DNA of 64,000 nt. Source: Apostichopus japonicus (Eukaryota > Echinodermata > Holothuroidea > Aspidochirotida > Stichopodidae). The stretch is from the NCBI RefSeq assembly GCF_037975245.1, contig NC_092570.1, forward strand, positions 4,188,001-4,252,000, written 5' to 3'. Shown here piece after piece: positions 1 to 64,000 of the stretch (positions are counted from its first letter, which is position 1; every line of letters begins with the position of its first letter). The notes beneath the pieces were generated by a model. It searched no databases. It was not told the DNA's origin and saw nothing but the letters and a program-made list of their open reading frames with translations. The translations under genes and the position numbers were made by a program.

Positions 1-105
1 CCACCCCACCCAACCAAGCATCAAATTTACACATTCATCTGACCACAATAGAACTTACGGAAAAGTTTGATCAATTTATAGGGTACTGTAAAAGTTAACT
101 CCTAC

Positions 106-2171
106 CTCCCACATAGGTTTAATGCCCAATTTGAATAGATGGTAGTCGCTGCTACTTGTAAGGTCACACGGCCTGGCTAGATGACTGTATAGGGTCCAAA
201 ACTGCTCCACCTGCATGGGGGTAAGAAAGGCGAGAAAAAGTTACCCAAAAAGGCAAATTGGCAGCGATATATTAAAGAGCCTTTTATTTTTTACTTTTCA
301 TGGAGGAATCTGCATTTTAATACTGTAAAAAGGCCATTAAACAAGTCTCCATAACTTGTGGGTTTGGTTTCTCGCTGCACACAGTTAACAAAACCACAAC
401 AGCTTGCATCTTGGCGGCACGACGTAAAAACAAAGGACTCTTTGTACTTCTGTTCGGCTTCAGTATTAACAAAAGGCCGCGACTCGTTAACTCTTTCCTA
501 CTATATTTGTTGTAATTTCTTGAGAAGCACTATATGAGGTTATATACTACACTTTTGCTCTTAGCAAGGCGTCCAAACAACCTCATCCTACATGGGAGAG
601 GTAACCCTTGTTCAGTAAATAAAAAAATCATAACACCATACTCTGGGATAATATTTTCATAAATGTGTTATTACATATAAACTGTTGAAAGTACTACGGA
701 CACCTAGCCAATTTTTAACAAGAATTAAGAAAAGACTTGTAAAATGGCCAATCTTTGATGGATTTTGATGGGAGTGCAGTTATTTTTGATGATTCCTAAT
801 GCCTATTAGAGTGATTAGGACAATGTACGTGTCCATAGACCTTTAAATTGATAGCATTTCAAGTCAAAGCTTCTGAAACGATAACAAAATGGCTACTGCC
901 ATGATTCTGCCAATCTTCAAGTATGGCATGGAATACTGAAAGCTCTTCTCTTGGAAAAATGGCAAAACATGTACACATAAAATATTTTTCAGCTTAACAT
1001 TTAAGAATTTTGCAAATGACCCCCGAAGCTAAGTGATCTGTTGGCAAGTACTCACAGAAGCAAACGACCCGACAATTTTGATATTTTGCTCATAATTTGC
1101 TGACGATGTCTTGTTGCCTGGTGACCTCCGGGAAAACCACAGGGAATAGGGAAACTGAAGGGCATGCTCACCAGGTCCAACTTTGACGTCAGGCTATCAG
1201 CAAGAGAGGAAATAAGAGAAAGAAGATGAGGAAGAGGAGGAGGGAGGGAGATGAAATTGTGTAAAACTCATCGATTTGAAAACAACTTTCATGAATAAAT
1301 CTACAGACAGAATTCCAAATTACTTACTCTCAAGTTGTCATTTAATTCCTCCTCATTAACCAGTTAATTCACTGTTTCATCCAATACAGAAAACATGGTG
1401 TCCCTCAAAGTTAATCTACGATTGTTTGTTTCACTTGCAAACCTTTTCAATTTTTTTTTTCTTTTTTCTAGAGCAATGTTTGGTAGATTAAATGGTTACA
1501 GTTTGCAGCAAATTCAGTAATGAAAGTTTTGTCAATTGAAGATTTTTTTGAAATGGGGATTGTCCTCACTTTACCAGGCTACACTTCACATATTCAAGGA
1601 CTTTCAAGATCCAGAAAAGAGACAAATTCCCTACGTTTGCTGTGTTCCAGACCATGTGGGAAGCATGTGTAACGTAATTGAGAAAATATATCACAAATAA
1701 AGTTGTGTGACTTGTCACTGCCTAGTCGAGACCATATCTGGTATGTTTCCAACTTGAGTTAGTTTATCATCTTCTCTCCAGGTGGACATGTGTATCACAA
1801 ATCTATTCGAGTCTTTGGACAATTGGTAACCATCATAATGGCACATTACAACACTGCATGTAATTGCAAAGGGTACTAGTTCCCAAATGAAATGACTATA
1901 TAAGTTGTATCAATGGAATAGAACAAGCTTTGATGGTGAAGTTTGAAAATGAGCTTCAATGTCACATTCCTCAAAATTGTCTTCGGTAGCAAAATTAAAT
2001 CAAGAATACTGTATAATATGGGAGAGACTAGTAAGTATTGTATGAATTTACAGTATCAAGTTTGTCCTTCTCACCCATTCAAATTTGGGACCTCCGTCTT
2101 CCTCCTCTTCTTCTTTGTCGTTTATTTTTGGCGTCTCAATTTGCTCTTTTTCATCTGGTTCTGATTGCGAT
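106..2171 (-). CDS. EIF4E2: eIF4E2 / 4EHP-type cap-binding protein, partial (3 internal exons)
   Basis: Three minus-strand exons join in frame: 2171-2075 (enters with one base of a split codon; acidic, ends GGPKFEW), 1193-1056 (46 codons, PDVKVGPGEHALQF then LWFSRRSPGNK, YEQNIKIVGSFAS) and 210-106 (35 codons, VEQFWTLYSHLARPCDLT, HLFKLGIKPMWE). All acceptors are AG and the donors are GTGAG or GTAGG; junctions 1 and 2 are phase 0. The protein is a class II eIF4E: it binds the m7G cap but does not recruit eIF4G well, and represses translation of selected mRNAs. Seen: the conserved VEQFW, the RP-DLT segment typical of 4EHP rather than eIF4E, the cap-stacking Trp of KPMWE, and Tyr in NYEQ where canonical eIF4E has its first cap-stacking Trp. 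The last third of the fold lies before base 1. The start exon is not identified. Introns 211-1055 and 1194-2074 hold nothing notable beyond a purine-rich run near 1200-1250. Confidence 0.93.
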
Positions 2172-4331
2172 CTGAAAATGATGAGAAAACGAAGAGCAAA
2201 TGAGATATTTTATCTCACAATGACACATGAGAATAAATTTTGGGGATATTCAAGCTGAATCTAATGTAATAACTCTTAAAGTCTTATATAAACTCCAGAA
2301 TAATCCCAAATGTTACATTTAAGCCATGAAACCGATTATAACAAAATAGACACTATTGTAAATGAATGTTAAGAAAACGGGGGTGGTTGGACCAATGCAG
2401 TTCTTAGACAATTTGCTGTGATTCTAAAAGTAAATATCTTGTCTTGTTTGACCCTCCAGAGCACTACTATTTGGGTACAGAGCTGAGGCACAAGTCAGAT
2501 TTGAGCACAGACAGGCAGGCCTATATCTAGTGTACAAGGTTTGGATTTCCAGTGTACACTTTGAGGAATCCCTCAGATTTATTCAAATTTTCTTCAACTG
2601 TATTCCAGTGCATGACTTAATATTCTTGCGATCACGTAGAGAAAAGTTTCCCGAATTCTTCCTTTAGTAAAGTAGTGCTAAGAGTAAGACCTACAATCTT
2701 AGTTCTTATGCATGAAAGGTTTTAACTACAGAGGGCATACTTTGGCCATTGAGAAGTAACCTCACCCTAAAAAAGATGGGTTCTTGACTTGCTTGCATTT
2801 TTGAAAAATAATATCATATTCTGAATTCCCTTTTGTAAAATACAAGTTGCCTTGGTTAACTGTATGTACTTAGGTGGCCCCTGCGCCTATGCTATGTTGT
2901 ATTAATTAAACTAATAATACACCATAATGGTCCCTGGAGTACAGTAGGCTAGGCTGCCAAGGGAGTATAGCCTAGGTGCCAAGTGTTATTCTGCACAGAG
3001 CTGCAATGTGGCAGACAAATTACCACAATTTCAAGCTTAACTAATGCAATGATTGGATACAACTCTCATACTCATAGGTTATGTTTGACCAACTTGAAGT
3101 TGACTATTCCTAGGTTATATGACAGTATCAACATGAGTTGACCTAGGCCTATACTGATACAGTCTTCTTATGTAGGCAACTGCATGGCTTACGACCAACA
3201 TACTTACACTTCTGTTATAGTACTCATGTTGGACCCGTTTAATATATGTGGAGAATATGGAATACAAGAAAGACAGCAATGTGATATCAAAATGTTTAAG
3301 ATAAAATAAAATCTCTAATACTGTTCACAAAAATGCAAAAAGGTTAACTATTTTTCAGCAGTTTCGCGTTGACTGCAGCCACCGAGTTCCTTTCGATTGT
3401 AAATATTTGTTACACCTTGAAGCGGTTCGAATATAGCATATTATTAAATTTCTTGAAAAGACAGAAAAATATATTAAAATAAATACATACTTTCAAATTG
3501 AATGGTAATTTTGATTGTAAAATAGGTTTAATAAACCACTAATTGTTTCATTCTTATTATCTTTAGTAGTTGCATGAGTAAGCTTTCTATAGGTAGGTTT
3601 TATACGAAGAAAAGGATTCGGTGGTAGGCAAATAATTCTCATCCTCATCAATCTTCACATAATCTGTTGGGACGAGATTTGAAGAATAGTATAAACCACT
3701 AATATTCATAGTGGGTCGCAACCACTTGTAGGGCCGTCAAGAAAGGTTTGGAGGGTTCATCAGAACCTCGGAAGGAAAAACATATTGCCGAAATTCGGAA
3801 AAATCCTGGACATAAATTATTTCAAAAATTGAAAAGTATGATACCACCAGTTCGTATAAAAATGTCTCAAAGGAGATAGGCCTATGCCTCCTCCCCATGA
3901 GACGTCTTCCCTGGCCACTGCATGGAGGATCGTTACCATCACGAGCGGCACTTGGTCTTTGGAGCTCTCATATGTTTTCTTCATTTTGTTCAAAATGATC
4001 AAACTTTTAGAGAAAAAAATTGACGAACAGACAAAATTAATCTACATCATGATGGGATAGGTGTGAGGGGTGGGGCTCCACCCAGGCTGTTAACATGCAA
4101 TATTGCCATATGTTAGTCACGTGGTACATATACCCATGTAAAGTTAATTTTAGTTTCGAATCAATATATTGAAGTTATGGGGTGTCGGACTGGGGGAAGC
4201 CAGGTTAGGGCGTGTTCCCTATATATGCCTCCAAAGTACCCCAGCCCCCCCCCCCCCCACCACTGTTATACGGGTATGCCTACATATTAGACATGATTCC
4301 TTTGCTGCGGTACGGGTGTTAGAAGCGCTTT

Positions 4332-4450
4332 CTGGTCACTTCGCCCAACAACCATTTCGCCCAACTGCCATTTCGCCTAACTAGCATGGTCATTTCGCCC
4401 AACCAGTATGGTCATTTCGCCCAACCAGCATGGTCATTTCGCCCAACCAT
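4332..4450 (+). repeat. 22-bp tandem repeat (TTTCGCCCAAC core)
   Basis: The core TTTCGCCCAAC recurs; full 22-bp units start at 4391, 4413 and 4435, preceded by diverged shorter units from about 4332. The spacing is exactly 22 bases in the last three copies, with CATGGTCA or TATGGTCA linking them. Confidence 0.85.
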
Positions 4451-5287
4451 TTTTTTACTCATATTCAGTCAGAATAATATCACTTTTTCTATTTCACCAG
4501 TTCAATTTGATTTATTTTGGGTTATATTACTTCGTGGTAGCTAAATAAAAGAAATCGATCGAAGTCTGAGTTATTTCTGGTATAATGGGAGGATTACACT
4601 TCTTTAGGCAGAAACGCATACAATGAAAGTTATTTTATTATACAAACAAAGGGGAATCGGTGTGGAATAATATCACCTTTTCTATGTCACTAGTTCAATT
4701 TGATTTATTTTTAATTTAATTTAATTTTTTTTAAAGGGGAACCGGTCTCCATAAAAGCCTATCAAATCTAACCCCTTAAACACTGATCCATCCTACCGAC
4801 TAACAATTCCCGAACGTTTCCTTATTAAATTGAAGGAAAAAAAATATAAATCCCGTCCGTTATATTGAAGTCTAGGGCCTTATATTTAATCAATGTAGCC
4901 ACTGTATCAATGTAACCACATTTGTAATCACATATGTAATCAATGTAACCACGACTTCAAGTTTCCTTAATATTCGGTTCGTATCCCGTAACGTTAACAA
5001 TTCCCCAACGTTTCCTTACATTAATGTTATACAAACAAAGGCCGGGAATCCACACTACCGTGCATGCGTAACCAGGAATACACTGACCTCAATTCGATAC
5101 CACTCAGAAAGCAACTGGGAAGGGATTTCAAGAGAAAATGTATTTTATTTATATTTATGTATAAGTATGATGGGTTGATGTGATGAGCTAGACGAGGTAT
5201 TCCAGCAAATTTTTATTGATGAGCGCGCCTGATGTTTAAATCGTGATTTGTCGAAGAATGAGAATATTGAAATAAAACTACCTGGAA

Positions 5288-5637
5288 TGCTAGCATTCGA
5301 CTCGCGCACAAAGAAACGTCTCATGCCGGTTATCTGACCTAGTTTCGAATGAGGTGTAACAGAAGTGTTAGACACCACCATCGATCCCAGAAAATACACA
5401 CAGTTTGCTACCGTCGGTAATTAGACACTAGTGTACAGTCAGTACATACAGCTACGGTCATTACCCACAACACAGTGTACGGGACATCTAAGGTCTAGAT
5501 AAAAGGTAACAATGTATGACGTTTCATTACTGTCTGCATTTTGTAGCGACAAGAAGAAAACGTCATTTGCAAGCAACGGAAAATTAACTTTTTCAGAGCG
5601 CGGCACGCGGTTTGGGGCGAGTCTTCAATGCCATTAA
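5288..5637 (+). mobile_element. TTAA-flanked MITE, copy 1 (left end eroded)
   Basis: Same sequence as the copies at 24184-24535 and 48938-49304: GACTCGCGCACAAAG near the left end, the internal run GAGGTGTAACAGAAGTG, and the right end GGGCGAGTCTTCAATG followed by TTAA at 5634-5637. The left terminus has decayed: the TGAAGACTCGC arm reads CATTCGACTCGC and no TTAA precedes it. It encodes no credible protein; the 84-codon minus ORF over it is a by-product. Confidence 0.8.
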
Positions 5638-7413
5638 ATCTTCCTTTTTTTTATACATGTATAATATAATAAATAATATATGACGTCTTTACAAGTCCCA
5701 CAGTTTGATTTCGTTTGAACAGGAGTTTGTATAGTATAAGGCGCAAGGCTTCCTCTTCCAAGTTCCGTTTTCTTCAAACCTACACAGGCTGTTTGCAGTA
5801 TTAGGCCTATAAACTGTTTACATTGTATTTTATCTTCTTTACTGTGTGACATTGTAATGGCACGTGAATGCTCCCGTAGTATGAGTTAGGCCTGTGAGTA
5901 GTGTGTCTGTATCTATGTATACATAAATTAGGCAATATGTAAGCAAATACTATCATACATCTATATATACATACCGGCTTTGTAAATTTTCTTTGAGTCA
6001 ACGCTCATTAACACAACATTAGACTTTCAACTTTGGTCTAGCAGGTAGCTTACGGTGAAGTAATGGTAAAGTGATGTTCTAGCAATATTTAGCAAAAGGT
6101 GAGTTATGGCTTGCTATGACTTTCAACTTTTCTGGCTCGGAGCAACACAGTTAACCCGCTTCCATTCTCAGCTGCCGTCTTTTATTTAAAGTTTCACTAG
6201 GCTAGTGCCTTAGTATTACGTTAGGCTATGTGTGGAACGTGAAGACTACGTTTACCTAGTTAAGCTACTTTAGTGTAGGCTAGGCCCTGATATAGTTTAG
6301 ATTTGTATCTCCGAAGGGTTGGGAAGCCAACAGAAGCTTGTTTGCAACCCTATCCGTGTGATGATCGTGGATGAACACCGGCTTATGCCAAGTCTTCTCT
6401 TTTCAACAAATGTTCAGAGAGTGATGTAGGGCTTACACTGTTACAGTTGGGCAAGGCCTAACAAGTAACAACAGTAACTAGCCTAGGCATAGTTTTTTGC
6501 ACTCGTTACCCATGCCTCAGTATTTTATTTTGATCAAGAAATTTTGAATCTATCTTTCAAACAACCCAAACCAGCTTAAAGAAATGTTGCACTCATGACA
6601 GAGTACATAAGTCTCCTTCAACAAGTGGTTTTCACACAGGGATTTTCCTAGTGTACAGTACACCAATAATATAACATGTTTATGCTTTACAACCAACACA
6701 GTCAAAAATCCTTTAACATTGTTTCTAAAGCTGCAAACTATAGCAGCAACGTCTTAGCCCACCCAGTGCAAAAAGGTGGTTGACAATCTGGCCCTGGCCA
6801 GTTGTCAGATTTTTCTTTCAAGTTCTAGCACGACATTACTCTGAAGAGATGCACCCACCCTTGAAATGATGAAAGAGAGGCAACACTGACAATAACATTC
6901 CTAAAAATTTGATGAAAATGTGAATGCGATATTAGGACAAGGCCTAGCGAAAGTTTGTCTTAACTTACAGTTGGTGCCGTCAATCTACAGAGCTCTTTCT
7001 CCACTACCCATAATGAAGACTTATGATGAAAACTTTAAGATCTTCTTACTAATGATAACAAGCCTAAAACTATTAAAAAAAATTAACAATTCAGTTGATT
7101 TTGTTACCAGTTTCCACATCTGCATGGCCAAATTTTCAGGAAATAGTACATCATTAGATTGTGTTTGTAATGGAATGCATAATAGTGCTTTAAAGTCTAA
7201 AATGTTCAACTAAACTACTAACTTCAACTACCATCTACTATCTTCAAAGGTATTATTTTTTACTAGATAAATTGAAAGTATTGCCAGGCTCTATCTAAAT
7301 ACGTGAAACAAAATTCTAAGATAATTTGCAAAGTCTGCAACAGAATGTTGTAATTATCCAAAGTGTTTTTTTTTCTCCTTTAAATTTCAACAGAAGCTGC
7401 TATTCTGAGGAGA

Positions 7414-10400
7414 ATGGCCGAAGAGGACATGGAGGCTGAGGATAAACTGGTCGACGAGGATCATTTAGCGAGAGATGGCGGTATAAATTTCTCGGAAGAT
7501 GAGCTTGAGGAGATTGATATTGATGTACATCCAGATGAGCCAGATCTTAAGGAACCAAACTGCCTGTTGCAGCCAAAACTCTGTCTGGTGTTTGTACAGT
7601 GTTGTGAGTATTTTCCCATCGCTGCCCAGAAAGGTTTTTGCCCTTTTAGAACAACTTGCAATATATCTATTCAATCAGCGTCCATAGCCTAGTGGTTAGG
7701 CTGTCTGCATATAAATATATAAATAATTGAAATTGTAGTGAGTTGGAAAACCAAGAACAGTGAAAAAACTTCCAGCCTCGACCGGGATTCGAACCCAGGT
7801 CTCCCGCTTTATATGCGGACAGCCTAACCAACTATGGACGCTGATTGTATGTCCAGAGGTTCGAAACCAGTAAGGAAGGTCGTAATTCCACTGTATGTGT
7901 TTGTCACCTGTATCGATCAATACTAGTTCTGTTTTGTTGACATATTTGCCTTACTCTAGAGATCAAACATGATGCTAACCAACTCGAAGTCATTTGTGAT
8001 TCCTAAAGTTGGATCTCGAAAGAGATACTTTGAACCGACATTGTTAATGAAATGGAGGTATATATATATATGACCAACAGTATCATGAATGTAGATGTTA
8101 CAATAAGGACAAAACTCTAAGATTCCAAAAGTTTGTTTTTGCTTGATATCTTAGGGTTCCAGCTACCTAAAAGGGGTATAGCAATTAAGTGATAAATACA
8201 CTATACAGTATAAGGAAAACCAGTAATTTAACTGGGGACTTCATTGAGAAGAAACAATGGACCATTCCAAATTATAGCACGTGGCCAACTGCAACAGTAC
8301 ACAATTGTGACAAAGCACTTTGGTTCATGAAGGTCAGGTTTGATGCAGTGCCTATTAAACACTGATAAATGTTGTGAATGAACCCATAAAAATCTAAAAT
8401 AAAGTTCCATGTTCACTAAATCAAATTATGTGTAGTTTCTTGTAACATCACAGTTTCTTTTGCAATCTGCTCTCTCACAACCAAGAACAGAGAGAAAAAG
8501 TTGCATCTTCAATATTTGGATTAGATTTTAGACTAAAATAAAGTCTTATAGCATATTTCAGCATGAAAGAAAGTATAAAAATGTGAATTGACCTCCATGC
8601 AAATTCAGTATTTGTGATAAGAAAAATAGAAAGCTTTTGCATTAACTTGAAGAATCAGTACCTAGGTCGATCATATTTAAATATTTGAAAAAAGAAAATT
8701 TGTAGAATTTCAATTATATTAATTAATCCCTACCCTTTTTTGTAATTTTCCTATTTATGGGTAGAATTGTAGAGACATTTAATTCATTCCTGATATCTCA
8801 CATTTGAAATACCATTTTATTTCCAGATTTTATTACCATAGCTTGCATTCTTGGAACTGGCATTCTGGGTAAGTACATATATCTATTCTTTCCAACTATT
8901 TTGATCTTTTCTAATGACACTGAAGTCTTCTATTTACAAATTAGGAATTTATCTCTAGCATAATACAGTGGCATAAATATATTGTGCAGATTTAACATCT
9001 GAATTAAAAAATATTATAAAAATTTCATAGTCGGATCTCAATTTCCAGTTCCTCTGCAGTTCACGTCTGAACATTGCCGGTGATCTCTGGCATCAAAAAT
9101 GATTATTGTGATGATGAGCATTTTTATGTAATACTTTGAAAATGTCTAAGCTATTATTTGCTACTTCAATCAATACCAACCACTCTGGCACACAAGACTT
9201 TGCAGAATAGGAAAGGGGAATTTAGCTTTACACTCTACCGGTCATGTCGAATCTGTAAAATATGAAAACCCTTGAAAAAAATAAATTTGTGTACAAAGTG
9301 ATCTGTAAACTGTTCTGTTTGATCAATACTACCAGTGTGGGTGGATCAGTTAAGTACTTTGCAGCTGAAAAAGCAAATGCTATTTGAAGGACTACAGGAA
9401 TCACAGCCGTCATTGTCTGAGTGGTTGTGAGCATGTGCAGTAAAGTTTACTCAGGGCGATACATGAGCGCTAAATGCATAACAGTCAAAGGGTTATTTAT
9501 GGTGTTGCATACCGAATTACTTTGTTGCAATGAACATTTCGAGTCCAACACAGGTGGTGTACTTTTGGGTTAAAAACAAAACAGGCTTCTTTTTTTACTG
9601 TGTTTGGTACAGAGATTCATGTTCTTTTGCCATTGTACTCATCCTACAAGTCTGTCTTAATGTACCTCTATAAATGATATCTTATTTCATGTACCAATCC
9701 TTGTTTGTTTAAATAGGTTTACCGGTGACCTTGGCAGAATCTGGGTTTTCTCCATTCTTGGTTTCCTTCTTCTTTTGCTTTATCATGCAGGTAAGAGAAA
9801 CCAAGAAATGATGAAATTGTAACCTTTCTTTTCATTTATTTGTCTTAACCAAGATGAAATAATACCATATTGGAAGATGTAATAGACAGAAACTGCTTTT
9901 GCAGACATAAAATTGAACACTATGAACTTAACTTGTTGACATGCTTACTTATTATACAATTTGAGGTGAACTATTTTTAAATTATTTGATCATATTGTTT
10001 ATTCTCCTTACAGATTCTGCTTGTGTACTTCTTTGTAGATTTGCTTCAGAGAGCCCATGCATACCACATTGATAAGTATAGGGTAAGTAGGCCACTGTCA
10101 ATTGGTTGGTGGGGGGTTACACTTTCTTATTTGTCAGAGACTTACATTGCTGTACTGATACCCTATCAACTGTTCAGTACTGATACACAATCATAAGGGC
10201 GCATGTCGTTCAGTGCCCTGCAGTCATTAGCACTGCAATGAGTCACTGAATTAATAGAACTCAAGGTAAAATATGTAGTGGTGGCATGTACCTTTTCGTA
10301 CTCCTCGGCATGATATCAGGAAGGGAAAAGTGCTGTATATACCAATATTACATATTTCTAAAGTTTGTTAAAATATATGATGCATATTTAACAGTCAAAC

Positions 10401-13400
10401 CGGCAGATATCTGGACAGGGATTATAATGGTTATGAATAATTATTCATGAATAATTAATTTTTAACCTCTCTTTCTTGCCAGTCGGCAGCTAGCCTGGAT
10501 GATGCTCCGTTGCCGATGTCAGAGGTCAGACAGGACGGCCACACTGGTGAGAGAAATTTACAATATCAGTTTCATTCTTTTATTAGTCACAACAGCTCTG
10601 TGATTACTCCGCCAATCTAGTTAACTGTTTTTGAAAAGTTACAATATTACTTGAACCCTCACTAACCCTTTGTCGTACAATAAAACAAGAGTCGTTCATG
10701 CAATAATTAGCCAAATTTCCTTTGCGAACAGAGCCTGGTACTTTAAAACTTAATCATATTACAGTTTGTGAATGAACCTCTTTTAATTAGAAGTGCCAAG
10801 GCCGTGACCTTCATCTTCCCTCTGATTATTTTTCAGCTCAATTTGTGCTCTCTTGCACATATATCAAAACGATTTGAGAATGTACAACCAACTACTTCTC
10901 TTTTTAATTTTTTCCTTTTTATCTCTTGCAGGTTTGCCAAATGGATCAGTTCATTCATACATCCAAGAGATTTCCAAAGTCGTACCCAAACCGAATCTCC
11001 ACACTCTCGGAGTACTGTTCCTCCCCCGTGGTCTCGGGGCTGCTTTTAACATCCTTGTCCTCTTAAATTTGTAAGTGATTACATGGGTACTGACTAATTA
11101 AATACAGGTCAACTAATGGGCCTCCTTTTCATCTTTGAATTACATTATGGTAATTCCACGGTATCTCCCTAGTGTGAATAAGTTTAACGCTTTTTAAGGA
11201 GATGTCACTCAAGATAGCACCTGGGCACAAAGAAAAATCAAGGAAGTTAATCCACCCTTAAGACCAAAGTCTTTACCTTGAGTCCCTTAGCATTGATGAT
11301 GATGACGTTCTTACAGCAAGTGAAGAAAAATTACATATTAAGAGTGCTTGTTCACATAGTTTACTATGAGACAACCAGACATTTATTTTCCAATATTTCA
11401 GAAGATTGCTTCGTTTTTCTGTACATTTATTGCTACATTATGAAACTATAGAGATTTTAAAATGTTTTAACTTAACAGATTCTAATCCACAAAACACTGT
11501 GTGCTATCTTTCTATACAGCAGAACCAAGTGACATTTTTTAAATTTAGTACAGTTGTTATCAAAGCCTTTGCAGTAGCAGGTTGCATATTATTGATAAAC
11601 TTTAATTTTGCCAATTTGCACTTTATTAATAATTTGCATTTGATTATACAAATTTCTCGTTGGCACGTTATTGGTAAAATTTTGAATTGAACTTCCTTTT
11701 CAGACCCCTAACTAAGAGACTTACTACAATGGTACAAACATATGCATTGAAGCATTTATTTCCTTTGTCTTAAAGTTTCATAGCTATACAGAGAGAATCT
11801 AGACATAACTATGGTGGGGGAGGGGGAGGTGGGTGGGGGCGGCATATTACAGGGGACTGGTGAAAGGGTTGAGACTAATGTTCTCCAAACTCATCAACCA
11901 CTGTAAAGTGAAACTACAAGATGGCCAGTTGTCACTCTTCTCTCCCACTTAGAGTTCAGATGAATGCCTTCCTTAAACAGTTTCCTGTGAAGGAAAAAGA
12001 TTTTATTTACAAACTTTCTAACTCTAAGAGGCTTAATTGCTATTAGTCATTAACCATATGTTGATCGCAAAGTTGAACAAAGTTGATCGCATCGATGCAA
12101 GACTTGATCCGTTTTAAAGTTTTGACTATTTATCTTTTCTGGGGGTTTCAGAGTTTTTTGTTCAAATGTCATTATCTCTGTTTTTGTTGCAAACGTCTCG
12201 TAATAAAGAATCTGTTTATATATTTTTTTAATTGATATCAGTAATTTACTATCGTCAGTAACTATGTATAAAATGATCTCAAACTGTTTTATTCTGTCTG
12301 TTTTCAGAATTTCTATTTTAATAAGTTATGCTCTGGCTGGCAGCGAAGCTTACGCTCAAATCCTCGGAATAAAGTAAGTGATGTTTTGAATTTACAGGAG
12401 GCAAAAATCACCTACCTACCTCTCCTCCTTAAATTCTCCTTCTTGTTCTTCTCCATCTCATGAAGAATGAAAATGTTGTGTTAAACTTTTGCACAAGTTG
12501 TTTATCACTTGAGCAGAGATGGTTCAGTTTGTAAGCAAGAAATAATTCTTTCAAACCATCAAATACTTTCAGTGTTCAGTTCTCTACAATAAAAATTTAA
12601 AAAATCCATAAAGTGTAAAACATTTGGTCTCTATGTCCCACACAATTGCAATAGTTTTTTTTATCCTAAATGAAAACTTTCAATAATAGCAAGAGAATAT
12701 TTTTGTAATTAATAATAACTTGTATAATAATTATTGTACAAGTTTTTGGTATCAATTTTGGAGACTCTTTTTATGACAAATTTCTGTGGTTCCTGTATGT
12801 GTGCAAAACTGCTATCCATGTTTAGCACTCGTATAGCAATTTGACCATATCAAAGTACCATTTTACGATGCGATACAAGATGAAACATTTTTCCCTGTAA
12901 TTGTATAGATACGGATAAAGTCATTTATTCATATTGATTAGAATTCCTTGTTTAATTAATCAAACAAAAGTTTCAGCTCCCCCTCTTCATCCTCTAATGT
13001 TTGAAGCGATGTTTATGTTACTAACGATCTTTATCTATGAAATTTTCCTAACGAAAATAAGGTTTATGAACTAATAATCCTAATGTTATTCTTTCGTGAA
13101 CATTGCTTAATTTTTCTAGCTTGCAATCGGGGAGTGGTCATGATTATTGTTGTAGATAATTCGAAGCAGAAGTGGAAGTTTTCCTTAGAAAGTATCAGTA
13201 AGCAAGAAAAATGGTTTGTGATCTGATTATGTATATCAATCAGATGAAATATATATATTTTGTCTATAAATATATATATTTTATCTATGGTTTTTGATCT
13301 GATTATGTATATCAATCAGATGATATATATATATTTTTTTTAAGCCTCCGTTCTCATGTTCTTATTATTTATTATTTACTTATTATTTTATTTCACTTTC

Positions 13401-16400
13401 CTCTCAGTTTCATCTACATCATTCCAGTCTTTGTCTGGGTCCAAGCTCTTGCCATCGTCTTTGCTCAGAAGTTTATCCATCCCGTGGTCTCCATATTGAC
13501 ATTCTTTAAGGGGAGCGTATTGGTGGCAACTGTGAGTACAGGTTTAACACATCTACGATACTGTTGGGGCAGGCTGGAATGTATGATGTCAGTATTAGAG
13601 TATATAAGGCCAACACTGTTACTAACAGGAATTGATATTTTAGAGTATATAAGGCCATTAGAAATTGGATATATTAGAGGAGATAAAGCCATCTGTAACT
13701 CATAAAAATTGGATATATAAGAGTATATAAGGCCAACTGTTACTATTAGAAATTGGATATATTTGATTAGATTTTATAAGGCCAACATTGTTAGTAATAG
13801 AAATTGGATATGTATAATGTAAGTTGTTAAATGCTTTACCGTGAGTCTGGTTGTAGCTTTGTACTATTCCGACCAAAAATGAGATCAGAAATTAAGCTAT
13901 CGAGGTCATGGCTGGCAGGCTCCAACCAGCCTTCGGATTAAATCACCAGCACGAGCAATAATTTTAAACATTTCCTACTTACATACCCTGGTAGCTGTGA
14001 CTTGATGAATATTGATAAATATGCTATATCACTACATCAAAATCTTCCCTTGGTTTAATAGTTGGTAATTTTATATTCACAACCAACACTTGACTCTCCC
14101 CAAGCCCACTCATGGAATGGGGATACCTTTTTACACCTTGGTTATATCAAGGTGTATGCTGTAACTATTGTTTGTTATAAACTAATATACGCCTAAATAT
14201 ATTCCGGCCTTTTGATTGGTCAATTACTCGTCGATTGCGTGCAAAATCCGCTCTATTGCACGCTATGATGATAGAACCATGCATTATACTTTTTTGGTAG
14301 CACTTTTTTCAATGGTAAGAGAGCAGAGAAACCTGTCTGTACAAAACAATCTGTTGCATGAGTGCATTTTACATCCAGTTATATCCAAATTTGAAGGTGT
14401 TGTAAGATGTAATTTGTTCCATTCAACTCGGCTGCGCCTCGTTGAATGGAACAAATTACATCTTTCAACTCATGAAATATTTGCACTATTGCATGAATGG
14501 AAACCATTCATTTTGTGTATACTAACCAAGGAGTTATTGTCAATTGTTGCTCAAGTGAAGGGAGGGGATGGGGGGTTGGGAGTGTGTCATCGAAATCAAT
14601 CGATCAGGAGCTTTAATGAAAACTATATTATAATATTTCTAGATGCACACACACATATAAACAGCACTTCAAAATATCTAAAGCTACTGTGGATATATGC
14701 ACCTGCCAGGGAATGTTGTTTTGTTGGGAGTTCCACTCTTAGTTTGTCCTTTTTTCATTTGACTTGATTGATTTTCACTGCCAACTGTAGATTTTTTTGT
14801 GAATCAATTTGGTGAGATATTCGGTAAGTTATTATTACATCATTAGTGATAGGAAGAAATATAGAGTATTATTATTATTTTTTAAATTTTTTTCTGTTTG
14901 CAGGTTATTGTAACATTCGGTGTTGGTTCAACGGTAGCCAATGTCGTCACCAATGATTTTGCCTATTTCGGTACGCCATTCTTGATGGGTACGGTAGCCT
15001 TGGGGGGTGTCTTTCTGGTGATGCCCATGATGTATGCTAAAGTGCAATATTGTCAAATACAAGTAAGTATCTATCGTTTCTGGTTAAAAGAAGGAAAAAA
15101 ACAAAAAAGCATTAAAACAGTGAGAGAAATCATTTTGTGAGGTACATCAAATTAAAGCTGGCCACACAGTGCCCAACTGAATCAACTCGACTGTTGTCAT
15201 AGAGCAGCAAATTGTGGATACTCGGTCAGTTTGTATGTGTGCGCTTAGACTACAACTGACCTAGATTTTACATTATTTTAAGTCATGTCAGCATAAGGTA
15301 GGGAAACTAAACGTGTAACATTTTTCCAATCCACAGTCAACTTAAAAGTGTGCCTTTTGTCTCGATGACTATCAAACATTAGTTGAAAAAGTCGGAATGC
15401 ATTTCGTTGAGTAGCCTGAGGCTGGCGTTAGAGCAGTGAAAAATATTAATATTATTATTTGCATTTAAGATATAGTTGCTTAATAGTCTATGTTTAAGTT
15501 TTGAAGAAGAAAAAGAAAGAAAAGAACTTGAAATGAAGAAATGTGGCAAACCGGTTGTTTTGTCCGTAAGAATTTTCTTTGGCAATATACAGGTAATCTC
15601 TGTTTCAAAAACTGTCTAATGTAATATTTAGTGAGAGGGAAAATGTCCTGCTGCAGTAACCAAGATCTACTTGAGATTTGTAAAAATTTCAAAAAAACTC
15701 ATACAGACTGATTTCCGATATTTTCTTCTTAACTGTAAAATAACTTTAAGGAAACAACTAGTGCAGCATTTCTTCAAATAATTTGCCATGGATCAACATT
15801 TTTTCAAAATGTTCATTTTTAAGGTTTGATGCTTTACTTTTTTTTTCTCTTTGTTTTTTCTTACCAGATGAAGTATTTCTTTTATTCTATCACTGCGGGA
15901 GTAGCCACCTGTGCAATATTAAATATCTTGTGGTAAGTCATAAAATAGAATTTTGAAGAAATGAACAAAAATCATTGACCAACAATTTTACAGTTTTGTA
16001 AACTATTAACATTATATGTGTCAGCTTGGCAGCTTTTCATTTCTATGAGTCCGGTTGCCCACCACTAATATGTTGTAATTTGTTGTAATTCGTTGTAATT
16101 TTATGTAATTATGTAATTTTTTGTAGTAATAATACTGGTGTCATTTTATACCAAACCCTCCTCACCTCTCCAGCTTCAGATAAATCAAAAGCCATCTTTG
16201 ATGAGTTTTTATTTTTTAAAATTTTTTTTTGCACTTGTCAGGTGTTGGGCAGTTTTACAAATTGTCCCACAGTTGAGTTCTTGCGTACTGCCCTCACAGA
16301 TGGGACAAACTAACGATAGTTACGACCAATCAGTTACAACATTACCAAGCAAGTCCTTATCGCCAGACGCTGCTGTTTGCTCTCAAGATTACTCCTTACA

Positions 16401-19400
16401 GAGGTATGTGACTCTTTTTTTCATTTCTAGCCAGAGGCAAATTATGTGATGGTGATGGCGTTTGTCCGTGTGTGTGTGCATGTGTGATGCCTTGGCATGT
16501 AAACACAATAACTCAAAATCTATATTATGAGTGAACTTCATATTTGGTGTGTGGTTGTACCTTCATGATTAGAAGAACTCTACCGTTTCGTGCTGAGGTC
16601 AAAGGTCGTTTGAGGTCAACAGAGGGTAAAATCTGAATATGCTTGTAAATATGATAACTCTAAAAGTAAAGCTTGAATGTACTTCATACACAGTATGTTG
16701 AAAAACCACCTTTATTGAGTACAAGAACCCTATTTACTATTGTTTTGGAGGTAAAGGTCAACAGAGGTCAAAGACTAAAACTTTGTTAACATGAAGAAAC
16801 AAAATTCAAAATGTGGGATCAGGCAAAGGCATTGTTTGCCATAACCCAAAATGATGTGCGATATAACATAGCATTGCTGATGTACGCTTCATCCAGATGT
16901 CATAAAAAGTAGGTTTGATATCTTGTGTAGAACTTATGTAGGGATATATGTGTGTAGGGATATGTGTGTAGGGATATGCTTATAAGGATATATGTGTAGG
17001 GATATGTGTGAAGAGATATGTGTGTAGGGATATATGCGTGTAGGGATATATGTGTAGGGATGCATGTGTAGAGATGTGTGTGTAGGGATATATGTGTAGG
17101 GTTATGCATGTGTAGAGATGTGTGTGTAGGGATATATGTGTAGGGTTATGCATGTGTAGAGATGTGTGTGTAGGGATATATGTGTAGGGTTATGCATGTG
17201 TTGAGATGTGTGTGTAGGGATATATGTGTAGGGTTATGCATGTGTTGAGATGTGTGTGTAGGGATATATGTGTAGGGTTATGCATGTGTTGAGATGTGTG
17301 TGTAGGGATATATGTGTAGGGTTATGCGTGTAGATATGTGTGTAGGGATAAATGCTAGTTCAAACTGTTCATAGTCATAGAACAGCTTAATTATGATAAT
17401 CTGTAAATCTATTTACTTTATTTCAAATTTCTAGAGCTGCTGAAAATGGAGAGATTGCTACAGTTCCTCTTACAGAGGTAAGGTTTTCAAACGTTAATGA
17501 CTTTTATTAATAGATTTCAAAGTTGATACTTTTTATTTTATTATTTTTCATTTTGACTTTTGCTAGAGGTTTGTCTCCAGTAGACCAAAAACTTGAACAC
17601 TTTATGGGTTTTTTTTGTTATTTTCTTCTTGATTTGTTTAGATTCTTGCTGAGGACCATCCAGAGTTCAAATGGGTGGCCATCCTGATTCAAGTCTTTAT
17701 CATCATTAGCGTAACCGTGTCTTACCTTACCCTCGGGTCGGCCCTCAAACATTCATGTGAGTCTCGGCATCTTTACTACCACCGATCGCTCTGTTTTTAT
17801 AAACCTCTCGGGTAGAAATTAGGTTTCTGGTCTTTCTTGCTCAAGACTTGATGAAGTATTATTTGTGTGAAAATTACTGATGTTGGTCAAGCAGAAAAAA
17901 TTATGTATTAGAAATTTGAAAGAATGATGGACAAAAGAAAATGTGGGTGAGGGGAGTGGGAGGGGGGTGGTAGAGGGTTTACTACATGCAAGCTTGTCTC
18001 TGTGGGCAGGCTTAAATCATGAAAGTGCTTCATGAGAGGAGAATATATTTTGCAAAGGTATCTCATTCAGTGGCAGAAATGTAACCCCCCCTTCCCCTCC
18101 AGGATGCAAACACACTATTACTACAACTTACATTACTATTCGATCTTAATAGTGTTACAACAGATATTATCAAACCTTGATATAGTCTGTCACATTTCCA
18201 AAGAAGTATCGTCTCCATGCCTTTTAAAGCCCATTCCACCTTCCATAGCATTGGTATCCAGCCCTAACCTACTTTGCATATAAAGATCTGGGCAGAGCAT
18301 TTCATGGTCGTTAACTGATCGGCTAAGCGTCAGTCGCACCTTATTGATAGGAAAAAAACACTTTCACGGCCTTTCAGCTGAATTTTGCACTTGCAACTTG
18401 GGTGAAAGGGTCGGCAAGTGGAATAAATCAAGTAAATTTTTTAGTAAACCAAACAAAATCTGCTTTCCGTATTAAACTGGTTCATAATTCATTTTTTCTT
18501 CTCCAGTTCTGGGCTGGTTGGATGACCTGATGAGCTGGGGACGTCATCTTACGGATGAAAGACCGTCTGTTACGAGCAGACTTAGGCTCTTACCTAGAAA
18601 GTAAGCAATCACTCACTTATATACTCTGGCCACCCATAGCTGTGTGATTTTATCTCATTTTGTGGAATCGATTGTTTTTTAAATGAGCAAATTGGACTGA
18701 AAATCTTGCATATTTTCAAATGTGTGGTAATTAAAAGACTGCCTAAGATCGCAAGTAATTTTTGGAGTTGTGAGAAATAGGTCCACGGTGCTTCCACTTG
18801 TTTTCTGTTCATTCAAGATTTCATGCCAAATCATCTTAATCTAAATCTTAGGTGGGGGAAGTGTGACCTGCATGTACACTCTCCGTTACCCTAGCGACGG
18901 TTTTCAATATCTCTTTGATGCGACCTTGCAGAACCTCATAGCGAGGAAAAACGCAAAATGTATTCACTTTTGGGGAGTTTGTATAGATGTCCTGCTTGTG
19001 ATTGCATATTTCAACATAACCGATGGGCAAATTACGTTTTTTTCCCATAATGCAAAGTTTTCATTATTGTCTTGGAAGGCTAAAGAACTCATTTTCCTGT
19101 CATATAAAAGAGTCACCAAACTTTCTCCTCTTCTTTCATCTTTTCTCCAGTGTGTTTCGACCCATCTTGACCTTACTTCTCTTTGGTGCTATTTTTGGTG
19201 TTGCCATGGCAAACCCCAAGGTAATTTACCCTACAATTTTCTCTGTAGCAATATTTCAGAGCATAAAGAGAGGTTTTATGTATAGCCAATGGAAGTCTAT
19301 AATACATATCTGTCTAACTGTTTGGTTTACTTTGTGTTCAGGTTTTACAAAATGTGATAATTTGACCGAATTATCTTTAACAAAGTCTCATTTGTAATTC

Positions 19401-20731
19401 AGTATGATCTTTGATTAACCTCAAAATATTAGACCAGGTGATATGAAACTTTTAAAATGGAACACTGAAAAAAAAAAAAATCAAAATAGGGAATTCCATG
19501 TAATAAAGATGTTACAAGCTAATTGGTATGGCCACAAATAGGATGGCTATATCTGCTATACTTTACTCTGCCAAAGCATTGCTGTGCAGACTTTTCTTGG
19601 TTTCATAAGCATTCCACATATCAATTTAATCAATTTGCATTAAAACAGACTTTGTCGGGAAAAATTGACAAAAACCAAACAATAGAAAAGGAAACTGAAA
19701 ATGTTGTCTTAAAATTTGTACCTAGAAGTGATAATCTGAATTTGTTGTTAATTTTTTATAGGGTTTTGTGACCATGTTGGATAAGATTGCTTCTCTGTTG
19801 ATCAACCTTCTGGCCGGCCTCTTTGTGTTCTTAATGGTGCGGAAGAGCCGATCAGCGACATACAGGTAAGAGACACATTGAAAAGAAGAGAATTTTTGCC
19901 ACAGTGACCTTTATAAATAGATGTATCAATGGGCAATATTTCGCAGCAGTTATTTGCAGTAGCTTGTTGTATGGGCAACAACGTGGGGGTTTCGATAGGC
20001 TTCCACTCCAGTTTGTTAGAGTAACTTGACCCACACTCATTCACCAATAAGGGACGCGGTCCAATAAGTACCCTACCGGCCTACCGTGCATATTGCTTAA
20101 TCTTGGCATACTGAGATTCTGGTTCTCCCTGATACCTTTGCTCCAACCAAAGTTTCTCTCTGGCCATCATAGAAAATTAATTTGGAATCCCTTCCGCTGC
20201 AGTGTTATAGAAGGGATTGCCTACAGGTTTAGGTTAATTTGAGACTTCAATACAGACAATTACAAAAATTTTTTTTTTTATAATAACACCTTATATGTTA
20301 TGCTTAGAGATCTGTATTTCAAGCAAAAATGCAGACCGTGGTATTCTCATGACAAATGTTCTCCAGGCGCTCACATAGTTTTTTTAATTTTCTTTCGATA
20401 GATTGGAAATCTTTGTGTATGGTAATTAATGTACAAAGAATCTGAAATGAATGTGAAAGCACATATGGTGAAATTGGCACACTGTTCAACCCTGCATACT
20501 CCCTTGAGAGTATGATCTCTTACATAACATAACTCGGAGTATGAATATGAGCTCGGAGTATGATCTCTAATCCCCCTATAACATGTTATATCTTTCCTCT
20601 CTTTCAGAAACTTACAGATCCCATATCCCGTGACGGACTATCTATTTCCCCTCCATATTCTCCTCCCAATATTTTTCCTCTTCGCGGTCGGATACGACAT
20701 CATCATCTCCATCATCGATTTCTTTCACTGA
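7414..20731 (+). CDS. Amino-acid-permease-like transporter (AAAP/APC superfamily), 567 aa, 17 coding exons, complete
   Basis: Coding exons: 7414-7603, 8827-8868, 9717-9790, 10014-10082, 10483-10546, 10932-11070, 12308-12373, 13408-13531, 14904-15062, 15868-15932, 16242-16403, 17435-17477, 17642-17756, 18507-18600, 19151-19220, 19762-19865, 20608-20731. Every intron is GT-AG, every phase matches, and the sum is 1704 nt (567 codons plus TGA). The ATG at 7414 has A at -3 and G at +4. Residues 1-55 are a strongly acidic cytosolic tail. About 11 hydrophobic segments follow, near residues 57-78, 84-108, 180-206, 218-235, 240-262, 281-302, 312-338, 410-434, 470-489, 494-518 and 538-566. TM1 carries ILGTGILGLP, the broken-helix glycine motif of AAAP transporters. 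The loop at about 339-400 has an NDS glycosylation sequon. The transport role and substrate are inferred from fold; I cannot name the subfamily. Confidence 0.88.
7672..7847 (-). mobile_element. tRNA-derived fold-back (SINE-like) element in intron 1
   Basis: Read on the minus strand from 7846, the sequence resembles a tRNA: GTCCATAG, a D-arm-like stretch, an anticodon stem CCGC/GCGG closing a 7-base ATATAAA loop, and a perfect B box GGTTCGAATCC (7785-7795 on the plus strand). The 5' half recurs in inverted orientation at 7672-7716 on the plus strand, with the longer D loop (TAGCCTAGTGGTTAGGC) that the minus copy has lost. The acceptor stem does not pair, so this is not a working tRNA gene. It lies wholly within intron 1. 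Confidence 0.75.
13205..13340. repeat. AT-rich duplicated palindromic block in intron 7
   Basis: The block ATCTGATTATGTATATCAAT, followed by CAGAT and a (TA)n run, occurs twice about 90 bases apart (near 13220 and 13298). ATCTGATT and AATCAGAT make each block self-complementary. Confidence 0.7.
13593..13812. repeat. Diverged tandem repeat (TATATAAGGCCA core) in intron 8
   Basis: Imperfect copies of GAGTATATAAGGCCA, then a GTTACTA-like stretch and GAAATTGGATAT, recur about four times just downstream of the exon 8 donor. Unit length varies, so this is an old array rather than a fresh one. Confidence 0.65.
14200..14530 (+). repeat. Palindrome-bearing dispersed repeat in intron 8
   Basis: The core is a perfect inverted repeat: a 24-base arm at 14404-14427 (containing GTAATTTGTTCCATTCAAC) mirrors 14441-14464, with a 13-base loop that itself holds GGC-TGC-GCC. 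Flanks such as CTTTTGATTGGTCAATTACT and the loosely mirrored GCATGAGTG/GCATGAATGG look like transposon-derived sequence. The 183-codon ORF across it is judged accidental because its sequence follows the palindrome. Confidence 0.65.
16405..16870 (+). repeat. Dispersed repeat with AGGTCA motifs, copy A (intron 11)
   Basis: From the exon 11 donor onward: a GTCCGTGTGTGTGTG stretch, CTTGGCATGTAAACACAATA, ACTCAAAATC, GAACTTCATATTTGGTGTG, then AGGTCAAAGGTCG at 16596-16608 and further AGGTCAACAGAGG copies near 16612 and 16755. The same order of blocks appears reverse-complemented at 59400-59745, so it is a dispersed family. No coding capacity is visible. Confidence 0.72.
16921..17352 (+). repeat. 44-bp minisatellite in intron 11
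   Basis: The segment GGGTTATGCATGTGT recurs with GTTATG at 17101, 17145, 17189, 17233 and 17277, an exact 44-base spacing. Each unit contains two TGTAGGGATAT-like subunits. The first part (16921-17090) is an irregular array of the short subunit alone, from which the 44-bp higher-order unit probably arose. Confidence 0.92.
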
Positions 20732-21240
20732 GAAGAACCTTTTTTGGCAGTGAGAGAAGATTGACTTAAAAAACCGTTTTGAGTAGTATGTAGTAAACCC
20801 TTTTAACGTGAATGTCTTTTGTAAAAAAAGAATGTTTTATACCAATGCTCGTTATGAATGCGAATGGTTACCGGTCGGAGATGTCGCATTTAAGAGTTCA
20901 ATCGAACTGCATTACTGCATCGAACTGCAATCGAACCGCATTAAGGGTTCAATCGAACTGAAATCCATCCATTCAAGTCACAAGAAACAGTTGACTGTAT
21001 CCAAACATCGTCGACCCAGGACATTCCAGAGTTTACACGTGTGTGCGTGCGCCGAGAAGGCAGAATGTTTAATCTATAACGAAACCCAAAGCAACTGCTG
21101 TATCAAAGCATCAACCATGCTTTTTTAGTTTTGAGAGGCAGGCTTTTTTATTCAACTAGTAGGTTGTTGGGAGTACAACAATGGTAGATAGGTGGAGAAA
21201 AGAGCTGATGCACCTGGTGTGAACAGCAGACATTGATGTA

Positions 21241-21246
21241 AATAAA
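21241..21246 (+). terminator. Candidate polyadenylation signal of the transporter gene
   Basis: AATAAA lies 510 bases after the TGA and is followed by T- and G/T-rich sequence. A second AATAAA at 21489-21494 is an alternative. The choice cannot be made without transcript data. Confidence 0.45.
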
Positions 21247-24179
21247 ATATAACTATTTTACAACTCATCAGTTTGTTTTTGAAATTGGTAAAACATGAGA
21301 AAAATTGGACTGTTTTGGTTCTGTGGAAGGGAATGTAAGATTGGATAGATTGTGATTGCTAGTGACCCTCAAGGTTGTCAGAAGTTGTGTTATGTAACAA
21401 ACCCCCACCCCCCAAAAAAAACCCTCATCATTTAAGTTAACAAATGTTGTATGGTTGTTGTATTAAAAGCTTTGCTTTACTGGATAATAATAAATATTTG
21501 TAGTTTATGTTTACATATAATCATGTGAAGAATTGGAAACAATGGAGATGTTTTTACTAGCCCATGGAAATTCCAAGATGTGTCTGAAGAATACTCTAGT
21601 GAAGTTTCTAACAGTCTGTTTTATTTATCTTGAATGATATTGTGGATCAGGTAACTACAGAGGCATTGTCAAATTTTACTGGTAATTATTTGTGGCATTT
21701 TTGGGATAAATCAATGATGACATCCATTTATAATTATTTTTTTCATATTGTATGGTTTAATATAAAACAGGATGGGGGGGCAGGCATGGGGGAACAGATC
21801 GATTTTGACATGATCATTGAAAAATGAGTGAAATAATATTTAACAGTTCTCTTTTATTGCAACATGCATCGGTTTTTATATAATTTTTAAAGAAAAAATG
21901 TGGAATTATAATTATCAGTGTTTTGATTCTTTATATAATATGTTCCATATTATTTGTTACAAAGAAGTCATCTAGGTTTGTGATGAGTTGTCTACAGGGT
22001 TAGTTCTCCCACCAAGTAAATATCTATCCATATAAAACAAAACAATTTTAAAACCTTGATTAAAAGTATGAATAGCTTTGTTTGTAAGGAGGGTTGTGGG
22101 TATGGTGCATGATGTATTATAAACCATAACGTTGCATGTGTTATTGTTATTTAAACCCTCAGTGTTTCATGTTCCTTCGTTAATAACCAATATTTGATTT
22201 TCGGGAAATTTTTTGTTTGGTGCATCTTTTAGCGATGGTCACATGATACTTTCACCAGACATTTTCGTCGAAGACGTTTCCTTTTTACTACTGTCAATAA
22301 CTTCTTGTGGAAGAATAAATTTATATTTAATTTACAATCATGAAGTGGTTAGTGCATATGAAAATCCAGTCAGTAATATCAGTCATTTTAATTTTAATCT
22401 TTTTAATTTTATATCTTTGTTTTAAGTCTCAAAAGAAGTTTCTACATTGAAATTTAATTAAATATACTTGATCCTGTAAGACTGTTCCCAAAACACTGCC
22501 AAAATATGTAAGATGCTTCTTGGTTTAAAGATTTTTTTTTCTGGGGGCAGGAATTGGAGACCTAATTGCTCCAGTAATGTGGATTATTTAAATTAATAGG
22601 ATCATCCAATCTATTACATTGGATAATACAACTGTTGTGACTTAAAAGAGGTCAAAAATGTGGTTTCTACTTGTTTATTTACTTCACCCGAGCAGCACAG
22701 CATTTTGACATTTTGTGTGCTTTATGAATATTCATGCAGCTGTTGGAGTATTTATAAAATATGAAATATGTATTAATACCATTGTTGGTCAGTGACAGAC
22801 TAGTTGTGGCCGTAGGATGAAATTATTTTGCATTGTTGGATTATTTATAAATGTATACTTTTGAGAAAATTCGGGAATATTGGTCACAATAGTGAATTAA
22901 AAAGAAAGACATATTTGATGAGTGAAGAATAACTTCTTTAAGGGACAAGGTAGAAATTATTGCAGTTTATTAAGTTTATCTTTATATTGTTACAGTATCA
23001 TAGTTTGCGATCATCATCATCATTATCATCATCATTGTTTCAATTTCAATGTTCTTGGATCAAAACACAGAAGGACCAATTGGTTAAAACTTAACACATC
23101 TGAAACCATAGAATTAAAATCAACAAATGTAAGAGGTTTGAAATATTTGAAAATTTATAGCCTGGTTTTATTTTGAAATGGACAGCAATTCCAACGTTAC
23201 CAGTCCCCAATGGGCAACCCCAGGCAGGACTCTGGTTACATTCAGTAACTCAAGGACTAACAAGTTTTTTTTTTTTATAGTTTTTTTGTAGTGAACGGTG
23301 TAACTTTTAAAATAAAGGTAATAGTTTTGTCAATTGTCAGCCATATTCTGTGTTCTCCGAGAGAGCAGCCAACTTTTTATCGAAGACAGTACTTAATCCA
23401 TTTTGGTTTCTTACAAATATTAATTTAATTAATGCTTTTTTTCTGTGTCAATTCATCAGAGAAGATAAAATCATGGAATGCAAATTAACGAATGCAAAGA
23501 TATTTATCATTTCTAGACGAGAAACAGTTTTGGAATTATAGAATTTAAAATGGAAATGGAAAAAGAGGGGGGAGTACCTTTTAAATGGAACACCCCTGTT
23601 GTTCTTAGATGTAATGTTCTCTTAAAGAGTTCGTTGAAGTGCAATAGTTTTTCTGCTTAAACTAGGCAGTGCTGAATATTCAAAATGAGCGCAACGAAAA
23701 TGAAATAAGATATTTGAATAAATATTGGAAAACGACTTAAAATCATGCAAATTTTTATGCGATTCAAAAATGGTACAAGGTAATTTGAATGTTGTTATTT
23801 GGCCAATGTTAAATTATAATTATTTAATGTTTGAGATTATTTGGGATGAAATTATTATTATCATTATTATTTAATATAGATGTATTTTAAACATTGTGAT
23901 TCCAGAAGAAAATAAATCTTTTACAAAGAAATGAAAATTGTTCCAATTTCTCTGCAATTTATTTCAGATGTGTTTTGTTGATATATATTGTCTGTGGAAG
24001 TGGTCATGTGATTATGGTATCTATGGAAACCGATAGAAATTTCTGTTGCGCATAGGGATATAAATATAAGCCTGGCAAATGAAGAGGGATTCTTCTTGGT
24101 CACTTTGGAGTGTAGTTCATGGTCGTGTTTTAAATAAATACTGTTAAATCAAAGATCACATTTGGTGTAATGTCTCCCT

Positions 24180-24539
24180 TTAAAGGGGGTGAAGACTCGC
24201 GCACAAAGAACACCTCATGCCGGTAATCTGCCTAGTTTCGAATGAGGTGTAACAGAAGTGTTAGACACCACCATCGATCCCAGAAAGTACACACACAGCT
24301 TGCTACCGTCCATAATTGGACAACAGTGTACAGTCAATATATGCAGCTATGGTCAATACCCACAACAGTGTGCATAGCAGCGTGGACATCTCAGGTCTAG
24401 ATAAAAGATAACAAGGTATCACGTTTCATTACTGTCTGCATTTTGTAGCAACAAGAAGAACATGTCATTTGCAAGCAACGGAAAGTTAACTTTTTCAGAG
24501 CGCGGCACGCGGTCTGGGGCGAGTCTGCAATGCCTTTAA
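24180..24539 (+). mobile_element. TTAA-flanked MITE, copy 2 (intact ends)
   Basis: TTAA at 24180-24183 and 24536-24539 flanks a 352-base element. The left end reads AGGGGGTGAAGACTCGC and the right end, reverse-complemented, AGGCATTGCAGACTCGC, giving imperfect terminal inverted repeats. The interior matches copies 1 and 3 in the same orientation. It has no transposase, so it is non-autonomous. The superfamily is unresolved: TTAA suggests piggyBac-like targeting, but the termini do not start with the usual CCC. Confidence 0.82.
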
Positions 24540-24840
24540 GGAACAACGTTTTAACTTGAGCTATCTTAAGACAAAACATGTAAAAAAAAATGTTTAAAAA
24601 GAGGAAAAATCGGACAACAATCTGTGTAAGCTTTACATTTTGTAAATGTATTAATTTTTCTTCCTTTATCATTTTCTTGGACATAAAGTTGACGACACAT
24701 ATTATTTTACAAAGAGAGAAAGAAATATGATTATCTGTTAATTGATACAAGTAAACTTGACGACTATTAGTAGCATAGAATGTCAGAACAAGTAACTGTC
24801 TTTGTCAATGCCAAAGTTTGGACTTAAGCTTCTAAGAAGA

Positions 24841-24920
24841 GAAAGATGGATTTAAGATGGATACGTAGATGGATACGTAAGATGGATACGTAAGATGGAT
24901 ACGTAAAGATGGATACGTAA
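24841..24920 (+). repeat. Short tandem repeat (GATGGATACGTAA)
   Basis: GATGGATACGTA recurs about four times with spacings of roughly 12-16 bases, preceded by partial GATGGATTTAA copies. Confidence 0.85.
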
Positions 24921-26021
24921 ATTTTGATACTGATTTCCATATCACAAATTATATATTATTTTAATATTTTGTGACAAGTCTCCTTGCTTGGGGATCCTAA
25001 CAAATGGTCCCTATTATTGATAAATCCATTACAGGTATATGTTACTTCTTCAAGGAAGAATACAAAATAGCACACATTGTGCTAAACTAACAGTTAACTA
25101 CTGGTGAGTTTTGTTATAAGTATAGACAATGCTGGATCTGCTCAGTTGCAAGTACTACAACCTTCACATGCTACAACTCATGGGCCATCACATGACCAAC
25201 ATACCTACATCTATTGGTCACCTTTCATATTTTTCCTCAAATTCCTGACTGACAACCCACAATATGGAGGTTCCTACATTACAGGGAAGTATACCACAAC
25301 CTATACTGTAGGTCACCATTGCATTACAAATGACAAGCATTGTGTTTTTTGTGTTGACCTTTGACATTCATGTATAGTGTTGCTAGGCTGCTCATAAATT
25401 TGTAGGGTTAGGTATGAATATCTCTTTGCATGTCCAAAAATTTCTGGAAATGGAAGTGAACCCAATGATTAATAATGATGTTACTGCCTCATGAATTTAT
25501 GTTTTATTCTAAAATTTGCCAAACTTACTCCTCAGATCTTGAGGTAATTATAACTTAATCCTTAAAAAAGTTGATGCGTTTGGTAACAGTATGAGAAAGT
25601 CTAGTTTAAAAGTCTGTGCAAATATTTTCTTGTGCTTTTTTTTTAAATTTAGAATTTGAAGTTAAAGAAATATAATTGTGTTAGATCATCTGCTCGAAAT
25701 AACTACTGGCATGCCAAAATTAATAATAATAATAATATCATCTGTTTAGTACTATAAACAAGAGTTATAATGTCTTTGGAGTACATACGGACGCTCATGC
25801 CTTGAGCATTATAAACAAAACTAGATTAACATAAAACAAAACTAAACAAACTAACAAAGGAAGATGAACCAAGAAAACATCATAATAATAAGTAGAATAA
25901 GTAGAAAGCATACATATATGTTCAAACAACCAGCATTCGAAACAATAAACGGAAGGAAACTAAGATAAAATATAATCTTTTGTAAGTTGGTACATTTTTC
26001 ATTTGTTATAAATACAATATG

Positions 26022-26706
26022 CTGTAATTCTATGAATATTCAGTTAATATGGTCAGTTTGTTCAAAATTATCCTGATTATCTTATTTTGACATAACAGAG
26101 TTTCAATTATATTGATGATGAAACAAAACTGATGTCAACTGAAATTTATGATTTCCAATGCTTATGTAACCCCCTCCTTAGACACACACATACCTCCACC
26201 CCACCTTCCCCATCCCCTCCCACATAAAGAAATATAAGTCCTAAATGTAAGACTTTGATGATAATAATTTTTGGGTTCTCATTTTTCTTTAAAATTTACA
26301 AATTTGTAAAAGATATTCATCTTCAACCAACCTATTAGGGTCAAAGAGCAAGGCCAGGGGTCAAAGGGTCAAAAAGGGCCAAAGAGCAAGGCCCATCTTT
26401 ATTTTCTTTGCTTTTTTCATAATAACTATTTCTACTCAGAAGTTTAATAAATTAAGAAAGCTTGGGAATTTTATCCCAAACCTGACTAGACTGACTTTAA
26501 TTTGATTTTGCTATAAAAAGCTTTTTTTCACTATCCTGCAAAATAGAGGGCAAAAAAGAGAGATATATTAAACTGTAATTCTATGAATATTCAGTGAATA
26601 TCGTCAGTTGTTCAAACTTATCCTGATATCTTATTTTGCCATCACAAAGTTTCAATTATATTGAAAATAAAACAAACCTGATTTCAACTGAAATGTATGA
26701 TTTATG
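26022..26706 (+). repeat. Pair of direct repeats of about 135 bp
   Basis: CTGTAATTCTATGAATATTC opens both 26022-26157 and 26573-26706. The two segments stay alignable through GTTTCAATTATATTGA and CAACTGAAAT to their ends, with scattered substitutions and small indels. They lie 551 bases apart in the same orientation, consistent with local duplication or two copies of an unknown repeat. Confidence 0.8.
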
Positions 26707-29304
26707 ATATACCAGACACTTAAAGCAAGCCATGGCATTATGGATCGCTACTGATTCAAAGTTTTCAAAAACTAAGGAAAATAAATTAAAAGTGATTTCA
26801 AATGATTTAAACTGACAAAAGAAGTCTCTGAACTTAGCTTCAATAAAATAGGTTACCAATTATTAGTCAATTAATATAAAAGTTGTCTGAAAGAATGGAA
26901 ACTCACTACAGGCAAAAATCACTGGTGTAAAAATTTTACAATGTTGGAAATATTTTGGAGGAGCCCAGCATGTTCTTTATCCCTGATTATGGTTACAGAA
27001 GTATGTAAATAACGAAGATAGATGTTAATATATTTCTGCATTTTATTAATGCTGAATTCTGCAATTGATTTCTTAATGGAAAATGACTTTTCCTAAAGTG
27101 AATGAAGATTCCTACAATGTTACATCATCTGCAGAGAAGAGTTCATTCAGATTGCTAACTGTTAAACTTTCGCAAAGGCTGATTTTTCCCACTTGAAATC
27201 AATATGCCTTCTACATCACAAAGTACATATCAATGATGACCCATTTAGACTAGATATTACACATAAACAGGATCACATCTGATTCTTCCATCCAGCTTTT
27301 GTATTTAAATATTGATTCAAAAATGATCATCATAACTGTGGCACAAGCAAAGAAAGTGGCCAGCGGCTTTAGTCAAATTGAATTGTGGCGAGAGATGCAC
27401 ATTCCTTTCTAATTTGGACAATTACCTTTCCTGGAAGAAAATATTTGCATAGTTTGCTTCAAGCACTACCCCTACACTCCTAAGCACCCTCCCCCTCTGC
27501 CACACCCCCCCCCCACCTCTGGCAGCCAACTTAAGCATGGCTGTGCCTAACAATAAAAACATTTATCAGAGAACCTGAAAATAGACAACTACACCAGATT
27601 ATTCCAATCTACAAAAAAAAATTAAACTCGACTTCAAAATGAATATATATTTATGACTCCATATAAACCTAAAAGAAACAAAACTTAGTAAGTATGAGAT
27701 CTTTTATTTAGTATGTCGAGCAAATTTCAAATAGCCTTTCTTTGTCCTCCAAACTTAAAAAAGGGCCGGTCAGTTAGCATTGAGTGACTTATACCTAATA
27801 CATAAACGGAAGTCCCTTGTGATGGATTCACTTTTCTATAATATTATGAGCTGTTTAAAATGCCACCTCAGGCAGGAAGAAAAAGGGCCAAAACACTTTC
27901 AGATGAATTAATTAAGTAATTAATTATCGGTGCAACAATTTGAACAAAATTGCTTTGTTTGCTACATTTATGTAGGAAGTGTTATAACAGTTTAAAAATG
28001 GTATAATGACAAAACAAATATAAAAAAAAAATTCAAATGAAAATTTAATTTAACAAAACCTGAGCAAACTTAGGCAAAAATTATATTCGAAAGGAACAGA
28101 ATAATCTGGAAGAACGCTTATTAAATTTAAGATGAACAAAGAATATTTTAAATTTTCTCAGTTTTAGGAGCAGAAGACTGGTTTAGAGCTGACTTAGTCG
28201 TTTCCAAAAGAAACAGCGAAGAGACCAACCTATTTATTTCTACTTAATTTAACTTAGGCCCAACTTTCCATATAGCCTTATGTGTTAGGCTAGCCTAACT
28301 TTTCCACTTAATTGCAATGAATCATTGTAATCTCTCTGAGATGCACTAGCCAATATCAATCTCTGTCATTTATCACCCTGTAATATTGGTTGGTATGTAT
28401 TAAGCTAACTGTGGAATGTCTGTAATTGTGACCTTGTAAGAGAACAGCTCAATCGGGAATATTCTTTAAAAAATTCCAACCCTTTTTACCAAAAATTCCT
28501 CAAACAGGAATGAGCAAAATCATAGTAAAAGTTACACATAACAAGCCATAGAACTACTCATGAATATGCATGAATACAAACACTGTCAGTAAATCAAAGC
28601 AGCTATATTTAAGCAAAAACTCCGTCATTAGTTTTCCAATATAAATTCAACTCCAAGCCCAAGAATGAACAAATCCACAACAGTCACCACAAGAAATGCA
28701 TTTCATGGAAGATTCCAACATCTTATACACTACACAAGCCAACTCAGCAAAAACATCACTGACAGTTTCCTGAAGCTATCAGCCAATCAAATGATGGTTA
28801 TCACAAAACAGTTTAGCTGTTAAGTCATGGTTTGGCAGACAGCAGTCCCTAAGAAACTTATTGGTTGATTTATAACAAGAAGAAACCAAAGCAGAAATAC
28901 ATCTTAAACTGCTTGTGAAGACAACAAACTATATACTTTCATCCAATCACTTATATATTTCCTTAGGCTGTTATACTGTAAATCATAGTAAGCTGTGAGG
29001 ATTACTGAGACATCTCTTCTTGTGAACTCCACTTTCCGCCCCACCCCCTCCTCGCCCCCTTCACTCCTCCGTAAGAGTCTATAGAAAGCCAGTCATCTTT
29101 GATCAAATTATGATACAGTTTTTTGTCCAGGATCTTGCTTTTCCACCTTTACATTTAAAACAAAGAGAAATGTGTACTAGGAGCAGTCATCATCTATGAC
29201 GAAAGATATTGAATAATTCCCAATATCTATCTGCATCCACCCAGGATAACATCCTCTCTTCTTTCGATTCTCAAGTCTGTTTTTATTTTAATCAAATTTT
29301 TAAA

Positions 29305-32300
29305 TCATTCCAGCTGAAAGTTGACCACCTCGTTAGATGGCAATGAGTCCTTTTGTGTAGCGTCGGCGGCGTTGAGGATCTCTTGGGGTGTCCGGACGGG
29401 ACTATCGCTGTCACTCGCCTGGGGCGACGATGTCGTCTTCTTCTTGGTACCGAAGAGGAGTTCCTTGTCGCTTTTCCTTCTTCCTTGCTGGCTGTATCTG
29501 TGTCTGCCAGAGTTGAGAGAAATAGCTTCGGGATTGTGCAGGTATTCAAAGTGATGTTTCCTATAAACGAGGGGGGTGTGGGTTAGTTGATAGAGATGGG
29601 TGCAGAAAGAGAGCAAAAGCATGGATGATGATATGACATAAAAACCAAAAAAAAAAAAAAATAAGCATGAATGTAGTAAAAGCATTGAAGTGTTTAGCTA
29701 CAAAAGCATTCAGACTATTAAAGGGTCTTTATCAAAACTATCTATAATACAGTTTACGTCATGACTGTAGTCGAGCGACTCGCACTAAAAAATATATTCC
29801 CACTACATACCCAGTGTCAATGCAAAACGATGGGACTTTTTTTTTTTTTAATTATAAAAATTTGAAAAACATCTACCATTTTGTCTGTAACATCTGAATA
29901 TGGTTTCATGAATCTCATAAGGTTTCATGAAAGTTTTACAAAAGAAAATGTAAAATAAATTTGGTGTTGATGAATCAACATGCTGCTAGTTGAAGATTCT
30001 TTTCTCTTCCATCAGTTGATAATTCGCCCTGTGTGTGTAGCGACCCAAATGGCTCGGCGTATCTAAAGGGGTGCGAGATCTCCACAAGCTTACCTCACAC
30101 CTTGACTAAGTCCCTTTGACGGATTTTGTAATTAGACAATTTTATATGCACAGTTCACACTTTGTCACATTAATGGCATAGATTTTCAATACCTATCTTT
30201 TGTTTTTGCATGCCACCTTTTTTGTTGTAGGCTTCACTTTTTCGTTTGAGTTTTTCTCGGTTAGCATACTTCATATTGAATCAATTTCAAATTATGCCTT
30301 AAAATTCTCCTCCAACTCAGGAAAAATGTCAGAAATAGGACAATTTAAATTACAGCAGTAGGAGTGTCTAGACCTGCTTTGAATATACAGCATCTACTTA
30401 TTAAAATAAAAAATCTAATTCAAAGGCAAATGCGATACTAAGCACGCTTGGTGATTCAAATTAAGAAAATATGTACAGGCCTATTACATACTGTGCATAT
30501 ATGCATAAAAAGAATGTAACATTGATGAACCCTGATTAGTCCCAGTAACATGGTTGAGAGACATAAATATCAAGTTAATTTGTGTGGTAGGATAGTGGTT
30601 AGGACCCACTAATGAAAAGCAGAAACCATCCACCATATAACTCAAAGTTACAGAGGTGCTAGTGATTTGAGTCAATAACAATGAGACAAGTTATTTTTAA
30701 CGGACAGTATCTGTTCATAAACACTATATCAAAATACTGGTTTGCTTTAACCAATGACTTTATGTTCATTGATTGCTAGTCTGTCTACAAACTATTAGGT
30801 TACATTTTGCTTCGTTGATGTGTGTTGATTATTCAGGTATTTCGGGAGATTGGCTTAATTGGAAAGTTGTTGTGAATAAACCAGGTCATATGTTTGCCAT
30901 GTTTAACTCATTGTTTTACACATCTGAAAAGCTAATTACAACAAAAGACTCTTTTTAAACTTTGAAAGTATGGAATGCGACACCAGTTGTCCTTGATTGT
31001 AAATGCATGAATAGAAAACACAACACTTGAGAACACAAAAACCTTCAAATTTGTACCATTAAGTTTCCTGTATGTTAATTCCCTATTTTATATTTGTTTT
31101 AACCTGACTTTAAATTAACAGTTTGAGTGCAAAAACTAGGTGAAACTGTCACCTTCAATATCGTGAAAACCGTGACATCAAAATTAGTCCTTGACACACA
31201 CATGATAACATCCAGTAGTTGTTACGATGAAGTGATGCAAGTTGAATGTTGGAATATAAAAGTTTTGTTATGAAAACACACAGATACTTTTATCATTTTT
31301 TAGTTTAATGGAGCCCATTGTAGTGGGTAAGTGGATTAGACCGATGCCAGCCATGTACCTAATACCAATTTCGAGGAAAAACATAGGCCTGATACAATTT
31401 CTTCTCTATGACATAAACATATAATGGAATGAAAAGAAGCATAAAGGTTTTAAATATCTCAAATTCTCATGTCAATCAGTTCTTCCAAGAATCATCAATC
31501 TTAAATCAATTTTAGTTTTTAAAGGTAATGCAGGAAAAAATCAATTCACTATATAATTAAAAAATATGGTATTTGAATAAAAAAGAATTCACAAATATGC
31601 TTCTTTCCAGTATGGTGTACACGTGACATATTTTGACTGTACTGTGCTATTATTATTATTAGTATTATACGTGTGATATTTGTGCAACCAATTACACAGT
31701 TCATACCTATAGACATTCTGGACACATCCTTAATATATATCTGGATCTCCTGATGAATAAGACAAGTAATTTGTTCTCACAATTGATCGCTGAATCGAGA
31801 GTCTTTACGAAATATCAAAGGCATGTTCGATCAAATGATTCAGGATATGCCTATCTTGGAATACATAGGGAGGGGTAGGGAGGGGTAGGGAGGGGGGGTG
31901 TTGGTCTGGACCAGGAATGTATCAATGCAAGGTTCAAATGCTACAATCTTTTTACTTTTTCGATCGTAGATTTTGGTCGTTTATACTTTTTCTTCTCGCC
32001 GGATTTGTGGGATTTTGTTTCGGTGAATGTGTGAATGAAAAATCAGTTACATGTATGCCACCAGCATAATAAGAATGAATTAAATGAATGATGTAAATGA
32101 ACCAGCATTTCGCCCAGCAAAGAAAAAGGGTATTCGTCCTGCCTTTGGACATCCAGGAATTATTCTCAAATTAAACTAAAAAGTTAGCGTATACTAATAA
32201 CTACATTATATTTTGAAATGAAGCAAACTAGATCCCACTACTGACACCACTGTGCATGGGCAAGAACCACAAGAAGAGTTCTGCAAGGAGCTTGAACATG

Positions 32301-35300
32301 TAGGAATGACCACAGACAGGCATGAAAATGACTGCTCCATCCTCTGCCATGACGACCAACAGTGTTTTGTTGGTTGAATAGAAGCTTCTGATCATCAGCA
32401 TAATTTAATTTCATTTGTTAAATCATCATTTGTTCCCCCATTCCACTGATGTTCTCGGAAGACAAGGTAATGACCCGGTGTAGATTTTGTAACCTTGACA
32501 AACCAGATATGTGACTCGAATCCCTTCACAAACTTTTCACCTTTTTGTGGAACTTTTTTTCTGTCTTTTTTTTTTCCATTGTCACTCCCATGGTACAACT
32601 TTCATCCTGATATGAATTCTAAACTAACATGACTCATTTAACAACACCATCTGAAGATGATGAACAGTGTAAAAGTCAAAACATGATGTTAGTTATTAGC
32701 TATAACTTCTGGCAATGAATTCAAAAATGCATCGAATAGACAAAACAGATTGTACTGAGAGTACTAGCTTGTGCACTTGCTATTTTAACATCTACAAGCT
32801 TCTGCGTGACTGCATTTTTTTGCAAGAGAGGCCTTCCAAGCTGATTTTCAAAGACAACTTCTTCTTTTTATATTTATTAATGCCCTAAAAAAAAATAGCT
32901 CAACTAGATTAGTGTTGTCTATGACCTGCTAAAACAATTGACAGATTACACGTAAATACCCAAAACGTTGATTTTCAAAACTGAATCAGAAAATATGACC
33001 CTGTAATAGGCACGAGATGGAGTTGTAACTGTGATCTTCGGAGTTATCCAGCTTTCTTTCATGAAATAATGGTTTTTAACTATTTCGTTTTCAACTTTGT
33101 GGACCTCGTCTAGATTTTATTCTCACCCATGGGAAAATTTCTGACGTCAAAGACGAAGCGTACTTGACGTAAGTCCCTTATTTGTTTATATACTGCTTAT
33201 CATCAACAAATTTTACTGATCTGCTCTGTGAAGCCCTTACAGTAACTAATGTCTGCTGTAATTCAGGGAAAATGTCCGTGGGGAACTTGATTTTAGCCAA
33301 TTAATTTTCTTTTAAATATCTGCATTATAGTTAGCAAGTGACTTAAAATTGAGAATTTCTACGGCTGAATGTTGACAGAATCCATGACAAAGAATCATCT
33401 AGCATACATGTGTAACTAACTTCTAGCTATGCACTGGATTAATTTCTGGCTACCAGTATGATGAGTCATGATGCACAAAAGGTTCATGTATTTAAAAAAA
33501 AAAAAAATCCCATTCTGTTTTTGATAAAAAATATTTTCACTAAAGGTTTAGCAATTGCCAGAATGACAGACAGAAGATGAAATTTGTTTGGTTGCGATAG
33601 CAACCAATAAATATGAAAATAAAATATGGATAATTATTATTATTTCTTTTTTTCTGTTTGATTCTTACCTGTGTAAAAGAAAGAAACCGATGATAAGGAT
33701 CACAGACAAAAGATCCGTGATGATCCAAAGAGCTAGGTAACCTCCTGCCGACTAAGGGTAAACGAGAAAGAAAAATAATGTACACACCACAACCTTGATT
33801 AGCACAGTAACTTTACTTGCAGAAATGATCGATATTGTAGTTAAAAATTGTCTGCTGCAAATCAGCGACGTCGATGGACCTTGTGGGCCTCCGTATATAA
33901 GTTTTTCGAAATTAATGACATTTTTTAGAAGATTATGAATCGCGTGTGGAAATCACGGATGGCAGATAAGCAGATGAGAATAAATTTTGTCCTTGAGAAT
34001 CGGCACGGTGGAAGAATCACCGGAAAAAAAAATTGACTCTAATTCACCGTTTTGCTTAAAACCGTTTAGTTGGTGGTGCTATTTCAGAATAAAAAATAGA
34101 GGGAATCTTGACAAACTACATATGGCATGGGAAGACATGCCAACGTAGTCCCCGCTAAATGAGAGGGTATAACTGACCTCAGGAACTCCTTTCCCTTCTG
34201 AACAAATTTATTGTGAGTTTTTCTATGCCAACAATCATTTTTTGAGAAGGCAAGGAGTCCCTGACCAAAAAATAAGTGAAGCTTTTCTTCAGCATAAAAT
34301 GATAAATTTTGGCACCTACCATGAATGCCTTGGGAGATGAAACGTTGTCCAACGTTTGGCAAGCACTGGAGGTGACCGACGTGACGTTCTCGCACCATAG
34401 TAACGAAAAGAGCCATCTCTTACTGACCTGATAAATATTGCTAGTGATCTTTTGACTGGAATATCGCCTGTTTGGAAAAGAAAGAAAACATATCAATACA
34501 AAACAAAAAATTTGCATAATTTTTATGAGTATTAGATCAAAATAAAAAATTATTACAAAAGAATTACACTGTCAAAATGGACAACTTTATATTTAGTCCT
34601 ATGTCAAGAGTTTTACCTGGAATTCCTTTCTTCAAGCCCTCGGTCAGAATAAAAACATAAACACACACCATCGCCTCGGGCACGGAATCAAAAAAAAAAT
34701 TTGAAAGACCAGAGAAGCATTTTTTCCTGCTCATTGTATCTGAAATTAAACCCCAAAAATAACTTACTCTATGTCACTTTTAAAAACTTCTGAATACTCG
34801 GCATTCACATTGGTTATATGGAACCTTTTGAGACTGTCGACATTCCAACGGCCCTGGCCGGTCACCAGAAACAAAGAGGAGGCTGCTTGGATCTCCTGAG
34901 CAGATGTGGAATCACCGACAAGCCACCATATCTGCAAGGGAAATGTAATGTGATAGATGACACCAATCCTTAAAAGGTTTTCTTAATCGACAAAAAATGA
35001 CTGGAATGTATACACATCGATTCCTGCTTTTACAACTGACTAACAAACATGCCCCTTTGCTTGAAGATCTGCTACAAGGGTTTATCATGGGTTATCATAC
35101 AGTTCATACATCACTTAGGTAAAGGTTCTGATTCTTGCTCGACAAGCGCATGGTTTATGAGTCGCGGCTAAAGTGATGTTTACAGAACTGAAGAGGTACG
35201 TAAGGGTGAAGACGTAAAAAGACCAAGTTGAAAATCACTGTAACAACATTGTAACAGACCTGTAACGATTATTTTTTTTTTATTTTTTATTTTTTATTTA

Positions 35301-38300
35301 TTTTTTTAGCAAGAGATGAAAAATACTACTCGCACTAGTAATCTTAAGTGAATGTGTCAAAGGGAGTGAGATACAGTTATGTAACCATAGCAACCAACAA
35401 AAGGAGACCTAAAAACCAATCTTTTGCCTTACCTGATGTTCTTTGATATTGTGCTTTAATATTTCCGAGATGGTATGGTTGACATAGCTGTGAAAGTAAC
35501 TACTATTTGAGACGGGTCTCCGGAGATCAAACACGACGCTCTTGTTCTCTCGGATCGCTATGTCCAACAAGTCTTTCAGAAGCATTATAGATTGGCTTCT
35601 GTATAAAGCTTTCTCACTCTCTGACAGATGGCGGACATTTTTAAACGGATCCCTCTGCATATGAAAAGAAAGAGAAGAAAAGAAAATGGCGAGTCATTTT
35701 CTAATTAAAACTTGATAATATGCTCTTGAAATAAGAAGTATTAAATTTGTTTGTTGGAGTGTCCATTATGACCTGGGGGGGGGGGTAGTTTCAAAGATTC
35801 ATTTTCCAATTCCAACAGGGAAAATACCTTTTAGATATATCTTAGGTTGTAATAAAGTTTCATATGCAAGTCTAACTTATCTGGTTCCTGACACAAAAAA
35901 ACTGTTTAATTGATTAATTTGTCTTGGAAAAGACCATCAGGGAAACACTAAATAAGTCAAACAGAATTACTATAATAGTCACCCTCTATGAAAGCTAAAT
36001 AAGCCTCTCCAGTTGAATTTGTTAAACTCTAAACATTCCATAACAACGATAATTCCTTTAGTTTGCTTGGTCCAGTTTCACTTTGAATTATAATGAAGTA
36101 AAAAGGTTAAAACAAGTAACCTGAAGGCTTTTGTGATTCCTTGCCAACAAATTTGGCTCAAAGTTTCCACTTAACACACTGACTAATGTAGAACAAGCAA
36201 GTTAAATTTGTCCAAGAATTAAGTGAAAACCAGAAAAGATCGGAGCTCTTCAACTCTTTATTTGTAGCACTCACTTGTGAGCACCAACATAATTAATTCA
36301 ATGGTAAGGATTTTACAACTTAGAATTTTTATTCCAAAATGTTTCAAAATCCAGAAAAGCACAGTCTTCCTATGTGATTTATAGACATTATGTTTTGCCT
36401 ATTTTGAGCTAACAAATATGCTATGCCATTAACCAACCCTTTCATTGTTACTAATGAATGAGACTTGAATGAGATTGTTTATTCACTGTGAAGTCTTTTT
36501 TATAATTTACTGCCAAAGCCCAGTCATCTAGTATAAATCATATAGAAAAAGGCCAATTTTGAGACAATTTAAATTTGAGTATCTGTTGACCCCCCCTTGA
36601 AGCTCAGAGTGTACAAACTGGCAAGGGCCATGTGAGTGTGTTTAAAACTCACCCGAACACAAGAGTATCACTCTTTGAAGCAGATTTTATCTCCGGGCTG
36701 ACTATGTTTTGTTGGGGAGATTACTACCTATTGTATCATGAACCTCTTCACAACGCTAAAGTGACCCGAAGGGGACCAAACTACATTTACCAAAAAAACT
36801 ATCACCAAAAAAATTATAGCATCAAAGATCTCACAGATTAATTCTAGCGTTCAATTCGGAGTTAAAAAGTTTTAAAAAGATTTCAGAATGCAGGCTCATT
36901 AATTTACTTGGTAGCAAAAGTGATTTAGTTTGATGGAGTCATAAATCAAATAAATACTTCATAACCATTATTGGACTGGATGGCAGGCAGTTCTTTAACC
37001 ACGCTGAGAAGCCGCATATCCATTTTTAATTTACTTGGTAGCAATTTAGCAAAAGCATTTTAGTTTGATCGAGTCATAATCAAATAAATAATTCATAGCC
37101 ATTATCGACCTGGATGGCGGGCAGTTCTTATCGAAGCTAAGAAGCCACATATCCATGTCATAGAATCCGTACATCACATGAATTACGCTACACATCAGGT
37201 GGCTTGCCGATTTGAATAATACTCCATATGTATGGTTAAATTGTTGACAATTCAATTCAATGCCAAAAAAAATGTCACTGCTATAAAAAGTAACACTCAT
37301 TTAACCTACTTTCGATTCTCATTAATAACCCTGACTGTATGTAAAGAAATCAAACATGAAAATTTCATGCAAGGAACTATCTAAAAAAAAACCTCTGATG
37401 ACATCTTCTTGAGAATTTAACTGTTAGATTTCACTTCTTTGCTGATAATCATAAATTAGCCGTTCTCCATCTGTCCATCCTTAACAGGGGAAAGATCAAA
37501 GGATTTGGCAATTTGGTTAAAATGCTGGAGGCTATGTGTTAGACATCGCAGAAAGTTTTACTGGGTTAACCCCGGAGGCAAAAACCTGCGTCTTTGCTCT
37601 TTGTAGGAGTCTGTATCTCAAGTCTGTTTAATAACGATTTCAGGCTGCACCGTGCAAATGACGCTAAAAATCCTCCACTCTGTCCAGAGTTTTCGTTTTG
37701 GCCGAGTTGCGATTAGTCGCTTCATTCCCGCGTCGGGTCGTTTCCGATGATTTCCATGTCTCGAGTTCGGTCGCAGACTCGGGATACTACATTTATCTCT
37801 AGGGGAAGTAATTTCTCAAATTTGTTCGAGTCCCTTCCTTTCTGAAAATTTGGGGGGGGGGCCGGGGAATTTAAATATATAGACTATACATGAAGTCCAC
37901 CTTTCAGCACAAATTCCAGATTTCATAGACCAGGCCATTAAGTTTATCGTTGTGCAAATATTGCACACGAAACATCTGAAAACTGAATAACCTACAAAAG
38001 AATTTAACTCTACATTTCTCTACTTGCTGATAATCATAAATTAGCTGTTCTCCATCTGTCCATCCTCAACATAAATATATAGACTATGATTCAAGTCCAC
38101 CTTTCAGCATGAATTCCAAATTTCATAGACCGGGCGGTTAGGTTTTCTCGTTGTGCAATTATTGCACACAAAAACATCGGAAAACTGACTAACCTGTCAT
38201 GACATGTCACTCATTAGGAGATTAATCAATCTGTAAAAGAAATTTGGGTTTATATTGGTTTTTTCTTTAAATGCAGCTTGATCGAGCATTATAGCTATCG

Positions 38301-41300
38301 CACTAACCTCCAGAAACCACGAACCCGCACCTAACTGCTTGATATCATCCCACATGAAATTTGACGCGGGCTCCCGCGCCCGTTCCGGAAAGACCTCTGT
38401 GATGTTGGTAGTCATCTCAAATGTTTCATCGTGTAGTAGGAATAGTTCCCCATCCAAACTAAAACAGAGATAAGAGAATGATGAAACATATTATGCTTGT
38501 TGCTAGCCATCTCAAGAACACAATCGATTGCTACAGAGAAGTCCCTCATCCTTGTTTCAAGTTTCTTTTCCGATACTGGGTCTTTCTTTTTTGCACTATA
38601 TCATATTTACAATTTTAGGTTATAAAAAAACTAATTTAGGCACTTAAAATTGACCTACCTCACCAACCACCCCCAACCACCCCACCACACTCACTCTCCC
38701 GCTTGCTTATTAAAGAAAACAACATATAAATTTACACATGTCTGATCATCAACCACCAACAGACAGCTTTGTTTGACATATTCACAATCATGTCTGATAA
38801 ACACAGTTTATGCTCTGAGCGTCGGTAAACATTGCATCAAAGTCTCCGAAATTGAAATATGTCGGTCTTTTACCGGCGTTACCTAGTTGGTCACTGGTGG
38901 TAAATACAACATTCGCTCCTAATTATTAAACACAAGATCTTTTGAAACTTACTTCCACAACTAGCACAGAGACTGAGAATGACCAAATCTTTGGAGATCA
39001 TGCAAACATTGTAGATCAGGCGCATTATGACCGAAATAACAGCGCCCTCGGTAGAAACGTCAAAGTCCCCCCTCCTCCTTACTGAGTTCTTCACCATGAG
39101 AAACGACAAAGAACCGTTCACTTAAAACTTTTCCTACGAGTCACGCACGGTATCCGAACAATTCCACAAGCATATCTTTTCTAATTCCAATTTTCTTTCT
39201 TGCCAACTCATTTTACCAACCACTCAAATGTGTGGAGTTGAAATTCTTACAAAAGCCTGAATATGACCCAAATTATTATTGATCATCTTTGTTTTCTTAC
39301 CTTATCGATACATCCGTCTCAAATCCTGAAATATCATATTTCAGCGCTGTTTCAAAAGACACTTGTGTATTTTCAGGAGCGAGCTGTTCATTGAAAGAGA
39401 AGACACTATTCAACATGGTAGTTTCTGACATCATTGCTTGATGATGCACTGAGCACTAGCTGACACAGAAGTGAACATTTTCTGGGATTTTTCTACCCCC
39501 CCCCCACCCCAATCTATTAAAACATGATCATAGATATGAACCACCTTACAATACTTCCTAAAATACCTTATCCAACCTTTTAGCAAGATTGCCAACCCTG
39601 TCTAATCCAAAAAAAAAGGGGAAAATGGGATTTTTGATATTTAAAGTTTTAGGCACCTATTTTCTGTTTTCTATTTTAGTGTTACAACTAAGATATGATT
39701 TAAAAGTTTTCACAAAACCAAAATAAATAAATAAGAACAAAACAACAGAAATATGCAAGTTGAATAGAACCACATTCCAATTATTCTGTTTTTTGGGGGG
39801 TTTTTGTTTAAAGGAAAAACTTGCTATCTTTATTCTGTATATTGTCATCATAATGGCATTAAGTCTTCATTTCAATGTTGTGCGGTCTGCACTACTGACT
39901 TAGAAATATCATTTTGTATTATTAAATGTGGATTTGCTTTATTATGCCAATTCTTTCCATTTAATCTTTACCCACTCCACTTTTGTTGAGAGCTGGGGGA
40001 GGGGGGAGGGGGGATGGGGAGATTGGCATTTTATATCGTGCATGGGATGCTTCAAGAGAGAGAAGGAAGGCCTTACTTGGAGTGCACCTCGATGAGCCAT
40101 CACTTTGGGCCGGGTGGGCACTGATCCAGACATAAGGCATGGTGGGAACGTGAAGAGTGGGATGAGATAGATCGATACTGCCAGGATTGAAAAACATACC
40201 ACTAATGAATACTTCACAGCTGAGGAAAGAGAAAACAAGAAAGAAATTTGCAAATTAATGCTGCTGTTTTGGAAGAAGGAAAGAAACAAGGAAAACAAGT
40301 GTGGATGTGGTCATCTTAGGATGGAGCTTGCTTTAGTATTACAGAATCATCAGTTAAACGATGAAGCAAGTTGAAAATTGATCTTCAAGTATAGCAAAAT
40401 AGCAATGATAGTGGACTAAATAGTGTAGAATGCAAATCACACAGGATTGTAAAAATGCATGAATGGTGAAAAGCCAAGCCCCAGCGGGATGTAAAATGAT
40501 TCTGACAGACAGGCAGAAAGGAGGTTAACATTTCCCACCAAGAGGCACTTAACTTCAACAAAGAGCCCCTTGCCTTCAATCCCAACAGCCCTGCCATGCT
40601 AATGCCTTCAACCCCAACACCCTATCACACCAATGCCTTCAAACCCCAACAGCCCTGCCATTCTAATGCCTTCAACCCCAACACCCTATCACACCAATGC
40701 CTTCAAACCCCAACAGCCCTGCCAGGCTAATGCCTTCAACCCCAACACCCTATCACACCAATGCCTTCAAACCCCAACAGCCCTGCCAGGCTAATGCCTT
40801 CAACCCCAACACCCTATCACACCAATGCCTTCAAACCCCACAGCCCTGCCAGGCTATTGCTTTCAAACCCCAATAGCCTGACACACCATTTTCCATTTAT
40901 CCCAACACTCTGCCATGCCTTCTACCCCAACACCCTGCTACACCAATGTCTTCAATCCCAACACCCTGCCACACCAACGCCTTCAACCCCAACACCCTAT
41001 CACACCAATGCCTTCAAACCCCAACAGCCCTGCCAGGCTAATGCCTTCAAACCCCAACAGCCTGACACACCAATGCCTTCAATCCCAATACCCTACCATA
41101 CCAAATGCCTTCAACACCAATACCCTGTCACACCAATGCCTTCAACCCCAATACAATGCCTTCAACCCTTATACCCTGCAACACCAATGCCTTCAACCCC
41201 AAGAGCCCTGCCACACCAATACCTTCAACCCCAACAGCCATCTATGACAACTACTTTCTCCCACAGGGTTAAACATACCCTTACTACAACATACACAAAA

Positions 41301-44300
41301 AGAAATTGCACCATTTGTCAACCTGCACATTTAATACTTTCTTGAGGGCAAAAACAACCCATCAATTTATAACAGGATTAAAATATCCAGCTAATAATGT
41401 AGAAGAAAATGCTTCTCGTTGAGCCAAACAAATCTATTTCTTACCTAGCATTTTTTCCAACCAATATTACCCACGCATCAATGGAGGACTGGACTATTAC
41501 CAGATTACACATGTGTTGTGACATCTGACCTTTCGTTCTATCAGCCCACTACAATAAAAACACACGATCTTGTCTGACAGCAAACAAACCCAACCCTTCT
41601 AATTTGACAGTGATGGTCAACAATCACAATCCTTTAATCTCTTGTTTGATTTTACTAGAATATGATTACATTCCAGCACCCCACAGGAGTGACTTCTCTG
41701 TGTTTCTTACTTGTTTTTTTTTATAGCATTCTGCACCCCTACCTCCTCTCCCAACCCCCCCCCCCCTCCCCTGCAAAATTCAACAGTGTCAAATTCATAA
41801 ATGCTTGGAAGTAACATGCATTCGTATAATTGTACCTACTGTAATGATTTGTTAAATATAACACGTTTTTGGCTTTGTATTTTTGGGGTGGGGGTAGGTG
41901 GGGGGGTCAGGGGTAAATTTAAAGGTCTTGGTACAGTTCCTCTACTGTGCAGTCTTTGCTTACCGTTCACTATATAATAAACACATCTTATTTATACAAG
42001 ATAGAGTTAATTGCCTCTGTCAAGCCAAAACTGTTTTATTTCAACATTTTAAAAATTCTGGCATAAATCCCAGAATATCCAATACAGGTTTGAAGGTGTG
42101 AGGGGGGGGGGGGGTGAAGAGGGAGGCCAGAAGTCAGAGCAGTGTTAAGGGATATTGAAAGTACCACCTGTGTCAGCACCATGTCAGCATGAAACTCATT
42201 GATCAGAAAATTTGGGAGGAACATGGCCTTTGCCTCTACCCACCTCATTGGGGGCAAGAATTATCCTCTAAGAGAGAGAACTCACAGAAACGTTTATTAA
42301 TTTTCAGCACATTCTGGGGAAGTTGTAGGGTGATACTGGTGACCTTTATTAGGACCACCTCCTGTAAAGGTAAATATATACCAAGGTATATATATACACC
42401 TACTTATTCCTATTAGATAACTTTGCATACCACCAAAGGCAATTGATGATGGCCAGTCAAGTGGATGGATTGAATGAGCAAACAATTAGATCAGAATAAA
42501 CAAGAACAAACACACAGGCACAGGAAGAAAACAGGTACTCACAATCGAACGATGACATTAGAGATTAAGAATATATCAGAGGGTATTATATAATGTAGAG
42601 TGTAGTTGACCTATCTCTATTGGGTTGCTATAGAGGTTTCCTTGAAAACTTCCACGTTTTTTTTTGGCATTAATAATCAGACTTGTAGCAGGTCCATACT
42701 TTTATTCTAGCATAGTCACCTGTACTCAATGATTTGTACTCGTTCTGGTACTCGGGTATATTTTGAAACTCTACGAAAGAGTTTAATTATGCAAAATTGA
42801 GCACCCATACTTGTACCTGCACTTCAAGCCATGTACTCGTACTTTTAGGGAGTGGATGGGGTTGGGGTGGGGGTGTGGGTGGAGAGTGGTTATAGAGGGT
42901 GAGAACACAATACATGACTTCAATACCCAAAATCCCATTTGGTAAATCTTTCTGCTAGGTACTAATAACTAAGTACTGAAGGTTGACTTAAATAGAATTT
43001 TAGTCTTAATATGACAAAGTCCAGGAAACAAACAGAAAATTTTCACTTGTGTGAAAGTTTCTATAATAAGGTTATCAAGATAAACCTGTTTTCAAAAATG
43101 CAAAATCTCTAGACTGCACCTTTTAATTTGCTAAACTTGTTGATGATGCTGCCTACATTATAAATATGTCATTTTAATACTGAAAAGACATCAACCGTCT
43201 TGTATTTTATTTTTATTTTGTGTTGTACCTGATCTAATGGACTATCTGTTAGTCTGCTAAAGAAGTACAAAGTTGTCCAGCAACTTTAATTGATGAACCT
43301 CAGATGTTTAAATGGTCATTTCTTCAAAAAAAAAACATTAAAAAGTTGTATAGTGATACGAAACTTGAGACTGGTACCAGTGTGTTCATAAAGCAGGGCA
43401 TGATACATCAACATTAATATTTGTGCCTCCAGTCACCCATTAAAACCACCCATGATCTACCATCACTATTTTCTTCACAAAGAAGAACTATGTATTGGCC
43501 ATAACCTCATATCTGTTAGAACACAACCTTTCAGTATACAGCCCAAAAGTATGAGGATTCCTTTTACAGGCTTTTTGAGTGGATTTTGAACCTGTTCATA
43601 CTTGGACACCTGCAACTGTTATACCTTAGCAAACACCATGAATGACTTTTCACTTTTAACTGCAGTTTGAAAAAAGCCTGTCATAACAACCCCTTCCACC
43701 CCAAACATCTCTCCTTATTCTGATAGACATAAAAAGGGGTAGGAATTCATCAGGAAAATCAAGGAATAGAACATGTTTACCTTTGACCTTAGCAAATGCA
43801 TTCAATCTACAGGGCTTGTCTTCTGAATCATAGCCGGATGTTTTTAAAGACATATTATGGGGGGAAATCCTGGTAATAAAGTGTCACGCTTCACTGGCTT
43901 TACTTTTCCCCTAAAACCGTAAAGTGGTTGGGAATTGGAATGAGTAGAAGGCCATGTCAGGAATGTCAGGTATAGGAGGCACAGTGCTAATATGTTTACC
44001 AACAGCATGGTAGGTTGAATAGACAGATAAATGTTAAATGGAGGCAGGTAAAATTAAATAATTTCTACACTTTTAAAATGGAAATGGAGAGAAAAAATTA
44101 TTTTCAGATTGTTCAAAATTTGATGTTTTTGTGTGTTCTGATACTGATGACCTTCAAAAAAAAAACCTTAACCCTCTCTTTGTCCCTTTACTGTTTATCT
44201 CCTACCTCTCCTCTTCCCCTGTTGGTTTCTTTCTTTCTTCTCTCCATCCATTGTCTACTAATCCCATTACATCTAACTCTTTGTGTTCACCATGCTAATA

Positions 44301-47300
44301 ACCTGTGTGTATTCTGTGCGTGTTTTTGTCCCTTCTGTTACTGTTACTTGTCATTAAGTCTTTGAAGAAGATCCTGCTAGGATCGAATCGTCACGCCGAA
44401 CTTACTTTTACACATTCTCTTACACAGGCTCTCTAGTGGATAAGCAGTTTGCTAACAGTTTTATTTTATTTTTAATTAAAACAAACATGTCAACTTAAAA
44501 TGTGATCACTGGCTGACAAGTAACAGCCTTCTTTTAAACATATGAAAATTTCCAAGACTCACCTGTCAAGTTTATTCTGAAGAAACCAATGCTGACGATC
44601 CAGCCTAAAAATGTGACTAAGACTACGGACAAAATGTGTAAGATCGGACCGGTCACCTGCGAGAAAAAAGTAGAGAAAAATGATCAAATTACCAGACGAT
44701 ATGATTCCACTGCTGTCAATGCCCACCAAGCTAGTCATATCCACTGCAATATCAAGTTTTGCTTACGGTAGTTTAACACTTGTTGTCACATCACTAGCAT
44801 AACTAGGTGTACTTTGTACTTATCAGGCCGTCTAACTTCATTAGGCCGTCTAAGTTCGCTAGGCCCTCTAACTTCATCAGGCCCTCTAACCTTATCAGGA
44901 CCTCTAACTGAGCCAGGACCTCTAACTTCGTCAGGCCTTCTTCGTCAGGCCCTCTAACTTCGTCAGGCCCTCTAACCTTATTAGGACCTCCAACTTTGTC
45001 AGGCCTTTTAACCTTATCACGAACTCTAACTTCGTCAGGACCTCTAACCTTGTCAGGACCTCTATTTTTGTCAGGACCTATAAATTCTACAAATTAGTTA
45101 TTATCTATCTTCTTGCACTGCCTCTCCCTCCAGATTCATTCCCTTAGCTTTTTTTACACTTGATAATCTCAAGAGATGTCTCTATTATGATGGATACCCT
45201 CACCTTTAAAATTACCTGCAGCGATCAATTTCCTTTACCTTAAATGGCTTACTATCTTTTACAAATTCAGTCACCTGTGTTAAAGAGAGTTTCTACACAA
45301 ACCTTAAACGATATCCATACGAGGGCAAACCCCATTGGCCAGTATTTGCTTAGTAAGACAGAAGACACTATGGATCCGAGTATGACCGTCACAACCAACA
45401 CTTTATGAAACCAGTGTAGATGAAGTTGAAGACCAATCAGCATGTGGCTGACAGCAAACACCTGCGAGGAAATAATATCAAGTATGACTGTTGAATATTC
45501 ATAGTTCTGCATAATTATATATTTATTATGGAGGAAAAATGACTGGGTAATTATATACAATGGAAAAGAACAAAGAATATATGGCTAGAAATTGATTTGA
45601 ACAAGTGATTCATGTTCTAGCTATAAATTTCATTGAGCTCTTTTTCCATTTATTAAATTTATCTATATGTTAAGACTACAATACATTGATGTTGAACATT
45701 CAAATAAATACATAAATATAATTATACAGTATATTAACCGTGGTTATCATTTTCGCATCAATCTTTGTCATTCATTTGATCATAGTGCAACTATAGGCCA
45801 TATGATTAACTCAAGATCTACGTAAGTGAAGATTGGTCTGACACCTGCCTTGCCTTCACCTCACTGCCCCACTCACCCCCCCCGGGCCCCCGCACTCCCC
45901 ACCCTGTCCAACCATGCCCAGAAAGATGAGTTTAAGCAAGAACTTGAAAGAAACTAACAACCAAAGACAATTAGCTGATAAGGCTGTATCAGTCATAAAT
46001 TATACATAAACCAGGAAAATCACCATGGCAACACAAAAGTAAAATAAAGTATGAACTAACTCGAGACTGAAAGGAATGATAATCATGCAATTGATCATTA
46101 CAATATTTACAACCCACTCACTATCATACATTCTGTAATCCATCCGTTGCGAACATTTACGTTCACAGCACATGTACACTAGTATTACTATTGTTATTAT
46201 TAAGGTAAGTAATCCTTTAACTCACCATGGGAACACATTTTCTTCTTCAGTATCTTTGTATATATATATAATGACAGTATCAATATCATATATACAACCT
46301 GTCTGGCTAAAAAACAGATTCTTTAGTCCACACTACATTTTACAGTGAGATATTTCCTTATGGTAAAATTAACCGTGCCCTGTGGCAGGAATTAACGAAT
46401 CATCTCAACCGTACGAATTCGTTTTTGCAGCCGAGACTCTGGCATCAAACGAACGTTACAGTTCTGCTTTTCCTCAAATGTCAAAATTTTTTGAATTAGT
46501 GAAATGATTCGGTAATAATTAGCTGCACTTCCACACGGTTAGACCTTACAAGTAGCGAAAACCAGAAAGAGCAATTTGTGAGAAAGGTTTTGAAATACAG
46601 AAGTCATGCATAAAAAGTAGTGAGAAAGAAAGAATTGTTGCAAGACAAAGTATAACAAGTGTTACCGTTACTCTATCAGCAGAACGAGTGAGTGACAATT
46701 TTGCTTAAAAAAAGCCTTTGTATAATTGATATCATTTTCACCCCAGAGCAAGATAATATTCTTAAGAGTATTATGAAAGCTTATAACTGCAATTCCAAAT
46801 TTGGAGTTTCATCCAAATTAGTTTCAAATTAACTTTTGAAGGTTAGTCTCCATTGAAAGTAATATGCACTCCTATCTTCTCGGCCGCAAACATCTTTTGA
46901 TACTTCACACCCACTGCCCCACAGCAGGGCCAGCCTTCTACTTCCTCTTCCAGGTTCTAAACAAATCATTCTGAAGGCTTGTAAAGTCTACAAACTCCAA
47001 AATTTGAATTTTTTTTCCTCCATTGGATCAAATCAACTTTTGTTTAGGTTTGTTAGGTTAGAGTGCATGTGTTGAATGCAGAAGGGGACAGAGCATTGAA
47101 GAACCTACACATCTGTGGGATTTATGTAACAGTTAGTATGCTACTGTACCTTCACACAACAACTCCAGTGGCAGAGCATCCATACAGTCAGGGGGGGCAT
47201 CCAACTGACTACTCAAATGGACTGCTGGCGCCCTTTTCAGCTCTGTACCACTTTTTACTTATTTGTGATGATTGACTTTTTTATTGCACTCTCATCTACC

Positions 47301-50300
47301 TACTGTATTAACATTTGTCACATTTTGTTGGTGTAATTTTCTGACAAAATGCTCTATCGCACTGCGGTCTTTTATTAGCAATCAAGGTCCGGAAAGGGTC
47401 ACTTCCGGCGATCTAGGGAGTATCTTTACTCAAAATAATTCTGTAGGCTCCGCGCCAACCTGCGATGGCGCTCCGCTTAGATAGTGTCGAAAGCCCCCCT
47501 ACATGCCATTCTCGCCCCCCCTGACCAATACCCCTAGCTCTGCCACTGAACAACTCCCATGCATATCAAACATTATATGAAGAAAGTTATTTAACATGGA
47601 AGGCTTTCAGTAATTAGGGAAGTTTGGACAATGACTGTTTCTTCAAATGTTCATATCTGTACTCGTTTGTGTCTGCACAAGAAATATCAAAACCTTAGCT
47701 GTCCGATGGCATCCATGTTCAAAGTTTGCACGGTTTTATTGGATGACATAGGGTTTTATCTATCTTGTTAAATTTATATGGATATAAATTTAATATTTAT
47801 CTAAACAAGGAAGTCACCCCACTCACAAAATGGTGAGTGCACTAGCTGTGCATGTTTGGCAGATGTAATTATAGACTTCTTGGCAAGCAGTCTAAGAACT
47901 CTGGCCATACATTCATGCACTACTACAGTAGTCTGCATTCAACTACAGTAAATATATGCATTCTCTATAGGCCTTATGTATAGGCCTAATGTATAGGCCT
48001 AATGCACCTTAACTTCTTCCCTGTGGTCTCACATCAAACTAGGGCACAATTTGTACTCTACACTTGATAAAAATGTTACCTATATGAATAAAGTCTTCTG
48101 ACACATTTAGGTCATATTTCATAGGATCTGAGTGTCTGTGGGGGTGACATTTTTAAGAAACATCTAAAACTAAGAGTTGACTGCGTTTTGACCTATGATA
48201 CTGTAATACAACAGGTGTCAGAGTCAACATGTGCAAACTATTGAGGAAATAAGAGTTGCTTGGTACATGGTCTGTTTAAGCTTATACTGTACAGGTTACA
48301 GTTAAAAGAACTTGAATGTCAATGTAAGCAGGATGTTTTTCCTGCAGTTGGATTATCGGCAAAGGGCATGGAGGGGTGGGGAGGGGGGACAGTCCTACTT
48401 AACTCCAAACTCTCCCTGACTTTCTCTTCCACCATATTTTCCTTTATATTATACAACAGTAGTTGCTGCATAAAGTTTCTACAAACACTTAAATAAAAAA
48501 ACTTGCATGTTTTAGTTTCTTCATATTGTTGATATTTTTGGTGGGTAGGTGGGGGTGGGGTGGGAGGGGTATGGGAGGGGGACAGTCAGGCAGACTGGAC
48601 ACACTGGAGATATCAGGAGACAAAGAATGTCTGAATCGTAACAGTTTAAGTGGTCTGAGGAATTATTTGGCTTACAAGCATACAAGTACTATACCACGTT
48701 CAATATGGTGATGTTTTAACCGGATAAATTTGAGATATGAGATTCGTTAAGAAACATTCTATTTTTGTAGGGCGGTAGAACTGAGAGAAGGATGGTAGAT
48801 CAAATGCTGTAAGAAGTGAAAAATTCAGTCAAGACACAGTACTGTATACCTGATACTGTAGGTAAGTACTGTAGTCTGGACATAGTAGATCAATAAATAT
48901 TGCTGTACACGGAAAGTGAAGAACATTGCAACATTAAAGGGTGTGAAGACTCGCGCAAAAAGAAACGTCTAATGCTGGTAATCTGTCCTAATTTCAAATG
49001 AGGTGTAACAGAAGTGTTAGACACCACCATCGATCCCAGAAAATACACACACACAGCTTGCTACCATCGGTAATTTGACACTAGTGTACAGTCAGTACAT
49101 ACAGCTGCGGTCAATACCCACAGCACAGTGTACAAACAATACAGCGATGGACATCACAGGTCCAGCTAAAGATAACAAGGTATCACGTTTCATTACTGTA
49201 CTGTCTGCATTTTGTAGCGACACGAACAAAACGTCACTTGCAAGCAACGGAAAGTTAACTTTTTCAGATGGCCGCATGCGGTTTAGGGCGAGTCTTCAAT
49301 GCCTTTAAAGTATTTCACCTCATAAGGCAAGAAAACTTTGTCCAAATACTTTGTTTATGACAATTTTGACTACAGCCAAATCTAAAAAGGTTCACAAACA
49401 TAAAAAAATAATTTAGGAAAAGAGAGAAATCCTTTCCAAACTATAAATATATTTGCTCCCACTCTGATATAATAGAAATTTTATCAATCTTGACAGGAAG
49501 CACAGTTGAGGTGAAAATAAAAATATAAAATCTTCCAAGTGCCTAAGCTTCTCAGCCTAACTGATGAATTGTACTGTAAGTAAACACATAATTGTGTGCA
49601 TGCATAAATTCACAATCTGAAGGCAAGAAATGTACACAGCAATTTCCTTGAATAATGTTCAAATTAATTAGAACAATTATTCTGCAAATTCTCTCAGGAC
49701 TTTCTTCTAATGTAAGATATTATTTCACACAAGTGTCCTAATCTCAAGAAGGAACCTGCATGACAATTTTACGACTGACAGTGAGTAATATTTGAACAGT
49801 TGTCCCTAGAAACTGTTTTTCTCTAAGCCTTCCCCTATCTGTAGAGTAAATAACAGAGGAAAGAGGATGCTTGCAGGATGGAAATAAAGCTTAACTATAT
49901 AATTTCATATATATATATTTTGTTTCAAAAACTTTGGATGATGTGAAAAAAAGTAATGCGACATCAACATTTTCCTTGTTTTTTTTAGAGATGTATTTTT
50001 TTTTTAGAGATAGATTTCTCTAGGCTAATTTTAACTTAAATTCAACAGTTGATCCAGCAAGTAAGATAATTCCTGCAAAGTGGAGAAAGAAATACACCCG
50101 GTGTGTATTATTTATAGTCTCCATGTAACATCGTACTCTACAAAAGTGAACATAACAAATTGAAGACAGGTGCAAACTGTTCTTAACGAAGTTTAGGAGA
50201 GGAAAGATGTAATTCTAGTCACATACTGTAGGTTGGGTAGTGTGTATGTACTGTCACCTTATATATAAGAACATATAATTCTACACTTTGGGTGGATATC

Positions 50301-53300
50301 TTTATCGCCACCTCTTGTGATTGGATATCTTGCATTCCGTTTAAAGCGGAGAGACCATATTTAGGAGACCTTCTCTTGAGAATAGATTAGTTCACGGAAA
50401 TGCTGACAGCCGTTCAATGAATGAAAGTCCCTGCGGCATTATCTTGTCCTTTTTAACTTCAGGATGTAGAATTTTTTTACTTTGATACAGTCGAGTTAGT
50501 CAACACTATGAATTATACAATGACCACAAGCCTAGTTTTGGGAGTTCTGATCATGCAATCCCTCTTCCCATTCAATCCAATGTTCTTAGATCTAGTAAGA
50601 TAATTTTTAAGTTTTTTAATCATGTGAAACAGACATTGGTGCTAACATAGTATGCTTTTCTGAGATTTATTCTGAGACACTTAGTATTATACAACTAGAA
50701 AATGGAAACGTGAACAGTACAGTATAATATGCTACATTTAATCATAGGCATATCATGTACTGTTGGCAATTTATACTGTGCAGCTTATTAAAAAAGATGA
50801 GCAAATGGTGTACATCATTTTATATGAAATTGAAAAGTTAATTTAAGTTATTAATATGGTTTTAAAAATGCAGAAAAGGTGTGAAAATGGGAGGAGGGGG
50901 AAGGGGATAGACACTCAGCACTGATAATTACTATATAAGATATTTGACAACTACATTAACATTATTCATTTCCTTGGGGATCCGTGTTGTGATTTCCTTA
51001 GTCTAGTAACCCACACGTGTAACGTCTAACCTCTACTTTAGATCTAGCATCACCAAAATATTTTACTCCCCAGTGATTCATGATCAAACTGCACATTGAC
51101 CGATATATGTTTACAATCGGTTGCACAGTCAAACTATAAAGTAAAGTAAAACAACAGCAGAACTGTACAAACATTTGTCAAAACTTGTGACCGAGTTAGA
51201 CTATGTGACAAGGAGGAAGCTCACTATCAAATTACAATGGAAACATTGCTTGTAGTTGTTTTTCCAATCAAACTGCTTTGCTTTCCACTACCTGGCTCGT
51301 GACCCAACTAAAATGCTTGGCAACCAATATATTGGTACCGAACCCATAGTTTGGGAAGCATACTACAATAGTTATTATTATATTCAGCATAAATCAAACT
51401 GGTCCATGAACTTGAACGTGTGAATGGTGAGAAGATTTCAAAGACTTCATCGATTGGAGGCAGTACCACAAATCACACTGGATGGGTGTTTCCCCCTGCC
51501 CCCCCCCCCCCCATTTTAACATTAAGGAACCAATTGTCATTGTTACCCAAAAGAAAGATATATCCCATGTGAACAGAATTCAACTTTTCTTCAGGAAGAA
51601 AGCTCTGTCTATTCATTTATATGCTGTTCAATGACAACGATTACAGATGATATCTGAGGCATTCCATGAGATAATATTACTTACAATATTACTAAAAGTA
51701 CCACACCCACTCTCTATTACATACAGTACTATACAATATGTGTGGGTTTAGTGTTACTGATATATCACATAGAGGTCACTAGTATACTGTACACACTAGT
51801 ATTAGAAATAGTTACTGGTTCAAACACTAACAGCTCATATAGATGCACAAACAAAGAAACTCAAAGAAATCCTCCAAACTACTTCACAATATTGCAGTAG
51901 TCATATGCAATGATGCTATATCCTTCTCAGTCTAACTATGTACAGTACTTTTCTAGATCTACCCTCCCAATCTGAATTGATAGTGTTTTAGCATATCTGC
52001 TCCCCATAAATTCAACATCTTGGACTCTCATGCCCACTTATTCCTCCTTTTCAAATCTACCATTCAGAAGTCAACCTGAATATGCACTCGTCAAAGAATT
52101 TTCTCTCTGGAAAAACATCCACTAGGTTTATTTTATTTATTGGTTCCAGAAAATGCCCTACTTCCAAAGGATATTTACCCAATCTTTGTGTGATTTGGTG
52201 CTTACTTGATGGAAAAGATGATATGAACAGAATCCTATCAAATGCCCCAGATTAGTGAAACTAAAGCAAGGATTTTCTGTCAACATTTTGTGTAATGGAA
52301 TGAAAAGTGGGGAGGGAGACCAGAATGGTCCCATCTCCGGGAGAAGGACGGTGCTGAGTGGTTGCCAAGTCTAGTCGGTAGAAGGACGGTTTTTAATTTT
52401 TTACCGAGTCTAGTCTGGAGAAGGACGGTACTGAGTGGTCACCGAGTCTAGTCATGGTTGAACAAAGTGCAGTTGTTGTGAGAAGACAGGGAAGTGAAAA
52501 GTGAAGTAAATTGGTCAGTGTCTGTTTACTGTAACTGCAGATATGCAGTAACTGTTACAGATATTGACTGTTAGTTGACTAACATGTAAAACATTTTTCT
52601 TAAATTTCCACCCAAAAAGAATTAACAATTTCATTAAATCATGGAGCTAACGTAAATCATGTTTTGTAACTCCATGGTTACTTACTGTGTATAATATCAT
52701 CTTCTCTCATTTTTTCCCACTTTTCCACCCCCCTTTTTGTTATTGGTTTTTCTCCCTTTTTTATTGTTGACTCTTTATTTTTATCCTCTGAAACTTTTCG
52801 AGACACTTTACTTATTTTCTTTGACAATTCCACATTATTTTGTTACTGTTTCATTTTGATTCATGGGAAACGATTTTCACTCGGGTACCGCCAATGGTTG
52901 TTTACCCCTCGCTCTTGTTTTTCAGATACTCAATGCTCAGAATGCTACAGAAACCAAAAAGCTAAACTCTTACAAGAACTTCAACAACACCTATTCATGT
53001 TGTTCACTGGTGTTGAAAGTCTGGTCACTTTACAAAACAGGACAATAGGGCATCTCAAAGCTTATTCTGAGAAATGTAAAACCCAACGAGGACGTATTAG
53101 ACCTTTCTGAAATTTCCTGTTGTAGGAAGTACTAAGTGTAGATCTATATAAAAACCTACCACAGGGTAGTACCAAAGTTGTCTTCGCTTGACGTCAGTGG
53201 CATACTGTAAATTTTCTGGAAAAATTCTGGAAATGATTTCAGAAACTTTGTATGGCAGATTTCTTTGTGCAATATTGTATTTAGACCATAATTATTATTT

Positions 53301-56300
53301 ATTAAGGCAAATTTACAATCTTTTGGGCAAAAATCAGCTGAGATTTCTATCCTTGAAATAATGAAACCAAAAACACAAATCAAGATCTGCTGTTTTCCAA
53401 AATGCCAATATGGCCAATTTAAAATTTTTTAAAACATTTTTAATCACATTTGTTTACCAACCAAGTTTTGTAATCAAATTTGTCCGACAAACCTGTAGAC
53501 ACAAAATGATTTCGTCACAAAATATGCTTAAAAAACACCAACATAACTAATGATTCATTTTCTTTTAGACACAAACATGCAAGCACAGAGTAATTGAAAA
53601 TAGGGAAATATCTAGTAAGAGATTTGGGGTGGTTTCCGACTAAAACAGGACTAATAGCAACTGTTTAGCATTGTTCCGCATATATACAACATTTGTATGA
53701 GAGGGGGATACTAGCTACTTAAAACTGTGTAACGAGATATCATGAGTCCAATCATGTATTTAAATCGAGAAATTAAACTTCTTCCATGTGGTGATACTGT
53801 ACTATATGTTATTAATGTTTCCCCTAGAGGCTAACATTGATCAAGTTTGCAAATTTCACAGGAGGAAAGACAGTTAGTACCGAAAAGACCGACCTTTAGC
53901 AAATACCAAGTCCTGTTACTTTTTCGGCCCTGAAGGGCTTTTGTCCCCATCAACGGATAAAATACCCATTCTCACATCTGGGAGCTGAATAGATAACCCG
54001 GGAATATGTTTAGTGAGCAGTTTTGTGTATTTTCAGTATTGCATGATTCGATATCATGAAACATGGAAAACATTAATATTCTGTCTACAGAAACAGTTGC
54101 ATATCATTGAAATAAATTTGTGCATCAAACTTCCCGTTCACACATTGCTAAATGCCTAGACGATACCAAATAAATTATTCCCTGAGAACGAGAGACCAAT
54201 AAAAAAAAATATGATGTTACAGTGAGAAATAAATGCGCGTAAAAGTGGGCAGTCGATGTGTTGGAAAAAGTGAACACTTTGTGATCTTTCCACCGGAAGT
54301 AATTTATCCAGTATTGTAATAGCAGACTGCTATGCAAAATGGGCGAATTGCTATGCATATGTGCAAAGATGTATAGTAATTCTCCTACGCAGGTACCGTA
54401 GTATTTTACAAAGGAAAGGAAGTTATAAGCCTTCAAAACCGCTACACAAAATTTGAACACTGAACTTGTTCCTTGTTCTACAATATTTCTGGTGGTAAAC
54501 TGGTGACCTATATCAATTCCATTCTAGGCAGTATATTTCTGAGGATTGTTGAAACAACTCTGATCAAAGTTTAAACCCTTTCATGTGACCAGCTAAAGTT
54601 TATTCCAAAGACTGTCAATGGATTTATCAGACAAAAGAAGACATTAAGCGCTCATTTTTCCGGTTTCCTGTTTCCTGGGTAAGTTTCCAGTTCATATTAA
54701 ATCAGGTTAAGTAGTAAAAACACAGTTTATTTAAATACAGCAATTTCTGTTGATTTTGGTTAAATTTTCATGAAGATTTTTTTACTTAAATCCAAATACC
54801 AATACGGTGAATTAAATTCATTAATTTCAAAATGTCCGAAAAAAGCAAAAGTAAAAAATAGTGAAAAATTTTTGTACAGCTTTTTGGCAGGTGACCAACT
54901 TGACCAATATTATTTGTCACAATGTGTGTAGGTAATTTACAAGCTTAACTGCTTCAATTGCTATTCGGTTCTATAGAAATTCCCCGGGAGTAATCAATGC
55001 TTAACACGGACTATTCTATGCATGAAAAACACATCCTTATATTGTCACTTCGGGTGTTAGAATGAGTGTGAGAGTCATTGATTGGTAGTGACCGGCCACT
55101 AAGGGTGTACAGTGTTAAAAGGTTACCAGTTCCCCCTTGACATGCTAGTGGCCGGTCATTGAGGGTGTACTGTGTTAAAAGGTTACCAGTTCACCCTTGA
55201 CATGCTAGTGACCGGCATCGAGGTAAATGAATCTGGAGAAACTATCACACAGTAAATACGCGCGTACCATGCATGGAGGGTCATGTGATGTGTTCCAGGG
55301 TGGTACTAATATATTACTCTCCCCATTACGCATGATGATTTCACCCAACTAGTACGTAAATGTGTATGCGTGCTTAGAGCAGCAGACGACACCCATTACC
55401 TAGCAATAACCGTGCCTGTAGCCTAACGTGATAGCTATATTCCTGTCGAGCAGCATTAGGCTCTGTTCCATGGAGAATTCCGTGGTTGCACTGATCTAAA
55501 CATTTCCCCACAGCACCAAACGCTCACCCTTGACAACCGTGGAACTACTGATTTGGTTCACATGCAGTGCTTGATGAATACACATCGAGTTATGTACGCG
55601 AACAGCAGACGACACTTAACGATGTTCCAGACGACACTCTCAACTAAATTCTTCACTAAAAATGCCGTTGTCTGCATTAACTGTAATTAACTTGCCCTTG
55701 TAAATAAACTTGTAAATTAACTTACTGTTAGGCAGTAGGCACTATCTGCATGTGTTAAGTCAGGTCTACCGAGAACACTCTCTTAACTTCTGCAGAGTTA
55801 GCTAGTAAACACACTTAACATGATCTTAGACACCCTCCAGTTCAACAATCCTTTCGACAAAAAATCGTTCTTGAAATACAATTCAGACATCGACATTTCC
55901 CGCTGCAAGCCCAATTTATCTGTACTTGTTCTGTGCCAGCATGTCTAACGTTAGCATATTAGCTTTGAAGTACCAGTACCTTCTTACGCCGTTAGTTCCC
56001 ATGTCCGATCCGTCTTGGTGCAAATCTTTCACGAAGTCACTAACACTATTCTCGAACTGCTACAGAGAAATATCAATTTGGTACCACCCTGGAACACATC
56101 ACATGACCCTCCATGCATGGTACGCGCGCGCCCAATTGACATGAATCCTCCAGATTTATTTAACTCGTTGGTGACCGGTCATAGAGGGTGTACAGTGCTA
56201 AAAGGCTACAAGTTCACCCTAGAAATGCTAGTGACCAGTCATAGAGGGTGTACTGTGCTAAAAGGTTACCATTTCATTCTAGACATGCTAGAACGAGGGT

Positions 56301-59300
56301 ACTAATGTTGAGAGGAGACAGGTAAGCAATGAAGCAAAGCAAATTTATGACCTGGTACCTGGAAGTGAATTTACAGCATGCTCTCAAACTAACTGACTAT
56401 CCAAGCAGATTGCAAAAGGATTATCTTGCGGCTTATCCAGTTAACTATGTACAGTAGTTCTACAGAATTTGGAACTGATTCTTCTCTGATCTTCACACCA
56501 CAAAATATACACTACAATAGATTTATACTCTTCAGCAAGGTATAACTTCACATTGAATGTAGCTATGTATGGAGGTTTACCAAAAGACTAAAACAAAAGT
56601 TGTTAGCTATGAAAATCCTATATTTCAGTGTACATACTGTACCTGTACAAAACCGATTTATCATGTTTGCATTCGAGGTAGCACAATACCTGGCAAATTC
56701 TTCTCTGTACAGGATAACTTTGAGAAACAAAATTGTCTCCAGAAGATATTAATTATCGCCTTTTAGTACTTTAAACACATGGCTAAACTTACCACAAGAA
56801 GCCCGGTGTAGATCACGCAGAGAACTGTAAGTGCATAGAATAGGGTGAACCAGTTAAAATATGAGTGAGTCTTAACTGCTATAAATCTGCAAAGAAGTGA
56901 GACAAAGAAAGAAAAAGGATTAAAAAATAGAGAAAAACAAGGTTACAGAATTATTGGCATAAACATTTTGACCCAATATTGACATTCTGTTTCGAATTTA
57001 CAAAATGGATTGTACATTTAATACTGGTACTTCTTCAGTCATTGCAGTGAAGCTGTTGCTGTTGCTACGACGCAGAAACAGTGCTGCCTTCGAAAGTGGC
57101 ATACAGTGGGCACAGTGCCAAAGTTTTAGGAATTATTTTTAGATTGGGGGTGCAGCGTCCAACAAGATCTTTACGGTCTCGACATACCGCGATGTTGACT
57201 GTTTACAATACAATGAGAAAAGTTTTTCCTGGGCTGCCCCTCAACAAGCCTCCAGAAGCTTTTAAGCAAACTGTCAAGACACATCTCATCCTGCAATACT
57301 TATAATTAGGAATATAATACTGTAGATCCAGCATTATGTTGTATGTCTACTTCTTCTTTTGTTTGTAAAGTGCTTGTGAGCAGACTTCATGTTTTGTATT
57401 GAGCACTTAAAGTAAGTGGTATAAATAATAATAATAATAACAATAATTATGTTCAACAATGGCAATGACAACAATAATAATAATAATAACAATAATAACA
57501 ACAATGGCAACGAGGACAATAATAATAACAATAATAATAAGAAGAAAATAATCATACTACTAATAATAATAACAATTACAATAATAATGATTTTAAAAAT
57601 ACCAATAATAACAATATAAATAAGAACAATAATAACAGTAATAACAACAATGACAACAACAACAATAATAATAATAACAATAATCATAAAAATAATAACA
57701 ATAATAACAATAATAATAATACTACTAATACTAATAATATCATTATTAGGAGGAGGAGGAGGAGGAGGAGGAGGAGGAGGACCGAGACATAGCAAGTAAA
57801 TATTAAGCCACTGGCACTCTGTACAGTACAACCTATATATACTAATAAGTAATAACATGTACAATATCAGTAGGGACAGAAAGTGCTGCACTGGTATAAA
57901 AACCTTCCCGGTCTACGTAAATAAGACCTACTGTACGCATGCCAGAAATGACTGTAACAATGCATGTGATTTTGGTCACACTTGCCATGGAGAAAAGGAA
58001 TGTACAGTACTTCTCCACTGGTTCGTTAAAAGGTCAGGATAGTTTAATCACTTGTATATATTGTCTCTCAGACTACATCTGTAGACTCTACAGTGCTACG
58101 AAATGAATTTTCCCCTAAGCCTCCTTCATCCATACATCTGTACAATATTACTCCCATAGTGTTTACATTTCAAGGCCATATATATGTTTACCTGTATTAA
58201 CATCTTCCAGTTTAATTAAACTCCTCATTGGAACAGATGTAACAGTATTGATTGGAGAGTATACCTGATGTCGGAAGAGACCAGTGTACAACTCAGATAT
58301 TATAAACAACTACTGTAAATGTTCTACGTACAAGGCTACAAGCAAACAACAAACACACCTCTGAGTAAACAAGTTTCTTTTTTTCTATCTTTCTTGTAGT
58401 AAACAGTGGAATAAAGGGGTAGGTGAAAGTGCTGAGGTGATTCAGAAAGGGGAAAAAGAGGGAGTCAACTGGGAAGTGATTTCCAGGTCACCGTCCACTT
58501 CCTCTTTCCTCCGAATATACAATACCAAAGACTTTCAAGTTTAATATTTCTAGTCTTTTTAAATATTAAAACCAACAAGGTTCCAGGCTGCGGATGCCTA
58601 TCACGCTGGAATTGTAGTAGTTGTAACCCTTCAAAATGGTAGATTTATAAGGAAGAGGATATGGGCATTCACCCTGAAGTGGGTCGGTGATGATGCACTG
58701 CTAAAATGGTACTAAATGTTATCGACTAGATATATGTTTGAAATCAGGAGAGGGTAGACTATGAGTAGTAGAGTGAATAGCCAGTGTAATTGCAGAACAA
58801 ACAAAGCTATACACTCATCTTGTAGAAGAGTCCACCTGTGATGTTCAGACAACCTTAAATGAAAGTCAATGTCGGCCTAGCTATAACCAGCAACTTTCTT
58901 GCAACATCAGTCTGGGCCGTCAGTTTCGCTTTGGACCAATGCTTCTTGACCTTTAGCTCACTACTTGCACCTCTTTGCACCTCTTTACACCTTTCTGCAC
59001 CTCCTTTACACTTGGAAAAGCACTTATGCCAGATGACATCAGAACATGCACTGACTGTTTGCATTAGGTGTTTGTTGTCTATTTCAAAAAGCCTTGTACC
59101 CTCAGGAGGTGTGTGTACCCTCAGGAGGTGTGTGAACCCCCCCCCCCCGGTTGTGGAGCCTGCTTCAGACAGACTTGTACTCAGTCATAGAACCTTGTAC
59201 TCGTTCTCATGCCATTGTACTCGTACCTCATGTCTACGTTAAGAACTGACGGATAAACTAACCTGTTGAAGTCGTAGGCATCATTTTCTGCTATGATCCA

Positions 59301-59366
59301 GAAGTAGAGCCAAGCTGTTGCACATAGAAATGAAAGAGTTGTGATTCCTGCAAAGACTTTCTCTGC
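29305..59366 (-). CDS. GDPD5: GDE2/GDPD5-like multi-pass glycerophosphodiester phosphodiesterase (N-terminal exon missing)
   Basis: Twelve minus-strand exons: 59366-59263, 56886-56793, 45461-45303, 44656-44563, 40219-40077, 39383-39301, 38458-38308, 35654-35433, 34931-34768, 34467-34320, 33751-33669, 29560-29305. All splice sites are GT-AG and all phases agree; the sum is 1701 nt, 566 codons plus TGA. Exons 1-5 give five membrane segments (WLYFWIIAEND, QLHLHWFHK and ILHILSVV are family hallmarks). A GDPD domain then begins at MAHRGALQLAPENT and runs through GFETDV, LDGELFLLHDETF and PASNFMWDDI to LFSLLWCENVTSVTS, and a last membrane segment is in exon 11. In vertebrates GDE2/3/6 act at the cell surface on GPI anchors or lysophospholipids. 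The N-terminal cytosolic cysteine-containing tail (about 40 residues) is not found and is probably beyond 64000. Confidence 0.95.
29561..33668 (-). other. Last intron of the GDPD5-like gene
   Basis: A 4.1-kb intron between the final membrane exon and the cytosolic C-terminal exon. I see A- and T-runs, a GGGAGGGGTAGGGAGG-like block near 31868-31900, and a short open stretch on the plus strand near 32225-32380 with coding-like composition but no splice sites I trust. No exon supported by phase was found. Confidence 0.5.
36901..37160 (-). repeat. 127-bp tandem duplication in a GDPD5-like intron
   Basis: AATTTACTTGGTAGCAA starts at 36901 and again at 37028. Both copies continue through AGTTTGAT, GAGTCATAA, ATCAAATAAATA, GGCAGTTCTT and GCCRCATATCCAT, with small differences. 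Confidence 0.88.
37441..38196 (-). repeat. Interleaved duplicated blocks in the same intron
   Basis: Block B (GCTGATAATCATAAATTAG, then GTTCTCCATCTGTCCATCCT) occurs at 37441-37485 and 38026-38070. Block A (AAATATATAGACTAT, AGTCCACCTTTCAGCA, TTTCATAGACC, GTTGTGCAA, ATTGCACAC) occurs at 37873-37995 and 38073-38196, 200 bases apart. The order B...A-B-A indicates a duplication of a composite A+B unit with partial loss. Confidence 0.85.
40572..41250 (+). repeat. 64-bp higher-order minisatellite (ATGCCTTCAA...CCCCAACA)
   Basis: Two related monomers alternate. AATGCCTTCAACCCCAACA with CCCTATCACACC is 31 bases; AATGCCTTCAAACCCCAACA with GCCCTGCCAGGCT is 33 bases. Starts at 40601, 40632 and 40665 show the 64-base dimer. 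The array becomes irregular after about 40850. It gives overlapping 194- and 110-codon plus ORFs made only of the repeat; these sit antisense in an intron and are judged non-coding. Confidence 0.93.
44340..44457 (+). mobile_element. Penelope-like or related retroelement tail with hairpin motif
   Basis: TTTGAAGAAGATCCTGCTAG, GATCGAATCGTCACGCC and CTTACTTTTACACATTCTC follow a pyrimidine-rich stretch (44170-44340). The GATCC-TGCTA-GGATC hairpin bracketed by GAAGAA and GAATCGTC resembles the repeated tails, with a GAAGAAG-hairpin-CGAAACGTC layout, that I associate with Penelope-like elements. Only the tail is present; no reverse transcriptase frame is visible. The family assignment is by resemblance. 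Confidence 0.4.
44825..45082 (+). repeat. 18-bp tandem repeat (AGGCCCTCTAACTTCGTC)
   Basis: About 14 units of AGGCCCTCTAACTTCGTC and variants (CTTATC or TTCATC ends; GGACC for GGCCC), mostly at 18-base spacing with a few short units. Because 18 is a multiple of three a frame could stay open, but stops are present and the array is intronic. Confidence 0.93.
47166..47548 (+). mobile_element. hAT-superfamily MITE with perfect 8-bp target duplication
   Basis: The 383-base element begins CAGTGGCAGAGC and ends GCTCTGCCACTG, a perfect 12-bp terminal inverted repeat. GTCAGGGGGGGC recurs inside each end in mirrored position. The flanks are identical 8-mers, AACAACTC at 47158-47165 and 47549-47556. 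CAGTGGC termini and 8-bp duplications are defining features of hAT transposons. There is no transposase; a roughly 70-codon ORF inside is incidental. Confidence 0.93.
48934..49308 (+). mobile_element. TTAA-flanked MITE, copy 3 (intact ends)
   Basis: TTAA at 48934-48937 and 49305-49308 flanks a 367-base element. The left end AGGGTGTGAAGACTCGC pairs with the right end, reverse-complemented AGGCATTGAAGACTCGC (14 of 17 positions). The interior includes the GAGGTGTAACAGAAGTG and CGATCCCAGAAAATACACAC blocks shared with copies 1 and 2. ORFs in both directions are by-products. Confidence 0.85.
52341..52455 (+). repeat. 39-bp tandem repeat (GAGAAGGACGGT)
   Basis: AGAAGGACGG starts at 52342, 52380 and 52419. 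Each copy ends with an AGTCTAGTC block, and units are 38-39 bases. Confidence 0.85.
55088..56290 (+). repeat. 60-bp tandem array, interrupted by a transposon
   Basis: Units beginning GTGACCGG or GTGGCCGG start at 55088, 55148 and 55208, then at 56171 and 56231, each 60 bases where complete. They share GGGTGTACWGTG, TAAAAGG and CATGCTA. The unit at 55208 is cut after its first 8 bases and resumes at 56179, immediately after the insertion listed next. Confidence 0.9.
55216..56170. mobile_element. 955-bp non-autonomous hAT-like element inside the 60-bp array
   Basis: GTGACCGG occurs directly before (55208-55215) and after (56171-56178) the element, an 8-bp target duplication. The left terminus CATCGAGGTAAATGAATCTG mirrors the right terminus, CAACGAGTTAAATAAATCTG on the opposite strand. 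A perfect 48-bp subterminal inverted repeat (55259-55306 with 56081-56128) lies inside. Removing 55216-56178 restores a normal 60-bp unit. No ORF resembles a transposase. hAT is inferred from the 8-bp duplication; the CATCG terminus is not the classical CAG-G. Confidence 0.85.
57060..57420 (+). mobile_element. 3' end of a degraded non-LTR retrotransposon (LINE)
   Basis: The frame at 57081-57305 ends PLNKPPEAFKQTVKTHLI, like the C-terminal tail (LP...F...KTHLF) found after the reverse transcriptase of many CR1/Rex/RTE-type LINEs. It is followed by TGTAAAGTGCTTGTGAGCAG and AAGTGGTATAAATAATAATA, matching the common LINE 3' end (TGTAAAGCGCTTTGAG ... GCTATATAAATAATAA). Upstream the reading frame is not recognisable, so this is a 5'-truncated, decayed insertion. 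Confidence 0.6.
57421..57781. repeat. (AAT/AAC)n microsatellite followed by (AGG)n
   Basis: About 325 bases of AATAAT/AACAAT-type trinucleotides follow the LINE tail, then (AGG)n at 57748-57781. The minus strand reads as a 185-codon ORF of Ile, Val and Leu runs with a Pro run; this is purely the microsatellite. Confidence 0.95.
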
Positions 59367-59399
59367 CTGAAATGAGAAAAAAAAATAACATTGCTCACC

Positions 59400-59745
59400 A
59401 CAAATGACCTTTGACCTCCATAACAACACAATGGTTGGATCCCCATACCAAATATGAAGTTTAATAGGTTTTCAAACCTTGACCTCCACTGACCTCACAC
59501 GACCTTTGACCTTCACAAGAACCAATCTTGTGCTCAATATGATGGATCCACATATCACATAAGTTCAACCACAATGTATGCTTTGAGTTATCATGTTTAT
59601 AAGCCAAGGTGTTACTCATACACATACACACAAACACACCCAAACACCCACACCAATACACGCATCCACATGCACGCACACACAATCACATAGATCATTA
59701 CATAAATCCATTAAATTGCCTTCGGCAAGGGAAGACTGATTTCGT
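59400..59745 (-). repeat. Dispersed repeat with AGGTCA motifs, copy B
   Basis: In reverse complement this shows the same block order as 16405-16870: a TGTGTGTG-rich stretch, CACCTTGGCTTATAAACATG, ATAACTCAAAGC, a GAACTTATGTGATATG stretch, then AGGTCAAAGGTCG (59500-59512) and AGGTCAAAGGTCA (59405-59417). It lies just upstream of the first recognised GDPD5-like exon. Confidence 0.72.
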
Positions 59746-60640
59746 AGTTTCCCATTTCTTTGTTATTTTTCAGACAATGATTAAGAAATGATGAAACCAT
59801 ACATTTCAGATCGATCTAAAGCTTTACAAGTATCTGATGGCACTGAGAACATGCAAAGTTCTTCAAAATTAAAACAATTTATCGTGCTCGAAAACACCAT
59901 TTTCTCTCAATGAACACAACTCTCAGAGATGCACAGATTCTGTAGACCTGTTCTACTGAACAAAGTTGTTGACAGAAAAATCAATTTTTTACCGAGCCGT
60001 CTTCTAAAGTACCAAGCGTCTTAATTATGCTTTATGAACATTGTAGTACCATGACCCTGTATCACCCTCAGGGTATGTCCAGTGTAAGCCAATTAAAAAA
60101 ACAGACAAAACGAAGAATCTCATATCTAGGCAAACAAGATTTCCTCAAGGGTAATTGGACTTATTTTTTGTATGCTCAGAAAAGTACTCAGGAGGAACGG
60201 CGCCTCGACATGATCCCTAGCTGCTATATGTGTTGTTGCTATTATATTATTTCATTGTCTTCCTGTCACATTTGTTGCCAAAAAATGTTTTTTTAATTTT
60301 GAAGGGGGGAGAGGGGGGAGGGGCAATATAAAGAAAAAAATCCTTAGATAAAACATTCACACTATTTTTTATTTTTTTGGCTTTGCCTCACAGTCATGTC
60401 TCCATGGCAGTGTAGAATATGTTGGCAAGTTAAAAATTTGGTTGTCAAATTTTTCTGTAGCATTTTTGAAGTCTGAATTTTTTCTCTCATTGAATACTAT
60501 ATAGTTCCTACATGTAGAAACTGCTACACAGCTTTACATTCTTGCAACTTAACCACTTTACCTGTATATAGCATTTTGAATTTTTGAGATGCAATTTTTT
60601 GACTGGATGAATTATTCCCAGGTTGGTTTCCAAACACTGT

Positions 60641-60790
60641 ACTATACCATACCATACTATACTATACTATACTATACTATACTATACTATACTATACTAC
60701 ACTACACTACACTGTACTGAACTGTACTATACTATATTACATTACACTATACTATACTACACTACACTATACTACTCTATACTATACTAA
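60641..60790 (+). repeat. (ACTAT)n pentanucleotide microsatellite
   Basis: Long runs of ACTAT with ACTAC, ACTGT and ATTAC variants, nearly uninterrupted over 150 bases. Confidence 0.95.
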
Positions 60791-62378
60791 AGGCAGAATC
60801 AGTAGGGTTATGGGGGAAGGTTGCATGGGGGAAGGTTGCATGGGGGTGTGAGAAAAACAGATATTATGAAAAAGTCATGATTTTGCCATCACACACCACA
60901 TGAACAATTACCTAGTGCCATTTTAATACAAGAATAAAGGTTCTAATTCTCGTAACCCCTACACCCTACCCCACCCCCAGCTACCACCCCACCTCCTCTG
61001 TCTCTCCGAATAACTATCTATAGTTGCCAACGTCACTGATAACGAAAAGCTCTGTTGGTAGGCTACCTTAAACCCCTGCATGCCAATTTTTCTGTAAATC
61101 CTTTTAAATATATCCCATCAATTATTTTTTATCATTTGAATCATTACTTTGCAAATTAAAAACTGATTTATTACAAGAAGGGCTTCCTATGCTGACTATA
61201 ATAAATAACAAAAGTACACATAGATCACTGACTGCATGGACAAGATTGCCAGAAATTATATATCTGTCAGAGCTTTTCCATATAATTTTCTGAGATAATT
61301 ATAATCCAGCTCGTAATCTAAATCCTCCGAGGAGGTCTGAGTCACTTGTAACACAAATCTTGACTCATATTACCCTGTTTCATCCCGCTGACTTTTAACG
61401 GCAGATTTCTTCAAAATACAAACAAACTGTGCACGTTTCAAACCCATCTAATGTTTAAATTGAATCAAAATTTCCAATCAACACTTCCGGCCCCCCCCCT
61501 TCCCTCCCCCTCAACCATGCTTGGATATACATGTGTAAAAATATCAGCTCGCATTAGAGACAAACTCAGATGGAAGAGTAGTCGTTGAAAATATTGGCAT
61601 CCACCCTGTGCTCTTGTCTTCTTGACCTAGTTTTTAATCTATGTTTCTTTAGTTTTGGAGATTTTCCAAAGATCATGCCGGGGTAGAAGCTACAGTACAT
61701 TACAGACTTCCCGTTTTCGATCCCTGAGATGAAGATAACGGCCGAGATGAGTCATGTATGTCGTCATACTCTACTTCTGACTAAACAAATTTATATCGCG
61801 TGGGATTCTTTTAGCTCAGTGACTTCATCCACGACGGAAGAGATTAACATTAATGAAAGATCAAAAAAAATCGTGGAGCTCCAGATGATATGATGATGTC
61901 AGACATACAAATTATGTAATTTTGTAAGTGTCATAAAGTGAAGCTTAATTATATAATTTCTCCTCAGTTCCTATGACATTCCTAATTATTGTAATGTAAC
62001 CACTACTGATATGTGTTATTATCCCCGATGTGGGATTAGGAGAATTGTGCGGTGCTCAAAACACATTGCCAAGTCGGTGGTAGGTCAAGTACGTAGATGG
62101 GAAAGCATGTTGAATATTGGAGACAGGTAATTAAAGAGAGGAGAGTTCAAAGTTAAATTTTTATCTCATCTAGTACTACAAACTCAATTTATTACAAACT
62201 AAATCTGTGTATATTATATTCAGATTGAGTTGGGCTAGTATCCAGCCTGGAAATAGCTAACAGAACTTGTAAACTATTTTGTACTCTTCTACCTATTTCA
62301 GTGCCTATTTTATGAGCAAATGGTTACAGTGGACAGAAATTTTAACTATTTCGATAAATTTGGTGTCCTATATGTGGT

Positions 62379-62775
62379 CAGGGGCATAGGAGCCAGGGGG
62401 CACTGGGGGCACGTGCCCCCCCCCCACTATTTCCAAAATAGCAAATGTGCCCTACTGGCATATACTGTAAAATGTGCCCCTTTGATGAAGAACTGTCTTT
62501 TGCATATCTTAAGCCTTTGTTAATTTTAATGTTTTATTTTAATTATTTATTTTTAGTCTGTACATGCTATTTTTAAAATGGCATCCCATATCTTTTGAAG
62601 CACAGTTAACAATAAACAATCTCAATAAATAGTATTGATAGCATACTAACACATATACATTTAAGTGATATGGAAGGTGTGTATCGGTTTATAGCATAAC
62701 GAGTGGTGGTTGAATGAGAAAGTGCCCCTCTGATGTTGTGCCCCCCCCCACTTTTTGGAAGCTTCCTACCCCCTG
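62379..62775. mobile_element. hAT-type MITE, older copy
   Basis: The left end is CAGGGGCATAGGAGCC; the right end, reverse-complemented, is CAGGGGGTAGGAAGCTTCC. The flanking 8-mers are TATGTGGT (62371-62378) and TATGCAGT (62776-62783), 6 of 8 identical. G/C-rich mirrored stretches (GTGCCCCCCC) lie inside both ends. CAGGGG termini and an 8-bp duplication point to hAT; the mismatches suggest age. No coding capacity. Confidence 0.7.
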
Positions 62776-64000
62776 TATGCAGTACTGTGTAACTGCCTTG
62801 ATTTTGCTATACTCATACAAGTAATCAAATTATACCATTCCATTGTCAACTCTATGTACAGTATGACACCATGCATGTTTTTTTTTACTATTAAAAAAAA
62901 TAAAACAATAATACTTGGCTGGGGTTCCACCTAAATTTTAAAAACCAATACATAGAAACTGCCTCTAGTCTTCAATCTAAAAGATTGATTTTTGCTTTTA
63001 ATACCTATGTGTTTACAGTAGGATATGGTCCGTGTATGCATAATCACTTTCATTTGGCCAGCTGTTAGAGAAGGGTACTTTACTAGTGGGTACAGTATGT
63101 CAATAGTATGTTACTGCATTGAAAGGCGCAGCAACACTGTGTGTATACTGGAAGCCATAAAAAGTGCTCACTCTGGGCATTGAAATGCATACATGTATGT
63201 CCTCTGAGGGAAAAAGCCTTAAAAAGAGGATAAATATTTAACCCAACCATTATCTTTAGCTTATGATTGTACAGGACAGGTATTAAAAATATGAATTACT
63301 TTAAAACTTCTGTATAGTTTCTATTCAATTTTAGTTAATTTCACAGTACACTAAGATTCCAATGCTTCAGTGGTGTATATAGGTGTAATGTTTTCATATA
63401 GAGATGACATACTTTCCAAAATGAAGAGATTAGTTGTTTTTTCTTGTTGTTATTGTTGATTTTTCTCTCTTTCTTTCATTTTTAACATTAATTAAGCCAA
63501 CACAACACACACTTATGCTTAAATTTATACAGCATATCATTTAAACACTGCATAGCTTGATCAATGCACCATGAATGACAGACGGAAGTAAAATAGGTAA
63601 AATACATATTTGGGTCAGGTTTACTGTGTAATGTACACTATTGTAATGGTACACTGTTCAAGTTATGTTACAGTATATGCACAACATATCCAGGAAGGTT
63701 CTCAGCCAAAGGGAGGTTAAATACAAGCACATTATTTGTACAAATTCTTCATATGAAAGCCTGTACTAAATGTCAGGTGGCTTCTGTCTCCACCATAGGT
63801 AATCTCTAGCAGAGCTCAGCTGGCAAACACTCGAACATATTGTTGTATACTGGTAAGCTAGAGAAAGAACCTGAAAGTTTAAATGTCATGAGAATATTGT
63901 CAATGTTTGTTATTGTTTGCCTGAGTAGATCATTTTTACGCTCGCAGAAGATTTGATTGCGAGCTCCTAACCAACTGGACGGTATGTGGAGCAAAGAATC

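Follow-up and report, generated by a model that had tools for sequence, protein, structure and literature searches.

A MITE-like DNA transposon family of Apostichopus japonicus that often inserts at a fixed step from a short motif

We examined a transposon caught inside a tandem repeat in the window, a 64,000-nucleotide stretch of Apostichopus japonicus DNA (NCBI RefSeq assembly GCF_037975245.1, contig NC_092570.1, positions 4,188,001 to 4,252,000 of the forward strand). A preliminary description of the sequence had placed here a 955-bp element with an 8-bp duplication, 23-bp terminal repeats and a perfect 48-bp subterminal inverted repeat, and re-reading 55208-56178 bore out each of these. 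The element occupies 55216-56170 on the plus strand and is flanked on both sides by GTGACCGG, with the left copy of this target-site duplication at 55208-55215 and the right copy at 56171-56178. Its terminal inverted repeats (TIRs), of the CAWCGAG type, are 23 nt long and 87% complementary, and lie at 55216-55238 (plus strand) and 56148-56170 (minus strand). Two subterminal arms of 51 nt, at 55259-55309 (plus) and 56078-56128 (minus), are 98% complementary, stand 768 nt apart and contain the perfect 48-bp inverted repeat. The longest stop-free stretch in this copy is 89 aa, and none of five open reading frames (ORFs) from the window copy and its relatives reached a Pfam cut-off. By this check they lack an internal transposase gene, as MITEs do.

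The host sequence is a 60-bp tandem array at 55086-56291, with units at 55086-55223 and 56171-56291. After excision of 55216-56178, a 60-bp unit remains whose register matches that of the adjoining units, in agreement with the preliminary description. About four units stand at this locus. In a search with a two-unit query, in which 40 of 152 candidates were scored, one other array turned up approximately 0.55 Mb away (C10:4790583-4791483), with about 15 units, and the remaining matches were short and scattered. The 60-bp tandem unit therefore stands as first described, but it forms a local tandem array, and "satellite", the word used for it, is too strong a name genome-wide. Other tandem arrays occur in the window at 40571-41236, 44823-45087 and 16946-17354, with periods of about 64, 18 and 44 bp, respectively.

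Searches of the assembly (671,581,487 bases in 35 contigs) placed the element in a large family. A whole-element search gave 440 candidates, the best 40 of which were scored. A 31-mer from the arm had 296 + 280 = 576 matches at no more than three mismatches, whereas its reversed control had none in the same assembly at the same threshold; dividing the arm matches by two puts the number of two-armed copies at roughly 290. The copies that we read were the best scored or came from contigs C1-C5, and are not a random sample. Among the 40 best-scored copies, the 8-bp duplication was perfect in 26, had one mismatch in seven and had three mismatches in one. The remaining six had one end missing or misplaced, and one of these (L024) showed a perfect GTCACATA after its right end (L061) was fetched. 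We also read 20 further copies, taken from about 24 clean arm pairs picked by eye among 100 listed places on C1-C5, and all 20 had perfect 8-bp duplications; one of them (L078) shares its flanks with a site read earlier. Many copies with common ends and duplications of fixed length (576 arm matches; 26/40 and 20/20 perfect) are likewise a property of MITEs.

The same repeat with and without the element was found at three places. The element occupies one 8-bp site at L055 and L056, in opposite orientations, which reflects either two insertions into one site or an inversion in place. L057 is the host repeat of these two copies without the element and holds GCTTATAT once, making it a paralogous empty site. 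This host repeat is about 7 kb long and contains a hAT dimerisation domain; we considered it as a parent of the family and set it aside as a host repeat, of which L057 is a copy lacking the element. The preliminary description had proposed a genome search for other copies, with differing ends or flanks without shared 8-bp duplications as grounds for giving up the element. We looked for both among the copies, and the element stood, with shared ends, the duplications counted above and the empty site at L057.

The window copy is among the longer forms of the family. Of 54 measured copies, 38 were 628-679 bp long and nine were exactly 667 bp, and in the whole-element search many short copies aligned to the window element as 1-303 plus 621-955. 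Two copies (L081 and L082) are identical across 671 bp and have different duplications, and therefore the family moved recently. We also compared TIR variants in 54 copies, a set that includes the window copy and copies with duplicate flanks. Both ends of a copy agreed at three variable positions in 40, 48 and 52 copies, compared with 26.9, 27.1 and 30.8 expected if the ends were independent, and this agreement is a sign of homogenisation of both ends. Within a dispersed repeat of about 2.26 kb (L115-L124) there is a fossil copy of the element whose end reads CATCGAGTAAACCTGGAG; the family is therefore old, in addition to having been active recently.

We then asked what the insertion sites have in common. 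Removing six places with unclear ends and seven with duplicate flanks from the first 40 left 27 distinct sites, including that of the window. When aligned on the duplication and freely oriented, these sites shared a motif with GG at offset +15 from the duplication start, which is 7 bp outside the duplication and on one side only. The information in the motif was 15.05, compared with a mean of 9.52 and a maximum of 10.41 in 30 shuffled trials (40 random starts for the real set, five for each shuffle). The consensus is roughly A-G-G-K-N-G-C-A-Y, with GG(K)NGCA(Y) as a short form. The motif was to the right of the element in 13 sites and to the left in 14, and the orientation of the element relative to it looks free.

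The matrix from the 27 sites was applied to 19 distinct new sites as a held-out test. The predicted offset was the best of 75, with a score of 2.18 compared with a mean of -4.69 (s.d. 1.14) for the other offsets. Ten of the 19 sites reached 4 bits there, compared with 2.0% at the other offsets, and a score as good came up in 0 of 2000 permutations. The step is exact, because offset +12 scored -2.83 and offset +13 scored 2.18. Six nested or extra sites brought the total to 52 distinct sites, from which L060 was excluded because its two duplications mismatch at 2 of the 8 positions. In a leave-one-out analysis 35 of the 52 sites reached at least 3 bits, compared with 2.3% of random window positions, or 1.2 sites expected, and 17 sites lack the motif. 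We conclude that at roughly two thirds of the distinct sites insertion is sequence-directed.

The target rule accounts for the window locus. A matrix built without the window site, X-flanked sites and self-insertions (see below) gives each of the four 60-bp units a score of 12.1-15.0. For the unit that received the element it predicts GTGACCGG, and the motif GAGGGTGTAC of this unit lies at 56184-56193 (plus strand), with its GG beginning 7 bp outside the duplication; the adjacent unit has an equal score. The array thus received the element because the motif recurs in register in every unit, and it is not a chance landing place. The insertion site and its duplication had been described as defined by the host array itself. 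This holds, but the motif is in register in every unit, and therefore the duplication is predicted by the target rule of the family too, not by the array alone. The first reading, which saw the array merely as defining the site, missed the targeting visible in 35 of 52 sites.

The family also inserts into its own copies, and the rule could be compared with these nested insertions. For this prediction we used a matrix of 26 columns, built from the 26 motif-bearing sites among the 39 left after excluding the window site, self-insertions and sites adjoining a repeat that we call X (see below). Over the 1860 positions of the window element the three highest scores were 12.17 in the left arm, 12.15 in the right arm and 8.86 at element position 262. 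The corresponding target-like words are GTTCCAGGGTGGTACTAATATATTAC at 55292-55317 (plus strand), 56070-56095 (minus) and 55477-55502 (plus). Three of the four scored nested insertions (L076, L043in and L070) were exactly at predicted positions, and the fourth (L046in) was off them. L076 and L043in are at the arm position, with the duplications TGTGATGT and TTTGATGT, respectively, where TGTGATGT was predicted; L070 is at the place matching position 262 in another copy, and its duplication CATGGAGA is the predicted one. L026 has the arm junction of the nested copies on one side only. An element end abuts TGTGATGT-GTTCCAGGGTGG at five places in the genome, L076 included, which may not be five separate events. 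The arm word by itself would be only suggestive of a link to targeting, and it is weak evidence because, of 300 trials with a shuffled element, 10.7% attained the arm score of 12.17. The stronger argument is how exactly the nested insertions fit.

Taken together, the family is probably a non-autonomous, MITE-like TIR DNA transposon that has been active recently, makes 8-bp duplications using transposase supplied in trans, and is often targeted at a fixed step from a motif whose likeliest holder is the arm-binding domain of the transposase. In such a mechanism, transposase supplied in trans would move the non-autonomous copies, the DNA-binding part of the integration complex would hold the motif, and the catalytic pair would cut a fixed distance away. 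As the arms carry the same kind of word (GGGTGGTAC), the motif would most likely be held by the domain with which the transposase recognises the arms. We tentatively suggest that a single DNA-binding domain is used twice, for arm recognition and for target choice, and hence that the element enters its own copies, arrays and transposon edges carrying the word. By analogy with the Hermes octamer, spare BED domains could touch the target DNA. With a fixed-step motif outside the duplication, target choice can be tested through a change to one word. Such a motif would also account for the clustering of insertions in arrays and within the family's own copies, and it points to an integrase that a short sequence could steer.

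The main rival to a shared domain as the holder is a host protein bound to the motif, acting as a tether for the transposase or keeping the site accessible, in which case the transposase would not read the motif itself. A motif that is one-sided and used in 35 of 52 sites, as a helper rather than a strict requirement, is consistent with such a protein. However, the fall from 2.18 at +13 to -2.83 at +12 appears tighter than a flexible tether would give, and the same word is present in both arms. We regard a host tether as rather unlikely, and favor the arm-binding domain as the holder.

Which superfamily supplies the transposase is a related question. An 8-bp duplication, common to hAT and P and present here, leaves hAT, P and a few other superfamilies, and hAT is our best guess, although unproven. 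Descriptions of eukaryotic DNA transposons that make 8-bp duplications mostly give patterns inside the duplication or centred on it. Dada and Pokey are site-targeted transposons aiming at particular gene families; they resemble this family in sequence-directed insertion by a eukaryotic DNA transposon, but its target is a short dispersed motif of which it has copies of its own. The terminus had been described as unlike known hAT ends. Copies in this family start with CAACG or CATCG; the former resembles hAT ends, and the latter does so less. The likeness to hAT elements and their MITEs (Hermes, BuT2) lies in 8-bp duplications and short TIRs, the latter given as 10-25 bp in PMC3942097. According to PMC10368747, Hermes transposase domains bind subterminal repeats, the counterparts of which here would be the arms, several BED domains of the octamer bind asymmetrically, and the target pattern is nTnnnnAn. 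Position 2 of the duplication was T in 48 of 104 strand readings from the 52 sites, in the direction of this pattern (assumed background 32%), and position 3 was T in 46; the signal is weak for nTnnnnAn as for the alternative nnnTAnnn. Given this leaning at position 2 and the CAACG starts, hAT fits slightly better than the other superfamilies. Unlike hAT elements, this family has the TIR starts given above, no linked transposase in the places read and an asymmetric motif outside the duplication, at a distance of 7 bp, which goes beyond the hAT rule as that source gives it. GTGGC, an early lead for a Hermes-like binding site, was dropped because the same source revises it to AAGT. The family had also been thought possibly undescribed, and neither it nor such a target rule is described in the literature titles and opening lines of abstracts searched, a scope outside which Repbase and most subscription journals lie.

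An autonomous relative with a transposase had been proposed as a further check, and none emerged from the hAT flanks, P loci, long copies and variant-end places read. Matching element ends were absent from about 1.3 kb on the 3' side of 20 of the 150 listed hAT-domain matches (633 candidates), from the 8 of 45 P-type matches read with 6.5-7 kb, and from 12 more P-related places, six of them as 3' flanks only. A TIR followed by neither known end type gave two matches, the variant copy L021 and a candidate at C20:12481116. An arm followed by neither type gave 38, two of which are at two P copies on C19. Ten other such arm matches were fetched as candidate partners and rejected: eight share the dispersed ~2.26-kb repeat with the fossil element, L123 shares pieces of it and L119 shares chiefly its element-like part. 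Long copies were also rejected as autonomous forms. L040 holds an inserted 374-aa ORF that only by eye resembles reverse transcriptase. L041/L042 are partial ends, separated by about 14 kb, with no ORFs of 150 aa, and in L061 an inserted stretch of about 1 kb carries a 182-aa ORF that is below every Pfam cut-off.

A P-type transposase is an improbable partner. P elements have 8-bp duplications, short TIRs and inner inverted repeats, as this family does, and the genome has 45 P-type transposase matches, with the solved P transposase 6p5a matched at 6.2e-32. In addition, at one P locus (L049) an arm-like stretch follows 188 bp past the ORF. That stretch begins 55 bp past the divergence of L049 from its relative L104, and fossil element copies with the same arm lie in another repeat; it therefore reads as an old insertion, and we rejected it as proof of a P partner. 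Furthermore, the P copies read in this genome have other ends: the common 5' boundary of L048 and L103 starts AGAGCCGTATATAG, not CAWCGAG, and 0 of 8 P loci had element ends. P target sites also follow a symmetric GC-rich pattern centred on the duplication, in contrast to the one-sided motif outside it found here. As for the P elements themselves, L049 (C19:10283700-10290700) and C19:10312842-10315061 are two identical transposase copies about 26 kb apart, with a frame of 779 aa open, or 740 aa from GTG, that matches 6p5a. Of 70 listed matches to this transposase (614 candidates, 60 scored), 31 cover residues ~262-457 at 48-53% identity with several stops. This decayed P fragment is in a high-copy repeat at many places in the genome, for example C10:9780924-9781484 (L108).

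The last alternative concerns repeat X, a TIR element of about 470 bp that is abundant in the genome (2018 candidates, best 40 scored). Among the 46 sites in the first two sets, eight adjoin its ends, six matched by BLAST and two (L066 and L075) by eye. The ends of X read GGTGGCATACTCC and GGTAGCATACGCC, and the insertions are 7 bp outside either end; thus, the motif at these eight sites is the end of X. Without the X-flanked sites and L076, the held-out mean was 1.31 compared with -3.73 (s.d. 1.12), 6 of 16 sites reached 4 bits compared with 2.2%, and 0 of 5000 random sets scored as high. That there is no true target rule, and that the motif is seen because copies sit in a few repeat families sharing it, would suit these eight sites and the several other flanks that are repeats, but is very unlikely given that the signal remains after removing the X sites, duplicate flanks had been taken out, the opposite-side flanks of X sites differ and nested self-insertions fit the rule. 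A weaker T-A..A at +28, +29 and +32 also remains without X sites. X lies within a 2268-bp tandem unit in L125 (C9:12544200-12546900), a stretch with both ends identical across 433 bp, and a spacing of 2.26-2.27 kb separates several other X matches.
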